This document shows, piece by piece, positions 1 to 64,000 of a DNA stretch of 64,000 nt. The number at the start of each line of letters is the position of its first letter. Position 1 is the stretch's first letter. This stretch comes from Pseudoalteromonas sp. DL-6 (GTDB taxonomy: Bacteria > Pseudomonadota > Gammaproteobacteria > Enterobacterales > Alteromonadaceae): positions 806,001 to 870,000 of the forward strand of contig NZ_CP019770.1 in the NCBI RefSeq assembly GCF_004328665.1, given 5' to 3'. The position numbers and the translations under genes are program-made. Under the pieces are notes generated by a model. That model saw only the letters and a list, made by a program, of their open reading frames with translations. It did no database searches and was not told the DNA's origin.

Positions 1-618
1 ATGGCTTTTTTCAGCAGGTAGTCCTAATTCAATAAAGCGATTTGCATCTGTTTTGTCATGGCTTGCAAGTGCGGTAATTGATTGCATGATATTGCGAGTT
101 AGCTGGGCAACTTTTTCGTAGCCTTGCTGTGACTTTTCAGATAGACGCGCGTTAACAACCAATACAGGTATATTTTGTTTTTGCGCATTAGCCATTAAGT
201 TCGGCCAGAGTTCAGTTTCTAAAATACAGAGTAATTGCGGCTTTACTCGTTTTAAAAAGCGAGTAGTGGCTACAGGAAAATCAATGGGTAAATAGCTAAC
301 AGCAACGCTTTGTTTAAACTGTGCGGTAACTTGCTCTCGTCCTGTGGGGGTATTGCAGGTAATTAAAATATTTAACTGCGGTTGTTCATGTTGTAGGGCT
401 TTGATTAAAGGGGTTGCAGCTAAAACCTCGCCCACAGAAGCACAATGAAATACAACCGGTTTGTTGCTATTTGAAAATAAAGCGCGGCTTATGAAGCCAA
501 AACGTTCCTTAAAGTGAACGCGATATCCCGCGTTTTTCTTACCTCTTAATACATATAAGTAAAATACGATCAGCGGGCTAATAATAATTAATGCGAGTGA
601 ATAAAAAATGCGTGCCAT
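1..618 (-). CDS. waaA: 3-deoxy-D-manno-octulosonic acid (Kdo) transferase WaaA, N-terminal part
   Basis: Partial gene: the reading frame is open to the left edge and shows the first 206 residues. The enzyme adds Kdo from CMP-Kdo to lipid IVA at the inner membrane, starting the LPS core. An N-terminal membrane anchor spans about residues 4-24. The family motif HCASVGEV lies near residues 58-65, with the glutamate (about E64) corresponding to the catalytic base. A second family motif, ETELWPN, follows further on. The start ATG at 618 gives the expected anchor. It is divergent from gmhA-hldE, and the window holds other inner-core genes (kdkA, GT9, gmhB). The family is clear; whether it adds one or more Kdo residues cannot be read here. 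Confidence 0.93.
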   Translation of the reverse strand, partial: MARIFYSLALIIISPLIVFYLYVLRGKKNAGYRVHFKERFGFISRALFSNSNKPVVFHCASVGEVLAATPLIKALQHEQPQLNILITCNTPTGREQVTAQFKQSVAVSYLPIDFPVATTRFLKRVKPQLLCILETELWPNLMANAQKQNIPVLVVNARLSEKSQQGYEKVAQLTRNIMQSITALASHDKTDANRFIELGLPAEKSH

Positions 619-886
619 ACTGTGCTTTATGTAAATGAAAGTGGCGCTAGTTTAGCGTGAAATCGTTTTTTTCTAAATACACAAATATAAAATAGCAACT
701 CGGAAAAAGTTACAACGATAAAAACCTTCTGTTATTTATAATTTAAAAAATAGGTTTGCCACGCTGTGTAAGATAATAACTATCTGCCCGTGCTTTAATT
801 TAGTTATATAGAGGTGATTTGGCTATAAAATTATGGAATAATGAAATTAATTTTTCCTGCCATTTCAGTTCCAAGAGGAATATCTC

Positions 887-1477
887 ATGTCAATTATAGA
901 TTCAGTGGCAACTAGCTACCTAGAAAGTTTAAATCGTCACCAAGTATTGTTCGAAACCATGGAGGCGTATCATCAAGAGGTAATGCAATTGTTAGAAGCA
1001 TGTCATAGTGCTTTACAGGCTGGAGGTAAGGTTGTTTGGTTTGGCAATGGCGGCAGTGCGGCTGATGCTCAGCATTTGGCTGCGGAGTTTGTGGTACGTT
1101 ATAAGTTAGAGCGAGGACCGTTAGCGTCTATTGCTTTAACTACAGACACCTCTATTTTAACAGCGCACAGTAATGACTATCATTTTGATACGGTATTTGA
1201 ACGCCAAGTACAGGCGTTATGTAAACCTGAAGATATCGTAATTGGCTTAACTACATCGGGAACCAGTAATAACATTAATTTAGCGTTAGAAGCCGCTAAT
1301 AAAATAGGGGCGTTCACTGTTGCATTTACAGGTCGCGATGGGGGGAAAGTAAAAGACATCGCCAAGTTACCTATTATTATTAAAAATGATGAAACAGCCC
1401 GTATTCAAGAAGCTCATATGTTTATCGGCCATTGGTTGTGTGAAGCCATGGATATGGTTGTTGCGGAGCAGCAATAA
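887..1477 (+). CDS. gmhA: Phosphoheptose isomerase (sedoheptulose-7-phosphate isomerase)
   Basis: 196-aa SIS-domain protein converting sedoheptulose 7-phosphate to D-glycero-D-manno-heptose 7-phosphate in the cytoplasm, the first step to ADP-heptose for the LPS inner core. The phosphosugar-binding motif [11 protein letters not shown] is near residues 53-63 and the second SIS signature TTSGTSNN near residue 122. Length matches the family. The start has a strong ribosome binding site (AGAGGAA, about 873-880). The stop overlaps the hldE start by one base (TAATG), so the two are translationally coupled. The homologue DiaA is excluded less firmly by sequence than by the hldE context. Confidence 0.93.
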
Positions 1478-2916
1478 TGGATTTATCGCTATTAAAAAAC
1501 TTATCAGCAGCACGTATTCTAGTGGTTGGCGATGTTATGCTCGACCGCTACTGGTATGGTGATTCTGGCCGTATTTCGCCAGAGGCACCAGTACCCGTTG
1601 TAAAAGTTAGTAAATTTGAAGACAAAGCTGGTGGTGCTGCCAATGTGGCTAAAAATATAGCCCGTCTAGATGGCAAAGTAGGTTTGCTCGGTCTAATTGG
1701 TGAGGATGAAAGCGGACAAATTTTAGAAAACATTCTAGAAGGTGAAAAAATAAATTCACAGCTTGTGAGTGTATGTGATTTGCCCACTATTTCTAAAATG
1801 CGGGTGATTAGTCGTCATCAGCAAGTTGTGCGTTTAGATTTAGAAGAGGCTTTCAATGAGTCTCATAGTCAGCTTTTATTAAATCGATTAGAGCTGGTGC
1901 TTGATAATTATGACTTTATTGTATTTTCTGATTACAACAAAGGGTCACTAGCGTTAATCAAAAAAATGATTTCGGTTGCTAAAAAAGCAGGTAAAACCGT
2001 GCTTGTCGACCCTAAATCATCTGATTTAGAGTTATACCGAGGGGCTGATTACATAACCCCTAATTTAAATGAGTTTAAATTGGCAGGTGGTCAAGTTGGT
2101 TCAGAAGAGTTACTAGCTAGCAGTGCGCGTACTCTGATTAGTGATGCGGGTATTAACGCCATGCTACTAACACGCTCAGAACAAGGTATGTCGTTAATTG
2201 ATGCAACGCAAAAGTATGACTTTGCAGCGCAGCAGCTCGAAGTAAGCGATGTAACCGGTGCGGGCGATACTGTTATTGCTACCCTTGCTGTTATGCTAGG
2301 TGCGGGTATGACTGCTAAAGATGCAGTCGAAATTGCAAACTTAGCAGCCGGTATTGCAGTAAGTAAATTGGGAGCGGCTACCGTTTCTCCTGAAGAGTTG
2401 AGTCGCAAGTTAGGCCAATATTTACAAGCCACCGGCGAGCATTATCAAACACCATTTGATGATGTATTACAGCATATCGAATTTGCAAAGCAAAATGGCG
2501 AAACTATTGTATTTACTAATGGTTGTTTTGATATTTTGCATGCAGGCCATGTGCGCTATTTAGCGCAAGCTAAAGCGCGAGGTGATAGACTAGTGGTTGG
2601 TTTAAATAACGATGAATCCATTGCACGTTTAAAAGGCCCAGAGCGCCCAATTAACCCATTAGACGAGCGTGCTATGGTACTAAGTGCGCTTGCCTCCGTT
2701 GATTGGGTTATTCCGTTTGGCAGTGAGGATGAAAATGACACACCAGCAAAGTTAATTGAGCAAATTAGCCCAGATATTTTAGTCAAAGGCGGTGATTATA
2801 CCGTTGAGCAAATTGCTGGTGCTGAGCATGTGTTGCGTCATGGTGGGAAAGTAGAAGTGCTTGAATTTTTAGATGGTTGCTCTACATCAAAAGTGATTAG
2901 CAAAATTAAAAGCTAG
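1477..2916 (+). CDS. hldE: Bifunctional heptose-7-phosphate kinase / heptose-1-phosphate adenylyltransferase
   Basis: 479-aa cytoplasmic enzyme with two domains. An N-terminal PfkB/ribokinase-type kinase (about 1-315) carries [10 protein letters not shown] at the start and the anion-hole motif DVTGAGDT near 260. A C-terminal nucleotidyltransferase (about 345-479) carries [16 protein letters not shown], the HxGH motif. It phosphorylates heptose 7-phosphate and later adenylates heptose 1-phosphate to give ADP-heptose. With gmhA (upstream, overlapping) and gmhB at 8784 the pathway is complete up to the HldD epimerase, which is not in the window. The full-length fusion agrees with the usual 475-480 aa. 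A strong bidirectional terminator follows. Confidence 0.96.
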
Positions 2917-2934
2917 TTAGCTAGTTAGTGAAAT

Positions 2935-2970
2935 AAAAAAGGGGATAAACGTTGGTTTATCCCCTTTTTT
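2935..2970. terminator. Bidirectional rho-independent terminator
   Basis: Perfect 16-bp stem, A6GGGGATAAAC (2935-2950) against its complement (2955-2970), with loop GTTG and a run of T on either strand. It lies between the convergent hldE (+) and Wzi-family (-) genes and can serve both. Confidence 0.93.
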
Positions 2971-2983
2971 ATTACTTGTAAAA

Positions 2984-4531
2984 CTAAAAGTTATATTCGA
3001 ACTTTGCAAATGCAGACGTGTCGTTTTCTGCTCCATCATTATTAGAGGCAAGGCCACCTAGAGTTAAACGCCCCCCCATGGCAAGCATTCTATAACGCAC
3101 TTCAATTTGCTTCGAGTTAAACCCTGTTTTGGTAATCGAGTTACCTAAATCTGGGTTATTTGGGTATCTATCACGATTGTCGCTGTTGTAGTCAATATCA
3201 CGCAGCTTTACTTGCCAGTCAGTTCCGCTTGAGAGTTGCCCAAGTACAGTTAGTACTAGCGACTGTGAGTCATTGTCATAAGTAGAGCCGATAGGGCGGC
3301 CATGGTAACGATATCCTGATTGGTAATCTGTGTGCTCATAATAGCAATTTTCGGTCGTTGACCCTGCAGAGCAAGACACACCTGTGTCAATATATTCTAA
3401 GTTGACTAGTAAATTCTGCTCGTAAACACGATGGGTTGTTTGTAAACCAAACAAGTAAGCTCTATCAGCTGGCTTAAATTGTGAACTCGCATCTTCACCA
3501 ATGGTGCTGGCATATACCGCATAGGGTTGATTAAATAATGTATCTGACCAACGAATATCAATACCTGCTAATTGATTACCTATTTTTGACTCTAACTGGC
3601 TATCACAATTAGTAGTGCCATCAACACATTTTGTATCACCGGCAATCATATCAATAAAGTCACTAGCTGAATTTGGTTGTCCTTTACCAGCCCATTGTGC
3701 TGACCAGCTCAGTGCTATTTCTAATTGTTGAACGGGGCGAAAGTTGACCCGAGTGCTCCACAATAACGCATCAGGAATAACGCGGGTTGACTCAAGTTTA
3801 GCCATTTGTGCAGTAAAGCTCCACTGACCAATCCAGCTCAACCAAGGTGTTTCAAAGGCTGTGCTTTGTTCTCGAGAAATACTAATGGCAGGTAAAGGCT
3901 TTGCATTACCAGACATAATTAGGCTGTTATCTACACCAGGGCCCCAAAATTGCTCAACGGCACCCGCTCTTACAATCCAATTACCCATACGATAAGCTAA
4001 ATAACTGTCATCGAGAGAGGTATCATTGCAGTCTGCTAATGCTTGCTCGTTTTGAGCTATGTCATCAGTTTTTTTACCTGCAACTAAGCAGTTTTTGCCA
4101 TCACTACGATGATTAAGCGCAATCTTTGCGGCAAAGTTATGTCCTAAATAAGCGTAGGCGGCAGTTAACTCTGATTCTTGGCTATTGGTGGCTCCAAAGC
4201 TAGTGGCTGCAAGAGGATCTGAGCTGGCAAATGCCGAAAGCTGTACACTATGCGAACCACTATTCTCTGACTTATAACGATGTTTTACACGCAATAACGC
4301 ATCTTGTAGGCGAGCAGGTAATTGTTCCAACGAAGTATTGTCTATATCGTTAATAAAGCTTTTCCACATTAATGGATACGTTGTTACTGGCGCTAAAATA
4401 ATGCCTGCATCGGCAAGCTGTTGAATATCTGCTCTCAGAGCATAGTCATCAGGCTTTACCCAGGGTTCAGCATTCACAGTTGTGGTTACGGCACAAAAAA
4501 GCGAAGAAAGTATAAAAATTTTGTTTCGCAA
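2984..4531 (-). CDS. Capsule assembly Wzi family outer-membrane protein
   Basis: 515 aa. A signal peptide is visible at residues 1-21 (hydrophobic stretch, cleavage after VNA before EPW). The mature start, with PWVKPDDYALRADIQQLADAG, is the conserved entry segment of Wzi-like beta-barrel proteins of Alteromonadales. The chain ends in phenylalanine (KFEYNF), as outer-membrane barrels do, and alternating hydrophobic strands are frequent. E. coli Wzi is a surface lectin attaching group 1 capsule. Here it stands alone between LPS core genes with no capsule export genes in view, so a role in surface polysaccharide attachment is inference. Four cysteines occur in two close pairs (about 296/303 and 381/388 region), possibly loop disulfides. 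Confidence 0.8.
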   Translation of the reverse strand: MRNKIFILSSLFCAVTTTVNAEPWVKPDDYALRADIQQLADAGIILAPVTTYPLMWKSFINDIDNTSLEQLPARLQDALLRVKHRYKSENSGSHSVQLSAFASSDPLAATSFGATNSQESELTAAYAYLGHNFAAKIALNHRSDGKNCLVAGKKTDDIAQNEQALADCNDTSLDDSYLAYRMGNWIVRAGAVEQFWGPGVDNSLIMSGNAKPLPAISISREQSTAFETPWLSWIGQWSFTAQMAKLESTRVIPDALLWSTRVNFRPVQQLEIALSWSAQWAGKGQPNSASDFIDMIAGDTKCVDGTTNCDSQLESKIGNQLAGIDIRWSDTLFNQPYAVYASTIGEDASSQFKPADRAYLFGLQTTHRVYEQNLLVNLEYIDTGVSCSAGSTTENCYYEHTDYQSGYRYHGRPIGSTYDNDSQSLVLTVLGQLSSGTDWQVKLRDIDYNSDNRDRYPNNPDLGNSITKTGFNSKQIEVRYRMLAMGGRLTLGGLASNNDGAENDTSAFAKFEYNF

Positions 4532-4637
4532 AGCTCAGATCCTTGTGATTTAAATTGCGGCTAAGTTTAGCAATCTACGCTCTTTATTGCAGTAATTAAA
4601 TCAAGTCATTAAAGAGGGTTTAATTATAAATTACATT

Positions 4638-4718
4638 ATGAAACATATTAAAACACTGTGGCTCTATCGTAAAAAAGGTGGCGTTGATATACTCGCTGCA
4701 AAGGAAAAGCAGAGATAG
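4638..4718 (+). CDS. Possible 26-aa small ORF upstream of glycosyltransferase
   Basis: A short frame, ATG at 4638 to TAG at 4716-4718, encodes 26 residues (begins MKHIKTLWLYRKKGG, ends AKEKQR). It stops two bases before the next gene's ATG. It is basic and could be a leader peptide or the residue of a decayed gene; it is not in frame with the next gene. No strong ribosome binding site is seen. I do not recognise it, and it may not be translated. Confidence 0.3.
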   Translation: MKHIKTLWLYRKKGGVDILAAKEKQR

Positions 4719-4720
4719 TA

Positions 4721-5794
4721 ATGAGTAACAAACGACTTTTATTTATTCCCGTGTCATCACCAGAAGGTATTGGTGAATATATGCGCTCGTTACAGCTGGC
4801 TCAGACTCTTAACACAGAGTACGGCAAGCAGTTAGATATACATTTCATTTTAAATAAGCATACTGCTTATGCCAAAAGCTGCCCGTTTCCTACTTTACTG
4901 TTAAATCAATCGGCAACAAAAGAAAATACCCTCGTGTGTCAGTTCATCGAGCAATACAAACCAGATGTGGTGCTATTTGATTGCGCAGGACGAGCAGAAC
5001 AAATGAAAGCCGCAAAAAATGTCGGTGCTAAAGTGGTTTTTATTTCTCAACATACAAAAAAACGGGCAAAGGGTTTAAAGCTTAATCGAGTGGGGCTTAT
5101 TGATACTCATTGGGTGGTTCAGCCTGATTACTGTATCGATCCTCTTTCATGGTATGAAAAGCTAAAGCTTAATATGCTGCCTTTAGCTTACCCTGATAAT
5201 GTCGGGCCATTTACAGTATTTGCATCAGCGCAACAAAAGCGTGATGTACTGTCACGTTATAACTTGAAAGAAAAAGAATTTTTTATTGTGAATGCAGGCT
5301 CCGGTGGGCATACCCTTAATGGACAAAACTGTGCTGATATCTATTATAAAGCAGCACTGATTATTGCGAAAAAAACGGGTTTAAAAGGGGTTGTGGTGTT
5401 TGGTCCTAACTATACGAGCCCATTACCAGAAACAGATGAACTTACTTGTTTAGCAAGTCTTCAGGGGGAAGAGTTCTTAGCCTTACTAAGTCAGGCTAAG
5501 GTGGCATTATTAAGTGCGGGTGATACTTTACTCCAAGCCATTGCCTTGCAAACCCCCACTATTGCCTGTGCTATTTCAAAGGATCAAGGTGAGCGCCTTA
5601 CTCGTTGTACTCGCACAGAAGTCGTTTATCACGCACAGCTTGATATTGCTGATATTTTTGCAAAAGTGCAAACATTACTTTCTGAACCACTTTATGAAAA
5701 CACCGTTAAAAAATACTCAACACTGGAATGTATGCATAGCTTTAATGTCATAACAAATGGTGTAAAAGCGCTTTTGCAGGGAAAAATAATATGA
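4721..5794 (+). CDS. Putative GT-B fold glycosyltransferase
   Basis: 357 aa, no signal peptide or membrane segment. The N-terminus (LLFIPVSSPEGIGEYMRSLQLA) is a Rossmann-like acceptor half. The C-terminal half has NAGSGGHTLNGQ near residue 192 and LLSAGDTLLQAIALQTPTI near residue 262, resembling the nucleotide-sugar site of MurG/PseG-like GT-B enzymes. It lies among LPS core genes and overlaps the next glycosyltransferase by 4 bases (ATGA), so both probably act on the core or a surface glycan. The donor and linkage cannot be predicted. A ribosome binding site AAGGAAA lies about 4701-4707, which is somewhat distant. Confidence 0.72.
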   Translation: MSNKRLLFIPVSSPEGIGEYMRSLQLAQTLNTEYGKQLDIHFILNKHTAYAKSCPFPTLLLNQSATKENTLVCQFIEQYKPDVVLFDCAGRAEQMKAAKNVGAKVVFISQHTKKRAKGLKLNRVGLIDTHWVVQPDYCIDPLSWYEKLKLNMLPLAYPDNVGPFTVFASAQQKRDVLSRYNLKEKEFFIVNAGSGGHTLNGQNCADIYYKAALIIAKKTGLKGVVVFGPNYTSPLPETDELTCLASLQGEEFLALLSQAKVALLSAGDTLLQAIALQTPTIACAISKDQGERLTRCTRTEVVYHAQLDIADIFAKVQTLLSEPLYENTVKKYSTLECMHSFNVITNGVKALLQGKII

Positions 5795-6876
5795 ATGTCA
5801 TTATTGTTATCGATTCGCTTGTTGGAGGAGGAGCGGAGAAAGTAATGCTTACTTTGGCACAAGAAATGACCGATAAAAAGCATAATGTCTTGATTTTGTC
5901 ATTAGCCGATAGTGTCGAGTATGATATTCACAAGAGTTTGACTGTTGATAGCCTATTTTCTGGGAGAGCATCAAAGGTCGATCGTTTTTGGCATAAAAAA
6001 AATAGTATTAGGGCATTAGAATCGTGGTTTGATAAAAAGCGATTACAACTTGGTTCTATTGATTTAGTACTTTCAAACTTAGATAGAAGCAATAATTTAC
6101 TTGCCCAAAGTACGATTGAAAATGTTCACTTTGTAGTACATAACTCAGTTAATGCTGAACTTGCTAGGCAAAAAAAATTAGGTCCATTTTCTTATTTATA
6201 TCTTAAAAGAAGCAAACAAAATTTAAATGGGAAGTCTTTGATCTGTGTTTCAAAAGGTGTTGAAGAGGAAATACGCCAGAGCCCTTTAATTACCCCCAGC
6301 GCAATGACAACTATTTACAATCCTTTTAATTTTAAAATTATGAATGAGCAAGCAAATGAGGTAAATATCAACATACCGACCTCTCCTTATCTTATTCATG
6401 TTGGACGATTTGCTAAGCAAAAACGTCATGATGTTCTATTTGCTGCATTTGCTAAATTAGATAAAAAATATAAATTAGTATTATTGTGTAATAAGAAAGA
6501 GAGAGCATTTAAGTTAGCCAAACAATACGGAATTGAAAATCAACTTATTGTTCCTGGATTCGAACAAAATCCTTATAACTGGATTAAGCAGGCTAAAGCT
6601 CTTGTATTAAGTTCTGACTTTGAAGGGCTACCAACCGTATTAATTGAAGCTATAGCCATAGGTACACCTGTGGTAAGTACTAATTGTAATTTTGGTCCTA
6701 ATGAAATATTAACCGAAGAATTAAGCAAATATCTGGTACCAACAGAGCAAAGTGACTTATTAGCAAAGGCCATTGAAGACGTTTTAATTGATAGCCCCGA
6801 TATGAAAAAGGCCACTATTTTGAAAAAGGTTTCTGCAGATGCTGTAGCAGACCAATATTTAGCAATGGCGCGCTGA
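5791..6876 (+). CDS. Glycosyltransferase family 4 protein
   Basis: 361 aa. The N-terminal motif SLVGGGAEKVMLTLAQEM (about 9-26) and the C-terminal EGLPTVLIEAIAIGTPVVS (about 273-291), containing the E-x7-E signature, are classic for GT4 retaining GT-B glycosyltransferases. It probably transfers a hexose or hexosamine from a nucleotide sugar onto LPS core or another glycan at the cytoplasmic face of the membrane. It is translationally coupled to the gene before it. Base composition is clearly more AT-rich than hldE or kdkA, which suggests recent acquisition or relaxed selection, as is common for core-variable glycosyltransferases. It converges with kdkA with a 3-base gap. Confidence 0.85.
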   Translation: MNVIIVIDSLVGGGAEKVMLTLAQEMTDKKHNVLILSLADSVEYDIHKSLTVDSLFSGRASKVDRFWHKKNSIRALESWFDKKRLQLGSIDLVLSNLDRSNNLLAQSTIENVHFVVHNSVNAELARQKKLGPFSYLYLKRSKQNLNGKSLICVSKGVEEEIRQSPLITPSAMTTIYNPFNFKIMNEQANEVNINIPTSPYLIHVGRFAKQKRHDVLFAAFAKLDKKYKLVLLCNKKERAFKLAKQYGIENQLIVPGFEQNPYNWIKQAKALVLSSDFEGLPTVLIEAIAIGTPVVSTNCNFGPNEILTEELSKYLVPTEQSDLLAKAIEDVLIDSPDMKKATILKKVSADAVADQYLAMAR

Positions 6877-6879
6877 ATA

Positions 6880-7602
6880 TTAGCATTCGAGCTCTTGGTT
6901 ATAGTCATTATGTAATGTTTGCCAATCGTTTTGCTGCCAATGAAAGTGACTATTGCGGCTTTGCTCTTTTAAAAAGGAGCGCTGTAGGCGAGACATGTTG
7001 CTTTGTTGCCATTTTATATCGGGTGTTTTTATTTCGCCACGGTCAAAGTCGATAATGTAAACGTTACCAGAGTCATCAAATAAAATATTATTAATATTTA
7101 AATCAGCGTGATACACCCCTTTTTTGTGAAATTGGGCAATGGTTTGTGCTATTTTTTTTACCTCTGTTTCACTCAATGCGCGTTCAATCAGCACGTCCAA
7201 TACGCTTTTAGCGCCGCTGACTGCTTCAGTAATAATATCACCTCGGTAAATAAAACCATATCGGCTCACTTTAGCTGCAATGGGTTTTGGTACATTTAAA
7301 CCTAACTCCATTAATTGAGTCATTAAACTAAATTCTTGATAAACACGCGTATGCTCCAGTCCCCAATATAAATATTGGTCACTAAGTAGCTTGCCTATGA
7401 GGCCGCCACGCCAATAATGGCGTAACACAGCCGTTAAATCTGCGTGTTTAAAAAACCAAGCAGTTGCACGCCCTTTTTTAGCCCCGACAATTTTTTGCTG
7501 TTGTTGCCAGAAATCGGGGTCAAACCAATCTAACTCTATTTCGGTGCTATATTGAGGGTGGCTTAAAATGACATGGTTATTTTTGATGTGTTGATTAAAC
7601 AT
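6880..7602 (-). CDS. kdkA: 3-deoxy-D-manno-octulosonic acid kinase
   Basis: 240 aa. The chain shows the KdkA signature: GRATAWFF near residue 44, LRHYWRGGLIGKL near 60, then the kinase-like catalytic loop YHADLNINNILF near 165 and the metal-binding IIDFDRGEI near 183. It phosphorylates Kdo of lipid A-Kdo with ATP, as in Haemophilus and Vibrio LPS that carry a single phosphorylated Kdo. Its presence with waaA supports that core type here (inference). It is a lone minus-strand gene between the glycosyltransferase pair and the GT9 gene. Length matches the family. Confidence 0.92.
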   Translation of the reverse strand: MFNQHIKNNHVILSHPQYSTEIELDWFDPDFWQQQQKIVGAKKGRATAWFFKHADLTAVLRHYWRGGLIGKLLSDQYLYWGLEHTRVYQEFSLMTQLMELGLNVPKPIAAKVSRYGFIYRGDIITEAVSGAKSVLDVLIERALSETEVKKIAQTIAQFHKKGVYHADLNINNILFDDSGNVYIIDFDRGEIKTPDIKWQQSNMSRLQRSFLKEQSRNSHFHWQQNDWQTLHNDYNQELEC

Positions 7603-7725
7603 AGCTCATAGGATTCGCTTAAATATGTGCACATATTAACGTGTTTTCAGGCTAAGGATAAGTACTTGCAATGACGCGATTATAATTTAAGATCGGGTTT
7701 TATTATTTTACTCCCAAGGAAACGT

Positions 7726-8787
7726 GTGACTTCAGCGCCTACTTACACTTCAATTTGTATTTTACGTCTTTCTGCTATTGGTGATGTATGCCATGCAGTG
7801 AGTGCGGTACAAGCAATTCAAAAAGCGCATCCAAATGCTAAGATCACTTGGGTGATAGGGAAGGTCGAGGCGATGTTGTTAGCAGATTTGCCTGGCGTTG
7901 AGCTTGTTGTATTTGATAAAAAACAAGGTAAAGCGGCACTGAAACAGTTAAAACAAACCTTTAAAGGACAGTGTTTTGACGTACTGCTTAATATGCAAGT
8001 GGCTTTAAGAGCAGGTTTTGTTGCTCGCTGTATTCCTGCCAAAGTTAAAATTGGTTTTGACTGGGCTCGTTCAAAAGAGCTACATAGTTTATTTATTAAT
8101 AAACGCATTAAAGCCCAATCTCAGGCGCATGTTTTAGAGGGATTTAAAGGCTTTGCCCAAGCGATTGGTGTTGATGATTATGTCCCTGTATGGAATATGC
8201 CCTTTACCTACAAAGATCAAGCTAAAGCTGATGAGCTGTTAGGTGACGATTATTTATCAAATAAGTTATTTGTTATTTCGCCAGCGGCAAGTAAAGCACA
8301 GCGTAACTGGTTAGCCGAACGCTATGCCGTGCTTGCTGATTATGCCAATGCGCAAGGTTTTAAAGTAGTGCTAACCGGAGGGCCGACGGAACTGGAAATT
8401 AATTTAGCAAATAACATCATTAAACACTCTGATTCACCCATTCTGAACTTGGTGGGTAAAACAAAACTCAAAGAATTATTGTGCGTACTTAAGCGTGCAG
8501 ACTTAGTACTGGCACCTGACACAGGGCCTGCTCATATGGCGGTGACTGTGGGCACACCGGTTATTGGCTTATATGCGCATTCAAACCCAGCGCGAACGGG
8601 GCCTTATTTATACCAAGATTACGTTGTTGAGGTTTATCACCAAAACTTATTAAAGCAAACAGGTAAAACCGCCGAGCAATTACCTTGGGGTACTCGGGTT
8701 AAGGGCGATGATTTAATGAGTCAAATAACTACGGATACAGTAAAAGAAATGTTTGACCATGTTGTTAAAAAAGAGTCGTTATTATGA
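7726..8787 (+). CDS. Glycosyltransferase family 9 (heptosyltransferase-type)
   Basis: 353 aa starting with GTG at 7726, chosen because AAGGA at 7716-7720 is spaced five bases before it. N-terminal ILRLSAIGDVCHA (about 11-23) and C-terminal APDTGPAHMAVTVGTPVIGLY (about 265-285) are the two halves of the ADP-heptose-binding GT9 fold. It probably adds L-glycero-D-manno-heptose to the inner core (WaaC/WaaF class). Exact position is uncertain, since paralogues in this family look alike. It overlaps gmhB by 4 bases, which ties it to heptose metabolism. Confidence 0.87.
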   Translation: MTSAPTYTSICILRLSAIGDVCHAVSAVQAIQKAHPNAKITWVIGKVEAMLLADLPGVELVVFDKKQGKAALKQLKQTFKGQCFDVLLNMQVALRAGFVARCIPAKVKIGFDWARSKELHSLFINKRIKAQSQAHVLEGFKGFAQAIGVDDYVPVWNMPFTYKDQAKADELLGDDYLSNKLFVISPAASKAQRNWLAERYAVLADYANAQGFKVVLTGGPTELEINLANNIIKHSDSPILNLVGKTKLKELLCVLKRADLVLAPDTGPAHMAVTVGTPVIGLYAHSNPARTGPYLYQDYVVEVYHQNLLKQTGKTAEQLPWGTRVKGDDLMSQITTDTVKEMFDHVVKKESLL

Positions 8788-9353
8788 ATGGTAAACACAC
8801 AAATAAGGCGCTTTTTTTAGACCGTGATGGTGTAGTAAATGTTGACCATGGCTATGTATTTAAAAGCGAAGAGTTTGAATTTATAGATGGTGTGTTTTCA
8901 ACGTGTAAAGCATTTTATGACGCGGGCTATAAAATAATTGTTGTAACTAACCAATCAGGTATTGGTCGAGGTTATTACTCAGAAGCCGATTTTTTTGCCC
9001 TTAACACATGGATGAAAGCGCAGTTTAGTCATCATCAAATTGAAATTACTGATGTTTATTTTTGTCCACATCATCCTAAAAATGCATTGCCAGCGTATTT
9101 AACAGATTGCGATTGTAGAAAGCCAGCGCCCGGGATGTTGTTACAAGGAATAAAAGATCATCATATAGACCCTACACTGAGTGTCATGGTAGGGGATAAA
9201 TTAGGTGATATGCAAGCTGCTATTAGTGCCAATATACGCACTAAAGTGCTAGTTCGTTCGGGGCAAACGTTTGACGAGCAAGCCGCAAAATCTGCAGACT
9301 ATGTTTGTGACTCAATCAAGGAACTACCTGTTTTGCTTGCTGATCTCATTTAA
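8784..9353 (+). CDS. gmhB: D-glycero-beta-D-manno-heptose-1,7-bisphosphate 7-phosphatase
   Basis: 189-aa HAD-superfamily phosphatase. The nucleophile motif FLDRDGVVN (about 10-18, DxD) is followed by TNQSGIGRG near 53. The zinc-binding loop CPHHP...CDCRKPAPG near 93-116 and the acidic motif VGDKLGDM near 136 follow. It removes the 7-phosphate so that HldE can adenylate heptose 1-phosphate. The start overlaps the GT9 stop (ATGA). Length matches E. coli GmhB (191 aa). Confidence 0.93.
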   Translation: MNGKHTNKALFLDRDGVVNVDHGYVFKSEEFEFIDGVFSTCKAFYDAGYKIIVVTNQSGIGRGYYSEADFFALNTWMKAQFSHHQIEITDVYFCPHHPKNALPAYLTDCDCRKPAPGMLLQGIKDHHIDPTLSVMVGDKLGDMQAAISANIRTKVLVRSGQTFDEQAAKSADYVCDSIKELPVLLADLI

Positions 9354-9516
9354 TATATATCTCATGCCTGTAAACTGGCAGCTTTTCCTGCCAATTAGCT
9401 AATTTGCGACGAATGACAAACAGTGCAATTTGGCGCTTAAACTTTTACAATACCCCCATTATAAATAGCAGCAACGCGTCTGCTGTTTAACCCGTTCAAC
9501 CAAATGGAGATCACAG

Positions 9517-10713
9517 ATGAGAGCATCTGCTTTTTTTAGCCAATTACAACAGCAAATTGAAGACGTTAAAGCTGAAGGTTTGTACAAAAATGAACGTGTT
9601 ATCACTTCACAGCAGCAAGCTCAAATTGAAGTGGCATCAGGCGATAAAGTTATTAATTTTTGTGCTAACAACTACTTAGGTTTAGCTAACAGCCCAGAAC
9701 TTATTAAAGCTGCGCAACAAGGCTTAAATGATCATGGCTTTGGTGTTGCCTCAGTGCGTTTTATTTGTGGTACCCAAGATATCCATAAAACGCTTGAGAA
9801 AAAAATCAGTCAATTCTTAGAAACTGAAGACACCATTTTGTATTCATCATGTTTTGATGCGAATACGGGCTTGTTTGAAACTATTTTAGGTGCAGACGAT
9901 GCGATTATTTCTGATTCATTAAACCATGCATCTATTATTGATGGCGTGCGTTTATGTAAAGCAAAACGTTTCCGTTATGCAAATAACGATATGGCAGATT
10001 TAGAAAAGCAATTAATTGCAGCCGATGAAGCCGGTGCTAAAACTAAACTAATTGCTACTGATGGCGTGTTCTCAATGGATGGCGTTATTTGTAATTTAGA
10101 AGCAGTGTGTGATTTAGCCGACAAATACGACGCACTCGTTATGGTTGATGATTCACATGCCGTTGGTTTTGTTGGCGAAAACGGTAAAGGTACACCTGAG
10201 TACTGTAATGTACTCGACCGTGTTGATATTATTACTGGTACCTTAGGCAAAGCGCTTGGTGGAGCCTCTGGTGGTTATACCTCAGGTAAAAAAGAAATTG
10301 TTGAGTGGCTTCGTCAACGTTCACGTCCATACTTATTCTCAAACTCATTAGCGCCTTCAATTGTAACGGCATCAATCAAAGTGTTAGAAATGCTTGAAAA
10401 TGGCGGTGAGCTTCGCGCTAAGCTATGGTCAAATGCTAAATACTTCCGCGAGCAAATGGAAGCGGCAGGTTTTACCTGTGCAGGTAAAGATCATGCGATT
10501 ATTCCAGTGATGCTAGGAGACGCCAAAGTAGCGTCACTTATGGCTGATAAGCTATTGGCTGAAGGGATTTATGTAACTGGCTTTTCATTCCCTGTTGTAC
10601 CAAAAGGTCAGGCGCGTATTCGTACCCAAATTTCTGCAGCGCACAGCAAGGAACAGCTTGATATAGCCATTGCAGCCTTTACCCGTATTGGTAAAGAGAT
10701 TGGTGTTATTTAA
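9517..10713 (+). CDS. kbl: Glycine C-acetyltransferase (2-amino-3-ketobutyrate CoA ligase)
   Basis: 398-aa PLP enzyme of the alpha-oxoamine synthase family. It cleaves 2-amino-3-oxobutyrate with CoA to glycine and acetyl-CoA. The family segments [11 protein letters not shown] (about 47-57), [10 protein letters not shown] near 210 and [14 protein letters not shown] near 240 (PLP lysine in LGKALGG) are all present. Ribosome binding site ATGGAGATC lies at about 9504-9512. It pairs with tdh 52 bases downstream, making the two-step threonine-to-glycine route. Length equals the E. coli enzyme (398 aa). Confidence 0.97.
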
Positions 10714-10723
10714 TTTTCTTGTT

Positions 10724-10750
10724 AAATCGCGGCTAAAGTCGCGATTTTTT
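10724..10750 (+). terminator. Hairpin with T-run between kbl and tdh
   Basis: An 8-bp stem AAATCGCG (10724-10731) / CGCGATTT (10740-10747) followed by TTT sits in the short kbl-tdh gap. It looks like a weak or partial terminator lowering tdh expression relative to kbl, or separating two units. Confidence 0.65.
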
Positions 10751-10765
10751 AATTGAGTGTGGATT

Positions 10766-11791
10766 ATGAAAGCATTATCAAAGTTAAAAGCAGAGCCAGG
10801 CATTTGGATGACAGATGCACCAAAGCCTGAAGTGGGTCATAACGATCTGTTAATTAAGATTCGTAAAACGGCTATTTGTGGTACCGATGTTCATATTTAT
10901 AAGTGGGATGAGTGGGCACAAAATACCATTCCTACGCCTATGGTGGTTGGCCACGAATATGTGGGTGAAGTAATTGACATGGGCCAAGAAGTGCGCGGTT
11001 TCAATGTTGGCGACCGTGTATCAGGTGAAGGTCATATAACCTGTGGTCATTGTCGTAACTGTCGTGCTGGTCGTGTTCATTTATGCCGTAATACAACCGG
11101 TGTGGGTGTTAACCGTGAAGGTGCATTTGCTGAGTACTTAGTTATTCCAGCATTTAATGCATTTAAAATTCCAGATAACATTAGCGATGAACTTGCCTCT
11201 ATTTTTGACCCGTTTGGTAATGCAGTACATACCGCTTTATCGTTTGATTTGGTGGGTGAAGATGTATTGATCACCGGTGCAGGCCCTATTGGTATTATGG
11301 CAGCCGCAGTAGCTAAACATGTGGGTGCACGCCATGTGGTTATTACCGACGTAAATGAATACCGCCTAGACTTAGCGCGTAAAATGGGCGCCACCCGTGC
11401 TGTTAACGTCGCGAATGAAAAGCTTGAAGATGTAGCTAAAGAGCTGGGTATGACAGAGGGCTTTGATATTGGCCTCGAAATGTCAGGTGTTCCGAGTGCA
11501 TTTAATGCCATGCTAAATAACATGAATCATGGCGGCAAAATTGCTATGTTAGGTATTCCACCTTCAGATATGGCGGTCGATTGGAATCAAGTTATTTTTA
11601 AAGGCTTAGTGATCAAAGGTATTTACGGTCGTGAGATGTTTGAAACCTGGTACAAAATGGCCAGCTTGATTCAATCAGGACTTGATTTAAAACCAATTAT
11701 TACTCATCAATATTCAATTGATGACTTCCAAGCAGGCTTTGATATGATGATTTCAGGCCAATCAGGTAAAGTAATTCTTAACTGGGATTAA
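10766..11791 (+). CDS. tdh: L-threonine 3-dehydrogenase
   Basis: 341 aa from ATG 10766; the frame can be extended three codons to a GTG at 10757, but [15 protein letters not shown] matches the E. coli start and length (341 aa) exactly. Zinc-dependent medium-chain dehydrogenase oxidising threonine to 2-amino-3-oxobutyrate with NAD+. The catalytic zinc site AICGTD (C38) and GHEYVGEV are present, as are the four structural-zinc cysteines in [15 protein letters not shown] (about 93-107) and the NAD fold [10 protein letters not shown] near 173. It functions with Kbl upstream. Confidence 0.97.
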
Positions 11792-11813
11792 TTATTCCCT
11801 TGTTAAGAAAATT

Positions 11814-11838
11814 AAAGGCGGCATTTGTCGCCTTTTTT
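11814..11838 (+). terminator. Rho-independent terminator after tdh
   Basis: Stem AAAGGCG (11814-11820) / CGCCTTT (11829-11835) with an 8-base loop and continuing T residues, 23 bases after the tdh stop. Confidence 0.88.
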
Positions 11839-11857
11839 GTAATTATAAGAGAGTACT

Positions 11858-12175
11858 ATGGCATTTAAACATATATCAATCGCACAAACCCTCGAACTAC
11901 TAGACAAAGAGGATGTGGTGATTGCCGATATTCGCGATCCTAATTCGTATCAGGCAGGGCACATTCCTGGCTCTGAAGCACTTTCAAATGCAAATATCGC
12001 CCAATTTATGATGGAAAAAGAGTTTGACCAGCCGATTATTATTGTTTGTTATCACGGCATGAGTTCACAGGGCGCTGCAAGCTACTTAGTAGAGCAAGGC
12101 TTTGAAGATGTTTATAGCATGGATGGTGGTTTTACTGCATGGGAAGCCGCTTACAAGGATAAAGTAGCACGATGA
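11858..12175 (+). CDS. glpE: Thiosulfate sulfurtransferase GlpE (single-domain rhodanese)
   Basis: 105 aa. The active-site loop CYHGMSSQGA with catalytic Cys64 and the preceding DIRDPNSYQAGHIPGS (about 24-39) define a single-domain rhodanese. It transfers sulfane sulfur from thiosulfate to cyanide or thiols in vitro; its physiological acceptor is not settled. RBS AGAGAGT lies about 11847-11853. It overlaps glpG by 4 bases, the same pair as in E. coli, but no glpD or glpR accompanies it here. Confidence 0.92.
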   Translation: MAFKHISIAQTLELLDKEDVVIADIRDPNSYQAGHIPGSEALSNANIAQFMMEKEFDQPIIIVCYHGMSSQGAASYLVEQGFEDVYSMDGGFTAWEAAYKDKVAR

Positions 12176-12993
12176 TAGAGCTAGGCAGCCTAACTAATCC
12201 CCGCGCTGCACAGGGCTTTATAGATTACCTAAAAAGCCAAGGGCTTTCAGGGCAAATTCGTACTGAGGATGGCCATACGCTTGTTATTAGTGTGGCACCT
12301 GAAGACTTTCATGCAGTGCAACCTTTATGGAACGAATTTGCTAAAAACCCTAATCATGAGCGTTATCAACAAGCATCATGGCAAGTGGGTACTACGCAGT
12401 CACCCTTAAAGTATCAGGGGCAGTCGCTTAATTTAGTCGCCCGTTTTAAAGCGTTAAGTTGGCTTAATCAAGGTGTTAGTATTCTCAGTATTGTAGTTTA
12501 TGTTGCCTTTTTATTTGGTGCGTTTGAACCTATTTACATGGCGTTGCAGTTCAATCCTGCGTCACCACTTACTTGGTTAACACCTGCTATTGTACATTTT
12601 AGCGCTATGCATATTGTGTTTAACTTAATCTGGTGGGTATCGCTGGGTGATAACATTGAAAAACAATGCGGTAAGTCGAGTTTAATCGGGCTGTTTTTAG
12701 TTACCGCTTTAATAAGTAATTGGGCACAATACTTAATGGTCGGTCCTAACTTTGGTGGCCTTAGCGGCGTTGTATATGGGTTGTTAGGCTTTTGTTGGAT
12801 TTACAGCGCGCTTAACCCTAAACAGCCTGCACTGGTAACAACCTCGATTGTTGGTTTTATGCTGGTATGGTTAGTACTTGGGTTTGCAGATGTATTATTT
12901 GTTGGAATGGCTAATTGGGCACATTTAGGTGGGCTTGTTAGCGGTATGGCTTTTGCTTATACCGCTCAGCTTTTTAAAACAAAAAGCGCCTAA
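12172..12993 (+). CDS. glpG: Rhomboid intramembrane serine protease GlpG
   Basis: 273 aa. A cytoplasmic N-terminal domain (about 1-75) precedes six membrane segments. The catalytic serine is S198 in GGLSG and the catalytic histidine H251 in WAHLGG. HFSAMHIVFN (142-151) supplies the oxyanion-hole histidine and N151. These match E. coli S201, H254, N154. It cleaves transmembrane substrates within the inner membrane. It is coupled to glpE by a 4-base overlap, and its stop overlaps the stop of the opposite-strand FliL-like gene by 4 bases. Confidence 0.95.
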   Translation: MIELGSLTNPRAAQGFIDYLKSQGLSGQIRTEDGHTLVISVAPEDFHAVQPLWNEFAKNPNHERYQQASWQVGTTQSPLKYQGQSLNLVARFKALSWLNQGVSILSIVVYVAFLFGAFEPIYMALQFNPASPLTWLTPAIVHFSAMHIVFNLIWWVSLGDNIEKQCGKSSLIGLFLVTALISNWAQYLMVGPNFGGLSGVVYGLLGFCWIYSALNPKQPALVTTSIVGFMLVWLVLGFADVLFVGMANWAHLGGLVSGMAFAYTAQLFKTKSA

Positions 12994-13388
12994 TGATATA
13001 AATATTTAGTAAATAACAGGTCTCGGATTATTTCTTGGCCTGTTTCTTCCTTAAGTAAGCTTTTTAGTTTTTCTGCGCTTTTAAGGCGAATTTGCTCACG
13101 CCCTGTTAAAGATTTTATTTTGTTTTCAGGCTCTTTAGATAAAATCTCTACTAAAGCATCACGTAACAGCGGGGTGTGGTGTTCTACAATGGCAATGTCG
13201 GATGTTTTATTTAGCATTAAATCAACCGTGACACGTACGTAGCCCATTTTTTTACTAGATGGACCAATATAATTGGTAATAATATCTGGCTCAAACCCAA
13301 AATAACCCACAGTAGACTCAGCGCGTGCTGATAAGCTAGTTAGGCTGACTAAAAGAATAAAAAGGCCTGTAAATACTGTTTTTTTCAT
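12990..13388 (-). CDS. FliL-like flagellar basal-body-associated family protein
   Basis: 132 aa with a signal peptide or N-terminal anchor (residues 1-23, cleavage after ARA). The body (YVRVTVDLML near 50, HHTPLLRDALVEILS near 70, and the end LLFTKYLYH) follows the FliL pattern of a beta-strand, a helix with LRD, and a terminal FxxxxxQ/H-like strand. It stands away from any flagellar cluster, beside glpG. A periplasmic stomatin-like role is inference. The overlap of its stop with glpG leaves no room for a terminator between them. Confidence 0.75.
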   Translation of the reverse strand: MKKTVFTGLFILLVSLTSLSARAESTVGYFGFEPDIITNYIGPSSKKMGYVRVTVDLMLNKTSDIAIVEHHTPLLRDALVEILSKEPENKIKSLTGREQIRLKSAEKLKSLLKEETGQEIIRDLLFTKYLYH

Positions 13389-13636
13389 TTCAAAAGCGTT
13401 TCCGTAAACTGGTTACAAATAGTTTATACTTATTAGTAAATAAGATACAGCAAGATGCTGTTATTTGTTGTGTTTGTAAAAGTACTCTGGACTCAAGTTT
13501 GGGATAGGCAATAGCGAGAGTCAAATGCTAATTAGCGTTTTATAATATAGGGTGTGCTTGGTGGTGAGCAAATCGCGCTTTTTCAAATTCGTTGGCAATG
13601 TTATGATCTCACTGATTTTTATCAAATAGAGCTATT

Positions 13637-14182
13637 GTGATTACTTTTCCTCTTTCTTTATCTGCTGATTGGCAGAATACTGCTCAAGTCAGTGGCTTAT
13701 CTAGCGCTGAGCAAGAGTGGTTATTTGAACCCCATTCTTTAACGGCTAAATTAAAAAGTCAGTCTCAGCACTTTGCTGTAAAAGTGTTGAGCGAGCAAAA
13801 AGTAGACCTTTCGCAATCACAGCAAGCGTTATTAAGTGAACAGGTAAACACGGTGCTTAACCGTGAAGTGTTACTGTTGTGTGATGAACAACCGATTGTT
13901 TATGCTCAAAGTTGGTTGCCAATAACAAGTAACAATACAAACAATCAGCTGCACAATATGGGAGAGCGCCCGTTAGGTGATGTGATATTTCAAGATCCTG
14001 CGTTAAAGCGGACCGATATTGAAATTGCGCGCTTTGATGATAACCACTCATTGCAGTCACTGGTGAGCGAACTTAATTTACCGAACCGTCCCTTACTGGG
14101 AAGACGCAGCGTATTTTCTTTACACAACTATCAATTTTTGGTTTGTGAGGTTTTTTTACCAGGAGCTTATTTATACTCATGA
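13637..14182 (+). CDS. ubiC: Chorismate lyase UbiC
   Basis: 181 aa. It converts chorismate to 4-hydroxybenzoate plus pyruvate, the first committed step of ubiquinone synthesis. The family-typical segment [10 protein letters not shown] followed by LVCEVFLP at the C-terminus is present, with the arginine and glutamate of the product-binding site. The upstream 250 bases contain no gene, only a short inverted repeat ACAGCA-N3-TGCTGT near 13446-13460. The stop overlaps ubiA by 4 bases. Confidence 0.9.
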
Positions 14183-15057
14183 AATTAGCCGCTTTGTCAG
14201 TTCATCATATTCCCTTTTACATCCAGTTAATGCGAATAGATAAGCCCATAGGCACTTTATTGCTGCTTTGGCCAACTTATTGGGCACTGTGGATTGCGAA
14301 CGAAGGTCTGCCTAGCTTAACTAATTTCATTGTGTTTACCCTTGGGGTAATAGTTATGCGCAGCGCTGGATGCGTTATTAATGATTTTGCAGATAGAAAA
14401 ATTGATGGCTCAGTAAAACGTACTTGTCAGCGTCCGCTAGCGACCGGAGCGGTAAGTAGTGGCGAAGCAATTAGTTTGTTTTTATTACTCGTTGCCATCG
14501 CCTTTATATTAGTCTTAATGCTTAATACCAATACTATTTTGTTATCGTTTGGTGCGCTTGGATTAGCGTTTTGTTATCCCTTTATGAAACGTTACACGCA
14601 ACTTCCTCAAGTTGTATTGGGCGCGGCTTTTGGCTGGGCAATCCCTATGGCTTTTATGGCGTCAACAAACTCTCTCCCCGTGCAGGCATGGTTGCTATTT
14701 ATTGCCAATATTTGCTGGACGGTGGCTTACGACACTATGTACGCCATGGTTGATAGGGACGATGATTTAAAAATAGGAGTTAAATCAACCGCTATTTTAT
14801 TCGCTAGTTATGACCGCCATATTATAGCGCTACTTAACTTGAGCTTTTTTGCGTTGATGGTTTTAATAGGCGGGATAAGTGACGTTGGTTTTAGTTTTTG
14901 GGTGGGATTAGCAGTTGCTGCAATGCTACTAATATATCAACAGCGCTTGATTCATTTACGCCAGCGAGATAATTGTTTTAAAGCATTTTTAAATAACCAT
15001 TATGTGGGATTAGCTATTTTTATGGGTTTATTATTTTCTTACCCCGTTTTAGTTTAA
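14179..15057 (+). CDS. ubiA: 4-hydroxybenzoate polyprenyltransferase UbiA
   Basis: 292-aa multi-spanning inner-membrane prenyltransferase attaching the polyprenyl tail to 4-hydroxybenzoate. The first aspartate-rich motif NDFADRKID (about 68-76) and the second, [12 protein letters not shown] (about 183-194), bind Mg-diphosphate. About eight or nine hydrophobic segments are visible. Coupled to ubiC; the last 4 bases overlap the end of the convergent oxygenase gene. Confidence 0.95.
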
Positions 15058-15677
15058 CGGGGTGGGTCGATAATACCACTAATTGACGCGTTCTTTCTGA
15101 ACCAGCCAGCAATTGAGTAGCGGTTGTCAACAGCCGGAAGTACCTCATGTACGAAGCGTTCGCTTTCAAATAATACCAAGGTGCCTGCAGTGGGTTTTAT
15201 CACTATTTCTATGTCTTTACTTTTAGGCTTGTAAATAACCAGCTCTCCGCCTTTCTCAGGAGAGTTCAAATACAATACAGTAGTAAAAACACGGTTTGAA
15301 CGACCTTTAAATGCATCCACATGTTTTTTATAAAAATCACCTTGGGTATATTTTGCATAGTGACATTCATAATCAAACAAGCCCATAAAGAAATTTCGAT
15401 TAAGCGTATTACGAACTGCTTCCATTAATTGCTGGTAGCCAAGTTGTGCATTTGAACTGCCATCAAACCAATAGGTTTTGTCTTTACGAACAGTATCATC
15501 GATTTGCAAATTATTTAATCGACCAATACCGGCAAGGCTAAAGTGGGGGTTTATTCTATAACAATCAGCCATTAGCTCAGACATTAAGTCACTATCAATA
15601 GCGTTTTCAATAATGGCATAGCCATGCGTTTCAATGTGCTCTAAATAAATTTCAGTAGCGGTAAAGTTGTTCATCAA
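15054..15677 (-). CDS. 2-oxoglutarate/Fe(II)-dependent oxygenase, prolyl-4-hydroxylase-like
   Basis: 207 aa. A C-terminal double-stranded beta-helix carries the iron ligands H and D in KKHVDAF near residue 119 and the distal H in ERFVHEVLP near 173, with a 2-oxoglutarate-binding arginine in NRYSIAGWF near 182. The region [16 protein letters not shown] is typical of P4Hc-domain hydroxylases. The substrate is unknown; some bacterial relatives modify ribosomal proteins or EF-Tu. It is a single gene, convergent with ubiA. Confidence 0.83.
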
Positions 15678-15768
15678 CGCTAGTCATAATAGTAGGGAGC
15701 GTTAGTGTAGTGTAAAAAAACTTTAAAGCTACAAATTTATAGTGATCATCAAATCGCATGGTGTATTG

Positions 15769-16647
15769 TTATGCTCTTGAAACTTTCTTGATTAGCGAGA
15801 GTAGGTGGTCAACATGCTCACCTGCCTCAATCTGCTGGCTGGTTTGCACAATAAGTTGCTCATGGCTAATATCGTTATTGGTCTTAAGCTGAATTAGATT
15901 GTGGTTTTCTGCCACAGAGCTAGTGTGTTCAATACCGGCAATGGCAAAATGGTCTGATTTTTCAAGTCCAGCCATTACCTGCTCAATACTGCCCACTTTA
16001 ATTGTTGAAACTTTATTTAATGAATCAATCACTTCATTCAGCATTGATTGCACTTGTTTTGACTGTGAAAAACAACTGAACATTGGATAACTTTCGAGTT
16101 CTTTTTTACTAATATCGCTTTTATTTGCTAATGGGTGTTGTTTTGAGCAAAACAAAATAAGCTGATCAGGTAATTGTATGTCGCTACCAATACTATTGAC
16201 TATTTGCGAGCATACACTAATGTCAATTTCACCTTGAAGTAACTTTCTATGAAGCTCAGTTTTGTTTTGCAGCTGCATTTCAATTTTAATATGAGGGTAC
16301 TGGCTTAAAAACTCACCGCAGGTAATTGGCACTATGCTGCTGGTTGTTGTGGTGTAACCAATGACTAGTTTTTTCTCTTCAGTGCCATTAATCGATTGAA
16401 AAGCGCGGTGTTTTATTTGCTCTAACTCATTGAGGGTATTTTTAGCAAAGTCGAGGAAAAGCTCCCCAGCTTGAGTTAATTTAACCGAACGAGTAGAGCG
16501 GGTAACAAGTTCGTAGCCAAGCTCGGTTTCAAGAGTTTGAATACTACGAGTTAACGCAGATGTGCTGATTTGGGTTTGTTCTGCAGCTTGCCTAAAATGA
16601 CGAAGTAGGCCAAGCGCTACAAATTGTTCTAATTGTTCAAATCTCAC
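15769..16647 (-). CDS. LysR-family transcriptional regulator
   Basis: 292 aa. The N-terminal winged helix-turn-helix (MRFEQLEQFVALGLLRHF, then QTQISTSALTRSIQTLE) covers about residues 1-60, and a periplasmic-binding-like effector domain follows from about 90. It is isolated: the upstream 243 bases to DUF2721 hold no gene, and no metabolic gene is divergent from it, so target and effector cannot be guessed. Confidence 0.92.
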   Translation of the reverse strand: MRFEQLEQFVALGLLRHFRQAAEQTQISTSALTRSIQTLETELGYELVTRSTRSVKLTQAGELFLDFAKNTLNELEQIKHRAFQSINGTEEKKLVIGYTTTTSSIVPITCGEFLSQYPHIKIEMQLQNKTELHRKLLQGEIDISVCSQIVNSIGSDIQLPDQLILFCSKQHPLANKSDISKKELESYPMFSCFSQSKQVQSMLNEVIDSLNKVSTIKVGSIEQVMAGLEKSDHFAIAGIEHTSSVAENHNLIQLKTNNDISHEQLIVQTSQQIEAGEHVDHLLSLIKKVSRA

Positions 16648-16890
16648 TATATAGTCCTTTTTTATAGGTAAGCTAGGGGAATTACAGATTTAATACTGAC
16701 TTTATATCCCTATAGTTCAGTTGAAGTAATGTTTTTAACCACCTCATTAGATTAACTTTCTTTTTGCCTTATTTAAAGAGAATAGTTGCTAAAAGTTGTT
16801 ATACCTTTGGGTAATGTTAAGTAACTGTTGGGTTTTATCATTAGCCTAATTTGTGCAATTTTATAACCGTTTTCTTAGAATTTCGGTTTG

Positions 16891-17340
16891 TTAATTGCTG
16901 TTTTTGCTTTTAGAGTTAGGCTCAATAAAATTTTTACTCACTCTGTTGCTTAAAGGCTTATTTTCAATGTTTTGTAATTCAATTTCTATGGCATCACACG
17001 AGATGTGAATTTCAAATAAGGAGGTGAGTAAAGACAAGCTTAAGCAACTTAAACTGACACCAAATAAAATAATGCCCGTGGTATTAAATTCTATAAATAA
17101 TGCGAACATAGATAGCGTACATAATAAAAAAGCAGCCACTCCGTATACTTGCATGGTTCTTATTAATTTTATTCGCTTTCTAAGGTTGGTTATTTGCGCC
17201 ACCACAACAGGACGAATTGACTCTCCTTCACGCGCATTCAGTTCTCGTATTAGTTGCGCTAGCACTAAAAATCGGTTTGTATAGGCGAGTAACAACAACG
17301 AGATTGCTGGAAAAAGTAAACCTGGAGTAGTTAGCGTCAT
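16891..17340 (-). CDS. DUF2721 family membrane protein
   Basis: 149 aa. Three hydrophobic segments (about 5-28, 63-85, 88-110) flank a basic central helix with NLRKRIKLIR, the layout of DUF2721 proteins of unknown function. It ends in a lysine/asparagine-rich tail. Divergent from the DUF2007 gene with a 63-base gap. Confidence 0.75.
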   Translation of the reverse strand: MTLTTPGLLFPAISLLLLAYTNRFLVLAQLIRELNAREGESIRPVVVAQITNLRKRIKLIRTMQVYGVAAFLLCTLSMFALFIEFNTTGIILFGVSLSCLSLSLLTSLFEIHISCDAIEIELQNIENKPLSNRVSKNFIEPNSKSKNSN

Positions 17341-17403
17341 AATGTGTCCTTAAATCATATTATTTGCTTTAGGTTACGCAGGCAAATTGTACACATAAAG
17401 TAA

Positions 17404-17778
17404 ATGAGGTGGATATTGCAAAATATTAATAATAGCGATTCAAATATAACATCATTTGATTGGGTTACGCTTTATAACGCAGAAAATAGTTTAGAGGCCA
17501 ATATAATAAAAGGATTGATTCTTAATGCGGGAATTGAGTGTCAAATTAAAGGCGAAATGCTGCAAGGTGCAATGGGCGAGATCCCGTTTGAGCAAACACA
17601 AGTAAGTGTGCAGGTTTATGCGATAAAAGAGCGCCATGCACGCGAAATATTGGTAAACTATCAGCAAGTAAAACAATCCGCTCCAGATTGGGTGTGCCCT
17701 AACTGTAATGAGCATAATGGATCAACATTTGATTTTTGTTGGTCATGTGGGACTTTAAAGAATGACAAAAGCGAATAA
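17404..17778 (+). CDS. DUF2007 domain protein with C-terminal zinc ribbon
   Basis: 124 aa. Residues about 18-88 (WVTLYNAENSLEANIIKGLILNAGIE) form a DUF2007 signal-transducer-like fold. The C-terminus has four cysteines, CPNCN...CWSC (about 98-117), a small zinc ribbon. Start is uncertain: ATG 17404 has no clear ribosome site, whereas GAGGT at 17406-17410 is well placed for a TTG at 17416, so the true protein may be four residues shorter. It overlaps the DUF416 gene by 17 bases, which suggests coupling. Function unknown. Confidence 0.78.
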   Translation: MRWILQNINNSDSNITSFDWVTLYNAENSLEANIIKGLILNAGIECQIKGEMLQGAMGEIPFEQTQVSVQVYAIKERHAREILVNYQQVKQSAPDWVCPNCNEHNGSTFDFCWSCGTLKNDKSE

Positions 17779-18352
17779 TTTTCAGCGTATTAGAGAGTTA
17801 AATTACCTACAAAAAGCGGTATTGGCCAGTGCGTTAATAGAGCGTATGTTGCCTAATTATGGACTATTTAGTGAGGCTACCGGTTTTGGCGATGAGGTTA
17901 TTTTACGTAATGCTTTAAATGTATGTTGGGAAAAGATACTGCTTCCTAAAAGTAAAATTGACTTAGAAAAGCAAGTCGAAAAAATTGAGCCTAATGTACC
18001 TGAGCTTGCTGATTTTGATATGTTTGGTACTTACCCTGCCATTGACGCTGCCACCTCATTATTGAGCTTAATGCATGGCCTTTTAGCGCAAGACGAGCAA
18101 GAATTTGTTAATGTGAGTAAAATATCGCAGGCAACTGTTGCTCGCTTTATTGAGTATCAAATGACGGTTGAAGGGGATGTTGCTGATAATAAAGCAGTGC
18201 GTGAACACCCACTAATGCAATACGAAATTGAGGTATTAGGTGAATTAATAGATTTTGTAGAGGCAATGGGGCGTATCACTGCTGAAAATGTAAAAGCATT
18301 GAAAAAGCATGTCCTTGCTGATGGCCAAACTAACATTGGTTTAGCACTTTAA
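17762..18352 (+). CDS. yjaG: DUF416 family protein (YjaG-like)
   Basis: 196 aa, cytoplasmic, mainly helical. The conserved opening RELNYLQKAVLASALIERMLPNY and the mid-region DMFGTYPAIDAATSLLSLMHGLL mark the YjaG/DUF416 family. Function is not established. It starts inside the DUF2007 gene and precedes tsaD by 44 bases. Confidence 0.85.
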   Translation: MTKANNFQRIRELNYLQKAVLASALIERMLPNYGLFSEATGFGDEVILRNALNVCWEKILLPKSKIDLEKQVEKIEPNVPELADFDMFGTYPAIDAATSLLSLMHGLLAQDEQEFVNVSKISQATVARFIEYQMTVEGDVADNKAVREHPLMQYEIEVLGELIDFVEAMGRITAENVKALKKHVLADGQTNIGLAL

Positions 18353-18396
18353 GTAATTTGTTTTAAACACCTTGTTAGGTGGCAGGAGAATTAACA

Positions 18397-19410
18397 ATGC
18401 GAATTTTAGGCATTGAATCATCATGCGATGAAACTGGTATTGCTATTTATGATGATGAAAAAGGGTTACTAGCCCATCAATTATATAGCCAAGTAAAAGT
18501 ACATGCTGATTACGGTGGTGTGGTACCTGAGCTTGCATCTCGCGATCATGTACGTAAAACATTGCCGCTTATCGATGCGGCATTTGCACAAGCTGGCTGT
18601 GGACCTGAAGATTTAGACGGTATTGCCTACACGGCAGGGCCTGGTTTAGTGGGGGCATTGTTGGTAGGCACCTCAATTGGTCGCTCTTTAGCGTATGGTT
18701 GGGATATTCCAGCGGTGGCAGTGCATCATATGGAAGGGCATTTATTAGCGCCAATGCTTGAGGAAAACGTTCCCGAATTCCCATTTATTGCTTTACTGGT
18801 TTCTGGCGGTCATACCATGATGGTAAAGGTCGCGGGCATTGGCCAATACGAAGTATTGGGTGAGTCGGTAGATGACGCTGCAGGTGAAGCATTTGATAAA
18901 ACAGCTAAATTACTTGGGCTTGATTACCCTGGCGGCCCTCGTTTAGCTAAAATGGCTGAGCAAGGGGTTGCCAAACGATTTGTTTTTCCACGCCCGATGA
19001 CAGATAAGCCTGGTCTTGATTTTAGTTTTAGTGGCCTAAAAACCGCCGCTTCGATTGCTATTCGTGAAAATGATAGCGACGAGCAAACTAAAGCAGATAT
19101 TGCCCATGCATTTCAAACAGCTGTTATAGATACTTTAGTGATTAAGTGTAAAAGAGCACTAAAGCAAACGGGTATTAAACGTTTAGTAATAGCCGGTGGT
19201 GTGAGTGCTAATACACAACTACGTTTGCAATTAGAGCGTGTGATGCAAGGTATGAAGGGCGAAGTGTATTACCCTCGCACTGAGTTTTGTACCGACAATG
19301 GCGCAATGATTGCTTATGCTGGTATGCAGCGTTTAAAAGCGGGGCAGTTTGCTACGCTTGATATGAAAACTAAACCGCGCTGGCCAATCGATAGCTTAGA
19401 AGCAATATAG
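18397..19410 (+). CDS. tsaD: tRNA N6-adenosine threonylcarbamoyltransferase TsaD
   Basis: 337 aa from ATG 18397, preceded by CAGGAGAA at 18383-18390; a GTG at 18379 would add six residues but lies before that site. It transfers the threonylcarbamoyl group to A37 of ANN-decoding tRNAs together with TsaB and TsaE. Metal-binding HHMEGH (about 110-115), the SGGHT loop near 134, and [13 protein letters not shown] with the third ligand (about 300) are intact. Length and sequence follow E. coli TsaD closely. Confidence 0.97.
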
Positions 19411-19433
19411 TTAACCAGAACTTAAGTTAGTTA

Positions 19434-20039
19434 TTACTTCTTATCATCTGTAGGGACTTGTTTAGTCCCTACTTTTGGTTCTTCACCCTTAAATAAACGT
19501 ACAATATTAGTACGATGCCTAATAATGATCAGTAGCGTAATAAAGGTCACCGGTAAGGTATATAACGGCTTTATCCACCATGTATATAAAGGTGCTAGCG
19601 TCACAGAAACTAACGCTGCAAGGGATGAGTAGCGGGTAATCGCGACAATAATCAGCCAAGTACCAATCAATAATCCACCTAAAGAAAGTCCTATCGGTAG
19701 TAATGAGCCAAATGCTGTTGCGACCGCTTTCCCCCCTTTAAAACTAAAAAATAATGGGTACATGTGCCCTAAGCATGCTGCAACCGCAATTAAACCGAGC
19801 TCTAGCGGCTCAAGTTTTAAAAAGTAAGCGCCCCAAACAGGGATAGTGCCCTTTAAAATATCAAATATTAATACTAAGCATGCGGGGAATGCCCCACCTA
19901 AGCGGTAGACATTGGTTGCTCCTGGGTTGTTGGAGCCATTTGTGCGTGGATCGGGAAGTTTGAATAGCCGCGACACTAAAATGGCCGATGAAATCGAGCC
20001 GAGCAAATAGGCTAATACAAACATTAAAATGACTAACAC
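19434..20039 (-). CDS. plsY: Acyl-phosphate:glycerol-3-phosphate acyltransferase PlsY
   Basis: 201-aa inner-membrane protein with about five membrane segments. It acylates sn-glycerol 3-phosphate at position 1 using acyl phosphate, the start of phospholipid synthesis. The three family motifs are seen: [15 protein letters not shown] near 35, [18 protein letters not shown] near 92, and the C-terminal loop [14 protein letters not shown] near 168. Divergent from folB, the usual arrangement next to tsaD. Confidence 0.95.
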
Positions 20040-20246
20040 GCGCTTCCTTATTTTTTAATCATTACTTTTAAGCTATTATTGGCGTCAAAATTTACGGGCT
20101 TCTTAAATTACTCGCAATTTTGTAACTATTCTATTGTAGAAGTAATTTTAGTATATTTAAACACTGATTAAAGTATATACAGTATTAATTTGATTGATAC
20201 AATATGTAATTAACTCAGTGACTTGTTACAGTCATTTGGAGTATCA

Positions 20247-20606
20247 ATGGACAAGGTATTTATATCACAATTGCATGTCGAAACGATTATCGGGGTGTAT
20301 GATTTTGAAAAGAAAAGTAAACAAAGCCTGTACTTTGATATTGAGATGCTAAGCGACATTAAGCCCGCAGCACAAAACGACGATATTAACTTAGCATTAG
20401 ATTACGCCAAAGTGAGCGAGCGAGTCATCGAGCACAGCACGGCTAAACCAGTTGAGCTTTTAGAAACGTTGGTGGAGCAATTAGCGCAAATTATTTTAAC
20501 CGAATTTAATACACCTCAAGTAACGATAAGAGTTAGCAAGCCCGCCGCAGTTTCACAAGCGCAAACTGTGGGTGTAGAGATAACCCGCAACAAGGCTTCG
20601 GCTTAA
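20247..20606 (+). CDS. folB: Dihydroneopterin aldolase FolB
   Basis: 119 aa from ATG 20247 with TTTGGAG just upstream (20234-20240); an in-frame TTG at 20223 is not supported. It converts 7,8-dihydroneopterin to 6-hydroxymethyl-7,8-dihydropterin and glycolaldehyde. MDKVFISQLHVETIIGVYD matches the family opening, the pterin-binding glutamate lies in LLETLVEQLA near 72, and the catalytic lysine in VSKPAAVSQA near 99. The stop abuts the folK ATG. Confidence 0.94.
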   Translation: MDKVFISQLHVETIIGVYDFEKKSKQSLYFDIEMLSDIKPAAQNDDINLALDYAKVSERVIEHSTAKPVELLETLVEQLAQIILTEFNTPQVTIRVSKPAAVSQAQTVGVEITRNKASA

Positions 20607-21095
20607 ATGGCGCAGATATATATTAGCCTTGGTTCAAACATTAACAAGGCAGAGCATATTCGTCGTGCTCTAGTGGCGTTAAATCAGCACTTTGAAAACA
20701 CACAGCATTCATCAGTATTTGAAAGTGAAGCTGTAGGTTTTGCCGGTAATAACTTTTATAACTCAGTACTTGCCGCCACCACTAACATGGCGCTGGTTGA
20801 TGTGTGCGCGTTATTAAAACAAATAGAACGCGACAACGGCCGCCAAGCAAATGATAAAAAATTTAGCCCACGTACACTGGATCTCGATTTACTTTTTTAT
20901 GATGATGTAATTTGCGAGAGCCCAGCACAACTACCGCGTGATGAAATTACTAAAAATGCCTTTGTTTTGCAGCCTTTAGCCGAGGTGGCGCCTAACTTTT
21001 ATCATCCGGTAGCAAAACAAACGATTGCCCAAATATGGAATGCATATAACAACCCTCAACAAAAACTATGGAAGGTGGAGTTTTCTAACCCATGA
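20607..21095 (+). CDS. folK: 2-amino-4-hydroxy-6-hydroxymethyldihydropteridine pyrophosphokinase FolK
   Basis: 162 aa. It transfers pyrophosphate from ATP to 6-hydroxymethyl-dihydropterin. [13 protein letters not shown] at the N-terminus and the Mg-binding signature [14 protein letters not shown] (about 86-99) are present. It begins directly after the folB stop and overlaps uppP by 4 bases, so folB-folK-uppP form an operon joining folate synthesis with undecaprenyl recycling. Confidence 0.95.
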
Positions 21096-21892
21096 GTATT
21101 ATAGAAATAATTGTTTTAGCCCTAATTCAGGGATTTACTGAGTTTTTACCTATATCGAGTTCTGCACACTTAATTTTACCGTCACAAGTTTTAGGTTGGG
21201 AAGATCAAGGTTTAGCATTTGATGTTGCCGTGCATGTAGGCACTTTAGTTGCGGTTGTTATTTATTTTCGTAAAGAAGTGGCCGATATACTCGGTGCTTG
21301 GTTTAAATCGTTTGGTGCGCAAGGCACAACAGATGATAGCAAACTAGGTTGGTGGATCATTTTAGGTACTGTGCCTGCGGCTATTTTAGGCTTATTGCTA
21401 AAAGACTTTGTTGAACTGTATTTACGCAGCGCATGGGTGATTGCAACCACAACGATCGTATTTGGCTTATTACTTTGGTACGCCGATGCCAAAGGTAAGC
21501 AGATAAAAACAATTTATCAGCTAAACTGGAAAACGGCCCTTATTATTGGCTTTGCACAGGCCGTTGCGATGATCCCAGGTACTTCACGCTCAGGTATTAC
21601 TATGACTGCGGGTTTAATGTTAGGTATGAACAAACAAAGTGCAGCGCGCTTTTCGTTTTTATTAGCTATTCCAATCATTTCGATGATGGGTCTTTATTAC
21701 ACCGCAGAGCTTGCCCTTGGCGATCATATCGTAGATTGGACGGCATTATTGTTAGGTGTAGTGCTGTCGTTTTTATCAGCTTATGCTTGTATTTTTATGT
21801 TTTTAAAAGTGATTGAGCGAATGGGAATGCTGCCATTTGTTATTTATCGTTTATTATTAGGTATAGGTTTAATATTCTTTTTAATGTTATAA
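21092..21892 (+). CDS. uppP: Undecaprenyl-diphosphate phosphatase UppP (BacA)
   Basis: 266 aa, about eight membrane segments. It dephosphorylates undecaprenyl diphosphate, recycling the lipid carrier for peptidoglycan and O-antigen. Motif 1 [17 protein letters not shown] (about 14-30) and motif 2 [15 protein letters not shown] (about 163-177), with the catalytic glutamate and the serine/arginine loop, are intact. Followed by a strong terminator. Confidence 0.96.
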
Positions 21893-21906
21893 GCCATTAA
21901 TTTTTT

Positions 21907-21935
21907 AAAGGCCTCCCAATTCGGGAGGCCTTTTT
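21907..21935 (+). terminator. Rho-independent terminator after uppP
   Basis: Perfect 11-bp stem AAAGGCCTCCC (21907-21917) / GGGAGGCCTTT (21923-21933), loop AATTC, then T residues. Confidence 0.95.
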
Positions 21936-22037
21936 ATTTGCGCCAAGGGTTAATGGTAACTTAAGCTAAATTTTGGCATTATAGCGCCATTAAACTTTGC
22001 CTTAGAGCAAACCCCGCGCAGGATGAAAGGATAGTAA

Positions 22038-23393
22038 ATGCATATACATATTTTGGGTATTTGTGGCACATTTATGGGTGGTATTGCCGCTATAGCTAAA
22101 TCATTGGGTCATCACGTTACTGGGTCGGATCAAAACGTTTACCCACCAATGAGTACCCAGTTACAAGAACTGGGTATTGAACTAACGCAGGGCTATGATG
22201 TATCTCAACTAGAGCCAGTACCAGACATCGTTATTATTGGTAATGCAATGAGCCGTGGTAATCCGTGTGTTGAATATGTATTAGATAAAGGCCTGCCTTA
22301 TACTTCAGGGCCTGAGTGGCTAAAACATAACTTATTACAAGATTCATGGGTGCTGGCTGTGGCGGGAACTCATGGTAAAACAACCACCGCCAGTATGTTG
22401 GCGTGGATACTTGAATATGCGGGTTTAAAACCGGGCTTTTTAATTGGCGGAATTGTACAAAACTTTGGTCTTTCTGCGCGAGTTGGGGAAACGCCATTTT
22501 TTGTGATAGAAGCCGATGAGTACGACACGGCCTTTTTTGATAAACGCAGTAAGTTTGTTCATTATTTACCGCGAACGCTTATTTTAAATAATCTTGAATT
22601 TGATCATGCTGATATTTTTGAAGATTTAAACGCGATTAAAAAACAATTTCACCATTTGATGCGTACATTACCGCAAAGTGGCAAAGTGTTGTGGCCTAAA
22701 AATGATGAAGCACTGAGCGATGTTATAGCAAAAGGGTTGTGGAGCGAGAGCGAAACTCTAGGCGATGACTGGGATTATGAATTACTTAAAGCCGATGGTT
22801 CTCAATTTAATGTGTTATTAAACACGCAGCTGCAAGGCGAAGTTAACTGGCAGGCAATTGGTGAGCATAACGTTAAAAATGCCATGATGGCTATTGCAGC
22901 AGCACGCCATGTGGGAATTGCAATAGAGCACAGTATTAAAGCTTTGAGTGAGTTTATCAGCCCAAAAAGGCGGATGGAGCTTAAAGCAGATATTAATCAT
23001 ATTAAAGTGTATGACGATTTTGCCCATCACCCAACGGCAATACAAACAACGCTTGCGGGGCTGCGTGCTAAAGTGGGCGATGAAAAAATCATAGCGATTT
23101 TAGAGCCGCGCTCTAACACCATGAAAATGGGAGTGCATCAATTTACACTTCTCGATTCACTTCGCGATGCAGACGACGTACTGTTATTTGAGCCAGAGAA
23201 CTTAAACTGGTCACTTAAAGAGCAAGCTGACAAAGCGGGTATGCAGTGCTTTGATTCTACAACCGCCATTATTGATACATTGCTTGAGAATATTGAGCCA
23301 AAGCAACATGTTTTAATTATGAGTAATGGTGGTTTTAATGGTCTGCATCAGCAACTTGTTGATGGTTTGGCCGATAAATACAGCGGAGAATAA
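22038..23393 (+). CDS. mpl: UDP-N-acetylmuramate:L-alanyl-gamma-D-glutamyl-meso-diaminopimelate ligase
   Basis: 451-aa Mur-ligase family enzyme that attaches recycled tripeptide directly to UDP-MurNAc, saving three MurC/D/E steps. [15 protein letters not shown] is the N-terminal UDP-binding start, [12 protein letters not shown] (about 110-121) the ATP P-loop, and [10 protein letters not shown] near 332 a Mpl/MurC hallmark. Length fits. The UbiX gene starts one base after the stop, so it heads a tightly packed run to 26383. Confidence 0.96.
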
Positions 23394-23394
23394 T

Positions 23395-24018
23395 GTGCAA
23401 TTTAAAGATACAATCACCTTAGCATTTAGCGGCGCATCAGGCGCACCATATGGGTTGAGGCTGTTGGAAGTGTTGCTTGAGCAACAATTTCAAGTGTATG
23501 TGCTTATTTCAAGTGCTGCGCGCGTAGTTTTTGATACCGAGTCCAATGTAAAGCTATCAGGGAATGAAGACAAAGCCACAGAGCAATTAAGCGCGTTATT
23601 TAACGCCAAGCCTGAACAATTAAAGGTGTTCGGCAAAGATAACTGGTTTAGTCCTGTAGCTTCGGGCTCTGCAGCGCCGAAAAAAATGGTAGTATGTCCA
23701 TGTAGCGCAGGGTCTGTGTCTGCGATTGCAGTCGGCGCATCAGATAATTTATTAGAGCGCGCCGCCGATGTGGTGATAAAAGAGCGAGGCCAGCTTATTC
23801 TAGTGCCACGCGAGACGCCATTTAGCGAAATTCACTTAGAAAATATGCTTAAATTGTCGCGTTTAGGGGTCACTATCATGCCCGCTGCACCTGGGTTTTA
23901 TCATCAACCACAAAGCATAGAAGACTTAGTTGATTTTATGGTGGCGCGAATTTTAGATCATTTAAATATTGAACATAATCTCACAAAGCGCTGGGGTTAT
24001 GGTGAGGGTAAGAAATGA
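23395..24018 (+). CDS. ubiX: Flavin prenyltransferase UbiX
   Basis: 207 aa from GTG 23395, chosen because GGAGAA at 23385-23390 precedes it and the mature-like start ([19 protein letters not shown]) follows; a longer frame would run into mpl. It makes prenylated FMN for the decarboxylase UbiD. Motifs: [37 protein letters not shown] near 95-125, and [13 protein letters not shown] near 140. It overlaps the next ABC gene by 4 bases. The mpl-ubiX neighbourhood is common in gammaproteobacteria. Confidence 0.95.
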
Positions 24019-24944
24019 ATAAGCAAAATATTGCTTTAAATATTGAAGGCCTTACCAAGGTTTACAAAAATGGGGTTGAGGCAGTAAAAGGTGTTGATTT
24101 ACAAGTGCATGAAGGTGACTTTTTTGCACTGTTAGGTCCAAATGGGGCGGGTAAGTCAACCACTATTGGGGTGATATCTTCTTTGGTTAATAAGACCAAA
24201 GGTAAAGTTGAAGTATTTGGTCATGATATTGATACCGACCTTGAAGCGGCGAAAGCCAACTTGGGCTTAGTGCCACAAGAGTTTAACTTCAGTCAGTTTG
24301 AAACCCTAACCCAAATACTCGTTAATCAAGCAGGTTACTACGGTGTACCGCGCGGCGAAGCGCACAAACGTGCTGACAAGTACTTAGCACAGCTTGGGCT
24401 ACTTGAGAAAAAAGATAAGCAAGCGCGTACCCTTTCTGGTGGTATGAAGCGTCGCTTGATGATTGCACGTGCCTTAATGCATGAACCAAAGTTACTTATT
24501 TTAGACGAACCAACAGCGGGCGTTGATATAGAGCTGCGCCGCTCAATGTGGGACTTCTTAAGGCAAATTAACGAACAAGGTGTGACCATTATTTTAACCA
24601 CTCACTACCTTGAAGAAGCCGAATTACTGTGTAAAAACATCGCTATAATTGATACCGGCCGTATAGTTGAAAACACCACCATAAAAGCCTTGTTGGCTAA
24701 ATTAGACAAAGAAACCTTTGTATTGGATTTAAAACAGCCTACCAATCCGGTGACGCTTGAAGGGTATAATTTTACCATGACTGATGATCACACCATTGAA
24801 GTTGAGGTGGCTAAATCACAAGGGCTTAATGCTGTATTTAGCGCGTTAACCGAACAAGGTAATACTGTGCTAAGCATGCGTAATAAAGCGAATCGATTAG
24901 AAGAGTTATTTGTAGGTTTATTAGAGCAAGGGCGGGGCGAATAA
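24015..24944 (+). CDS. yadG: ABC transporter ATP-binding protein, YadG family
   Basis: 309 aa. Walker [10 protein letters not shown] (about 42-50), Q-loop VPQEFNF near 92, signature [15 protein letters not shown] near 140 and Walker [13 protein letters not shown] near 162 are all intact, so it should be an active ATPase. The sequence follows E. coli YadG nearly throughout, including the C-terminal [15 protein letters not shown]. Pairs with the permease directly downstream (adjacent, no gap). The substrate of YadGH is not established. Confidence 0.93.
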
Positions 24945-25712
24945 ATGTTTAAATATGGTGTAGCCTTAAAAAGTATTTGGATTAAAGAGTGTATTCGCTT
25001 TTTGCGTATTTGGGTGCAAACCTTAGTGCCGCCAGCGATTACTATGAGTTTATATTTTGTTATTTTTGGTAACTTAATAGGTTCGCGTATTGGTGATATG
25101 GGCGGCTTTAGTTATATGGAGTTTATTGTTCCTGGCCTTATTATGATGTCAGTCATAACAAACTCTTACTCGAATGTGGCTTCAAGTTTCTACTCAACTA
25201 AGTTTCAAAAAAGTATTGAAGAGTTATTGGTTGCACCTGTGCCTAATTACATCATTGTATTGGGGTATATGGGGGGAGGCATGACACGAGGCATTATGGT
25301 GGGCTTTATTGTAACGTGTGTTTCTTTATTTTTTGTTGATATACAAATACATAATATTTTTGTGATTATAGCCACTGTTATTCTTACCTCGGCGGTGTTT
25401 GCTTTAGGCGGGTTAATCAACGCTATTTATGCAAACAGCTTTGATGACATAAGTATTATTCCGACCTTTATTTTAACTCCCCTAACTTATTTGGGTGGGG
25501 TATTTTATTCAATCACTCTACTGCCTGATTTTTGGCAGATGGTATCGCAAATAAACCCAATTATTTATATGGTTAACGCATTCAGATACGGATTTTTAGG
25601 TGTTTCTGATGTTGATTTAACAGTTGCGATTGCGGTTTTGTTGGTGTTTATCAGCGTATTATTTACTTTAGCACTGACGCTAATTAAAAAAGGTGTGGGG
25701 CTAAGACACTAA
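24945..25712 (+). CDS. yadH: ABC-2 type transporter permease, YadH family
   Basis: 255 aa with six membrane segments typical of ABC-2 permeases. The conserved stretch IWVQTLVPPAITMSLYF near 23, NLIGSRIGDMGGFSYMEF near 42 and TPLTYLGGVFYSITLLP near 175 follow E. coli YadH. It forms a half-size exporter with the ATPase before it. The stop overlaps the start of the methyltransferase gene by 1 base. Confidence 0.93.
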   Translation: MFKYGVALKSIWIKECIRFLRIWVQTLVPPAITMSLYFVIFGNLIGSRIGDMGGFSYMEFIVPGLIMMSVITNSYSNVASSFYSTKFQKSIEELLVAPVPNYIIVLGYMGGGMTRGIMVGFIVTCVSLFFVDIQIHNIFVIIATVILTSAVFALGGLINAIYANSFDDISIIPTFILTPLTYLGGVFYSITLLPDFWQMVSQINPIIYMVNAFRYGFLGVSDVDLTVAIAVLLVFISVLFTLALTLIKKGVGLRH

Positions 25713-26383
25713 TGAGCGATGCAAATTCACGTAGTATTGTATCTAATCAAGCGGGACTTCACGAAAAGCTTGATGAAATAGTTAATAAACACTTACAAGC
25801 CGAGTTTAAAAAGCCAATTGCAGCGCATACTCAAACCGCATTTGATGAAGTTAATGCTAAGGTGCAAGCTTTTGATGGATCGCTTATCCTAGACTCCTGT
25901 TGTGGGGTTGGTGAAAGCACTGCTAATTTAGCGAAAGGTCATCCTGAAGCGTTAGTGGTAGGCATTGACAAGTCATCTCATCGACTTGATAAGCACGATG
26001 TTGAGTATAAACAAACTGAGAGTGGTCAATACATTTTGGTGCAAGCTGACTTAAATGACTTTTGGCGTTTAGCGGTGGCTGCTAATTGGCAGCCTAGCCA
26101 TCACTATTTGCTTTACCCTAACCCGTGGCCTAAGTCTAAGCACATTCAACGGCGCTGGCATGGGGCGGCTATCTTCCCGTTTATTGTAAAGCTAGGTGGT
26201 TTACTTGAAGTGCGAAGTAATTGGGATATCTATGTTAAAGAGTTTGCCAGAGCGCTCGAATTAGCAGGCCATCCATGTGAAACCGAATTGTTTGAATCAG
26301 ACGAAGCAATTACACCTTTTGAGCGAAAGTACTGGGCCAGTGGCCAGCAAAGTCACCGCTTAATCATCAATCTCAATAGTTAA
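25712..26383 (+). CDS. SAM-dependent methyltransferase, TrmB-like (tRNA m7G family paralogue)
   Basis: 223 aa. A class I methyltransferase fold shows motif I LILDSCCGVGESTANLA near 56 and the later YPNPWPKSKHIQRRWHG near 132. The latter resembles the TrmB signature, but the aspartate of DPW is asparagine here. TrmB proper methylates G46 of tRNA; this paralogue may act on another RNA or position, or be the local TrmB. It is last in the mpl-ubiX-yadGH run and converges with the GGDEF/EAL gene with a 1-base gap. Confidence 0.72.
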   Translation: MSDANSRSIVSNQAGLHEKLDEIVNKHLQAEFKKPIAAHTQTAFDEVNAKVQAFDGSLILDSCCGVGESTANLAKGHPEALVVGIDKSSHRLDKHDVEYKQTESGQYILVQADLNDFWRLAVAANWQPSHHYLLYPNPWPKSKHIQRRWHGAAIFPFIVKLGGLLEVRSNWDIYVKEFARALELAGHPCETELFESDEAITPFERKYWASGQQSHRLIINLNS

Positions 26384-26384
26384 C

Positions 26385-28247
26385 TCATTGCTTTTTAAAG
26401 TGAGTCACATGTGGCGTTGGTTTGCCAAGGTAACTACCTTGCATCAGCGTCACATTTAGTTGGTTGAGTAACTCTGCAACCGTATTATTTTCTACCGCTT
26501 CAACAACCAATTCAAGTCCAAGTTGCCGGGCTATATCAGCGATATAGGCTATAAATAGCGACGTGTTTGCATCGTTTACTAGCTGCTTAGTGATTGCACC
26601 ATCGAGTTTAATGCCATCAACCTCAACCTTTAATGTATTAAGGGTATTAATAAACTCATTCCCCCAACAGTGCATCACCACCTTTGCCCCTTTACTTTTT
26701 ACCATCGCAATAAATGATTTTATTTCGTAATAATGTGAAATAACCTGCGACTCCAAAATTGAAATAGTAATATTTTCAGGATTTGGGTAGCGATGAAGCT
26801 CATAGGCAATATGATCATAAATAGTGGGATCTGCAATATTTTCAGCGCACAGCGTTAACTCCCAACAAATTGCCGATTTACGAAAACGCGAGACACATTG
26901 AGTAAATAGGGTGCGGGTTAACATGCCATTCATACGCAGTCTATTTACCGCATTCGTAAAGATATCAGGGGTTAAAATCTCCCCTTGTGAGGTGACTATC
27001 CTCGGTGAGCAGTCATACCTAATAATTTCATCGGTATGCGTATTAATAACCGGTTGAAAGTAAGGAACAACACGGTGAGCATCAAATGCTTCGCGAATCT
27101 CTTTGGCTATTTCAACATTATATAAATATAGAGATTTAGCGTCGTTAATTGCCTCACAATAGTTAACTATGCGCTGATCGCCTTGCTTTGATTGCAGTAA
27201 CGCAATATGAGCATTTTTAAGTAGTAATGATTTATTACCTCTTGCCACACCGGCGTTAAGGGTAATATAAATGAACGGCTGATTTAAAAACGGTATATTT
27301 TTATTATGCGATTGAATGATACTGTATAGCTCATCAGAGGGAGTTTCTTTATCAGTCAAAATAGCGAGTTTATTAGTTGCAATACGATAAATACGTGCGT
27401 GCAAACGCACTTGCTGCTTAAAGTGAATAAGCAGCTTTTTCATCACTTCATCGGCTGTTTTTGTGCCAAAAAAACGACTGATATTATCAATTTCGTTCAC
27501 TAAAATAATCGCAATTTGCAAATGATGCTCATTACTTTTTTTCAGTCGTTTTTCTAAAGCGATATGATTTGCAAATCCGCTTGCATGGTCCCTCATTAAT
27601 GAACGACGTACCCCATAATAATAAAAAATATACACTATTAATAAAATAATAATTACGCAGCCAAAATGAAACACAGATTGATACAACTCTGTGTTCAACG
27701 CACTGCTAATTTTATCAACGCTAATATCTGCAGCCGTAATATAAGTTCTGCCATTTTTTGCCAGATGGGGAATATACACTGTTTTAGAATGACCGCGATG
27801 CGCTGTTGAAGTTTCAAAAATAGGGGCCGTTGATAAAAATGCAGCCGTAGTGATTGGCGTGGCTTCAGGGTATAGATCTAAAAACTGAGTAACCTTACCG
27901 TTATTTTGATCATCTTGGGTGTAGCTAGAGGCAGTAAAGTAAACGTTTTCATCAATCAGTACCATTGAATATAAATAATCTATATTTAAATCGTTGGCTA
28001 ATGCCGAAAGTTGGTCGGCTTTATTTTGATAGCTTGAAAAACTGATTTCTTGCGCTATTTTATCGTGATAATCACTACCTAAAATATACTTTACGCTGGT
28101 GGCGGCATTTAACAGGCGATTATCAATACTGCGTATCACATCATTATTGATAGTGGTGTAGGTGTAGTAACTGTAACTTATTAAGCTGACTAAAAAAAAG
28201 ACGGTACCGAGCGCCAACCGTGTTAATTTTAGATTTCCTTTTAGCAT
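26385..28247 (-). CDS. Membrane sensor with degenerate GGDEF and EAL domains
   Basis: 620 aa. An N-terminal membrane helix (about 11-30), an extracytoplasmic sensor region (about 31-188) and a second helix (about 190-212) precede a GGDEF-like domain (about 220-355) and an EAL-like domain (about 370-615). The GGDEF signature is replaced by YRIATNKLAIL, so no cyclase activity is expected. In the EAL domain the EALLRW position reads YDCSPRIV and the DDFGTG position reads HCWGNE, so phosphodiesterase activity is unlikely. The fold markers ISILESQ, GIKLDGA and MQGSYLGKP persist. A role as c-di-GMP receptor or protein-interaction hub, like LapD or CsrD, is inference. Confidence 0.88.
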   Translation of the reverse strand: MLKGNLKLTRLALGTVFFLVSLISYSYYTYTTINNDVIRSIDNRLLNAATSVKYILGSDYHDKIAQEISFSSYQNKADQLSALANDLNIDYLYSMVLIDENVYFTASSYTQDDQNNGKVTQFLDLYPEATPITTAAFLSTAPIFETSTAHRGHSKTVYIPHLAKNGRTYITAADISVDKISSALNTELYQSVFHFGCVIIILLIVYIFYYYGVRRSLMRDHASGFANHIALEKRLKKSNEHHLQIAIILVNEIDNISRFFGTKTADEVMKKLLIHFKQQVRLHARIYRIATNKLAILTDKETPSDELYSIIQSHNKNIPFLNQPFIYITLNAGVARGNKSLLLKNAHIALLQSKQGDQRIVNYCEAINDAKSLYLYNVEIAKEIREAFDAHRVVPYFQPVINTHTDEIIRYDCSPRIVTSQGEILTPDIFTNAVNRLRMNGMLTRTLFTQCVSRFRKSAICWELTLCAENIADPTIYDHIAYELHRYPNPENITISILESQVISHYYEIKSFIAMVKSKGAKVVMHCWGNEFINTLNTLKVEVDGIKLDGAITKQLVNDANTSLFIAYIADIARQLGLELVVEAVENNTVAELLNQLNVTLMQGSYLGKPTPHVTHFKKQ

Positions 28248-28500
28248 GTAACATCCTTATTGTTTGTTAGATTTATTATACTTAAAAATTATAAATGCCC
28301 AATATTTTAATTACCCTTTGTACTAAATATAAAAAATAGTGAGATGTTATCTATTTTGTATTGTCTTTTATGGCTTAAAACGAGACATTTTTGTCATATT
28401 GCAGTAAAGTTAGCGCAATTTTTTAGAAATGCCGTTGCTTAAAAACACCTTAAATTAGCGTGTTTTACAAACTAACAGGTGTTTTAGTCACACACTAGGT

Positions 28501-30132
28501 ATGAAGATGGATCAAAAGCGTTGTGCCGTCGCCTCTAAAGAAAGCCTCAAACGGATATTTACCGTTCCAGAGGCCCCTGACTCAACTTTGAGCAAAATAG
28601 AGCTTGAAATTTCGAGTAATTTAGCAGGTTTCTTAAACGAAAATATCGCGGCAATTGAAAAACCATTACATGAAATAGAAAAAGATTTTCAATCGGCGGC
28701 TATCCCTGAAGAGCCAACGTTTGTGTCTTGCTATGCCCAAGATATTATGGAACAGCTGGTTGCTCATTCTGTACATACCGCAGCGCCAAGCTTTATTGGT
28801 CACATGACATCTGCTCTGCCACACTTTTTACTGCCATTATCGAAATTAATGGTTGGGCTAAATCAAAACCTTGTAAAAATAGAAACCTCAAAAGCGTTTA
28901 CTCCATTAGAACGTCAAGTTTTAGGAATGATGCATCATTTAGCTTATGGGCAAAATGATGGCTTTTATTCTAAATGGATGCACAGTGCAAAAACCTCTTT
29001 AGGAGCATTTTGCTCTGGCGGCACCGTGGCTAACATTACTGCGCTTTGGATTGCCCGCAACCGCTTATTAAAAGCAGATGGCAACTTTAAAGGCATTGCT
29101 GCGCAGGGTTTAGTGGCGGGAATGCTTCATTATGGTTACAAAGGGCTGGCAGTTTTAATTTCTGAACGAGGTCACTACTCGTTAGGCAAATCGGTAGATT
29201 TATTAGGCATTGGCCGTGAGAATTTAATTGGTATTAAAACATCGGCTGATAATAAAGTTGATGTAGATGCTATGCGTGAAAAAGCGCTAGAGCTTGAAGC
29301 GCAAGGCATTAAAGTGATGGCAATTATTGGTGTAGCCGGGACGACAGAAACCGGTAATATTGACCCACTTGAAGACATGGCTAATTTAGCACACGAAATT
29401 AATTGCCACTTTCATGTTGATGCAGCATGGGGCGGAGCTACTTTACTGTCTAATACCCATAGGCATTTATTAAAAGGGATTGAGCAAGCAGATTCAATTA
29501 CCATTGATGCACATAAACAAATGTATGTGCCGATGGGGGCTGGTTTGGTGTTGTTTAAAGATCCTGCTGCTACCGATGCCATAGAACATCATGCTGAATA
29601 TATTTTACGTAAAGGCTCTAAAGACCTAGGCAGCCATACACTTGAGGGGAGTCGCCCTGGAATGGCGATGTTAGTGCATGCTTGCTTACGTGTTATTGGT
29701 CGTAAAGGCTATGAAATGCTTATCGATCGCAGTATTAAAAAAGCCCGTTACTTTGCTGATTTGATAAAAGCAGATGAAGATTTTGAATTAATATCTGAAC
29801 CTGAGTTGTGCTTATTAACTTATCGTTATGTCCCTAAGCAAATTAAAAATGCGATAGCACAGGCAGATGCACAAACCCGTTTAGATATTTTTGCCGCGCT
29901 TAATCGTTTTACTGCTAGTATGCAAAAACGGCAACGTGAATCAGGTCGCTCATTTGTATCGCGTACACGTTTAACGCCAATTCAATATGATAATCAACCA
30001 ACTGTGGTTTTTAGAGTGGTGCTTGCGAACCCGCTTACATCAGGTGCTATTTTAAAAGAGATATTAGAAGAGCAGAAAGAGTTGGCACAAACAGATCCGG
30101 TATTTAAAAAATATTTACGAAAATATATGTAA
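28501..30132 (+). CDS. panP: Putative PLP-dependent aspartate 1-decarboxylase PanP
   Basis: 543-aa group II PLP decarboxylase. FCSGGTVANITALWIARN near 170, HVDAAWGGATLLS near 308 and the PLP-lysine motif IDAHKQMYVPMGAG near 345 are typical. Sequence and length fit the PanP family of Vibrio and relatives, which makes beta-alanine from aspartate in genomes lacking PanD. A related role in glutamate or amino-acid decarboxylation cannot be excluded. ATG 28501 and ATG 28507 are both possible starts. The gene is followed two bases after its stop by a MITE-like element that separates it from its terminator. Confidence 0.82.
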   Translation: MKMDQKRCAVASKESLKRIFTVPEAPDSTLSKIELEISSNLAGFLNENIAAIEKPLHEIEKDFQSAAIPEEPTFVSCYAQDIMEQLVAHSVHTAAPSFIGHMTSALPHFLLPLSKLMVGLNQNLVKIETSKAFTPLERQVLGMMHHLAYGQNDGFYSKWMHSAKTSLGAFCSGGTVANITALWIARNRLLKADGNFKGIAAQGLVAGMLHYGYKGLAVLISERGHYSLGKSVDLLGIGRENLIGIKTSADNKVDVDAMREKALELEAQGIKVMAIIGVAGTTETGNIDPLEDMANLAHEINCHFHVDAAWGGATLLSNTHRHLLKGIEQADSITIDAHKQMYVPMGAGLVLFKDPAATDAIEHHAEYILRKGSKDLGSHTLEGSRPGMAMLVHACLRVIGRKGYEMLIDRSIKKARYFADLIKADEDFELISEPELCLLTYRYVPKQIKNAIAQADAQTRLDIFAALNRFTASMQKRQRESGRSFVSRTRLTPIQYDNQPTVVFRVVLANPLTSGAILKEILEEQKELAQTDPVFKKYLRKYM

Positions 30133-30133
30133 C

Positions 30134-30332
30134 TAACCTGAACTCTGGTTAAGAGATTTACTAACATATTGAGTCAAAAAATGATGTTTATGTTTATTTT
30201 CACTAGCCAGAGATTTTCAGTGAAAACAAGGCGAACTTACGCGTCAATAGCTAGCCTATTGCAAGTAAATTCAACGCAGTTAGCGCTGAAAATAGCTGCT
30301 TGAGATAGATTTATTATTCAGAGTTCAGGTTA
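30134..30332. mobile_element. 199-bp MITE-like element with 14-bp perfect terminal inverted repeats
   Basis: The ends TAACCTGAACTCTG (30134-30147) and CAGAGTTCAGGTTA (30319-30332) are perfect inverted repeats. The interior has no convincing reading frame and contains further palindromic segments (for example the TTTTCACT / AGTGAAAA pair around 30196-30225). It starts two bases after the panP stop and precedes the shared terminator. A TA boundary duplication is possible. I recall similar sequences dispersed in Pseudoalteromonas genomes, but that needs a genome search. Confidence 0.68.
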
Positions 30333-30346
30333 AATATAAATGCTAT

Positions 30347-30375
30347 AAAAAAAGACGCGATTAAGCGTCTTTTTT
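30347..30375. terminator. Bidirectional terminator between panP and argE
   Basis: Stem GACGC (30354-30358) / GCGTC (30365-30369) extended by an A7/T6 pairing on its flanks. It can terminate argE (-) and, read through the MITE-like element, panP (+). Confidence 0.85.
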
Positions 30376-30383
30376 GTTACTGA

Positions 30384-31529
30384 TTAAAAGCAACTCGCCT
30401 TTATGAGGTTGCTGATAATTTGTTGCGAAGGCTTGATTTTTTCCATCGCTAAATATTCATCGGGCTGATGCGCTTGGTTAATTGAACCCGGTCCCATGAC
30501 GATGGTTTCACAGCCCAGTTGTTGTATAAATGGTGCCTCAGTACAGTAATTAACAGCCACCGCTTTTTGCCCTGCTATATTTTCGGCTAGTTTAACTAAA
30601 GCGCTGTCGGTGCTTCCTGTAAATGCTGGAATTGGCTCATGTAAATCAATCACACTAACCGAATTAGGGTATTGCTGGTTTATATCGAAGGTTGCATCAA
30701 GCAGCAATGCTTGCAGCTCTTGTACACTTAAGCCAGGTAGAGGGCGCATATCAATGTGCATTTCACAGCAACCGCAAATTCTATTAGCATTATCGCCCCC
30801 ATGAATATTGCCTAAATTGAGCGTTGGGTAAGGAATTTCAAAGTGATTTATTGAATATTTATTCTTAAGTTGTTCTTTTAAGATTAGCAATTTTGTAATC
30901 ACTTTATGCATCACTTCGATGGCGTTAAGACCCCGTTCGGGATCTGAGCTATGTCCTGAACGGCCAACGACTCTTATCGCTGAAGTCATATGACCTTTAT
31001 GAGTAAATACTGGCGTCATATCAGTAGGCTCACCAATAATACAGCGACTTGGTTTTAAATTTGGGTGCTTACAAATTTGTTGTGCACCAGCCATAGTGGT
31101 CTCTTCGTCTGCGGTGGCTAATATTAAAATTGGTTGTGTTTGTTGCTTTTCATCAAGCTCACTAATAGCCTGCAATACAAAAGCAAAAAAACCTTTCATA
31201 TCAATACTACCTAAGCCATATAATTTATTATCGAGCTCGGTTAATTTAAATGGGTTTTGATTCCAACGACTATCATCAAATGGCACTGTATCAGTGTGCC
31301 CTGCCAGCATTAAACCGCCGTCACCTTGACCGCGTTTTGCTAATAAGTTGTAGCGACCCTTGTTGCCTTCTAACTCTATTATTTCACAGTTAAAACCTAA
31401 GCTTTCACACCATTGCGCTAGCAATTCAATGACACTTTTATTACTCATACATAAATGATCTTCAATGGCACTGATAGAGGGGGCAGCAATCAATTGCTGG
31501 TACATCGAAATAAATGACGGCAGAGACAT
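30384..31529 (-). CDS. argE: Acetylornithine deacetylase
   Basis: 381 aa from ATG 31529; a TTG four codons further upstream is unlikely. Zinc M20 peptidase-fold enzyme releasing ornithine from N-acetylornithine. [14 protein letters not shown] near 75 and [10 protein letters not shown] near 110 carry metal ligands, and [11 protein letters not shown] near 142 the catalytic glutamate. It is divergent from argCBFGH(A), sharing a 221-bp control region with an ARG box. ArgE (not ArgJ) implies the linear pathway, in which N-acetylglutamate must be made afresh. Confidence 0.94.
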
Positions 31530-31587
31530 AAAAAATTCCAAAATAAGTATTCATTTTAATTGCATAACAATATAAAAGTATTTATGA

Positions 31588-31601
31588 TGAATATCAATTC
31601 A
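31588..31601. promoter_or_regulatory. ARG box (ArgR operator) between argE and argC
   Basis: TGAATATCAATTCA fits the ArgR consensus half-sites TGAAT-N4-ATTCA exactly. It lies in the divergent argE/argC control region, 59 bases before the argE start and 150 before argC. ArgR usually binds two boxes 21 bp apart; a second, much weaker box (GCATAAATATATTA) may lie near 31610-31623. Arginine repression of both directions is inferred. Confidence 0.8.
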
Positions 31602-31750
31602 CTTTTTAAGCATAAATATATTAAAGTTACGCCATGAAAATAATACGACGATAGTTATCACTCATAAATTTAATCTGTTTGGCTGGGTTATACCCTAGTG
31701 TAAACAAACAACATGGAATGTGGTCACTAATTTTAGATAAAGAGTAAATA

Positions 31751-32764
31751 ATGAACGTAGTAATTATAGGTGCCAGCGGTTACAGCGGCGCAGAACTGGC
31801 TAGCTTAGTAGCAAAACATCCAACTCTTTCGCTAACTGGTTGTTATGTATCAGCGCAAAGTTTAGATAAACATAAATTGCTTAGTGAATTGTATCCTGAG
31901 CATTTAGGATTACTTGATTTACCTCTGCAGCCATTAAATGAACATGCACTTGCTGATATCACTCATTCAGCAGATTACGTTTGTCTGTGCACCGATCATA
32001 AAGTAAGTGTGGATTTAGCGCCTCAGTTTTTAGCGATGGGTAAAAAGGTATTTGACCTTTCCGGTGGCTATCGTCTTGAAAGTAATGATGATTACCTTAC
32101 TTATTATGGCTTTGAACACCAACATCCAGAACTACTCAATCAAGCGGCATATGGTCTTGCTGAATGGAATAGTAAAGCCATTACTGATGCTCAGCTAATT
32201 GCTGTTGCTGGCTGCTATCCAACGGCTGCATTAAATGCATTAAAACCTCTTCAGCAAGCGTGTTTGTTGAGTGATGAAAAAATTATTATTAATGCGGTTT
32301 CTGGCGTAACGGGCGCAGGGCGTAAAGCCAGCCTAGGGACTCATTTTTGTGAGATATCACTTGCACCCTATGGTTTGTTTAACCACCGTCACGGGCCTGA
32401 AATACAACAGCATCTAGGTCATGAGGTGTTATTTACTCCTCATTTAGGTAATTTTCCGCGCGGTATTTTAGAAACTATTTATGTGCAATTAAAGCCGGGT
32501 GTGACCAGTGAGCAAGTAGCTAAAGCTTATCAAGTATTGGCTGATGAGCCATTAATTCGTTTGCTTGGCAGCAAAATTCCTTCGATTAAAGGGGTGGCCA
32601 AACAACCTTATGTAGATATTGCGTGGCAGCAGCAAGGCTCACAGTTAATAGTAATGGCAGCAATTGACAACTTATTAAAAGGGGCAGCTGGTCAGGCTTT
32701 GCAATGTATTAATTTATCAATGGGGCTTCCCCACACTACAGGTCTAATAGGAGCGTTTAGATGA
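31751..32764 (+). CDS. argC: N-acetyl-gamma-glutamyl-phosphate reductase
   Basis: 337 aa. NADPH-dependent reduction of N-acetylglutamyl 5-phosphate to the semialdehyde. The Rossmann start VIIGASGYSGAELASLV (about 4-20) and the active-site cysteine in AGCYPTAALNAL near 155 are present, as is HRHGPEIQQHL near 215. First gene of the arginine operon, overlapping argB by 4 bases. Confidence 0.96.
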   Translation: MNVVIIGASGYSGAELASLVAKHPTLSLTGCYVSAQSLDKHKLLSELYPEHLGLLDLPLQPLNEHALADITHSADYVCLCTDHKVSVDLAPQFLAMGKKVFDLSGGYRLESNDDYLTYYGFEHQHPELLNQAAYGLAEWNSKAITDAQLIAVAGCYPTAALNALKPLQQACLLSDEKIIINAVSGVTGAGRKASLGTHFCEISLAPYGLFNHRHGPEIQQHLGHEVLFTPHLGNFPRGILETIYVQLKPGVTSEQVAKAYQVLADEPLIRLLGSKIPSIKGVAKQPYVDIAWQQQGSQLIVMAAIDNLLKGAAGQALQCINLSMGLPHTTGLIGAFR

Positions 32765-33528
32765 GCAGTAAAACGTGGGTTATTAAACTCGGTGGTGCAG
32801 TACTCAATACTGAAAATGCCGCTAAAGCATTATTTGAAATACTCGACGAGCAAGATGATGCACAGTTTGTGATTGTGCATGGTGGTGGTTCATTAGTTGA
32901 TAGCTGGTTAAAAGAGGCTGGTTTTGCCAGTGCTAAACACCAAGGTTTGCGTATTAGCCCTAAAGAACAGATGCCTTATATTGTTGGGGCCCTTGCGGGT
33001 GCGGCAAATAAACAACTCATGGCGCAAGCAATTAGTGTTGGTCATAAGCCGGTGGGATTAAGTTTATATGAAGCAGGGATCACCGCCTCGCAAAAATTAA
33101 AAGCATTGGGTCAAGTAGGTCAATGTCACAACAATGCAGATTCTATTATTAATGATTTACTCAGTGCTGGCCGGTTACCAATCATCAGCTCTATCGGCTT
33201 TGATGAGCTGGGCTTGTTATACAACGTTAATGCTGATGAAGCAGCAGCCGCAATAGCTAATAATTTAAATGCAGAACTTATTTTTATGACAGACGTAGAG
33301 GCGGTACTTGATGCCAATAAGCAGCCTTTACATCAACTTGACACAAAACACATTGATACTTTAATTGCAGAGGGAGTAATTTTGGGCGGGATGGAGGTCA
33401 AAGTTAAGACCAGTCTTCACGCTGCCCAACATTTACGACGCGGTGTGTACATTTCCAGCTGGCAAAAGCCAGAAAACTTAACTGCTTTGCTGCAAGGCGA
33501 GCATGTCGGAACTAAAGTAACACCATAG
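32761..33528 (+). CDS. argB: Acetylglutamate kinase
   Basis: 255 aa amino-acid kinase. The N-terminal VIKLGGAVL (about 7-15), the glycine loop VIVHGGGSLVDSWL near 38 and the C-terminal GGMEVKVKTSLHAA near 210 are conserved. It phosphorylates N-acetylglutamate with ATP. The short, N-terminally plain form lacks the helix associated with arginine feedback inhibition in hexameric kinases, so control probably rests on the ArgA-like domain and ArgR. Coupled to argC. Confidence 0.95.
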   Translation: MSSKTWVIKLGGAVLNTENAAKALFEILDEQDDAQFVIVHGGGSLVDSWLKEAGFASAKHQGLRISPKEQMPYIVGALAGAANKQLMAQAISVGHKPVGLSLYEAGITASQKLKALGQVGQCHNNADSIINDLLSAGRLPIISSIGFDELGLLYNVNADEAAAAIANNLNAELIFMTDVEAVLDANKQPLHQLDTKHIDTLIAEGVILGGMEVKVKTSLHAAQHLRRGVYISSWQKPENLTALLQGEHVGTKVTP

Positions 33529-33535
33529 GTTGAAC

Positions 33536-34468
33536 ATGTTTAAAGATTTTTTAACGGGTCTAGAATTAGACCAACAAGGCGCACTAAATTTATTAAAATT
33601 AGCGCAAGATATTAAAGAAAGCCCGAGTAAATATAGCCAAGTACTAGCTGGTAAGTCAGTGGTTACTTTGTTTGAAAAGCAAAGTTTACGTACACGCCTT
33701 TCATTTGATATTGGTATAAACCGTTTAGGGGGCCATGCGGTTTACCTTGACCAACAAAATGGTGCAATGGGTGCTCGCGAATCAATAAAAGATTTTGCCT
33801 TAAATATTTCGACTTGGGCCGATGGGATTGTTGCGCGGGTTAATCAGCACAGTACATTAACGACACTCGGTGAGTATTCATCCGTTCCTGTGATTAATAG
33901 TTTGTGTGATTTATATCACCCATGCCAAGCATTAGCTGATTTTTTAACGCTACAAGAAGTACACGGTGATGTTAGCCAGTTAAAGCTTGCCTACTTAGGT
34001 GAGGGCAATAATGTAACGCACTCATTGATGCTGTTAGCCGCTACTTTAGGAACCGACTTTGTCGCAGTAACACCAAAAGGGTGTTCACCTGATTCGCAAG
34101 TGCTTAAAAAAGCAGAGCAAATAGCAGCGATGAATGGCGCTTCTGTCATGGTAAGTGACAGGGTTGAGGCTGCAGTAGGTGCTAATGTTGTTTACGCCGA
34201 TACTTGGGTATCTATGGGGGATACAACTCCCCTTGAGCAAGTAAAAGAAAAATACATGCCTTATCAATTAAATCAGGCATTGTTAGAAAAAACCGGTGCA
34301 ACTACGGTATTACATTGCCAACCGGCACACCGTGAGTTTGAAATTACCTCTGAGGTAATGGATGGCCCTGCATCAAAAATTATACAGCAAGCAGAAAACC
34401 GCATGCATGCGCAAAATGCGCTATTAGTTACATTGTTAAATCCAAATTTTGTTAAGGAACACCTATGA
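33536..34468 (+). CDS. argF: Ornithine carbamoyltransferase
   Basis: 310 aa from ATG 33536; a TTG two codons earlier is possible. The carbamoyl-phosphate loop reads SLRTRLSF (STRTR in E. coli), HPCQALADF is intact, and the ornithine loop DTWVSMGD supports ornithine rather than acetylornithine as substrate. The usual HCLP motif reads HCQPAHR, a leucine-to-glutamine change that keeps the cysteine; I think this is a lineage variant rather than a defect. Third in the operon, overlapping argG by 4 bases. Confidence 0.92.
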
Positions 34469-35667
34469 GTTCAATTAAAAAAGTCGTTTTAGCCTATTCA
34501 GGTGGTCTTGATACATCGGCTATCGTGCCATGGTTAAAAGAGAACTACGGCTGTGAAGTGATTGCTTTTGTTGCCGATGTTGGCCAAGGTGCTGAAGAAC
34601 TTGAAGGCGTGGAAGCTAAAGCTATAGCGTCTGGTGCATCTGAGTGTTACGTGGTTGATTTAAAAGATGAGATGGTAAGCGATTATATTTACCCAACGCT
34701 TAAAACGGGTTCTATATATGAAGGGACTTATTTACTTGGTACTTCTATGGCGCGTCCAATCATTGCTAAAGCGCAAGTTGAAATTGCACGTAAAGTAGGT
34801 GCCGATGCACTTTCTCATGGCTGTACGGGTAAAGGTAACGACCAAGTACGTTTTGAGTCATGTTTTGCCGCACTCGCACCTGATTTAAAAGTGATTGCGC
34901 CATGGCGTGAGTGGGATTTATCAAGCCGTGAATCATTGCTTGATTACCTAGCTGAACGTGACATTCCATGTTCTGCGTCAGCAACTAAAATTTACAGTCG
35001 TGATGCTAACGCATGGCATATTTCACACGAAGGCGGCGAGCTTGAGGACCCATGGTGTGAACCAAGTGAGCAAGTATGGACCTGGACTAACTCTCCAGAG
35101 CAAGCCCCAGATAAAGCTGAACACGTCACTTTATCGGTTGTTGAAGGTGAAGTGGTTGCTGTAAATGGCGAAGAGCTTAAACCTTATGATTGTTTAGTTA
35201 AATTAAACGACATTGCATCACCACATGGTGTTGGTCGTGTTGATATTGTAGAAAACCGTTTAGTGGGTATGAAATCGCGTGGTTGTTATGAAACGCCAGG
35301 CGGTACTGTGATCATGGCAGCGCTTCAAGCAATTGATGAGTTAGTACTTGATAAAGCGAGCCGTAAATGGAAAGAAGTACTCGGTGGTGAATTTTCACAC
35401 TTAGTTTACGACGGTCGTTGGTTTACGCCGCTAAAAGATTCTATTTTAGCCGGTGCAGAAGCGCTGTCTACACTAGCAACGGGCGAAGTGGTACTTAAGC
35501 TTTATAAAGGCCAAGTCACTGCGGTTCAGAAAAAATCACCTAACAGTTTATATAGCGAAGATTTTGCTACCTTTGGTGAAGACGATGTTTATGACCAATC
35601 GCACGCAGAAGGCTTTATTCGTTTATTCTCGCTATCAAGCAGAATTTCAGCACTAGCTAAAAAGTAA
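34465..35667 (+). CDS. argG: Argininosuccinate synthase
   Basis: 400 aa. ATP-dependent ligation of citrulline and aspartate. The PP-loop [14 protein letters not shown] (about 8-21), [19 protein letters not shown] segment near 115 and the aspartate-binding [16 protein letters not shown] segment near 175 are present. High-frequency codons and clean spacing suggest strong expression. Followed by argH(A) with a 52-base gap holding its own ribosome binding site. Confidence 0.97.
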
Positions 35668-35719
35668 CTTTTTATGCCCCTTGGAATTAAGGGGCTATTA
35701 TCGGGTTTGGAGAGATTTC

Positions 35720-37585
35720 ATGGCATTATGGGGCGGACGTTTTTCTACGGGTCCAGATGAAGCGTTTAAACAGTTTAACGATTCACTTCCCTTCGATTAT
35801 CAATTAGCAGAGCAAGATATCATTGGCTCTGTTGCATGGGCTGGTGCACTTGAACAAGTGAATGTGTTATCTAACGACGAGCACAAAAAACTGGTATCGG
35901 CACTTTATGAGTTACTTGAAGAAGTAAAAGCAGATCCACATGCGGTTGCCACCTCAGGTGCTGAGGATATTCATTCTCATGTTGAAGCTGCGCTAATTGA
36001 AAAAGTGGGTGATTTAGCTAAAAAATTACACACAGGTCGAAGCCGTAACGATCAAGTTGCTACCGACTTTAGGTTATGGTGCCGCGATACTGCTGATCAT
36101 ATTTTAAAAGCAATTGCACAATTAAAAGCTGAATTTATTAGTTTGGCTGAACGTGAGCTTGGCACAATACTGCCAGGTTATACGCACTTACAGCGTGCAC
36201 AGCCCGTACTGTTTAGTCATTGGTGTATGGCTTATGTAGAAATGCTTGAGCGTGATGAAAGCCGATTACAAGATGCCCAAGCAAGAATGAACTACTGCCC
36301 ACTTGGCAGTGGTGCACTTGCTGGCACTGCATACCCAATTGATCGTCATGCACTTGCACAAGGGTTAGGCTTTACCGGTGCGACTAAAAATAGTTTAGAT
36401 GGCGTGTCTGATCGTGACTTTGTGGTTGAGCTATTAAGCTGTGCGTCTATTTCTATGATCCATTTATCGCGGATGTCTGAGGACCTGATTTTTTATAACT
36501 CGGGAGAAGCTGGCTTTATTGAACTAGCGGATAATGTGACCTCGGGTTCATCTTTAATGCCACAGAAAAAAAACCCAGATGCATTAGAGCTAATTCGTGG
36601 TAAAACAGGGCGGGTGTTTGGTGCGTTTAGCGCAATGATGATGACCTTAAAAGCACTGCCACTTGCTTACAACAAAGATATGCAAGAAGACAAAGAAGGC
36701 ATTTTTGATGCCATGCCAACGTGGCTTGCGTGTATTCATATGGCACAAGCGTGTATTAAAGGCATTAAAGTTAAAGCAGATAAAACACTTGCAGCGGCAA
36801 AAGGTGGCCACGCAAATGCAACCGAACTGGCTGATTACTTAGTGGCTAAAGGTGTTCCGTTTAGAGAAGGGCACCATATTGTAGGGGTATTGGTGCAACT
36901 AGCCATTAGTGAAGATAAAACGTTAGAGCAACTTTCTCTAGAGCAGTATAAATCAGTAAACCCAGTATTTGAGGATGATGTCTATCCGGTACTTGAAATT
37001 GATGCCTGTATAAAAGCACGCCAAGCGCTTGGCGGTACATCATTAGAGCAAGTAAGCAAAGCGGTGAAAGACGCGAAAAAAAAACAGCAAATAACGGTTC
37101 GTGATGCCAATTTAGATGACGTGGAAGCGATTGCTAAACTCGTACAGCACTGGGCTACAGTCGGCGAAAACTTACCGCGTGCTAAAAGTGATATGGTGCA
37201 CTCAATTAATGAGTTTGCCGTAACTGAGATAAACGGTCAGGTATCGGGTTGTGCTTCACTTTATATTTACGACACAGGATTAGCTGAAATACGTTCATTA
37301 GGCATTGATCCTAAAAGCGCAGTAACAGGGCAGGGACGGGAACTGGTCGAGCATTTGTTGGTAAAAGCCAAAAAATTGGCACTCAATCGTGTCATCGTTC
37401 TGACTCGTGTTCCTGACTTTTTCGAAAATCAGCGGTTTAGTTTCTGTAGTAAAGAGAGCCTACCTGAAAAAGTGATGAAAGATTGTGAGTTATGTTTACG
37501 TAAAGAAAACTGTGATGAAGTCGCAATGGAATATATGTTAAAGCCAAGTAATAGCATGGAGATCCCCTGTAAAAACGTGGCTTAA
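35720..37585 (+). CDS. argH: Argininosuccinate lyase fused to N-acetylglutamate synthase-type GNAT domain, ArgH(A)
   Basis: 621 aa from ATG 35720 ([11 protein letters not shown]) with TTGGAGAG at 35706-35713; the longer TTG frame is not needed. Residues 1-455 are argininosuccinate lyase with [13 protein letters not shown] near 105 and the fumarase-family signature [12 protein letters not shown] near 278. From about residue 460 a GNAT acetyltransferase follows ([16 protein letters not shown], then acetyl-CoA loop [12 protein letters not shown] near 545). This ArgH(A) fusion, known from Moritella, Vibrio and relatives, provides N-acetylglutamate for the linear pathway, and the same operon carries argCBFG. 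Confidence 0.95.
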
Positions 37586-37599
37586 GCAATCCCTAGGAT

Positions 37600-37634
37600 A
37601 AAAAACGCACGGTGACCCCGGTGCGTTTTTTTTT
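37600..37634 (+). terminator. Rho-independent terminator after argH(A)
   Basis: CGCAC (37606-37610) / GTGCG (37621-37625), extended inward by a short GG/CC pairing and followed by nine T residues; an A-run precedes it. Confidence 0.93.
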
Positions 37635-37680
37635 GAGTAAAATAAAATAATTTTTAAATTAACATACTATTAATTTAAAG

Positions 37681-37697
37681 TTGGCATATCGTTTGCT
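37681..37697 (+). promoter_or_regulatory. Putative sigma-54 (RpoN) promoter
   Basis: TTGGCATATCGTTTGCT matches the -24/-12 consensus TTGGCACG-N4-TTGCW: GG and GC are separated by exactly 10 bases. It is followed 139 bases later by the 66-aa gene, leaving an untranslated leader of roughly 125 bases. No other convincing promoter is seen in the gap after the argH(A) terminator. Confidence 0.68.
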
Positions 37698-37754
37698 TTT
37701 ATTATTCTGTAACGTGTTGTTGAGTCAATTAATCAACGTAGGCAATACGTTACT

Positions 37755-37773
37755 GCAGTTATTTAGTAACTGC
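37755..37773 (+). other. Leader hairpin downstream of the sigma-54 site
   Basis: GCAGTTA (37755-37761) pairs perfectly with TAACTGC (37767-37773) across loop TTTAG. It lies in the leader of the 66-aa gene, with no T-run, so it is not a terminator. It could be an mRNA structure or an activator half-site pair. Confidence 0.5.
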
Positions 37774-37835
37774 TTCAGATGGTGTGATTTAAATTTGCGC
37801 CAATAATAAATTTAACACTCAAAAGGATTAATCAC

Positions 37836-38036
37836 ATGCAAATTTCAGCGAACAGCCAAGTTCAAATGCAAGCATACAATAAAACGCAACAATTAAAGCC
37901 TGCAATGGAACAAACTGCTAGCCCTAAAACCCTACAATCTGATACAGTAAGCTTTTCTAAAGAGGCGATGACGGCTGCTACTGCGGATTTACAGCGAGGT
38001 GGTGGTACTGTTATACCAACATGGAAACCTAAATAA
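37836..38036 (+). CDS. 66-aa small protein heading a membrane-protein operon
   Basis: 66 aa, hydrophilic, rich in Gln, Thr and Ser, with no signal peptide or membrane segment. It has a good ribosome binding site (AAAAGGA, about 37820-37826). It contains SDTVSFSKEAMTAAT (about 35-49), and ends in GGGTVIPTWKPK, a triple glycine before a short nine-residue tail. I do not recognise the family; the DTVSFSKEA segment recalls short DxVxxS-A motifs in small exported or flagellum-associated proteins of this group, but that is weak. It sits 15 bases before the first of four paralogous membrane proteins and is probably co-transcribed with them. A precursor-peptide role for the tail is speculation. Confidence 0.75.
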   Translation: MQISANSQVQMQAYNKTQQLKPAMEQTASPKTLQSDTVSFSKEAMTAATADLQRGGGTVIPTWKPK

Positions 38037-38051
38037 TTATAAAGGTTTTAA

Positions 38052-38588
38052 ATGATTCTAACTGAGCTTTTTGGGTTGTTCTCACTGTCTGCTTTTACGA
38101 TGTGGGGATTTCTAATGACTTTCTTTTTTAATGTATTTGTATATTCATTAGATGTAAAAAGGGGAACAACTCTCTTACTCAGTTCATTTATCATGATGGC
38201 ATCTTATACCCTTTCTGATTATTTTTATACGTGGCTATCGATGAAAGATTCAATTTATCTTGATTGGGCCATGTATGATATTGTCACGATCATCGCCCTT
38301 GCATGTATCTATAAAATTATAAAGAAAACAACCCCATCTTTTATATATTTAATTATTGGTCTATCAATAAATTCAATCCTTTTTCTTTGCATGTATTTAG
38401 ATATCTATATATTAAAAAACAAAGAACCATGGTTTTTGTGGGATGCTTATACATATACAGTTAATCTTGTAGACTTCATTATGATAGTTGTATTAATTGT
38501 TGATAGAGATTTCTTAGGATTACATAAGTTTAAAAATAAAATACTATCGTCATTTCAAAGACCAAAAATAGCAAGGGATTGTAACTAA
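38052..38588 (+). CDS. Tandem membrane paralogue 1 of 4
   Basis: 178 aa, about five hydrophobic segments (near 12-32, 42-60, 72-88, 95-112, 132-150), short basic C-terminus. AAAGG at 38041-38045 precedes the ATG. Shared with the three following genes: a W-x-FLM opening near 18-22, F/YD-x-x-T in the third segment, GL-x-(I/V)N in the fourth, an aspartate soon after it, W-x-x-W/Y, and an aspartate in the last segment followed by DFLGL-like and basic residues. It is the most divergent of the four. Function unknown; DNA is visibly more AT-rich than argH(A) and coaD beside it. Confidence 0.82.
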   Translation: MILTELFGLFSLSAFTMWGFLMTFFFNVFVYSLDVKRGTTLLLSSFIMMASYTLSDYFYTWLSMKDSIYLDWAMYDIVTIIALACIYKIIKKTTPSFIYLIIGLSINSILFLCMYLDIYILKNKEPWFLWDAYTYTVNLVDFIMIVVLIVDRDFLGLHKFKNKILSSFQRPKIARDCN

Positions 38589-38589
38589 G

Positions 38590-39096
38590 TTGTATATCGA
38601 TTACAGCATGGTTGATTACGTAAGTGCCTTCACTCAATGGGATTTTTTAATGGCGTTTTTATACTCACTTGTTTCGAGTATAAATAAGGCAGACAAGTCG
38701 TTAACATACTTAGCCGCTATTATGTTTTTCTCTTACTTTTGTAGTGATTTTTTTCCGATATTAGAAAATGTATATTTAGATTGGATCCTCTTCGATTATA
38801 TAACCATTTCTATTATTCTCATTTTATTGAATTTCTGCCTTAAAGCTCCCCTCGCTAGCTATTATATTATCTCAGGCCTACTAATAAATAGTCTGCTAAC
38901 ATTTTTCATTTATTATGACCTATTTGTACGTGATAATATTGATGAATGGTGGCTTTGGAGTGTTTACTCTTTAGGAGTAAACTTTATTGATGTATTAATG
39001 ATTATTTCTTTGGTAATAAATACAAGTATCTTAAAAAAACGACAGGTAAAAAAGCAACTTAATTTAGCTATTCGAAATAATGCTTCAAATGGATAA
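38590..39096 (+). CDS. Tandem membrane paralogue 2 of 4
   Basis: 168 aa if started at TTG 38590, or 162 aa from ATG 38608 (MVDYVSAF); the start is uncertain. Five hydrophobic segments. Family marks: FTQWDFLMAFLYSLVSSINK near 14-33, LFDYITISI near 67, SGLLINSLL near 94, YYDLFV near 107, WWLWSVYSLGVNFIDVLM near 118-135. Unlike 1, 3 and 4 its C-terminus lacks the DFLGL segment and is strongly basic. It starts one base after paralogue 1 ends and overlaps paralogue 3 by 17 bases. Confidence 0.82.
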   Translation: MYIDYSMVDYVSAFTQWDFLMAFLYSLVSSINKADKSLTYLAAIMFFSYFCSDFFPILENVYLDWILFDYITISIILILLNFCLKAPLASYYIISGLLINSLLTFFIYYDLFVRDNIDEWWLWSVYSLGVNFIDVLMIISLVINTSILKKRQVKKQLNLAIRNNASNG

Positions 39097-39598
39097 TTTT
39101 TTGCTCAACCCATATGTATCTCTTTACCTAGGCGCATTTGTTCAATGGGGTTTTTTAATGGCTTTTTTATACTCATTAGTAACGAGTATAAATAAACCCA
39201 AAAAAGAGGCCTTATGGCTGTCGCTAATTATGTCAGTTTCATATTCTTCAAGCTTGTTTATTGATATTCAAAATATTTCTTACATGCAACTATTACTTTT
39301 TGATCTAATGACTATTTTGGCTATTTTGATTGCAAGTAACTTCTTAAATAAAAACATCATATCTTCTTATCTATTATTAGGGCTAAGCATAAACTCACTG
39401 TTATTTTTTGGCATGCATCTAGATGTACTTGTTTTTAGTAACAGCTCACCATGGTGGTTCTGGTCATTTTATTCTTTGGGAATTAATCTTATGGATTTTA
39501 TGATGATAGCCATTTTATTTATCAATAAAGACTTTTTAGGGCTAATGAAACTTAAAGGTCGTTTATTTAGATCACGCACTGAGTTTAAAAGCCTATAA
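39080..39598 (+). CDS. Tandem membrane paralogue 3 of 4
   Basis: 172 aa (or 169 from the second ATG at 39089). FVQWGFLMAFLYSLVTSINK near 20-39 is nearly the same as in paralogue 2, which points to a recent duplication. LFDLMTILAI, LGLSINSLLFFGMHLDVLV and WWFWSFYSLGINLMDFMM follow, then INKDFLGLMKLKGRL. It begins inside paralogue 2 and its TAA overlaps the ATG of paralogue 4 (TAATG), so translation is probably coupled. Confidence 0.84.
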   Translation: MLQMDNFLLNPYVSLYLGAFVQWGFLMAFLYSLVTSINKPKKEALWLSLIMSVSYSSSLFIDIQNISYMQLLLFDLMTILAILIASNFLNKNIISSYLLLGLSINSLLFFGMHLDVLVFSNSSPWWFWSFYSLGINLMDFMMIAILFINKDFLGLMKLKGRLFRSRTEFKSL

Positions 39599-40119
39599 TG
39601 ACTGATCTATTATGGCTGCTTGTTAAAGTTGGCGAGAATTTAGGTAATTTTATATTGTGGTTATTTTTAATCGCTTTTCTATTTAACCTTTCTTCGAGCA
39701 TTAATAAACAAGATAAAAGTTTACTGCATATTTCATTAATAATGATGATCTCTTATTTTCTAAGTGCATTTTTAAGCCTCGAAACTTCTACGTATAAAGA
39801 TTATTTCATATTTGATCTCACAACTATTTTGATACTTTTTTTGTGGCGAAAAATAACGTTGCAAAACACGCCTATTGCTTTTTATTACTTAATTCTGGGG
39901 TTGGGAGTTAATACCTGTTTATTTTTGGGGATGCATTATGATGTTCAAGTTAAAGGGAACATTGATTACTGGTGGTTTTGGGCTGTATACGGGTTTGGCG
40001 TTATTCTCTTTGATTTTATAATGGCCTTGGCACTATTTATCAATAAAGATTTTTTGGGCTTAGTGAGGCTTAAGAACGTTCTGTTTCTAGCAAGAGCGAA
40101 GCTACCTAGCGCAATGTAA
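39598..40119 (+). CDS. Tandem membrane paralogue 4 of 4
   Basis: 173 aa, five hydrophobic segments. LWLFLIAFLFNLSSSINKQ near 20-38, IFDLTTILIL near 71, LGLGVNTCLFLGMHYDVQV near 99-117, WWFWAVYGFGVILFDFIM near 123-140 and INKDFLGLVRLKNVLF align position for position with paralogue 3. The three conserved aspartates and the GL-x-x-N asparagine are kept in all four. Last gene of the run. An inverted repeat spans its stop codon. Confidence 0.84.
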   Translation: MTDLLWLLVKVGENLGNFILWLFLIAFLFNLSSSINKQDKSLLHISLIMMISYFLSAFLSLETSTYKDYFIFDLTTILILFLWRKITLQNTPIAFYYLILGLGVNTCLFLGMHYDVQVKGNIDYWWFWAVYGFGVILFDFIMALALFINKDFLGLVRLKNVLFLARAKLPSAM

Positions 40120-40132
40120 TGATACGCTAGGT
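40104..40132. terminator. Inverted repeat over the end of paralogue 4, possible weak terminator
   Basis: ACCTAGCG (40104-40111) and CGCTAGGT (40125-40132) form an 8-bp stem across a 13-base loop containing the stop codon of paralogue 4. No T-run follows on the plus strand. It lies between convergent paralogue 4 and coaD. Confidence 0.45.
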
Positions 40133-40139
40133 GTTGTGT

Positions 40140-40715
<576 letters not shown>

Positions 40716-40808
40716 TCATGCCTTGATTGTTTTAACGCTGACTATTTGTTTATACTAGTGGATTGTTTTAATGCAGCATCGTATTTTCGAAAATTGAGTA
40801 ATGAGTAT

Positions 40809-41462
40809 ATGAATACCAAGGATAAAATAATTCAAACCAGTATTTCATTGTTTAATGAACATGGTGAAAGAGCAATATCAACTAATCATATTGCATCGAG
40901 TTTAGGCATGAGTCCGGGTAATCTGTACTACCACTTTAAAAATAAAGAAGACATTATTCGCCACATATTTGCACTTTATCGTGACCATTTAAGTACTCAC
41001 TTTAAGCCAGTCAATAAAGGTGATGATGCTTTTGAACATCTCGGCCCTTACTTAGATTCGCTGTTTGAATTAATGTGGCGCTACCACTTTTTTTACGACA
41101 ACCTCGGCGATATTCTCGCTCGCGATAGCCATTTAAAACAAGGTTACATTGATTTTCAGCAGGAGCTACTTGAGCAAGTGCGCAACATTATTTTGGCCTT
41201 GCGTGACAGTGAAATTATTGCCATTGATGAACAAGATGCCATTGAACTTGCTCATACGCTAAAATTAACGGTTAGCTTTTGGACACCCTATATGAAAGCA
41301 AGAAGACTAAGTGGTGTGCTGGTTGAGCAAGATATATACCCTGGTATTGTAAAAGTACTGACTTTATTTAAGGCGTACAGTACAGAAAAAAGCGCAAATA
41401 AAATTAATCAGTTAAGAGACAAGTACGCACTTTTAGCAAATGCTGCCCCCCAGAATCCTTAA
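40809..41462 (+). CDS. TetR-family transcriptional regulator
   Basis: 217 aa from ATG 40809 (MNTKDKIIQTSISLFNEHG); a longer TTG frame from 40746 is not supported. The N-terminal helix-turn-helix reads ISTNHIASSLGMSPGNLYYHFKNKEDII (about 21-48), typical of TetR. The C-terminal ligand domain resembles TetR members with a DUF2303-like or YvdT-like fold, but its ligand is unknown. The gene is divergent from coaD and followed by thiI; its targets are not evident. Confidence 0.9.
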   Translation: MNTKDKIIQTSISLFNEHGERAISTNHIASSLGMSPGNLYYHFKNKEDIIRHIFALYRDHLSTHFKPVNKGDDAFEHLGPYLDSLFELMWRYHFFYDNLGDILARDSHLKQGYIDFQQELLEQVRNIILALRDSEIIAIDEQDAIELAHTLKLTVSFWTPYMKARRLSGVLVEQDIYPGIVKVLTLFKAYSTEKSANKINQLRDKYALLANAAPQNP

Positions 41463-41500
41463 GCCTGTTGAGTTGGTTAGTTCCTAGGCGTTAAATTTTT

Positions 41501-41536
41501 TGCTATAATCCGCCGCGCCCAATACCTGGGTGCGCG
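41501..41536 (+). promoter_or_regulatory. Extended -10 promoter and leader hairpin of thiI
   Basis: TGCTATAAT (41501-41509) is a perfect extended -10 element with a poor -35. Just after it, CGCGCCCA (41514-41521) pairs with TGGG (41527-41530) and CGCG (41533-41536) with a two-base bulge, placing a GC-rich hairpin near the 5' end of the thiI transcript. Confidence 0.6.
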
Positions 41537-41562
41537 AATTCCCGCAGTCTAAGAGTTAAACT

Positions 41563-43020
41563 ATGCTTAAATTTATCGTCAAACTTCACCCTGAAATAGC
41601 CATTAAAAGCCGTTCAGTCCGTAAACGCTTTACCAAAGTGTTAGAAAATAACATTAAAATTGTATTGCGTCGTGTTGACGAAAAAGTACAAGTACGTAAT
41701 AACTGGGATAATATTTCAGTTGTTACAAAACTAGATGATGCTCAAACTCGCCTTGATTTTATTGATAGCTTGCAGCGCATTCCTGGCATCGTACAGTTTA
41801 TTGAAGTGACCGAAACAGACTTTAAAACTCTTGATGACATCTATCAAAAAACCATTGCGTTAGTTGGCCACACTATTATTGGTAAAACCTTTTGTGTACG
41901 TGCTAAGCGCATAGGTCAACATGATTTTACTTCAACTGAATTAGAGCGCTACGTTGGTGGCGGGCTTAATCAACACGTTGAAGGTGCGCGAGTAAAGCTA
42001 AGCCGCCCTGAGGTAACAATTCGTTTAGAAATTAAAGACGAAAAAGCTTACATAGTGACGCAAACCCATTTAGGAATGGCGGGCTTTCCTCTGCCAACAC
42101 AAGACGATGTATTATCGCTTATGTCTGGTGGGTTTGATTCTGGCGTTGCCAGTTACCAGATGATCCGTAAAGGCGCTCGTACACACTTTTTATTCTTTAA
42201 CTTAGGTGGTGCTGCCCATGAAATTGGGGTTAAGCAAGCGAGCTACTACCTATGGAAACAATACAGCTCTACGCATAAAGTTAAGTTTATTACTGTTGAT
42301 TTTGAACCAGTTGTTGCGGAAATTTTAGAAAACGTTGAAAACAGCCAAATGGGTGTTGTGCTTAAACGTATGATGATGCGAGCGGGTAGTGCCGTTGCTG
42401 AAAAACTAAATATTCAAGCTTTGGTAACGGGTGAAAGTATAGGTCAGGTGTCTAGCCAAACCTTAGCTAACTTAAGTGTTATTGACCGTGTAACCGAAAC
42501 GCTGATTTTACGTCCTCTTATTCAACATGATAAGCAAGAGATCATCAATATAGCGCGCCAAATAGGCACTGCAGAAATGGCTGAGACGATGCCTGAATAC
42601 TGTGGTGTGATCTCTAAAAAGCCGACAGTTAAAGCCAAAATTGAAGTCATTAAAGCAGAAGAAGAGAAGTTTGATTTTGATGTATTAAATACCGTTATTG
42701 ATAACGCCCGTGTTATGGATGTGCGCGATATTGATGTTGAAGCTAAGCAAGAGCTTAAAGAGGCTGAGTCAGTTACAGAGTTACCTGAAGGAGCGGTTGT
42801 TGTTGATATTCGCTCACCTGAAGAAGAAGATGCCGCACCGCTTGAAATTGATGGTATTGAAGTTATTCATTTACCGTTTTTCCGTTTAGCAACTAAGTTT
42901 GGTGATTTACCTAAAGGCAAAGACTATTACTTATATTGCCAAAAAGGGGTAATGAGCCAGTTACAAGCGCTTATTCTTCACGAAGAAGGCTTTACCACTG
43001 TAAAAGTCTATCGTCGTTAA
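41563..43020 (+). CDS. thiI: tRNA uracil 4-sulfurtransferase ThiI
   Basis: 485 aa. Order: ferredoxin-like and THUMP domains (about 1-165), the PP-loop LSLMSGGFDSGVASY near 187, and a C-terminal rhodanese domain (about 400-485) with the persulfide cysteine in YCQKGVMSQ. The partner cysteine lies in PEYCGVISKKP near 345. It makes 4-thiouridine at position 8 of tRNA and, with the rhodanese domain, supplies sulfur for the thiamine thiazole. Length and domain order match E. coli ThiI (482 aa). Confidence 0.96.
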   Translation: MLKFIVKLHPEIAIKSRSVRKRFTKVLENNIKIVLRRVDEKVQVRNNWDNISVVTKLDDAQTRLDFIDSLQRIPGIVQFIEVTETDFKTLDDIYQKTIALVGHTIIGKTFCVRAKRIGQHDFTSTELERYVGGGLNQHVEGARVKLSRPEVTIRLEIKDEKAYIVTQTHLGMAGFPLPTQDDVLSLMSGGFDSGVASYQMIRKGARTHFLFFNLGGAAHEIGVKQASYYLWKQYSSTHKVKFITVDFEPVVAEILENVENSQMGVVLKRMMMRAGSAVAEKLNIQALVTGESIGQVSSQTLANLSVIDRVTETLILRPLIQHDKQEIINIARQIGTAEMAETMPEYCGVISKKPTVKAKIEVIKAEEEKFDFDVLNTVIDNARVMDVRDIDVEAKQELKEAESVTELPEGAVVVDIRSPEEEDAAPLEIDGIEVIHLPFFRLATKFGDLPKGKDYYLYCQKGVMSQLQALILHEEGFTTVKVYRR

Positions 43021-43035
43021 TGGCTAAATATTTTA

Positions 43036-43065
43036 AAAGCGCGGATTTATTCCGCGCTTTTTTTT
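43036..43065. terminator. Terminator overlapping the 3' end of the ketopantoate reductase gene
   Basis: Stem AAAGCGCGGA (43036-43045) / TCCGCGCTTT (43051-43060), then T residues to 43065. It terminates thiI on the plus strand and at the same time encodes the last codons of the convergent panE-like gene, whose stop codon is at 43047-43049. Confidence 0.9.
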
Positions 43066-43949
43066 ACCAGAATTTCAGCAAGTAAAGCGTCATTATACGG
43101 GGTCGCAATATTATGTCGCTTGCCTTGCTCACTAATATAACCACAAATTGCCATGATCTCAGTTTGCCTATTGTGCATAACGTCTTGATGCATAGATGAG
43201 TAATTCTCTGCGGTTAAACTCATTACCTTGTAGGCGCGCTCGAGAGCATCGATAAGCTTAATATTAAGTTTAAGCGCGGTCGCAATATGGCACGCCTCTG
43301 TTAATAAATTAATAATTGAGCTATTGAACTGTGGCGCACGCAACTGGCCATTTTTTATATTGTACAGAGCGGTTAATGGATTTATGGCAATATTAACTAG
43401 TAGCTTTTCAAACCTAAGTTGCTCAATATTGTTGCTGACAATTAATTGCGGAATAGTGTGTAATTGCGCACTAAACTGTTGAAGATTTTGAATAGCTAGT
43501 TGATTACAGCCCCCTAATACACTTTGCCCGTTTCCAGTATGCTGCACAATATTAGGGTTTGACTTAAATCCAGCCATGCTGGTGGTTAAAAAGTACAACG
43601 ATTGCTGCTGTGTTAACTGTGCATTTAATTGTTCAACATTACCCATGCCATTATGACTTAGTACAATATGGGTATTATTGCCTAGATAAGGTTTTACTTG
43701 GGCGTAGGCTTGTTGCACTGCAAACGCTTTAACAGTGAATAAAACAATTTCAAATTCAGGAGCTTGAGCTAATTGCTGTTGTGAGATGAAAGTAGCGTTA
43801 ATTTTTTCCGAAGGGGCATCACCACGGCTATAAAAGCGCGTATTGACTGTGCCCTTTTTGGTAAGGATGTAAACAGTGTGATGTTTCGCTAAAAAATAGC
43901 TAAATAACAAGCCTATAGCACCATCACCAACAACGAGTATGTTAGCCAT
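43047..43949 (-). CDS. Putative 2-dehydropantoate 2-reductase (ApbA/PanE family)
   Basis: 300 aa. The N-terminal NADPH fold ILVVGDGAIGLLFSYFLAK (about 4-22) has the GxGxxG pattern as GDGAIG. VLFTVKAF near 70, SHNGMGNVEQL near 98 and the C-terminal FEKLLVNIAINPLTALYNIKNGQL near 180 are family signatures, the lysine of FEKLLVN being the catalytic one. It probably reduces ketopantoate in pantothenate synthesis, though close relatives serve other keto acids. It overlaps the vanZ gene by 8 bases. Confidence 0.84.
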   Translation of the reverse strand: MANILVVGDGAIGLLFSYFLAKHHTVYILTKKGTVNTRFYSRGDAPSEKINATFISQQQLAQAPEFEIVLFTVKAFAVQQAYAQVKPYLGNNTHIVLSHNGMGNVEQLNAQLTQQQSLYFLTTSMAGFKSNPNIVQHTGNGQSVLGGCNQLAIQNLQQFSAQLHTIPQLIVSNNIEQLRFEKLLVNIAINPLTALYNIKNGQLRAPQFNSSIINLLTEACHIATALKLNIKLIDALERAYKVMSLTAENYSSMHQDVMHNRQTEIMAICGYISEQGKRHNIATPYNDALLAEILVKKSAE

Positions 43950-44292
43950 AATGCTTCTTTGTGCGCAGAGTTAATAGTGCTTTAGCTAAAAAATAGCTCG
44001 CTGCACCAATAAAATCGGCAACAAAATCGGCCAGTGATGCTTGTCTGTAAGGGAGGCTATCTTGCATAATTTCCATTGCGGCACCATAGCCGGCTAACAG
44101 CAATATTTGTGCATATAAAGGCAGTTTAAAGGCTTTATCCATAATAATGGCAAGTAAAAAGAAAATACCAAAATGCGCCACTTTATCTACATGCGGAAAT
44201 AAGTTTGCAGCGCCTTTTACCTCTTTAGCAAATAAGAAGGTAAATGCGACAATACTAATCAAAAAAATAGCTTGGTAAACACGCCTCGTCAC
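43942..44292 (-). CDS. VanZ-family membrane protein
   Basis: 116 aa with four hydrophobic segments. The VanZ core FPHVDKVAHFGIFFLLAI near 33-50 and the later MEIMQDSLPYRQASLADFVADFIGA near 72-96 are present. Function of small VanZ proteins is unknown; the name comes from a teicoplanin resistance gene. It shares an 8-base overlap with the panE-like gene downstream. Confidence 0.82.
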   Translation of the reverse strand: MTRRVYQAIFLISIVAFTFLFAKEVKGAANLFPHVDKVAHFGIFFLLAIIMDKAFKLPLYAQILLLAGYGAAMEIMQDSLPYRQASLADFVADFIGAASYFLAKALLTLRTKKHYG

Positions 44293-44443
44293 AAAAAATC
44301 CTAAAATCGTATAAAAAAGAAGCCTCAGTATATCAAACTAAATTAGTATCGCACCTGAACAAGATGCAGAAAAGTGTAAAGATTTATCATTTTAACGTTA
44401 TAATTGCCGCATAAAATTAAGATTAGCTAGTTAGGAGAACATC

Positions 44444-44926
44444 ATGCCTTCATTTGATATTGTATCTGAAGTAGAAATGAACGAAGCACAAAACGCGGTT
44501 GATAACGCCAATCGTGAATTAGAGACTCGATTTGATTTTAGAGGGGTCGATGCCTCAATTGAATTAAACGATAAAACAATTAAATTAAAAGCTGAAGCAG
44601 ATGCTCAGGTTATGCAGTTGTTTGATATTTTAGCTGGTAAAGTTTCTAAGCGTGGGATGGATGTTGCGAGCCTAGAACTTCAAGAGATTTCTCGTGCAGG
44701 TAAAAATGTTTTTCGTAACGTTGCACTAAAGCAGGGCATCGAAAAAGACATGGCTAAAAAAGTAGTAAAAGCCATTAAAGATTCTAAAGTAAAAGTGCAA
44801 GCGGCTATTCAAGGCGAAGAAGTACGCGTAACGGGTAAAAAGCGAGATGACTTACAAGCTGCTATGCAAGTTGTGCGCACTGCCGATTTAGGTCAGCCAT
44901 TTCAGTTTAAAAACTTCCGCGATTAA
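44444..44926 (+). CDS. yajQ: YajQ family nucleotide-binding (c-di-GMP-binding) protein
   Basis: 160 aa. [19 protein letters not shown] at the start, [15 protein letters not shown] near 32 and the C-terminal [18 protein letters not shown] near 131 follow the YajQ/DUF520 family closely. Members bind c-di-GMP in Xanthomonas and Pseudomonas and can act as co-regulators. Strong ribosome site TTAGGAGAA is at about 44431-44439. A terminator follows at 44981. Confidence 0.95.
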
Positions 44927-44980
44927 TTTATTGTTTCGAGCTAGGCGCTACAGGCGCTTAGTTCAAAGCAACATGTATTT

Positions 44981-45010
44981 AGCCAAACACGTTATATTGT
45001 TTGGCTTTTT
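44981..45010 (+). terminator. Rho-independent terminator after yajQ
   Basis: Stem AGCCAAACA (44981-44989) / TGTTTGGCT (44998-45006), 8-base loop, T-run 45007-45010. It closes the yajQ unit just before the minisatellite. Confidence 0.9.
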
Positions 45011-45035
45011 TATTTTTGGACCTATGATAATTACC

Positions 45036-45196
45036 GAACCCCGAACCCCGAACCCCGAACCCCGAACCCCGAACCCCGAACCCCGAACCCCGAACCCCGA
45101 ACCCCGAACCCCGAACCCCGAACCCCGAACCCCGAACCCCGAATCCCGAATCCCGAACCCCGAGCCCCGAACCTCGAACCTCGAACCTCGAACCTC
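45036..45196. repeat. Minisatellite of 23 copies of a 7-bp unit GAACCCC
   Basis: Fifteen perfect GAACCCC units (45036-45140) are followed by eight variants (GAATCCC twice, GAACCCC, GAGCCCC, GAACCTC four times) to 45196. The unit is not a multiple of three, so several frames stay open through it and encode PEPRTPN-type repeats, an artefact. The array lies between the yajQ terminator and the btuB riboswitch. The plus strand has regular runs of four C, the minus strand runs of four G. Confidence 0.97.
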
Positions 45197-45269
45197 GCAA
45201 CCCAACTTGTAGATGTTTAGACGTCCGTTGACATTTTTAAGTAAACAGATAACAATAGCAGCCTATTTT

Positions 45270-45430
45270 CAAGGTGCTTGCTAAACACTTCAAAGGTGTG
45301 ATTTTTTTAGTAGGATAATCGGGAAGTTGGTGCGTTTTCATTGATGAAGTCAATCCCAACACTGCCCCCGCAACGGTAAAGTTATGCTGTATTTTATTAT
45401 GGTAACTGAGTCCGGAGACCGGCCTTGATG
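45270..45430 (+). ncRNA. Cobalamin riboswitch
   Basis: The leader before btuB contains the cobalamin aptamer hallmarks: GGTGCTTG near 45272, AATCGGGAAGTTGGTG near 45318, AATCCCAACACTGCCCCCGC (B12 box region, 45351-45370) then AACGGTAA, and GAGTCCGGAGACCGGCC near 45409-45425. It should bind adenosylcobalamin or relatives and shut off btuB translation or transcription. Confidence 0.93.
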
Positions 45431-45478
45431 TAATCTTACTTACTAACATCTTTGCGGTGGGCAGAGATAGGGAACATC

Positions 45479-47326
45479 ATGATAAATAAAACTGCATTGG
45501 GTGTGGCCATTTCGGCTGCGCTGTCTTTTTCTGCATCTGCAGAACAAACCATTGAAAAAATAACCGTTACTGCTAATAAATTTGAACAACCTATAAATGA
45601 TGTATTAGCAAGTGTGGCAGTTATCGACCGCGCTGATATTGAAAAAGCGAATTACCGAGACTTACCTGCAATATTAAATACCATAGCTGGGATTGATATT
45701 GTCCGTAACGGCGGTTTAGGTCAAAAGGCAGATATATTTGTTCGCGGTGCCAGCGCTAAATATACCTTAGTACTGGTTGATGGTGTAAGAGTGAGCGATG
45801 CAAGCTCAGGTAGTGTATCGCTGACGAATATTCCAGTTAATAGTATCGAGCGTGTTGAAGTTATTAAAGGTGCCAGAGCAGCTATTTATGGCTCTGATGC
45901 GGTAGCCGGAGTAATTAATATTATTACCCGTAAAGCCTCAAATAACTCGCTTTCGGCTACTTTAGGCAACCATAGCTACAGTAATTATCAGCTTGCTGGT
46001 GGGCTTGTAAAAGAGGCGCTTAGCTTTAATTATAATCTAGGCTACGAAGAGACAGATGGTTTTGATGTTACTGGCAAAGACCCTGTGGCTGAATACACCA
46101 AAGATCACGATGATGATGGCTACAAAAATAAAAACATTGGCTTTAATTTAGCGTATGAACTGGCTGAACTAGGTGAGTTGAGCTTACAGTCTCAGTACAG
46201 TGAAGGTGAAGCGCAGTATGACAACGCATGGGGTAACGATGCTTACGACTTTGAAAATTACACCGCTAAGCTAGGTTGGAAAAAAGCCTCAGAAATATAT
46301 ACCCAAAGTACTTCATTGAGTGTATCGCAAGAAGAAAATACCCAAACTGGCACCGATGTGCAACAAGTGTATAGCACAGAGCGTGTTGAGTTTGAATACC
46401 GAGGGCTTTATAGCCTAACGAAAGAGCTTGATTTATCTGGTGGTTTTAATTATTTGTCTGAGGATTTATCAAACTCATCAGCAACGTCATCAGAAGAAAA
46501 ACGCGATAACAACGCATTGTTTATAGGCGCGTTTTATAGTCATCAACAATGGTTAGCAAATGCGGTTATCAGAACAGATGATTATGACTTCCACGGCCGT
46601 GCAAATACTTACAGCACTGGGCTTGGATATAAAGCGAATCAGTATGTAACGGTACGTTTAAATCATGGCACTGCATTTAGGGCGCCGTCTTTAATTAATG
46701 CGTTTGTAACTAACAGCCCATACTACCTGCCAAATAATAATATTAAGCCTGAGGAAGCCTTAAACAATGAATTTGGTGTTACCCTAGAAACTCAATGGGG
46801 GCGTTATGATATTGCTATTTTCGATAACCGTATCAATAATTTAATTAGTAATAATTATGATGCAGACTCAGGTAAATATATTGCAACTAACATAGATAAA
46901 GTATCTATGCAGGGGATAGAATTGTCGGCTGAGTTTTCAGCGTTAGGCTTTGAACACTCTGTTAATGTTAGTTTTTTAGATGCTACAGATGAAAAGACGA
47001 ATACAGATTTACCACGCAGACCTTCTGAATCGTTTAATTATCAACTCGCTAAATCATGGGGCGATTTTGATGCCAGTTTAGATATGCAATATCGCTCATC
47101 GCGTCCATCAATTGCGTATTATGATTCTGAACTCGCTGGCTATACGGTATTTAATTTAGCAGCCAATTACCAGTTGCTTGAGAATTTATCGTTAGCTGCT
47201 CGAATAGAAAATATTACTGATAAAGAATATTTTACTGCAGCAACATGGTTTGCTGCCAGTGGTGAGCTATTAGGTTATAACAGCGCAGGAAGAACTTTCT
47301 TTGTGGGGGCAAATTACCAGTTTTAA
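45479..47326 (+). CDS. btuB: TonB-dependent vitamin B12 receptor BtuB
   Basis: 615 aa from ATG 45479 with AGGGA at 45469-45473; a GTG-like extension is not needed. Signal peptide about 1-21 (cleavage after SASA). The TonB box is EKITVTANKF near 25. The plug domain has VLVDGVRVSDAS and IERVEVIKGARAAIYGSDAVAGVINIITR near 105-155, and the barrel ends in phenylalanine (FVGANYQF). Outer-membrane uptake of cobalamin, regulated by the riboswitch just upstream. Length equals E. coli BtuB (614 aa). Confidence 0.95.
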   Translation: MINKTALGVAISAALSFSASAEQTIEKITVTANKFEQPINDVLASVAVIDRADIEKANYRDLPAILNTIAGIDIVRNGGLGQKADIFVRGASAKYTLVLVDGVRVSDASSGSVSLTNIPVNSIERVEVIKGARAAIYGSDAVAGVINIITRKASNNSLSATLGNHSYSNYQLAGGLVKEALSFNYNLGYEETDGFDVTGKDPVAEYTKDHDDDGYKNKNIGFNLAYELAELGELSLQSQYSEGEAQYDNAWGNDAYDFENYTAKLGWKKASEIYTQSTSLSVSQEENTQTGTDVQQVYSTERVEFEYRGLYSLTKELDLSGGFNYLSEDLSNSSATSSEEKRDNNALFIGAFYSHQQWLANAVIRTDDYDFHGRANTYSTGLGYKANQYVTVRLNHGTAFRAPSLINAFVTNSPYYLPNNNIKPEEALNNEFGVTLETQWGRYDIAIFDNRINNLISNNYDADSGKYIATNIDKVSMQGIELSAEFSALGFEHSVNVSFLDATDEKTNTDLPRRPSESFNYQLAKSWGDFDASLDMQYRSSRPSIAYYDSELAGYTVFNLAANYQLLENLSLAARIENITDKEYFTAATWFAASGELLGYNSAGRTFFVGANYQF

Positions 47327-47351
47327 TTATCACTTTTAGTTGCCGAAAAAC

Positions 47352-47380
47352 AAATAGCCCAGCAAATTGCTGGGCTATTT
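47352..47380. terminator. Hairpin between btuB and msrA
   Basis: AAATAGCCCAGC (47352-47363) / GCTGGGCTATTT (47369-47380), loop AAATT. The stem is perfect; T/A runs on both flanks are short, but it sits between convergent genes and probably terminates both. Confidence 0.85.
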
Positions 47381-47400
47381 GGTTAGCGCTTTAAAGCATT

Positions 47401-47937
47401 TTATTCACTTAAAAATTCGCTAAATTCGGTTTCAAACTTGTGCAACTTAGGCGCAATTAAAATACTACAGTAGCCTTGTTCTGGGTTTTCATTGTAGTAG
47501 TCTTGGTGAAAACTTTCAGCAGGGTAAAAAGTGGTTGCTGGGCTTACCTCGGTTACTATAGGCTCGCTAACATGAGTCTGCAGCTCTGCAATAACGGCCT
47601 GTGTTTGTAATTGTTGTTGCTGATCATGGTAATACACAACGCTGCGGTATTGAGTGCCTATATCGTTACCTTGGCGGTTTAACTGGGTAGCATCATGCAA
47701 AGTGAAAAACATCGCGAGTAATGTTTCAAAGCTGATAATGCTGGCGTCAAATTCAACCTTAACCACTTCGGCATGCCCGCTATTGCCTGTGCAAATAGCT
47801 TTGTAGGTCGGGTTATCAGTGTGCCCGCCTGTGTAACCAGAACATACACTGAGCACCCCTCTAACACGCCTAAATGCCGCGTCAATACACCAAAAACAGC
47901 CGCCGCCTAGTGTTGCTACCTGTGTGGTCGAACTCAT
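47401..47937 (-). CDS. msrA: Peptide-methionine (S)-S-oxide reductase MsrA
   Basis: 178 aa. The catalytic motif GGGCFWCIDAAF (about 10-21) contains the active cysteine, and GYTGGHTDNPTY near 35 and GHAEVVKVEFD near 53 are conserved. A C-terminal cysteine in QGYCSILIAPK may resolve the sulfenic acid. It repairs oxidised methionine. It is a single gene, convergent with btuB. Confidence 0.94.
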   Translation of the reverse strand: MSSTTQVATLGGGCFWCIDAAFRRVRGVLSVCSGYTGGHTDNPTYKAICTGNSGHAEVVKVEFDASIISFETLLAMFFTLHDATQLNRQGNDIGTQYRSVVYYHDQQQQLQTQAVIAELQTHVSEPIVTEVSPATTFYPAESFHQDYYNENPEQGYCSILIAPKLHKFETEFSEFLSE

Positions 47938-47977
47938 AAGTACTTCCTCAATTGTATGGTTATATGCACCAGAAAAT

Positions 47978-48004
47978 AGCGCCGTAACAGCTAATTACGA
48001 CGCT
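47978..48004 (-). terminator. Possible terminator of the RND efflux operon
   Basis: AGCG-C-CGTAA (47978-47987) pairs with TTACG-A-CGCT (47995-48004) except for one mismatch. On the minus strand it follows the permease stop by about 10 bases and is followed by a short T stretch. Confidence 0.45.
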
Positions 48005-48013
48005 CAGAGTGAG

Positions 48014-51000
48014 TTAGATCTCTTTAAGTGGTTTTTCAGCTGCTTGTTTATCCAGCTTTTGCTGTAAAAACTCTGGTGATTGCGTATTACGTGCTAAGGC
48101 ATAATAAGCAGCAGGTACAACAAACAGAGTCAGTATGGTGGCAACTGTTACACCGGTAAATACCACCACACCAATAACCATTCTGCTTTCTGAGCCAGGG
48201 CCTGAGGCCAACACCAAAGGCACAGCGCTCATAACTGTGGTCAGTGAGGTCATAATAATAGGACGTAAACGCTGGGTAGCGGCCTGCAAAATAGCTTCAC
48301 TAAATTCCAACCCTTTATCACGTAACTGATTGGTAAATTCGACAATCAGTATACCGTTTTTAGCGCTTAACCCAATGAGCATCACAATCCCTATTTGACT
48401 GTATATGTTAAGTGTTAAGCCCATACTCCATAGCCCAAACATGGCGCCCATTAACCCAAGCGGAACGGTAAGCATAATAACAAACGGGTGCATAAAACTT
48501 TCAAACTGAGCAGCGAGCACTAAAAAGGTCACGGTCAATGCCAACACAAACACATAGGTCATGGCTGAGGCACCTTCATAAAACAACTGCGACTCACCTT
48601 TGTAGTCAATGGCACCATCAATGTCGTTTTCCTCTGCGGCAACATTGTTTAAAAAGTTTAGTGCTTGTTCTAGTGTGTAACCATCAGCTAGGTTGGCACT
48701 TAAGGTAATTGCACGCATACGGTTATAGCGGTTTAAACGCGAGGCGGTAGCTTCTTCTTTTAAGCTTATTAGGCTATCGAGTGGCACGAGTTCATTGCTA
48801 CGAGATTTAAGGTAAATATTTGAAATATCAGTTGGGTTTGCAAAGTCTTCTTTGGTTCCCTTTAAGATTACATCGTATTCTTCACCGCGGTCAATAAAGG
48901 TGGTTACTCGGCGTTGACCAAGCATGGTTTCAAGTGTACGCCCCACATCTGAGACTGATACGCCTAAGTCTGCAGCTTTATTTTTATCAATACTCACCAA
49001 GAATTGTGGAAAGGTTTCTTTATAATCATGGTCAATTCGCACTAATCCAGGGTTTTTTTCAGCACGTTTAATAATTCTATCGCGCCAATCAGCTAGCTGA
49101 GCATAATCATTACCTTGTAAAACAAACTCTATTGGTCGTGATGAACCACCACCGCCAATACCACGGCGCATAATTGCAAAAGCACGTACATCGGTGACCT
49201 CTCGCATTTTACCGCTTATTTCATCCATGACTTCCCAAGTTGAGCGTTTGCGTTTATCCCAATCCGCCATACCAACAATGGCTACACCACCACTGCCACC
49301 CCAGCCAGGAACTCGCACTAAAACTCTACTTAGTTCGCCAGATTCAGAGTAAGGCATTAAGCGCTCTTCAATTTTTGCCATATTGGCGGCATTATTCTCA
49401 TAACTAGCGCCTTCAGGGCCATTCATAAGCACAAAGAAAGTGCCACGGTCTTCTTTAGGGGTAAGTTCAGACGGTATTTGTAAAAATAATGAATAACTAA
49501 CAAACCCAGCCAAAACTAAGCTCAGCATTAAGCCCCATTTTCTGGTCATGTTTGACGCTAAAGCGTTACGGTATCCATTTTCTAATTTAGTAAAAAAGCG
49601 GTCCATGACTTGGCTAAATTTACTTTCTTTTTCAGAGGCCTTTAACACCTTTGAACACAATGCCGGAGAGAGTGTTAATGCAGTAATGCTGGAGAAAAAC
49701 ACGGCAGCACTCACCGCCATTGCAAACTCTGTAAATAGTGCGCCTATTCGTCCTTCCATAAACACTAATGGTACAAACACAGAGATCAGCACTAGGGTGG
49801 TGGCTATAATTGCAAAGCCCACTTCGCGGGCGCCGCGATAAGCCGCTAATAAAGGCGGTTCACCAAGTTCAATGCGGCGGTGAATATTCTCTAGCATTAC
49901 AATGGCGTCATCTACCACTAAGCCTATTGCTAATACCAGTGCTAGTAGAGTTAATAAGTTAATTGAATAACCCATTGCTAATAAAAACATAAAACTACTG
50001 ACTAGAGCCACCGGTACGGTAACCGCTGGAATAAGTGTGGCGCGAATATTACCTAAAAATATAAAGATAATAAGCACGACTAACCCCATAGAAATTGCTA
50101 AAGTTTTATAAACCTCATTAATTGACTCTTTAATAAATACCGAAGAGTCGTAACTGTCTTCTATGGTGGTGCCTTCTGGTAGGTTACGCTTAATCTTTTC
50201 CAGTTCACTGCGGGCATTATCAACTACTGTAAGAGTATTTGCTTTGGCTTGTTTAACAATACCCATACCTATCATATTACGGCCATTTCCGCGGAATAAA
50301 CTTTCATCATCGGCGGCTTCTAATTTTACGTCAGCCACTTCGCCAAGACGTACTAAATAGCCATCTTCACCTCGTTTAATAACCAGGTTTTGAAAATCGC
50401 GTTGATTTTTGTAACTGCGTGCGGTGCGCACAGTAAAATCACGGTCTACCGATTCAATTTCACCCGCCGGAAGCTCTACATTTTCACTACGCAGTGTTTG
50501 CTCTATATCACTAGAGGTAATACCACGGGCTGCCATTGCTTGGCGGTTGAGCCATACTTTCATGGCATACTTTCGCTCACCCCCAATACGCACATTTGAT
50601 ACACCATCAACAACAGCTAAACGGTCAACAATAAAACGTTGTGCATAATCAGAAAGTTGTAACGAGTCCATGGTTTCACTATTAAGTACAAACCATGCAA
50701 TAGGGCTTTCATCACTGTTTGACTTTGATACCTCAGGAGGGCGCACTTGCTCTGGTAGACTATCAAGTGCTCGCGCAACACGCTCACGCACATCGTTAGA
50801 GGCATCGTCTATGTCACGGCTAATATTAAACTCAATGGTAATGTTTGAGCGGCCATTACGACTCGATGAATTAATGCTTTTAATACCCTCAATACCCGAA
50901 ATTCGGTTTTCGATAACTTGGGTTATTTTGGTTTCAATAATCTCTGCAGATGCACCGGTATATTCAGTACTAATATTTACAATTGGCGTTTCAATATCAG

Positions 51001-51112
51001 GGTACTCGCGCAGTGGCAGCATACTAAAAGCAACTAAGCCAAAAGTGAGTAGGAGTAAGTTAATAACAATCGCAAAAACGGGGCGTTTAACGCTAGTATC
51101 GGTAATTTTCAC
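48014..51112 (-). CDS. RND multidrug efflux transporter permease (HAE-1 family)
   Basis: 1032 aa, twelve membrane segments with two large periplasmic loops, the AcrB/MexB architecture. The proton-relay aspartates are in the fourth segment (VVDDAIVMLENI near 400), and the second half repeats the first (LVLAAQFESFMHPFVIM near 855). The C-terminus is shorter than in AcrB. It works with the adaptor directly upstream (3-base gap, same strand) and an outer-membrane channel that is not in the window, so TolC is probably shared. Substrate range cannot be told. Confidence 0.94.
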   Translation of the reverse strand: MKITDTSVKRPVFAIVINLLLLTFGLVAFSMLPLREYPDIETPIVNISTEYTGASAEIIETKITQVIENRISGIEGIKSINSSSRNGRSNITIEFNISRDIDDASNDVRERVARALDSLPEQVRPPEVSKSNSDESPIAWFVLNSETMDSLQLSDYAQRFIVDRLAVVDGVSNVRIGGERKYAMKVWLNRQAMAARGITSSDIEQTLRSENVELPAGEIESVDRDFTVRTARSYKNQRDFQNLVIKRGEDGYLVRLGEVADVKLEAADDESLFRGNGRNMIGMGIVKQAKANTLTVVDNARSELEKIKRNLPEGTTIEDSYDSSVFIKESINEVYKTLAISMGLVVLIIFIFLGNIRATLIPAVTVPVALVSSFMFLLAMGYSINLLTLLALVLAIGLVVDDAIVMLENIHRRIELGEPPLLAAYRGAREVGFAIIATTLVLISVFVPLVFMEGRIGALFTEFAMAVSAAVFFSSITALTLSPALCSKVLKASEKESKFSQVMDRFFTKLENGYRNALASNMTRKWGLMLSLVLAGFVSYSLFLQIPSELTPKEDRGTFFVLMNGPEGASYENNAANMAKIEERLMPYSESGELSRVLVRVPGWGGSGGVAIVGMADWDKRKRSTWEVMDEISGKMREVTDVRAFAIMRRGIGGGGSSRPIEFVLQGNDYAQLADWRDRIIKRAEKNPGLVRIDHDYKETFPQFLVSIDKNKAADLGVSVSDVGRTLETMLGQRRVTTFIDRGEEYDVILKGTKEDFANPTDISNIYLKSRSNELVPLDSLISLKEEATASRLNRYNRMRAITLSANLADGYTLEQALNFLNNVAAEENDIDGAIDYKGESQLFYEGASAMTYVFVLALTVTFLVLAAQFESFMHPFVIMLTVPLGLMGAMFGLWSMGLTLNIYSQIGIVMLIGLSAKNGILIVEFTNQLRDKGLEFSEAILQAATQRLRPIIMTSLTTVMSAVPLVLASGPGSESRMVIGVVVFTGVTVATILTLFVVPAAYYALARNTQSPEFLQQKLDKQAAEKPLKEI

Positions 51113-51115
51113 GTG

Positions 51116-52177
51116 TTACCCCTTAACGCTTACTTTGCTACCAGAGCGAATTTTAATAATTCCCTCGGTAACAATCTGCTCGCCATTAGTTAGCCCTTTG
51201 TCTATTGCAACCCAGCCATTGTTTCTACTTGCAACATGCACTTCTATTCGTTTTGCGATGCCATCTTCAATTTGAAAAACATAGTGTTTATCTTGAAGTG
51301 GAATAATTGCTTTTTCAGGAACCATAAGCGCTTGATTGCTGCTTAGCTCTAGTGCGGTATTAAGTAGCATTCCTGGACGCAGTAAACCCGACTTATTGGC
51401 AAAACTTGCCGTTACTTCTATGCTGCGAGTGATTGAATCGATACGTGAGCTTATATGGGTTACTTTACCGGTGAATGTTTGATCAGGGTAAGCATCGTTT
51501 TGAGTGCGAACCGTCATTCCGTTTTTCAGTTGAGCTAAATACTTTTCAGGCACTTTAAAATCAACTTTTATGATACTGATATCATCTAAGGTTGTAATTA
51601 CCGTGCTGTTATTAACATAGGCACCCACTGAGATTTCACGTTTGCCCAATAGCCCTGAGAAAGGGGCGGTAATAGCCATTTCATTAAGTTTGGTTTTGGC
51701 ACTTTCTAGTTGTGCTTCGCTGGCATCAACGCGGGCTAGTTGTTCTTCAAGTAATGACTTTGCTGTCGCTTGTGAGCGAGAAAGTTCAGTAAGTTTGGTT
51801 AGTTGGCGTTTTTCTTCTTGTAAATTAATGCTAAGTTCTTTTACTGCAAATTGTTCTTGTTGGTTTTGCAGTTGCACTAATTTTTGCCCTTTGCTGACCA
51901 AGTCGCCATCTTCGAAGTAAATGTTGGTAACATAATCGTTTTGTGCGCTTTTAATATAGATAGCCTGATTAGCTCTGGCACTGCCGATGGCTTCAATCAT
52001 AATAGCATTTTCTTGCGACTCTACAGTGTGTGCAGATACTTGCGTTGCCATTGCTGAGTAATCAGCTTGCTCGCCTTGTGATGCGGGCAAGTATAAATAA
52101 ACACTAAAAATTAATAGTAACGAAATAATAAATGGAAATAGGGCTTTACCTGATTGTCTTGAGTGCATTGTTTTCAT
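51116..52177 (-). CDS. RND efflux periplasmic adaptor subunit (membrane fusion protein)
   Basis: 353 aa. A membrane anchor (about 12-30) precedes a biotinyl-lipoyl half (IYFEDGDLVSKGQKLVQLQNQQEQ near 90), an alpha-helical hairpin (about 115-160), the second lipoyl half ITAPFSGLLGKREISVGAYV near 168, and a beta-barrel domain. It links the inner-membrane permease to the outer-membrane factor. It reads as the first gene of a two-gene operon with the permease 3 bases downstream. No local regulator is beside it. Confidence 0.92.
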   Translation of the reverse strand: MKTMHSRQSGKALFPFIISLLLIFSVYLYLPASQGEQADYSAMATQVSAHTVESQENAIMIEAIGSARANQAIYIKSAQNDYVTNIYFEDGDLVSKGQKLVQLQNQQEQFAVKELSINLQEEKRQLTKLTELSRSQATAKSLLEEQLARVDASEAQLESAKTKLNEMAITAPFSGLLGKREISVGAYVNNSTVITTLDDISIIKVDFKVPEKYLAQLKNGMTVRTQNDAYPDQTFTGKVTHISSRIDSITRSIEVTASFANKSGLLRPGMLLNTALELSSNQALMVPEKAIIPLQDKHYVFQIEDGIAKRIEVHVASRNNGWVAIDKGLTNGEQIVTEGIIKIRSGSKVSVKG

Positions 52178-52318
52178 ACCTGAAAATTAATTATAAGTAT
52201 TGTACGAAATCAGGACAAAAAAAGGCGGTTATGTGTCTCATTAATTTGTGCGTTAGGCGTAAAAATAAATAATACTTATTAATTGTGTAGTGAGATAAAT
52301 GATTATAGGAGTTAATTG

Positions 52319-52423
52319 GTGAACTTCAAAACATCATGCAAACGTTGTTTAACACTGAGAAAGTTAGTCTTGTGGGCTATTATTATGTTTATATTTTATA
52401 TGGCGTTTTTTCAGTATGGCTAA
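52319..52423 (+). CDS. 34-aa small membrane protein, too short for routine calling
   Basis: GTG at 52319 is preceded by AGGAG at 52307-52311 with ideal 7-base spacing; the frame ends at TAA 52421-52423. It encodes 34 residues: a basic N-terminus with a CKRC pair (SCKRCLTLRKL) then one membrane segment (VLWAIIMFIFYMAFFQYG). The stop overlaps the DUF2982 start by 8 bases, so it may be coupled to that gene. I know of no named family. Confidence 0.6.
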   Translation: MNFKTSCKRCLTLRKLVLWAIIMFIFYMAFFQYG

Positions 52424-53120
52424 TATAAAAAAACAAACACTCAAATACCGAGCGCAAGGCGCTAAAAATGGGATTGAAATACTGGTAGTAGGAAGTATTG
52501 GCTTAATATTTATCATGCTATTTAATTTATTGCGCCCAGGTGAAATCAGTATTATTGAAATTTTTTTAGTAAGTTTATGTATTGCAGCAATTTTAATAGG
52601 TTTTTTTAAAACACAAGAACCTTTTTATAGTATTATTTTAACTGAGCAGCAATTAACATATCAGCATAAGTACGGGCAGTGGACTTTAAACCAAGAAAAC
52701 ATGCACCATTGTGGTATTCCTAAAGTTGATAATGGTATTGATCACCTTGAGCTTAACGCGATTGGTATTAAACTTAACGATGTAGATACATTTTTAGCTG
52801 CTTTAGCTCCAAGAATGGCGGGTAAACTACTAATAGAGCAGCGGCACTTTTTTATGCAAGTTGTTCAAAAAAATTGCAAGAATGGGCATTGCCCATCAGA
52901 ATGGTTAGTTGAAGATAATAAATATAGGTCAAAAAAAGGAATTGACTATAATGGACTTATAGCAATGTTTGCTAATAGGGCTAAGCATCTTCAGCTTTTA
53001 ACAGGGTATGACTTACTATTACCTGCAAGTGTAATAGAAAGTGATATTTGGGAATTTAGCGCAAATTTAAATAAATGGAAGCGTGATCCTTCTCAGTTTA
53101 TAAAGTCGCAGTGTGAATAA
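52416..53120 (+). CDS. DUF2982 family membrane protein
   Basis: 234 aa. Two membrane helices (about 20-40 and 46-63) are followed by a cytoplasmic or periplasmic domain with LTEQQLTYQHKYGQWTLNQENM near 75. Architecture and length suit DUF2982 proteins of Shewanella, Vibrio and Alteromonadales, whose function is unknown; the family name is from recall. The start overlaps the 34-aa gene. Confidence 0.7.
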   Translation: MANIKKQTLKYRAQGAKNGIEILVVGSIGLIFIMLFNLLRPGEISIIEIFLVSLCIAAILIGFFKTQEPFYSIILTEQQLTYQHKYGQWTLNQENMHHCGIPKVDNGIDHLELNAIGIKLNDVDTFLAALAPRMAGKLLIEQRHFFMQVVQKNCKNGHCPSEWLVEDNKYRSKKGIDYNGLIAMFANRAKHLQLLTGYDLLLPASVIESDIWEFSANLNKWKRDPSQFIKSQCE

Positions 53121-53155
53121 TAATATAACGACTCTCTGCGGAATTAGGAATAACT

Positions 53156-53488
53156 ATGAGCCAAGACAGATCTTTCATTAAAAGTGGTCGAAATACCATT
53201 ATACATAAAGATAGAAAGCTAGATTTAGTGATTGTTAATGGTGACAATCACCCTCGAATCAAAGTAACAGGAAATGGTCTTGAACCATTTAAAGAAGAGC
53301 TGCCAAAAAACCGCCGAGATGCAAAAGAGCGTTACCTAGATATAGTTTATATTTCTAGTGCTGATGTATTTAGTGAAGAAAAGCAGTTGTTGTTTATCCA
53401 ATCCTTAGATGGCCGCGAGTACAAAGTAGATTACAGTAAAGTTGGCACTAAGCTATTTGTCCGTATTCATCAAGATAGCTATTTATAA
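53156..53488 (+). CDS. Hypothetical protein, 110 aa
   Basis: 110 aa, soluble, no signal peptide. Charged and beta-rich, with RKLDLVIVNGDNHPRIKVTG near 20 and ELPKNRRDAKERYLDIVYISSADVF near 48. I do not recognise a family. The ribosome site GAATTAGGAAT lies about 53138-53149. It lies between DUF2982 and the lipoprotein, on the same strand. Confidence 0.7.
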   Translation: MSQDRSFIKSGRNTIIHKDRKLDLVIVNGDNHPRIKVTGNGLEPFKEELPKNRRDAKERYLDIVYISSADVFSEEKQLLFIQSLDGREYKVDYSKVGTKLFVRIHQDSYL

Positions 53489-53555
53489 CACTACACTGGC
53501 ACTTTTATTGCTAGATTGTCTTATTGGATAATTTTAGGATACAAAGGTGCTAAGT

Positions 53556-55199
53556 ATGAGAGCCATTTCGTTAATACCCCTTATGTCATGTTTGCTTTTA
53601 GCGGCATGTGGAGGAGGTGGTAGTGATAACAGCGATATTAAAACGTCAGTATTTGCAGGTAACGACCTTCAAGTTGTAGAAAAATCAGACTTTACTATTT
53701 CTGCGAAAGGCTCACCCGCAGACGGTACATTTACTTGGCAACGTGTGAGCGGCCCCATTATAGATGTTTTTCCGCTTGAAGGGGCTGAACAAACCATTAC
53801 TGCGCCAGATGTAAAGTCTGATAGTGAATTGGTTCTAAGAGTGAGCTATCAAACGTCAGATGGTAGTTTAGTGAATGACGACTTGAGTGTTTTTATTGCC
53901 TCTAATAATCAGCTTCCCCTTGCGGTTGTTACTCAAGTTGCCCCTGAAAATTTACCCTCAGTTTATAATGACACCGTGACTCTCAGTGCTTTAACATCAA
54001 CGGATCCTGATGAAAATGGCGAAATTAACAGTTACTTGTGGCAATTATTGTCTGGGCCTGATTTAACAATAGACAGTTACACCAATTCAACCCTAAGTTT
54101 CAACCATCCATTATTAGAAAATAACACCAACTTAAAATGGCAACTCACCGTAACTGATGATGAAGGCGGAGTATCTGCATCACAATTCGATATGACTCTT
54201 AATAAAACAGCACAGGTCATTATTGCCAATGCGGGGGCTGATCAAACTGTAGAAGAGTTTGATAAAGTGATTTTAGATGCCACTGCTAGTGAGGCGGCAA
54301 CTCAGTCTTATCAGTGTAGGTGGCAACAACTTACCGGAAATAGTGAAACTTTAACCGACTCACAGTCATGTAAAGCCAACTTTTTTGCTTCTGACATTGA
54401 TTTAAACGCAACCCTTAGTTTTGAAGTGCAAGTTATGGACTTAAAAGGACGGACTGACACAGATACAGTATTTGTTGATATAACTCCCAAAGCGCTTGGA
54501 TTAATAAACGACACTGGGGTTGGAGAGTGTTATAACAATACTCAACGTATTAATTGTAATAATGATGAGTTTCCAGCTCAAGATGCTGATCTTGGCAGAG
54601 ATAGTTTTGCAAATCGGTTAGGTAAAGTGGGTAAAGGTAATCTAGCTTTTGATTACACCAAACTTAATGAGTTCGCTGATGAGTTGTTAGATGACGCACA
54701 AAACTTTAGCTGCATTCGCGATAATACAACCGGTCTTGTTTGGGAAGTAAAAAGTTCCTATTCCGGTGTGTTACCAAATACTTCGCTGCGTGATGGACAA
54801 AACCGTTATATTTGGCAAGGGACTGTCAATAGTGGCGATGTAACGGGTAGTGCTAACACCACGTGCCCAAGTAATAGAAATTGTGGATTGCAAACCTATA
54901 TAGATGAGGTTAACGCCCTTGATTTTTGTGGTGGTAGTAACTGGCGTTTACCCACTTATACTGAACTTTTAGGTTTAATTGATTACGGTAAACAAGGGCA
55001 AAATATATTAATAGATACTGCTTTTTTCCCTAATACACCACCCAGCAATATTTTAGGACATTTACGTTACTGGACTTCACAAACCGCGGTTGATGGCAGC
55101 AGTTTATCTCAGGCTTATACTATCGATATGGTGGATGGTAACGACTTAGCTTACCCCAAAGATAATGTCGCTTATGTGCGCTTAGTTAGAAACCGTTAG
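53556..55199 (+). CDS. Lipoprotein with PKD-like repeats and C-terminal DUF1566 (Lcl) domain
   Basis: 547 aa from ATG 53556, with AAGGTG spaced six bases before it; a GTG at 53547 lies inside that site. Signal peptide with lipobox LLAAC, so residue about C18 is lipidated. Three PKD/REJ-like domains follow (ISAKGSPADGTFTWQRVSGP near 48, TSTDPDENGEINSYLWQLLSGP near 150, ATASEAATQSYQCRWQQLTG near 245). DUF1566 fills about 375-547 (TGLVWEVK, NWRLPTYTELLGLIDYG, RYWTSQTA, YVRLVRN). Likely surface-exposed; its binding target is unknown. Followed 9 bases later by another DUF1566 gene. Confidence 0.85.
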   Translation: MRAISLIPLMSCLLLAACGGGGSDNSDIKTSVFAGNDLQVVEKSDFTISAKGSPADGTFTWQRVSGPIIDVFPLEGAEQTITAPDVKSDSELVLRVSYQTSDGSLVNDDLSVFIASNNQLPLAVVTQVAPENLPSVYNDTVTLSALTSTDPDENGEINSYLWQLLSGPDLTIDSYTNSTLSFNHPLLENNTNLKWQLTVTDDEGGVSASQFDMTLNKTAQVIIANAGADQTVEEFDKVILDATASEAATQSYQCRWQQLTGNSETLTDSQSCKANFFASDIDLNATLSFEVQVMDLKGRTDTDTVFVDITPKALGLINDTGVGECYNNTQRINCNNDEFPAQDADLGRDSFANRLGKVGKGNLAFDYTKLNEFADELLDDAQNFSCIRDNTTGLVWEVKSSYSGVLPNTSLRDGQNRYIWQGTVNSGDVTGSANTTCPSNRNCGLQTYIDEVNALDFCGGSNWRLPTYTELLGLIDYGKQGQNILIDTAFFPNTPPSNILGHLRYWTSQTAVDGSSLSQAYTIDMVDGNDLAYPKDNVAYVRLVRNR

Positions 55200-55208
55200 G
55201 GGGTTATT

Positions 55209-55724
55209 ATGAAATTAATTAAAGTTTTTATGTTGTTCGCTTTGGGATTGAGCTCACCACTTGCAGCGCAGCAGTGTTATCAGGAAGTTGCAACTAGCGA
55301 TGACACCGATAGATTTGTGATTAATATTGATGGCACTGTATCAGACACTAAAACGGGGTTAATGTGGCAGCGTTGTAATTATGGTCAAGTTTATAATAGT
55401 GAAACAAATCGCTGTGACGGTGATACTCAGCCACTAAATTGGCAGGCGTCACTCAAAGGAGCATTCAACGACACTTCGGCAGGTTATAACGACTGGCAAG
55501 TACCAAGTATTAAAGAGTTGGCCAGTATTGTTGATCACCGTTGTACAGAGCCAAGCATAAATGTAGGTGTGTTTTTAGCAACGCAGTCGCAAAATTACTG
55601 GTCTAATACTTCAGGTATTAGCAATATGAATTCGGCATGGGTTTATCAATTTGCCAGTGGTTTAAATAGCTTACATGCAAAAACAAGTAACGTGTATTTA
55701 CGGCTTGTACGTTATGAAAATTAA
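55209..55724 (+). CDS. Secreted DUF1566 domain protein
   Basis: 171 aa with a signal peptide (about 1-20, cleavage after LAA). The DUF1566 core shows DTKTGLMWQRCNYG near 50, NDWQVPSIKELASIVDHRC near 95 and the ending VYLRLVRYEN. Six cysteines occur in the mature part, suggesting disulfides. It pairs with the lipoprotein just upstream (same domain); probably one operon of cell-envelope proteins. Function unknown. Confidence 0.85.
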   Translation: MKLIKVFMLFALGLSSPLAAQQCYQEVATSDDTDRFVINIDGTVSDTKTGLMWQRCNYGQVYNSETNRCDGDTQPLNWQASLKGAFNDTSAGYNDWQVPSIKELASIVDHRCTEPSINVGVFLATQSQNYWSNTSGISNMNSAWVYQFASGLNSLHAKTSNVYLRLVRYEN

Positions 55725-55878
55725 TCAAATGAGATAGCTTGTAGCCACTAGAGCTGAGGTTATTTAATCTAAGCTCTAGTTATTTACACTATTTTAATAA
55801 TAAAGCTTGGTTGTAGTTGTCACCCAGGCTATTTTTTTGCCATTATAGGCCGTGAATTAATGACCAAGGACTATAAAG

Positions 55879-56799
55879 GTGTACTTAAGCTATTTTGGTT
55901 TACAAGAAAAGCCATTTTCAATTTCGCCGAACCCTCATTACTTATTTTTAAGTGAGCGCCACAAAGAAGCCTTAGCACATCTTACCTATGGGCTAGGTGA
56001 AGACGGTGGCTTTGTGTTGTTAACTGGTGAGGTAGGGACAGGTAAAACCACCATAACACGAAGTATGTTAGAGCGGTTGCCTGAAAACACCCAAGTCGCC
56101 ATGATCCACAACCCCGCTTTATCAGAGTTAGAATTACTGGCTAGTATTTGTGACGAACTACAAATTACTTACGATGCCCAAAATGCCACATTGAAAAGTT
56201 TAACGGATGTCATTAAAAAGCACCTTGAGTTTAATAATAAAGCGGGTGGTCATACTATTTTAATTATTGATGAAGCACAGTTGCTTGCCCCCGATGTGCT
56301 TGAACAATTGCGCTTATTAACCAATATTGAAACGGATCATAAAAAATTACTACAAATAGTATTAGTAGGTCAGCCTGAGTTACAAGTACTTTTAAAGCGC
56401 AATGAATTAAGGCAGCTGGCACAGCGAATTACCGCTAGATACCACTTATTAGCTTTAACACCAGGGCAGACTATTGCCTATATTCAACACCGATTACATA
56501 TAGCGGGTTGTGATAAGAAAGTATTTTCTATGGATGCTATGCAGATGGTGCATCAACTGACAGGTGGTGTACCACGGTTAATGAACCTTGTTTGTGAACG
56601 TGCGTTAGTAGGCGCTTTTTCCAAGCAGCAAGAGCTTGTTGATAGCGACATTATTAAACAAGCAGCAAGTGAATCTTTACCTATCGACTTTATTGCAACT
56701 AATAATAATAAGCCCAGAAAAACGAGTTCGATTTGGCCTTATAGTGCTGCAGTGTTAACGCTTTTTGGTGCAGGGATTGGCCTGTCTTTTATTTTTTAG
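55879..56799 (+). CDS. ExeA/GspA-like AAA ATPase
   Basis: 306 aa starting with GTG 55879 after AAGGA at 55866-55870. The N-terminus MYLSYFGLQEKPFSISPNPHYLF is the ExeA signature. Walker A GEVGTGKTT (about 49-57) and Walker B TILIIDEAQLL near 138 are intact, and a C-terminal membrane helix is at about 285-306. It lacks the C-terminal peptidoglycan-binding domain of full ExeA. With GspB it helps place the type II secretion secretin in the outer membrane; other tasks (MSHA pilus assembly) are possible. Confidence 0.85.
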   Translation: MYLSYFGLQEKPFSISPNPHYLFLSERHKEALAHLTYGLGEDGGFVLLTGEVGTGKTTITRSMLERLPENTQVAMIHNPALSELELLASICDELQITYDAQNATLKSLTDVIKKHLEFNNKAGGHTILIIDEAQLLAPDVLEQLRLLTNIETDHKKLLQIVLVGQPELQVLLKRNELRQLAQRITARYHLLALTPGQTIAYIQHRLHIAGCDKKVFSMDAMQMVHQLTGGVPRLMNLVCERALVGAFSKQQELVDSDIIKQAASESLPIDFIATNNNKPRKTSSIWPYSAAVLTLFGAGIGLSFIF

Positions 56800-56810
56800 T
56801 TAGGTGGTTC

Positions 56811-57836
56811 ATGTCTTATTTATTAGATGCGTTAAAGCAATCAAAACACGAAACTATGAGCGCAGAGCAGTATGACTTGCAAGCGCAACAATTAAAACAA
56901 CAACGTCAATTGTTGACCTATCGCCGAATTAGCTTTTTACTCGCAGGTAGTCTAGTTGCCGTGGGTATACTGGTTAGTGGCTTTTTTGTCGGTAAATGGT
57001 TACAGCAAGAAAATGCAGCGATAAACAATAGCCATACACAGAATGAAATTTCTCAAACTACTCTCGTGCAAAAAAAGCCTGAGATGTTAAAAGAAACGCC
57101 TTCAAGTGAAGAAAAAGCCTCAGAAACGGTTAGTTCAGTAGAAGTAACGTCTCCAGAGCTAAGCCAAACGGCTGTGCCTAACAGTACGCCAACAATAGCA
57201 GGGCAGCTAATTTATGTTCAAACTCCAACCGGTGTGCAGCAAATGTTGCTTACGCCACAAGGCCAGTATTTGTCTATGAGCACTGCTCAATCGCCTCAAA
57301 TGCAAACGCAAAATTATTCGACGCAGAATAACGTATCACCTAGCTTTCAACCGAGTAATCAACCGCAAAGTGTGCAAACTCAAACAGCGAAAAGAACACT
57401 CAGTGCCGATGAGCTGAGTAAATATAAAGTGTTAGGCAAGCCGCTGAATCAAACTGTACCCGAGCAACGGCCATCATCGCCTAGTGAACTTGATGCTGTT
57501 CCCGACACGCTTAAAAATGCGTTTGCGCAAGCGGTGAATAACACAGAGAAAGCAGCTGACTACGAAGTAACCCAAGGCTCTCGTCTTTCATCACGAGTAC
57601 AACCTGTTGAGCTACTGCCTGATGGCCTGCAAAGTATGTTACCTAGTATTAAGTATCAGGCGCATATTTATTCTTCAACGGCAGATAAACGCTGGATAAA
57701 GCTCAATGGTAGAGAGTTATATGAAGGGGAGTCTATCGGTGCGTTGAAGGTGCTAGAAATAGCGCCTGATCAGAGCGTACTTGACTTTGATGGTTATGAG
57801 TTTAGCTTAAAAGCGCTGCAAGATTGGCCACAATAG
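56811..57836 (+). CDS. gspB: General secretion pathway protein B
   Basis: 341 aa. MSYLLDALKQSKHE at the start and the single membrane helix (about 41-62) are typical of GspB/ExeB. A low-complexity Gln/Ser/Thr-rich linker (about 70-260) leads to the C-terminal domain (SMLPSIKYQAHIYSSTADKRWIKLNG near 277, ending ALQDWPQ), the PulB/OutB-type fold. It partners with the ExeA-like ATPase 11 bases upstream for secretin assembly. Confidence 0.9.
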   Translation: MSYLLDALKQSKHETMSAEQYDLQAQQLKQQRQLLTYRRISFLLAGSLVAVGILVSGFFVGKWLQQENAAINNSHTQNEISQTTLVQKKPEMLKETPSSEEKASETVSSVEVTSPELSQTAVPNSTPTIAGQLIYVQTPTGVQQMLLTPQGQYLSMSTAQSPQMQTQNYSTQNNVSPSFQPSNQPQSVQTQTAKRTLSADELSKYKVLGKPLNQTVPEQRPSSPSELDAVPDTLKNAFAQAVNNTEKAADYEVTQGSRLSSRVQPVELLPDGLQSMLPSIKYQAHIYSSTADKRWIKLNGRELYEGESIGALKVLEIAPDQSVLDFDGYEFSLKALQDWPQ

Positions 57837-57843
57837 TGGCCAA

Positions 57844-59037
57844 TTAGCTAAAGATAGAGTGCTTATAAAAGCCCTCTAAATCTATATTATATTCTTTGGG
57901 TTTTACTGCTGACTCAAGTGTGTCTTGCGTTCTTTTATTTGATAAATCAACATCTTTAACTTCAGTGTAATGCCCATGTTTTGCATTGAAAAACGTTTTT
58001 ACTACCGGTTTTAATGGCGTAGCTGGATTGCTTTGGGTAACGAGTCCCACTTTTTGGCTGGAAAGTTTTACCAGTGTGCCTACTGGGTGAATACCAATGC
58101 ATTGAATAAACTTATTCAGCAGTGCGTCATCAAAGCTATCTGGGCAACCTTGTTTTAATATTTTAAACGCCCTAATAGGCTCCATACCCGCTTTGTAAAC
58201 GCGTTCAGCCGTTAATGCATCATAAACATCAACAATAGAGGCCATACGAACGTACTGGCTTATTTCATCGCCCTTTTTACCAAAGGGGTAGCCTTTGCCA
58301 TCTAAGCGCTCATGGTGCATACCTGCGATATCAACGGCAATTCCCGTTAACCCTGCGTCTTCTAATATTTCTTTGCTAAAGCGAGCATGGTTTTGCATCA
58401 CTTTAAATTCTTCGTCACTGTAGCGACCAGGCTTGTTAAGAATTGCGTCAGGTATTTTTATCTTTCCCATATCGTGTAACAGGGCACCTGTGGCAAGTTC
58501 TTCAATAATTGGTTTTTCAATATCGAGATGTTTTGCAAAAATACTCATCAAAATAGACACATTTATCGAGTGCTCTAACAAATAGGCATCTTTTTGGCGC
58601 ATTTGTGTAATGCACGCCAGCGCATCTTGATTTCTAAATACGGAGTCAATAAACCCACTAGCCAGTTCTTTAAAAGGCGCAACATCAACAGTACGCCCAG
58701 ACTCTATATCGCCAAAAGCTTTGGTTTGCAGGTTTTTTGCTTCATCGTAAAGCTTTTTAGCTTTACTCATTTCTTGCTCAGCACTGTGGGTAATTAACCA
58801 AGGATCGCGCTTTTTGATTTCGTGCTTAGCGGTTGAAATTTGTTGTTCGGGTTCTTCAGATGCGAGCATTTTATCAGGATCGATTTCAACTTCTAAAATC
58901 CCTGCTTTTATTAACTTATCAATTCCTGTTTGAGTTTTAACCCAGCCTTGGTTTTTTATTCTAATGCTGCCGGTTTGTTTAATAACTTTTTGTACAAACA
59001 TGCCGGGCTTTAGCTGTGAGGTAGGAATGGTTTTCAA
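57844..59037 (-). CDS. HD-GYP domain protein (c-di-GMP phosphodiesterase type) with DUF3391 N-terminus
   Basis: 397 aa. N-terminal DUF3391 (KTIPTSQLKPGMFVQKVIK) covers about 1-130, HD-GYP about 140-340. Catalytic motifs: LLHDMGKIKIPDAILNKPG near 187 (HD), QNHARFSKEIL near 215 and MHHERLDGKGYPFG near 242 (HD-GYP signature intact). It probably hydrolyses c-di-GMP. No signal peptide; cytosolic. Convergent with gspB, 7 bases apart. Confidence 0.92.
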   Translation of the reverse strand: MKTIPTSQLKPGMFVQKVIKQTGSIRIKNQGWVKTQTGIDKLIKAGILEVEIDPDKMLASEEPEQQISTAKHEIKKRDPWLITHSAEQEMSKAKKLYDEAKNLQTKAFGDIESGRTVDVAPFKELASGFIDSVFRNQDALACITQMRQKDAYLLEHSINVSILMSIFAKHLDIEKPIIEELATGALLHDMGKIKIPDAILNKPGRYSDEEFKVMQNHARFSKEILEDAGLTGIAVDIAGMHHERLDGKGYPFGKKGDEISQYVRMASIVDVYDALTAERVYKAGMEPIRAFKILKQGCPDSFDDALLNKFIQCIGIHPVGTLVKLSSQKVGLVTQSNPATPLKPVVKTFFNAKHGHYTEVKDVDLSNKRTQDTLESAVKPKEYNIDLEGFYKHSIFS

Positions 59038-59097
59038 AATTAGCTCTGGTTAACAGTTATGATTTGATAAATTAACAAATAAATACTTAGATAGGAA

Positions 59098-59124
59098 TAA
59101 AAAAGGCATCAAATAGATGCCTTT
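59098..59124 (-). terminator. Rho-independent terminator of putA
   Basis: AAAGGCATC (59102-59110) / GATGCCTTT (59116-59124) with loop AAATA; on the minus strand it is followed by a T-run. It lies 22 bases after the putA stop. Confidence 0.9.
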
Positions 59125-59146
59125 ATTTATATTAATGAATTAATTG

Positions 59147-62100
59147 CTATTCATCATCTTCAACAAGTGTCATCAGAGAAGTATTACCGCCTGATGCTGT
59201 TGTATCTATACTGATGGTTTTTTCAGTAATTAAGCGCTTAATTAGCGTGTCGTAATACTCAGAGCTGATCACTGGCAGTATAGCGCCTTTACGTTGTGCA
59301 AGCTGTTGGCTGAAGTAGCCTAAGCGAGAAGAACGTGCAGCAACTACCGCACCGGCTAGGTGAGGATGCGCCAAAATAGCTTGTAACTGGTTTGGTTTAG
59401 CTACTTGGAAAACACCTTCAGCAACGCCGGTTGCGATAAACTTATCTCTAAAAGCAACGGCTTCATCATAAAATATTTCAGATGCTACCGTTATTACTGT
59501 GTTACCAGCAGCAAGTGCGGTAATAATTGATAGTGCCCAAAAGTTAAATGAGGTGCTTTTATCTGCGTAACATACTACACAGCCGCGTGCTTCAAGGTGA
59601 AGTGTGTTCGACTCACCTGTTGGCCCTGGTAAGGTTGTATATTTGCGCATGTGCTTTTCTAAGCGGTTTAACTGAGCGCGAGCATCTGCAAGTGTTAATG
59701 CTAAATCGTCCGCGAGGTCGTCAATAATTTCAACCGTCGCTACTTTCGCTAATAACTGACGTACCGCAGAAACACGGTCGTTAAGTGGCGTTGCACGCCA
59801 GATTTTTTCATCGCGCATAGAGTTAACCATCAGCTTTTCTACTTGCTCATTTGCGCCACTGTAGTGGTGTAAATCAAGCTCGTCTGGCGTTAGGTTAGTC
59901 ATTTGTACGTTATCTGGTGATGCTTTTTCTTTTATTAAGCGTTGTAAGTAGTTTGGTCCACCGGCTTTAGGGCCAGTACCTGATAGTCCACGGCCGCCAA
60001 AGGGTTGCACGCCAACAATCGCACCAATCATATTACGGTTTACGTAAACATTACCTGCGCGCGACATTTTAGCTAAGTGTTCACAGCGCTCTTCAATACG
60101 AGAATGAATACCCATTGTTAAGCCGTAACCGGTGTTGTTAATTTGGTCGACAACACTATCAAGCTCACTTGCTTTAAAGCGGATCACGTGTACACACGGG
60201 CCAAATACTTCACGCTTTAATACCGATAAGTCTTTGATTTCGTATAAACGTGGGGCAAAGAAAAACGCACCGTTTTCGCTGTTATCAGGAATTTTACACT
60301 CATAGTGAAGTGTTGCATTACCCTTTAGGTATTCAACATGGTCGTTGAGTGTTTTCAGCGCTTTTTCATCAATTACAGGGCCTACGTCTGTAGAGAGTAA
60401 TGATGGGTCGCCAATGTGCAACTCAGCAAGTGCGCCTTTAAGCATATCGATAATGCCATCAGCTACGTCTTCTTGAATAAAGAGTACGCGTAATGCTGAA
60501 CAACGTTGACCTGCACTTTGGAAACCAGAACTGATAACATCATCAACAACTTGCTCAGGAAGCGCTGTTGAGTCAACAATCATACAGTTTTGGCCGCCAG
60601 TCTCTGCAATTAAAGGCACCTGAATATCGTTACGTGCTGCTAATGTTTGCGAGATAAGCGTGCCCGTTTCAGTTGAACCTGTAAACATAACAGCTTGAAT
60701 ACGCTCATCAGGAACAATGGTTTTACCTACTTCGCTACCGCGAGCAATCACAGGCTGTACAACGTGCTCAGGTAAACCAACTGATAGCATTAATTCAATG
60801 GCACGAAGTGCGATTAAGCTGGTTTGCTCTGCTGGTTTTGCAATAACCGTGTTACCGGTAACAATGGCCGCTGCAACTTGACCCAAGAAAATAGCGAGCG
60901 GGAAGTTCCATGGGCTAATACATAAAATAACACCACGGGCTTCAAAGCGCTCATCTTGCGCAAGCTCTTCAGCACGGGCTGCGTAGTAACGACAAAAATC
61001 AACCGCTTCACGAACTTCATCAATACCATCTTGTGCTACTTTACCTGCTTCTTTAATACAGATAGCAACAAGTTCATCATGATGACGTTCTAAGATATCA
61101 GCAACGCGACGCAATAAATTAGCGCGCTCTTTTACAGGTGTTTGCGACCATGATTCAAATGCGGTTTCAGCGTTGGCTAGCAACACTTTCATTTCATCGC
61201 TATTTTGTAATTTAATATGGCCAATAATTTCTTTATGGTTTGCTGGGTTTTTAACTGCCAGTGCACCCTCAGGTACTTGGCTTTCTTCAATTAAGTGTTC
61301 TTCAAACCAAGTGTCTAAATTTTCTTTAAACGGGGTGATCACGTTAATATCAGTTAAATCCATACCTTTTGAGTTGGCACGTTCTTCACCGTATAAATCA
61401 ATTGGCATTTTTATTTGCGTGTTGTACTTATTACGTAAACCTTGCAGCGTTTCAACAGGATCTGGTAATAATGCTTCAACCGGTTGAGTGGTATCTACAA
61501 TGGCATTTACAAATGATGAGTTAGCGCCATTTTCTAGTAAACGACGAACAAGGTAAGCAAGCAGGTCTTCGTGTTGGCCTACCGGAGCATATACACGACA
61601 CTGAATTTTTTCTTCATTAACGATTTGGTCAAATAAAGATTCACCCATACCGTGCAAACGTTGGAATTCAAAACCTTGGTTATCACCTTTCGCTACTTCT
61701 AAAATAGTCGCAGCAGTATAGGCGTTGTGTGTTGCAAATTGCGGGTAAAGTACATCACGTGCTTCAAGCATTTTAATCGCACACGCTTTGTATGACACAT
61801 CTGTGGTTGCTTTACGCGTAAACACCGGGAAAAAATCTAAACCATCTTGTTGTGTGGTTTTGATTTCGGTATCCCAGTATGCGCCTTTTACTAAACGCAC
61901 CATCATTCTGCGACCCACGCGGGTTGCTAGGTCTGTTAACCATTCAATTACAAAAATAGCGCGTTTTTGATAAGCCTGAACCGCTAAGCCAAACCCTTGC
62001 CAATCGCCAAGGTCGTCATCGCTAAATACCGCTTCAATTACATCGAGTGAAATATCTAAACGGTCTGCTTCTTCAGCATCAACAGTAAACCCGATGTCGT

Positions 62101-62950
62101 ATTTTTTAGCGGCAAGTGCAAGTTCTTTTAGTTTTGGAACGATTTCTTCCATTACGCGTTCTTTATGAGTGAATTCATAACGCGGATGAATAGCCGATAA
62201 CTTTACAGAAATACCCGGGCTTTTAATCGGGCCACGACCATTCGCCGCTTTACCGATAGCATGAATCGCATTCATGTAGCTATCAAAGTAACGCTTAGCG
62301 TCTTTCATTGTGCGAGCGCCTTCACCTAGCATATCGTATGAATATACATAGCCTTTTTGCTCTTTTTCAGCAGCGCGCTCAATTGCTTCGTTAATGGTAC
62401 GACCCATTACGAATTGCTTACCCATTATCTTCATCGCAAAGTTCACAGATTTACGGATAACAGGCTCGCCTAAACGACCAATTGTTTTTTTAAGTATGCC
62501 AAACTGCTGCTCTTTCGTTTTGTCGTTATAGTTAACCATTTTACCGGTTACTAATAATCCCCAAGACGAGGCATTAACGAATAAAGAATCACTACTACCT
62601 AAGTGAGAGCTCCAATCGCCATTTGCTAATTTATCACGTATTAATGTTTCTTGAGTTGCTTTATCAGGAACGCGAAGCAGTGCTTCGGCTAAACACATTA
62701 ATACCACACCTTCTTCACTCGATAGTGAAAATTCATTTAATAGCGCATCAACACCGCTTTGACCATCTTGGTCTTTACGAATGTTTAAAACTATTTGGCG
62801 AGCTCTTTCCCATGCACGGCTTCGTGCTTTAACACCGACTTCTGCAAGTGGTAAAATGTGATCAATAACCGCATTTTCATCAATACGGTAAAAGTCACGG
62901 ATCTTTTGTCTGATCGGACAAGTCGTTGTTAAATCGCCATTGAATAACAT
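59147..62950 (-). CDS. putA: Bifunctional proline dehydrogenase / delta-1-pyrroline-5-carboxylate dehydrogenase
   Basis: 1267 aa from ATG 62950 with GAGGG just upstream; a TTG two codons earlier is not needed. Order: a helical PutA dimerisation region, PRODH barrel (RLVKGAYWDTEIK near 355, FATHNAYT near 410), P5C dehydrogenase (SPWNFPLAIFLGQVAAAIV near 667, ETGGQNCMIVDST near 773, GQRCSALRVLF near 805), and a C-terminal extra domain. There is no ribbon-helix-helix at the N-terminus, so it is not a self-repressing trifunctional PutA. It oxidises proline to glutamate at the inner membrane, with channelled P5C, and is probably regulated by the divergent Lrp-type gene. Confidence 0.96.
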   Translation of the reverse strand: MLFNGDLTTTCPIRQKIRDFYRIDENAVIDHILPLAEVGVKARSRAWERARQIVLNIRKDQDGQSGVDALLNEFSLSSEEGVVLMCLAEALLRVPDKATQETLIRDKLANGDWSSHLGSSDSLFVNASSWGLLVTGKMVNYNDKTKEQQFGILKKTIGRLGEPVIRKSVNFAMKIMGKQFVMGRTINEAIERAAEKEQKGYVYSYDMLGEGARTMKDAKRYFDSYMNAIHAIGKAANGRGPIKSPGISVKLSAIHPRYEFTHKERVMEEIVPKLKELALAAKKYDIGFTVDAEEADRLDISLDVIEAVFSDDDLGDWQGFGLAVQAYQKRAIFVIEWLTDLATRVGRRMMVRLVKGAYWDTEIKTTQQDGLDFFPVFTRKATTDVSYKACAIKMLEARDVLYPQFATHNAYTAATILEVAKGDNQGFEFQRLHGMGESLFDQIVNEEKIQCRVYAPVGQHEDLLAYLVRRLLENGANSSFVNAIVDTTQPVEALLPDPVETLQGLRNKYNTQIKMPIDLYGEERANSKGMDLTDINVITPFKENLDTWFEEHLIEESQVPEGALAVKNPANHKEIIGHIKLQNSDEMKVLLANAETAFESWSQTPVKERANLLRRVADILERHHDELVAICIKEAGKVAQDGIDEVREAVDFCRYYAARAEELAQDERFEARGVILCISPWNFPLAIFLGQVAAAIVTGNTVIAKPAEQTSLIALRAIELMLSVGLPEHVVQPVIARGSEVGKTIVPDERIQAVMFTGSTETGTLISQTLAARNDIQVPLIAETGGQNCMIVDSTALPEQVVDDVISSGFQSAGQRCSALRVLFIQEDVADGIIDMLKGALAELHIGDPSLLSTDVGPVIDEKALKTLNDHVEYLKGNATLHYECKIPDNSENGAFFFAPRLYEIKDLSVLKREVFGPCVHVIRFKASELDSVVDQINNTGYGLTMGIHSRIEERCEHLAKMSRAGNVYVNRNMIGAIVGVQPFGGRGLSGTGPKAGGPNYLQRLIKEKASPDNVQMTNLTPDELDLHHYSGANEQVEKLMVNSMRDEKIWRATPLNDRVSAVRQLLAKVATVEIIDDLADDLALTLADARAQLNRLEKHMRKYTTLPGPTGESNTLHLEARGCVVCYADKSTSFNFWALSIITALAAGNTVITVASEIFYDEAVAFRDKFIATGVAEGVFQVAKPNQLQAILAHPHLAGAVVAARSSRLGYFSQQLAQRKGAILPVISSEYYDTLIKRLITEKTISIDTTASGGNTSLMTLVEDDE

Positions 62951-62979
62951 AAGCAACCCTCAGGAGTGTTAAGACTTAG

Positions 62980-62996
62980 GATAATTGTTAATTATC
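62980..62996. promoter_or_regulatory. Inverted repeat in the putA leader, candidate operator
   Basis: GATAATT-GTT-AATTATC is a perfect 7-bp inverted repeat 30 bases upstream of the putA start, in the putA/Lrp divergent region. It could be a second binding site of the Lrp-type regulator or a promoter element. Confidence 0.45.
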
Positions 62997-63038
62997 GCTA
63001 AATGTTGTTGGTGTAAAGCGTGCATTCTAATTAAAATC

Positions 63039-63053
63039 CAGCAGAATATGCTG
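63039..63053. promoter_or_regulatory. Lrp-type operator between putA and the Lrp-family gene
   Basis: CAGCAGAATATGCTG matches 13 of 15 positions of the Lrp consensus YAGHAWATTWTDCTR and is palindromic (CCAGCA-N5-TGCTGG with flanks). It lies in the 169-bp putA/regulator gap, where a PutR-type activator would bind. Confidence 0.66.
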
Positions 63054-63119
63054 GTTAATTTTGCCGTTTTACGATAATTTACAGGGCATATTATTAACTT
63101 ATCCATATAAAATACTGAT

Positions 63120-63602
63120 ATGACTAATCCGAATAGATTACGCCTGCTTGATCGTATCGATATATCAATTTTAGACGTTTTGCAGCGCAATGGTAGAATT
63201 TCAAATGTTAACCTCGCAAAGCAGGTTAATTTAAGCCCCAGTCCCTGTTTAGATAGGGTTAAACGTTTAGAGCAAGAGGGCTATATTGAGGGTTACTTCG
63301 CCAAGCTAAGTGAGGAAAAACTTAACCAAAGCTTAGTGGCCCACGTACAGGTATCGTTAGTCACCTCAAATACAGCGGTATTTAAAGTATTTCGTGAGCA
63401 TATTCTTAAAATTAAGCAGGTTGTTGAATGTGATATGGTAGCCGGTGGCTATGACTACTTATTAAAAATTCGCGTTTCCAACATGGACGAATACAGAGAA
63501 GTATTAGGTGATTTGGTTGATATCCCAGGAGTCGGAACTCATCACACGTACATGGTGATAGAAAAAATCAAACAAGACCCTGGACTGCGTTTAGATATGT
63601 AA
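63120..63602 (+). CDS. Lrp/AsnC-family regulator, probable proline-responsive PutR
   Basis: 160 aa. N-terminal helix-turn-helix (LDRIDISILDVLQRNGRISNVNLAKQV near 10-36, NLSPSPCLDRVKRLEQEGYI) and C-terminal RAM domain (MVAGGYDYLLKIRV near 106, PGVGTHHTYMVIEKIK near 136). In Agrobacterium and Caulobacter PutR, an Lrp-type protein divergent from putA, activates it with proline; the same arrangement here suggests that job. The start has no clear ribosome site, so the start is somewhat uncertain. Confidence 0.88.
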   Translation: MTNPNRLRLLDRIDISILDVLQRNGRISNVNLAKQVNLSPSPCLDRVKRLEQEGYIEGYFAKLSEEKLNQSLVAHVQVSLVTSNTAVFKVFREHILKIKQVVECDMVAGGYDYLLKIRVSNMDEYREVLGDLVDIPGVGTHHTYMVIEKIKQDPGLRLDM

Positions 63603-63626
63603 TGCAGAGTATTTTATTAAAAATAA

Positions 63627-63682
63627 ACTATAGCAGGCATAAAAAAAGCATCAAATGATGCTTTTTTTATGCCTGCTATAGT
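63627..63682. terminator. Long perfect-stem bidirectional terminator
   Basis: A 26-bp perfect stem (63627-63652 with 63657-63682) with a four-base loop AAAT contains runs of seven A and seven T. It separates the Lrp-type gene (+) from the SH3-domain gene (-) and can stop both. Confidence 0.93.
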
Positions 63683-63691
63683 AAGTTAAGC

Positions 63692-64000
63692 TTATGCCCA
63701 ACCTTCATAGCGTTTTCTACGTGATAACACGATAGTTAAGATAATTCCTAAGAACAAACCTAAAAATGCAATGGCTCCGCCATATGTAAGTAACTGGCGT
63801 TTTTCTTTAGCACTGGTTGCTTGTTTTAGTTGTTGCTCTTGAGAAAGTTCACCTTGTAGTTGACTAATTTGTGCTAATAGTTGCGCGTTTTGTTCGGTTA
63901 GCTGTGAGTTTTGCTCTTGCAGCTCAGGTAAATCAACTTGCGCTTGGCGAAGTCTATTCTGAATAGTGCTCATTTCGTTATTAAGCGCTTGGTATTGTTG
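63692..64000 (-). CDS. TIGR04211-type SH3/coiled-coil membrane protein, C-terminal part
   Basis: Partial: 102 residues, frame open through the right edge. The visible part is a coiled coil (QQYQALNNEMSTIQNRLRQ, then LPELQEQNSQLTEQNAQLL) followed by a single membrane segment (LLTYGGAIAFLGLFLGIILTIVL) and a basic RRKRYEGWA tail. This matches the C-terminus of TIGR04211 proteins, which have an N-terminal signal peptide and SH3 domain; those lie beyond the window. Function unknown. An ATG at 63973 is internal, not the start. Confidence 0.8.
   Translation of the reverse strand, partial: QQYQALNNEMSTIQNRLRQAQVDLPELQEQNSQLTEQNAQLLAQISQLQGELSQEQQLKQATSAKEKRQLLTYGGAIAFLGLFLGIILTIVLSRRKRYEGWA

Follow-up and report, generated by a model that had tools for sequence, protein, structure and literature searches.

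The question addressed was what is encoded by a compact operon directly after argH(A) in Pseudoalteromonas sp. DL-6, and what role it might have. The window analysed was a 64,000-nucleotide stretch of contig NZ_CP019770.1. An initial annotation, made from the letters alone, had proposed a sigma-54-driven operon of a 66-aa protein and four paralogous five-segment membrane proteins (here PAR1 to PAR4). The coordinates confirmed this gene order, with its gaps and overlaps.

35681..37585, + strand: argH(A), upstream flank (longest ORF; the real start is probably further in)
37682..37697, + strand: predicted sigma-54-type -24/-12 promoter, TGGCATATCGTTTGCT, an exact match to TGGCAYRN4TTGCW
37836..38036, + strand: putative peptide precursor ORF, 66 aa, first gene after the -24/-12 site
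37836..37967, + strand: leader part of the precursor, 44 codons (90-96% mean amino acid identity within clades)
37968..38033, + strand: hypervariable tail (putative core peptide), MTAATADLQRGGGTVIPTWKPK, its last 13 residues divergent within clades
38052..38588, + strand: PAR1, 178-aa five-TM protein, putative cognate partner of the tail, 15 bases after the peptide ORF
38590..39096, + strand: PAR2, 168-aa paralogue, 1 base after PAR1
39080..39598, + strand: PAR3, 172-aa paralogue, overlapping PAR2 by 17 bases
39598..40119, + strand: PAR4, 173-aa paralogue, overlapping PAR3 by 1 base
40140..40685, - strand: coaD, downstream flank (longest ORF; Met start near 40631)

GC fractions were 0.305 (PAR genes), 0.413 (peptide gene) and 0.397 (whole window). 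An Rfam scan of the operon region returned no family at the gathering score (best E 1.1).

The locus was found directly after argH in 101 of 108 Pseudoalteromonas genomes, the remaining seven having an empty site. argH was upstream in 101/101 loci; coaD was checked in 25 loci and lay downstream in 23. Because the locus occupies this one fixed site in 101 of 108 genomes, the earlier reading as an accessory insertion is wrong here, and an accessory island was ruled out for the argH-adjoining locus. The copy-number variation that had been proposed for checking at this site was found, with one to nine PARs per locus (101 loci). Three of the 101 main loci (L043, L216 and L217, probably representing two lineages) contained PARs and no peptide; the PARs of two peptide-less genomes differed 11:6:34 across codon positions. 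The reverse state, a peptide without a PAR at the argH site, was seen in 0/108 genomes. The putative partner thus appears to have been kept after peptide loss and never the reverse, though these events are few. An off-site PAR (L221) was also without a peptide.

In the window alone the -24/-12 site is weak evidence, with 3 matches at one mismatch or fewer against 4.4 expected. The strict pattern occurred between argH and PAR1 in 84 of 101 genomes, where base shuffles predict 2.2, and the strict or relaxed pattern in 98/101 syntenic loci, where they predict 5.8. The strict matches in the peptide-less loci L216 and L217 are probably due to chance. The proposed sigma-54-type operon gains support from this conserved upstream site, by which the operon appears to belong to the sigma-54 regulon.

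The most plausible reading of the 66-aa protein is a peptide precursor. Codon-position differences in its leader (0.076/0.031/0.152) indicate a reading frame under constraint. The last 13 residues of the tail showed 48-59% mean identity within clades in which argG was 97-99% identical, and the segments following the leader took 40 distinct forms among 47 loci. Tails occurred in tandem within the precursor twice in L049, three times in L035 and nine times in L183. A double-glycine-type leader (L at -7, V/I at -4, G at -2, G/A/S at -1) was found in 36 loci, comprising 35 of the 101 main loci and prophage locus L218; the leader of L231 additionally had E at -8 and V at -12. In the part of PMC6363468 drawn on here, C39 proteases are described as contacting Val-4 and Leu-7 of such leaders. 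The C39 peptidase family PF03412 was matched in 81 of 108 genus genomes, and within G000-G024 all seven genomes of the double-glycine type (G004, 9, 13, 14, 18, 23 and 24) gave one match each at E<1e-34. The window's own peptide lacked the motif (G at -2 with G/A/S at -1 and hydrophobic residues at -4 and -7 were tested), so double-glycine export was rejected for it, and its genome contained no PF03412 match. The peptide family is therefore mixed across loci as to the double-glycine leader. In a homologous module, L239, the precursor starts with a Sec-like signal sequence and ends in GGGVVANPNEKKAS. The window's tail contained no cysteine. Of the main-locus peptides that have an RGG-like motif, only L203, L206 and L207 had one within the last 25 residues. 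Some tails from other genera also contained cysteine.

Correlations between tail and PAR identity were calculated from 75 of 91 regions that could be parsed (alignable leader type), of which 47 were kept after removal of duplicates and of incomplete argG or PAR1. One peptide set was restricted to starts matching MQ[IV][ST]; six duplicates and the off-pattern L056, L079 and L082 were removed and 33 kept, with argH above 400 aa. Within three clades of 12, 9 and 22 loci, tail identity correlated with the N-part of PAR1 at r=0.84, 0.71 and 0.45, and with argG at 0.01, 0.09 and 0.03. The tail-PAR1 correlation persisted after controlling for PAR2 (0.82, 0.64 and 0.66; 12, 7 and 21 loci), and that of tail with PAR2 was negative after controlling for PAR1. 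PAR2 tracked the tail in clade A only (0.47), an association lost on control for PAR1; in the same clade the tail also correlated with the last PAR (0.57) before control. For the 35 main double-glycine-type loci, with prophage loci left out, tail-PAR1 r was 0.59 given the leader (p=0.0005), the leader itself tracking PAR1 nearly as closely (0.72) as did the tail (0.78). Between close relatives, identity dropped at the tail and returned within or after PAR1, or after the array. The hypervariable block thus appears to span the putative mature peptide and the adjoining membrane protein. Tail and PAR1 are neighbours, and joint exchange can therefore raise their correlation.

The C-part of PAR1 correlated with the tail at 0.69, 0.38 and 0.39 within clades, and over all loci nearly equalled the N-part (0.32 vs 0.35 given the leader), so restriction to the N-part rests mainly on the clade pair A x B, in which the tail correlated at 0.66 with the N-part and 0.16 with the C-part. 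The clade pair A x C showed no tail-PAR1 correlation (-0.01). Seventeen of the 20 PAR1 positions that best tracked the tail were on the predicted periplasmic half (9.3 expected, p=0.0005), a figure that weakened to 12 of 20 (7.7 expected, p=0.003) with narrower face boundaries; controls with PAR2, leader and argG were negative. This signal comes from clade C (22 loci, the window's own clade), and was absent in clade A alone (p=0.96), in clade B alone (p=0.52) and in all loci minus C (p=0.32). The entropy of individual PAR1 positions, taken alone, did not single out the periplasmic side; variability was highest at the inner end of helix 3 and in the C-tail.

The PAR proteins were compared across the first 25 genomes. 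Near-invariant residues (67 PARs; PAR3 numbering) were D75, D115, D139 and W128 (66/67 each) and N105 and W125 (67/67 each), which supports the earlier view that the window's PARs are functional and not decayed. Some array copies elsewhere were decayed. AlphaFold models of PAR1 (pLDDT 80) and PAR3 (pLDDT 88, pTM 0.82) contained five TM helices and a C-terminal helix. The operon proteins matched no Pfam or NCBIfam family at the curated cut-off; the strongest family hit overall, to an SMR efflux model, had E 0.0065 and scored 17 bits where the cut-off is 205, and the best E values were 7.3 in PADLOC and 0.018 in PHROGs. No histidine kinase, response regulator or effector domain was matched in PAR by the family-library searches. 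Sequence search of solved structures gave no match at E<=1. Foldseek against PDB and viral structures gave none at E<=0.001, although a weak or absent match is poor evidence against a known fold, such as microbial rhodopsin or another solved 5-7 TM fold; among viral structures the highest-ranking was A0A6J5NI52, an uncharacterised protein of a phage (E 0.025, TM 0.62). The initial statement that no known family is recognisable thus held in the family libraries.

A tree was made from distinct PARs of 150-205 aa in the first 91 regions only. First-position PARs formed one clade (63/63) with downstream PARs apart, and the tree of 199 PARs required one change between first and downstream position, compared with at least 45 in shuffles. 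Since PAR1s and downstream PARs fall in separate clades, the array does not serve as a reservoir of PAR1-type genes that were displaced. Displacement of orphan immunity genes was not supported, the array members being unlike the first-position genes of other strains. The suggestion of an immunity-type array is accordingly weakened for the downstream genes, and the broader idea of a peptide/receptor or immunity set stands. The results speak neither for nor against the ion- or metabolite-binding complex that was also suggested. Relative to the close genome G020, PAR1-3 were mostly 88-100% identical per 50-base bin and the PAR4 segment about 35-74%; by this comparison PAR4 is taken to have been exchanged.

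Distant peptide and PAR pairs were found in other genera and in prophages. With a prophage-type query, 28 of 395 family genomes yielded PAR-like proteins, eight of these genomes being from five other genera; nine PAR-like matches in other genera were found and eight looked at closely. The match in G453 was weak and contained stops. A search of the order with profile A2 gave 2/295 genomes, both Pseudoalteromonas, and the genus-restricted family that this implied was overturned by the prophage-type query. Viral contigs scanned with the window paralogues gave 99 pattern matches, none confirmed, and phage records contained no match to the prophage-type PAR. Some prophage copies were near integrases and defence-type genes. 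Among open-licence full texts, no paper was found on the argH-adjoining locus. The portion of a deep-sea-fish isolate study consulted (PMC10456417) reports RiPP-like clusters in Pseudoalteromonas, some DUF692-type and others given without detail.

Several known systems resemble the locus in part. A passage of PMC3673130 gives the agr hypervariable region as 3' agrB, agrD and 5' agrC, and the block described here likewise covers the mature part of a peptide and part of an adjoining membrane protein. Unlike agr (agrB-agrD-agrC), the PAR operon has no histidine kinase/response regulator pair, the window's tail has no cysteine for a thiolactone and the conserved PAR positions include neither Cys nor His; PAR loci also lie in Gram-negative hosts, with a sigma-54-type promoter and extra tandem membrane paralogues. 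Sublancin of SPbeta is an example of a phage-borne peptide with membrane immunity. Its likeness to the PAR modules, peptide and membrane protein together near a prophage integrase, is one of arrangement, and the main Pseudoalteromonas locus is, in contrast, genus-core. Double-glycine leader peptides associated with C39-peptidase ABC transporters include class II bacteriocins and ComC-like pheromones. Their leader signature is shared by the 36 loci given above, whereas the window's peptide and genome lack motif and C39 match, respectively, the PAR operon has no exporter and the tails are very short and glycine-rich. In Vibrio cholerae T6SS orphan immunity arrays, array genes are highly similar to the pair genes of other strains, according to the relevant part of PMC5361080. 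Both have a swappable specificity pair in a constant position and, behind it, a tandem array that varies and includes some decayed members, but in the PAR tree the downstream copies are separate from the PAR1s of every strain.

Taken together, the locus has the look of a system for self/non-self recognition or competition that has not been described. The peptide is probably exported and polymorphic, with PAR1 as its cognate partner. Sigma-54 RNA polymerase would transcribe the operon, as the conserved promoter suggests, and the 66-aa precursor would combine a leader that is conserved with a tail that is short, rich in glycine and cationic. Proteolysis may free the tail during or after export, as the double-glycine, Sec-like and multi-tail relatives indicate. 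The periplasmic half of PAR1 would then recognise the tail outside the cytoplasm, PAR1 carrying the matching specificity to which co-segregation points. Recombination would swap both specificities jointly between strains and give differing types among close relatives, the remaining PARs being separately diversifying paralogues. The peptide may act on neighbours of other types, with PAR1 shielding its own cell (competition or kin discrimination, the favoured function). Competition or immunity as the outcome of such a system was given a little under an even chance, and genus-core placement, unusual for a bacteriocin, counts against it. PAR1 as an immunity protein is slightly favoured over a signal receptor because PARs were kept without a peptide in three genomes and the reverse was found in 0/108. 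Tentatively, the pair may define an undescribed class of two-gene module in Alteromonadaceae and Pseudoalteromonas prophages, with a GGG-type exported peptide, a five-helix inner-membrane reader (periplasmic side) and many mutually specific types. An equally tentative proposal is that this class is the Gram-negative counterpart of pherotype or bacteriocin-immunity loci, with no operon kinase or dedicated exporter and with extra paralogues widening recognition.

Pherotype-like signalling was considered rather unlikely. Here the tail would be a pheromone and PAR1 a receptor whose fifth helix and C-terminal helix relay the signal to a partner, and the downstream PARs would serve as accessory receptors or as receptors for foreign signals. 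Joint segregation of a peptide gene's 3' part with an adjoining membrane gene, as in the agr passage (PMC3673130), would fit, as would multi-copy tails, a genus-core locus predicted to be co-transcribed, and a PAR1 C-part that stays with the species clade in A x B as the N-part follows the tail. A PAR kept without a peptide could be eavesdropping. Against signalling, neither PAR nor the labelled main-locus neighbours (partly identified) yielded a kinase, regulator or effector, and some prophage copies adjoin integrases and defence-type genes.

Two further readings explain co-segregation in other ways. PAR1 could be a dedicated, AgrB-like exporter or processor of its peptide, with specificity as substrate recognition and the membrane aspartates possibly catalytic; this was judged improbable. 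In its favour are polar residues, nearly invariant and placed within helices or at their edges (D75, N105, D115, D139), and the lack of a C39 match in the window genome; co-segregation would be expected too. It is opposed by PAR persistence in the three peptide-less loci, by relatives that already have double-glycine or Sec-like export signals, by the mostly periplasmic location of tail-tracking PAR1 positions and by the absence of a PDB match at E<=0.001 in Foldseek. More doubtful still, the small protein could be an intracellular or membrane-bound regulatory subunit of a PAR complex, tail and PAR1 co-varying as interacting subunits. The window's own peptide has no recognisable export signal, no exporter was identified and the operon is tight, as this would predict; tandem tails, double-glycine and Sec-like versions and the periplasmic-half enrichment argue for an exported peptide instead.

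If the preferred reading of a polymorphic peptide with a cognate membrane protein is correct, most Pseudoalteromonas strains bear a strain-type label under sigma-54-type control, made up of a very small peptide and the membrane protein that matches it, and temperate phages carry relatives of it. This would provide a testable basis for competition versus cooperation between strains of a marine genus, and bring in two protein families, as yet without names, that are predicted to be partners. L044 and L087 represent natural tail/PAR1 types among close relatives and are suited to swapping.

The operon layout proposed in the initial annotation, comprising a -24/-12 site, a 66-aa ORF and four tandem paralogues, was confirmed in the window sequence, including the gaps and overlaps between genes.

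37682, -24/-12 site (sigma-54-type)
PAR1-4, four paralogues, 168-178 aa each

PAR1, PAR2 and PAR4 are 37-45% identical to PAR3, and a search of the window genome returned PAR1-4 exclusively. No Pfam or NCBIfam family was matched at cut-off, in agreement with the earlier failure to recognise a known family, and PADLOC and PHROGs searches gave weak rows alone (best E 7.3 and 0.018, respectively). AlphaFold models of PAR3 (pLDDT 88, pTM 0.82) and PAR1 (pLDDT 80, pTM 0.73) predict five TM helices plus an additional C-terminal helix. Lys/Arg density in 35 PAR1s assigned loops 1 and 3 and the C-tail to the inner side, and loops 2 and 4 together with the N-terminus to the outer side. Candidates for the activator that controls the operon are the 16 sigma-54 activator-domain matches of the window genome, of which 11 are strong.

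PAR was detected in 102 of 108 Pseudoalteromonas genomes. The main locus, after argH, is present in 101/108 with argH upstream in every case (101/101); the count is 101 and not 102 because the PAR of G357 is a prophage copy only, with no main locus. Of 25 loci checked for coaD, 23 have it downstream; one of the remaining two reaches a contig edge and the other has different genes there. The copy-number variation between argH and coaD that the initial annotation had proposed to look for was found: with a minimum ORF length of 140 aa, the 101 main loci carry 1-9 PAR copies (1 in 38 genomes, 2 in 21, 3 in 24, 4 in 6, 5 in 2, 6 in 4, 7 in 1, 8 in 3 and 9 in 2). A shorter PAR fragment is additionally present in 11 main loci. 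In the 7 genomes without a main locus, approximately 45-54 bp separate argH from a 454-aa gene on the minus strand, and coaD comes next (L173 was seen in part). These 454-aa genes resemble a Wzi family member in locus L037.

L037:7835-9232, minus strand, Wzi-type capsule assembly gene (PF14052, E 3e-36)

The L037 gene separates the PAR array from coaD. Similar ORFs occupy this position in many genomes and none does in the window, the Wzi identity referring to the scanned L037 copy.

The 66-aa protein looks like a peptide precursor, with a leader and a putative core peptide as its tail. A small ORF of this kind lies ahead of PAR1 in 98/101 main loci, with leaders of the window's type (59), double-glycine type (35) or double-glycine variants (3; L185, L198 and L202), plus L162. 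For the 47 loci with an alignable leader, within-clade identity was 90-96% for the leader, 48-59% for the last 13 residues and 97-99% for argG, and leader differences by codon position were 0.076/0.031/0.152. Tails among 120 listed homologues frequently show R-G-G-G, a small number of hydrophobic residues, P and a basic terminus. Tails are repeated in tandem 3x in L035, 2x in L049 and 9x in L183, where a 174-aa precursor upstream of PAR carries nine RGGGIIKT tails. A published study describes C39 proteases contacting leader residues Val-4 and Leu-7 (PMC6363468); both contact residues are also present in the double-glycine-type leaders here. The window's own peptide has no double-glycine motif and its genome gave no C39 match.

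Close strains with identical leaders can differ jointly in tail and PAR1. L044 and L087 are 100% identical (rounded) over argH and leader, 50% over the post-leader segment and 49% over PAR1. In 50-base bins, this pair was 88-100% identical over argH, the promoter and the greater part of the leader, dropping at the tail and recovering past the array. L051/L084 (76-98% upstream) dropped at the tail, returned to 94-100% at the fifth helix and stayed there through the rest of PAR1, and L081/L071 (90-100% upstream) recovered at PAR2. Correlations were calculated from 47 distinct loci. Within clades A, B and C (12, 9 and 22 loci), tail identity correlated with the PAR1 N-part at r = 0.84, 0.71 and 0.45, with the C-part at 0.69, 0.38 and 0.39, and with argG at 0.01, 0.09 and 0.03. 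Between clades, N-part and C-part values were 0.66 and 0.16 (A x B) and 0.38 and 0.36 (B x C), with no tail-PAR1 correlation for A x C (-0.01). Given leader, the values over all loci were 0.35 and 0.32; among double-glycine-type loci (n = 35), the tail-PAR1 partial correlation given leader was 0.59 (p = 0.0005). Uncontrolled, PAR2 tracks the tail in clade A only (A, 0.47; B, 0.14; C, 0.04). Tail-PAR1 given PAR2 remained at 0.82, 0.64 and 0.66, and tail-PAR2 given PAR1 was negative in all three clades. Tail specificity thus appears to travel with PAR1.

First-position PARs form one clade of 63, apart from 136 downstream PARs. From 50-base-bin identity, PAR4 was exchanged between the window and G020, and PAR3 turned over between L087 and L089; turnover of the downstream PARs is independent.

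The PAR1 positions that track the tail are suggestive of the periplasmic half. After correction for overall identity in PAR1 and in the leader, 17 of the 20 best-tracking positions lay there (9.3 expected, p = 0.0005), or 12 with narrower boundaries (7.7 expected, p = 0.003), in a test run after the ranked positions were already known and with sides set by helices and positive-inside counts. Equivalent tests with PAR2, leader identity and argG identity were negative. Two single positions, 55 and 66, passed the family-wise null. The signal comes from clade C, to which the window belongs (p = 0.0005); it was absent from clades A and B taken alone and was not significant without clade C (p = 0.32).

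Divergent off-site PARs were found in the Pseudoalteromonas genomes G357 (L218), G398 (L219) and G340 (L220). Each has a phage integrase nearby and follows directly after a small peptide whose tail includes GGLVV; a phage GPA replication gene is also present in L218 and L219, and a CI-type repressor in L218. From gene content, we take these prophage loci to be P2-like.

L220:3782-9579, PAR/peptide pair beside phage-type integrase, G340

On its flanks, the L220 pair has an OLD-family nuclease-type gene and a second, defence-type AAA ATPase. The same modules occur on two IMG/VR contigs, L222 and L235 (identical to L218). L221, in G375, has a PAR without a peptide, just after what we took by sight to be a galE-like gene. 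Nine PAR-like loci were found in other genera of the family, and the eight examined (L224-L227, L230, L231, L239, L241) all have a small ORF directly upstream of PAR. L230 has the SESDTVNISQEAL leader motif in common, L231 two tails and a complete double-glycine leader, and the L239 peptide, which ends GGGVVANPNEKKAS, starts with a Sec-like signal sequence as read by eye. The unit is thus usually a peptide with its PAR, and in some cases mobile. A conserved 104-aa ORF lies downstream in L224-L227. L236 and L237, from another genus, have PAR/peptide pairs at a chromosomal site, preceded by a gene presumed by sight to encode an undecaprenyl-pyrophosphate phosphatase.

Sequence comparison establishes a conserved operon and sigma-54-type site, a precursor-like peptide, tail-PAR1 co-segregation and mobile relatives. 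The probable reading is a polymorphic peptide that is exported and has PAR1 as its cognate partner. The operon would be transcribed by sigma-54, and the peptide exported, cleaved and bound at the periplasmic face; the biological outcome is likewise inferred. PAR is kept in L043, whose peptide gene has decayed and whose promoter is missing, and in L216 and L217, where the peptide is absent (L216/L217 PAR differences by codon position, 11:6:34); a main-site peptide without PAR was found in 0 genomes. This pattern, behind which there are probably two lineages, speaks more for immunity or listening than for a dedicated exporter. Because of it and the prophage copies of peptide and PAR, immunity in a competition system, with PAR1 as the immunity partner, is placed slightly ahead of signalling within the exported-peptide reading, although the genus-core distribution and an array not composed of other strains' PAR1s argue against it.

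At L043/L092 (Pseudoalteromonas sp. T1lg88), two intact PAR genes lie beside the decayed peptide gene, with no promoter match. A GATC-N5/6-GATC palindrome (e.g. TGATCAAAAAGATCA), which could be a regulator site, lies shortly ahead of the -24 box in several loci, among them L044, L071, L081 and L051; other loci have TGTCAAAAAA in its place.
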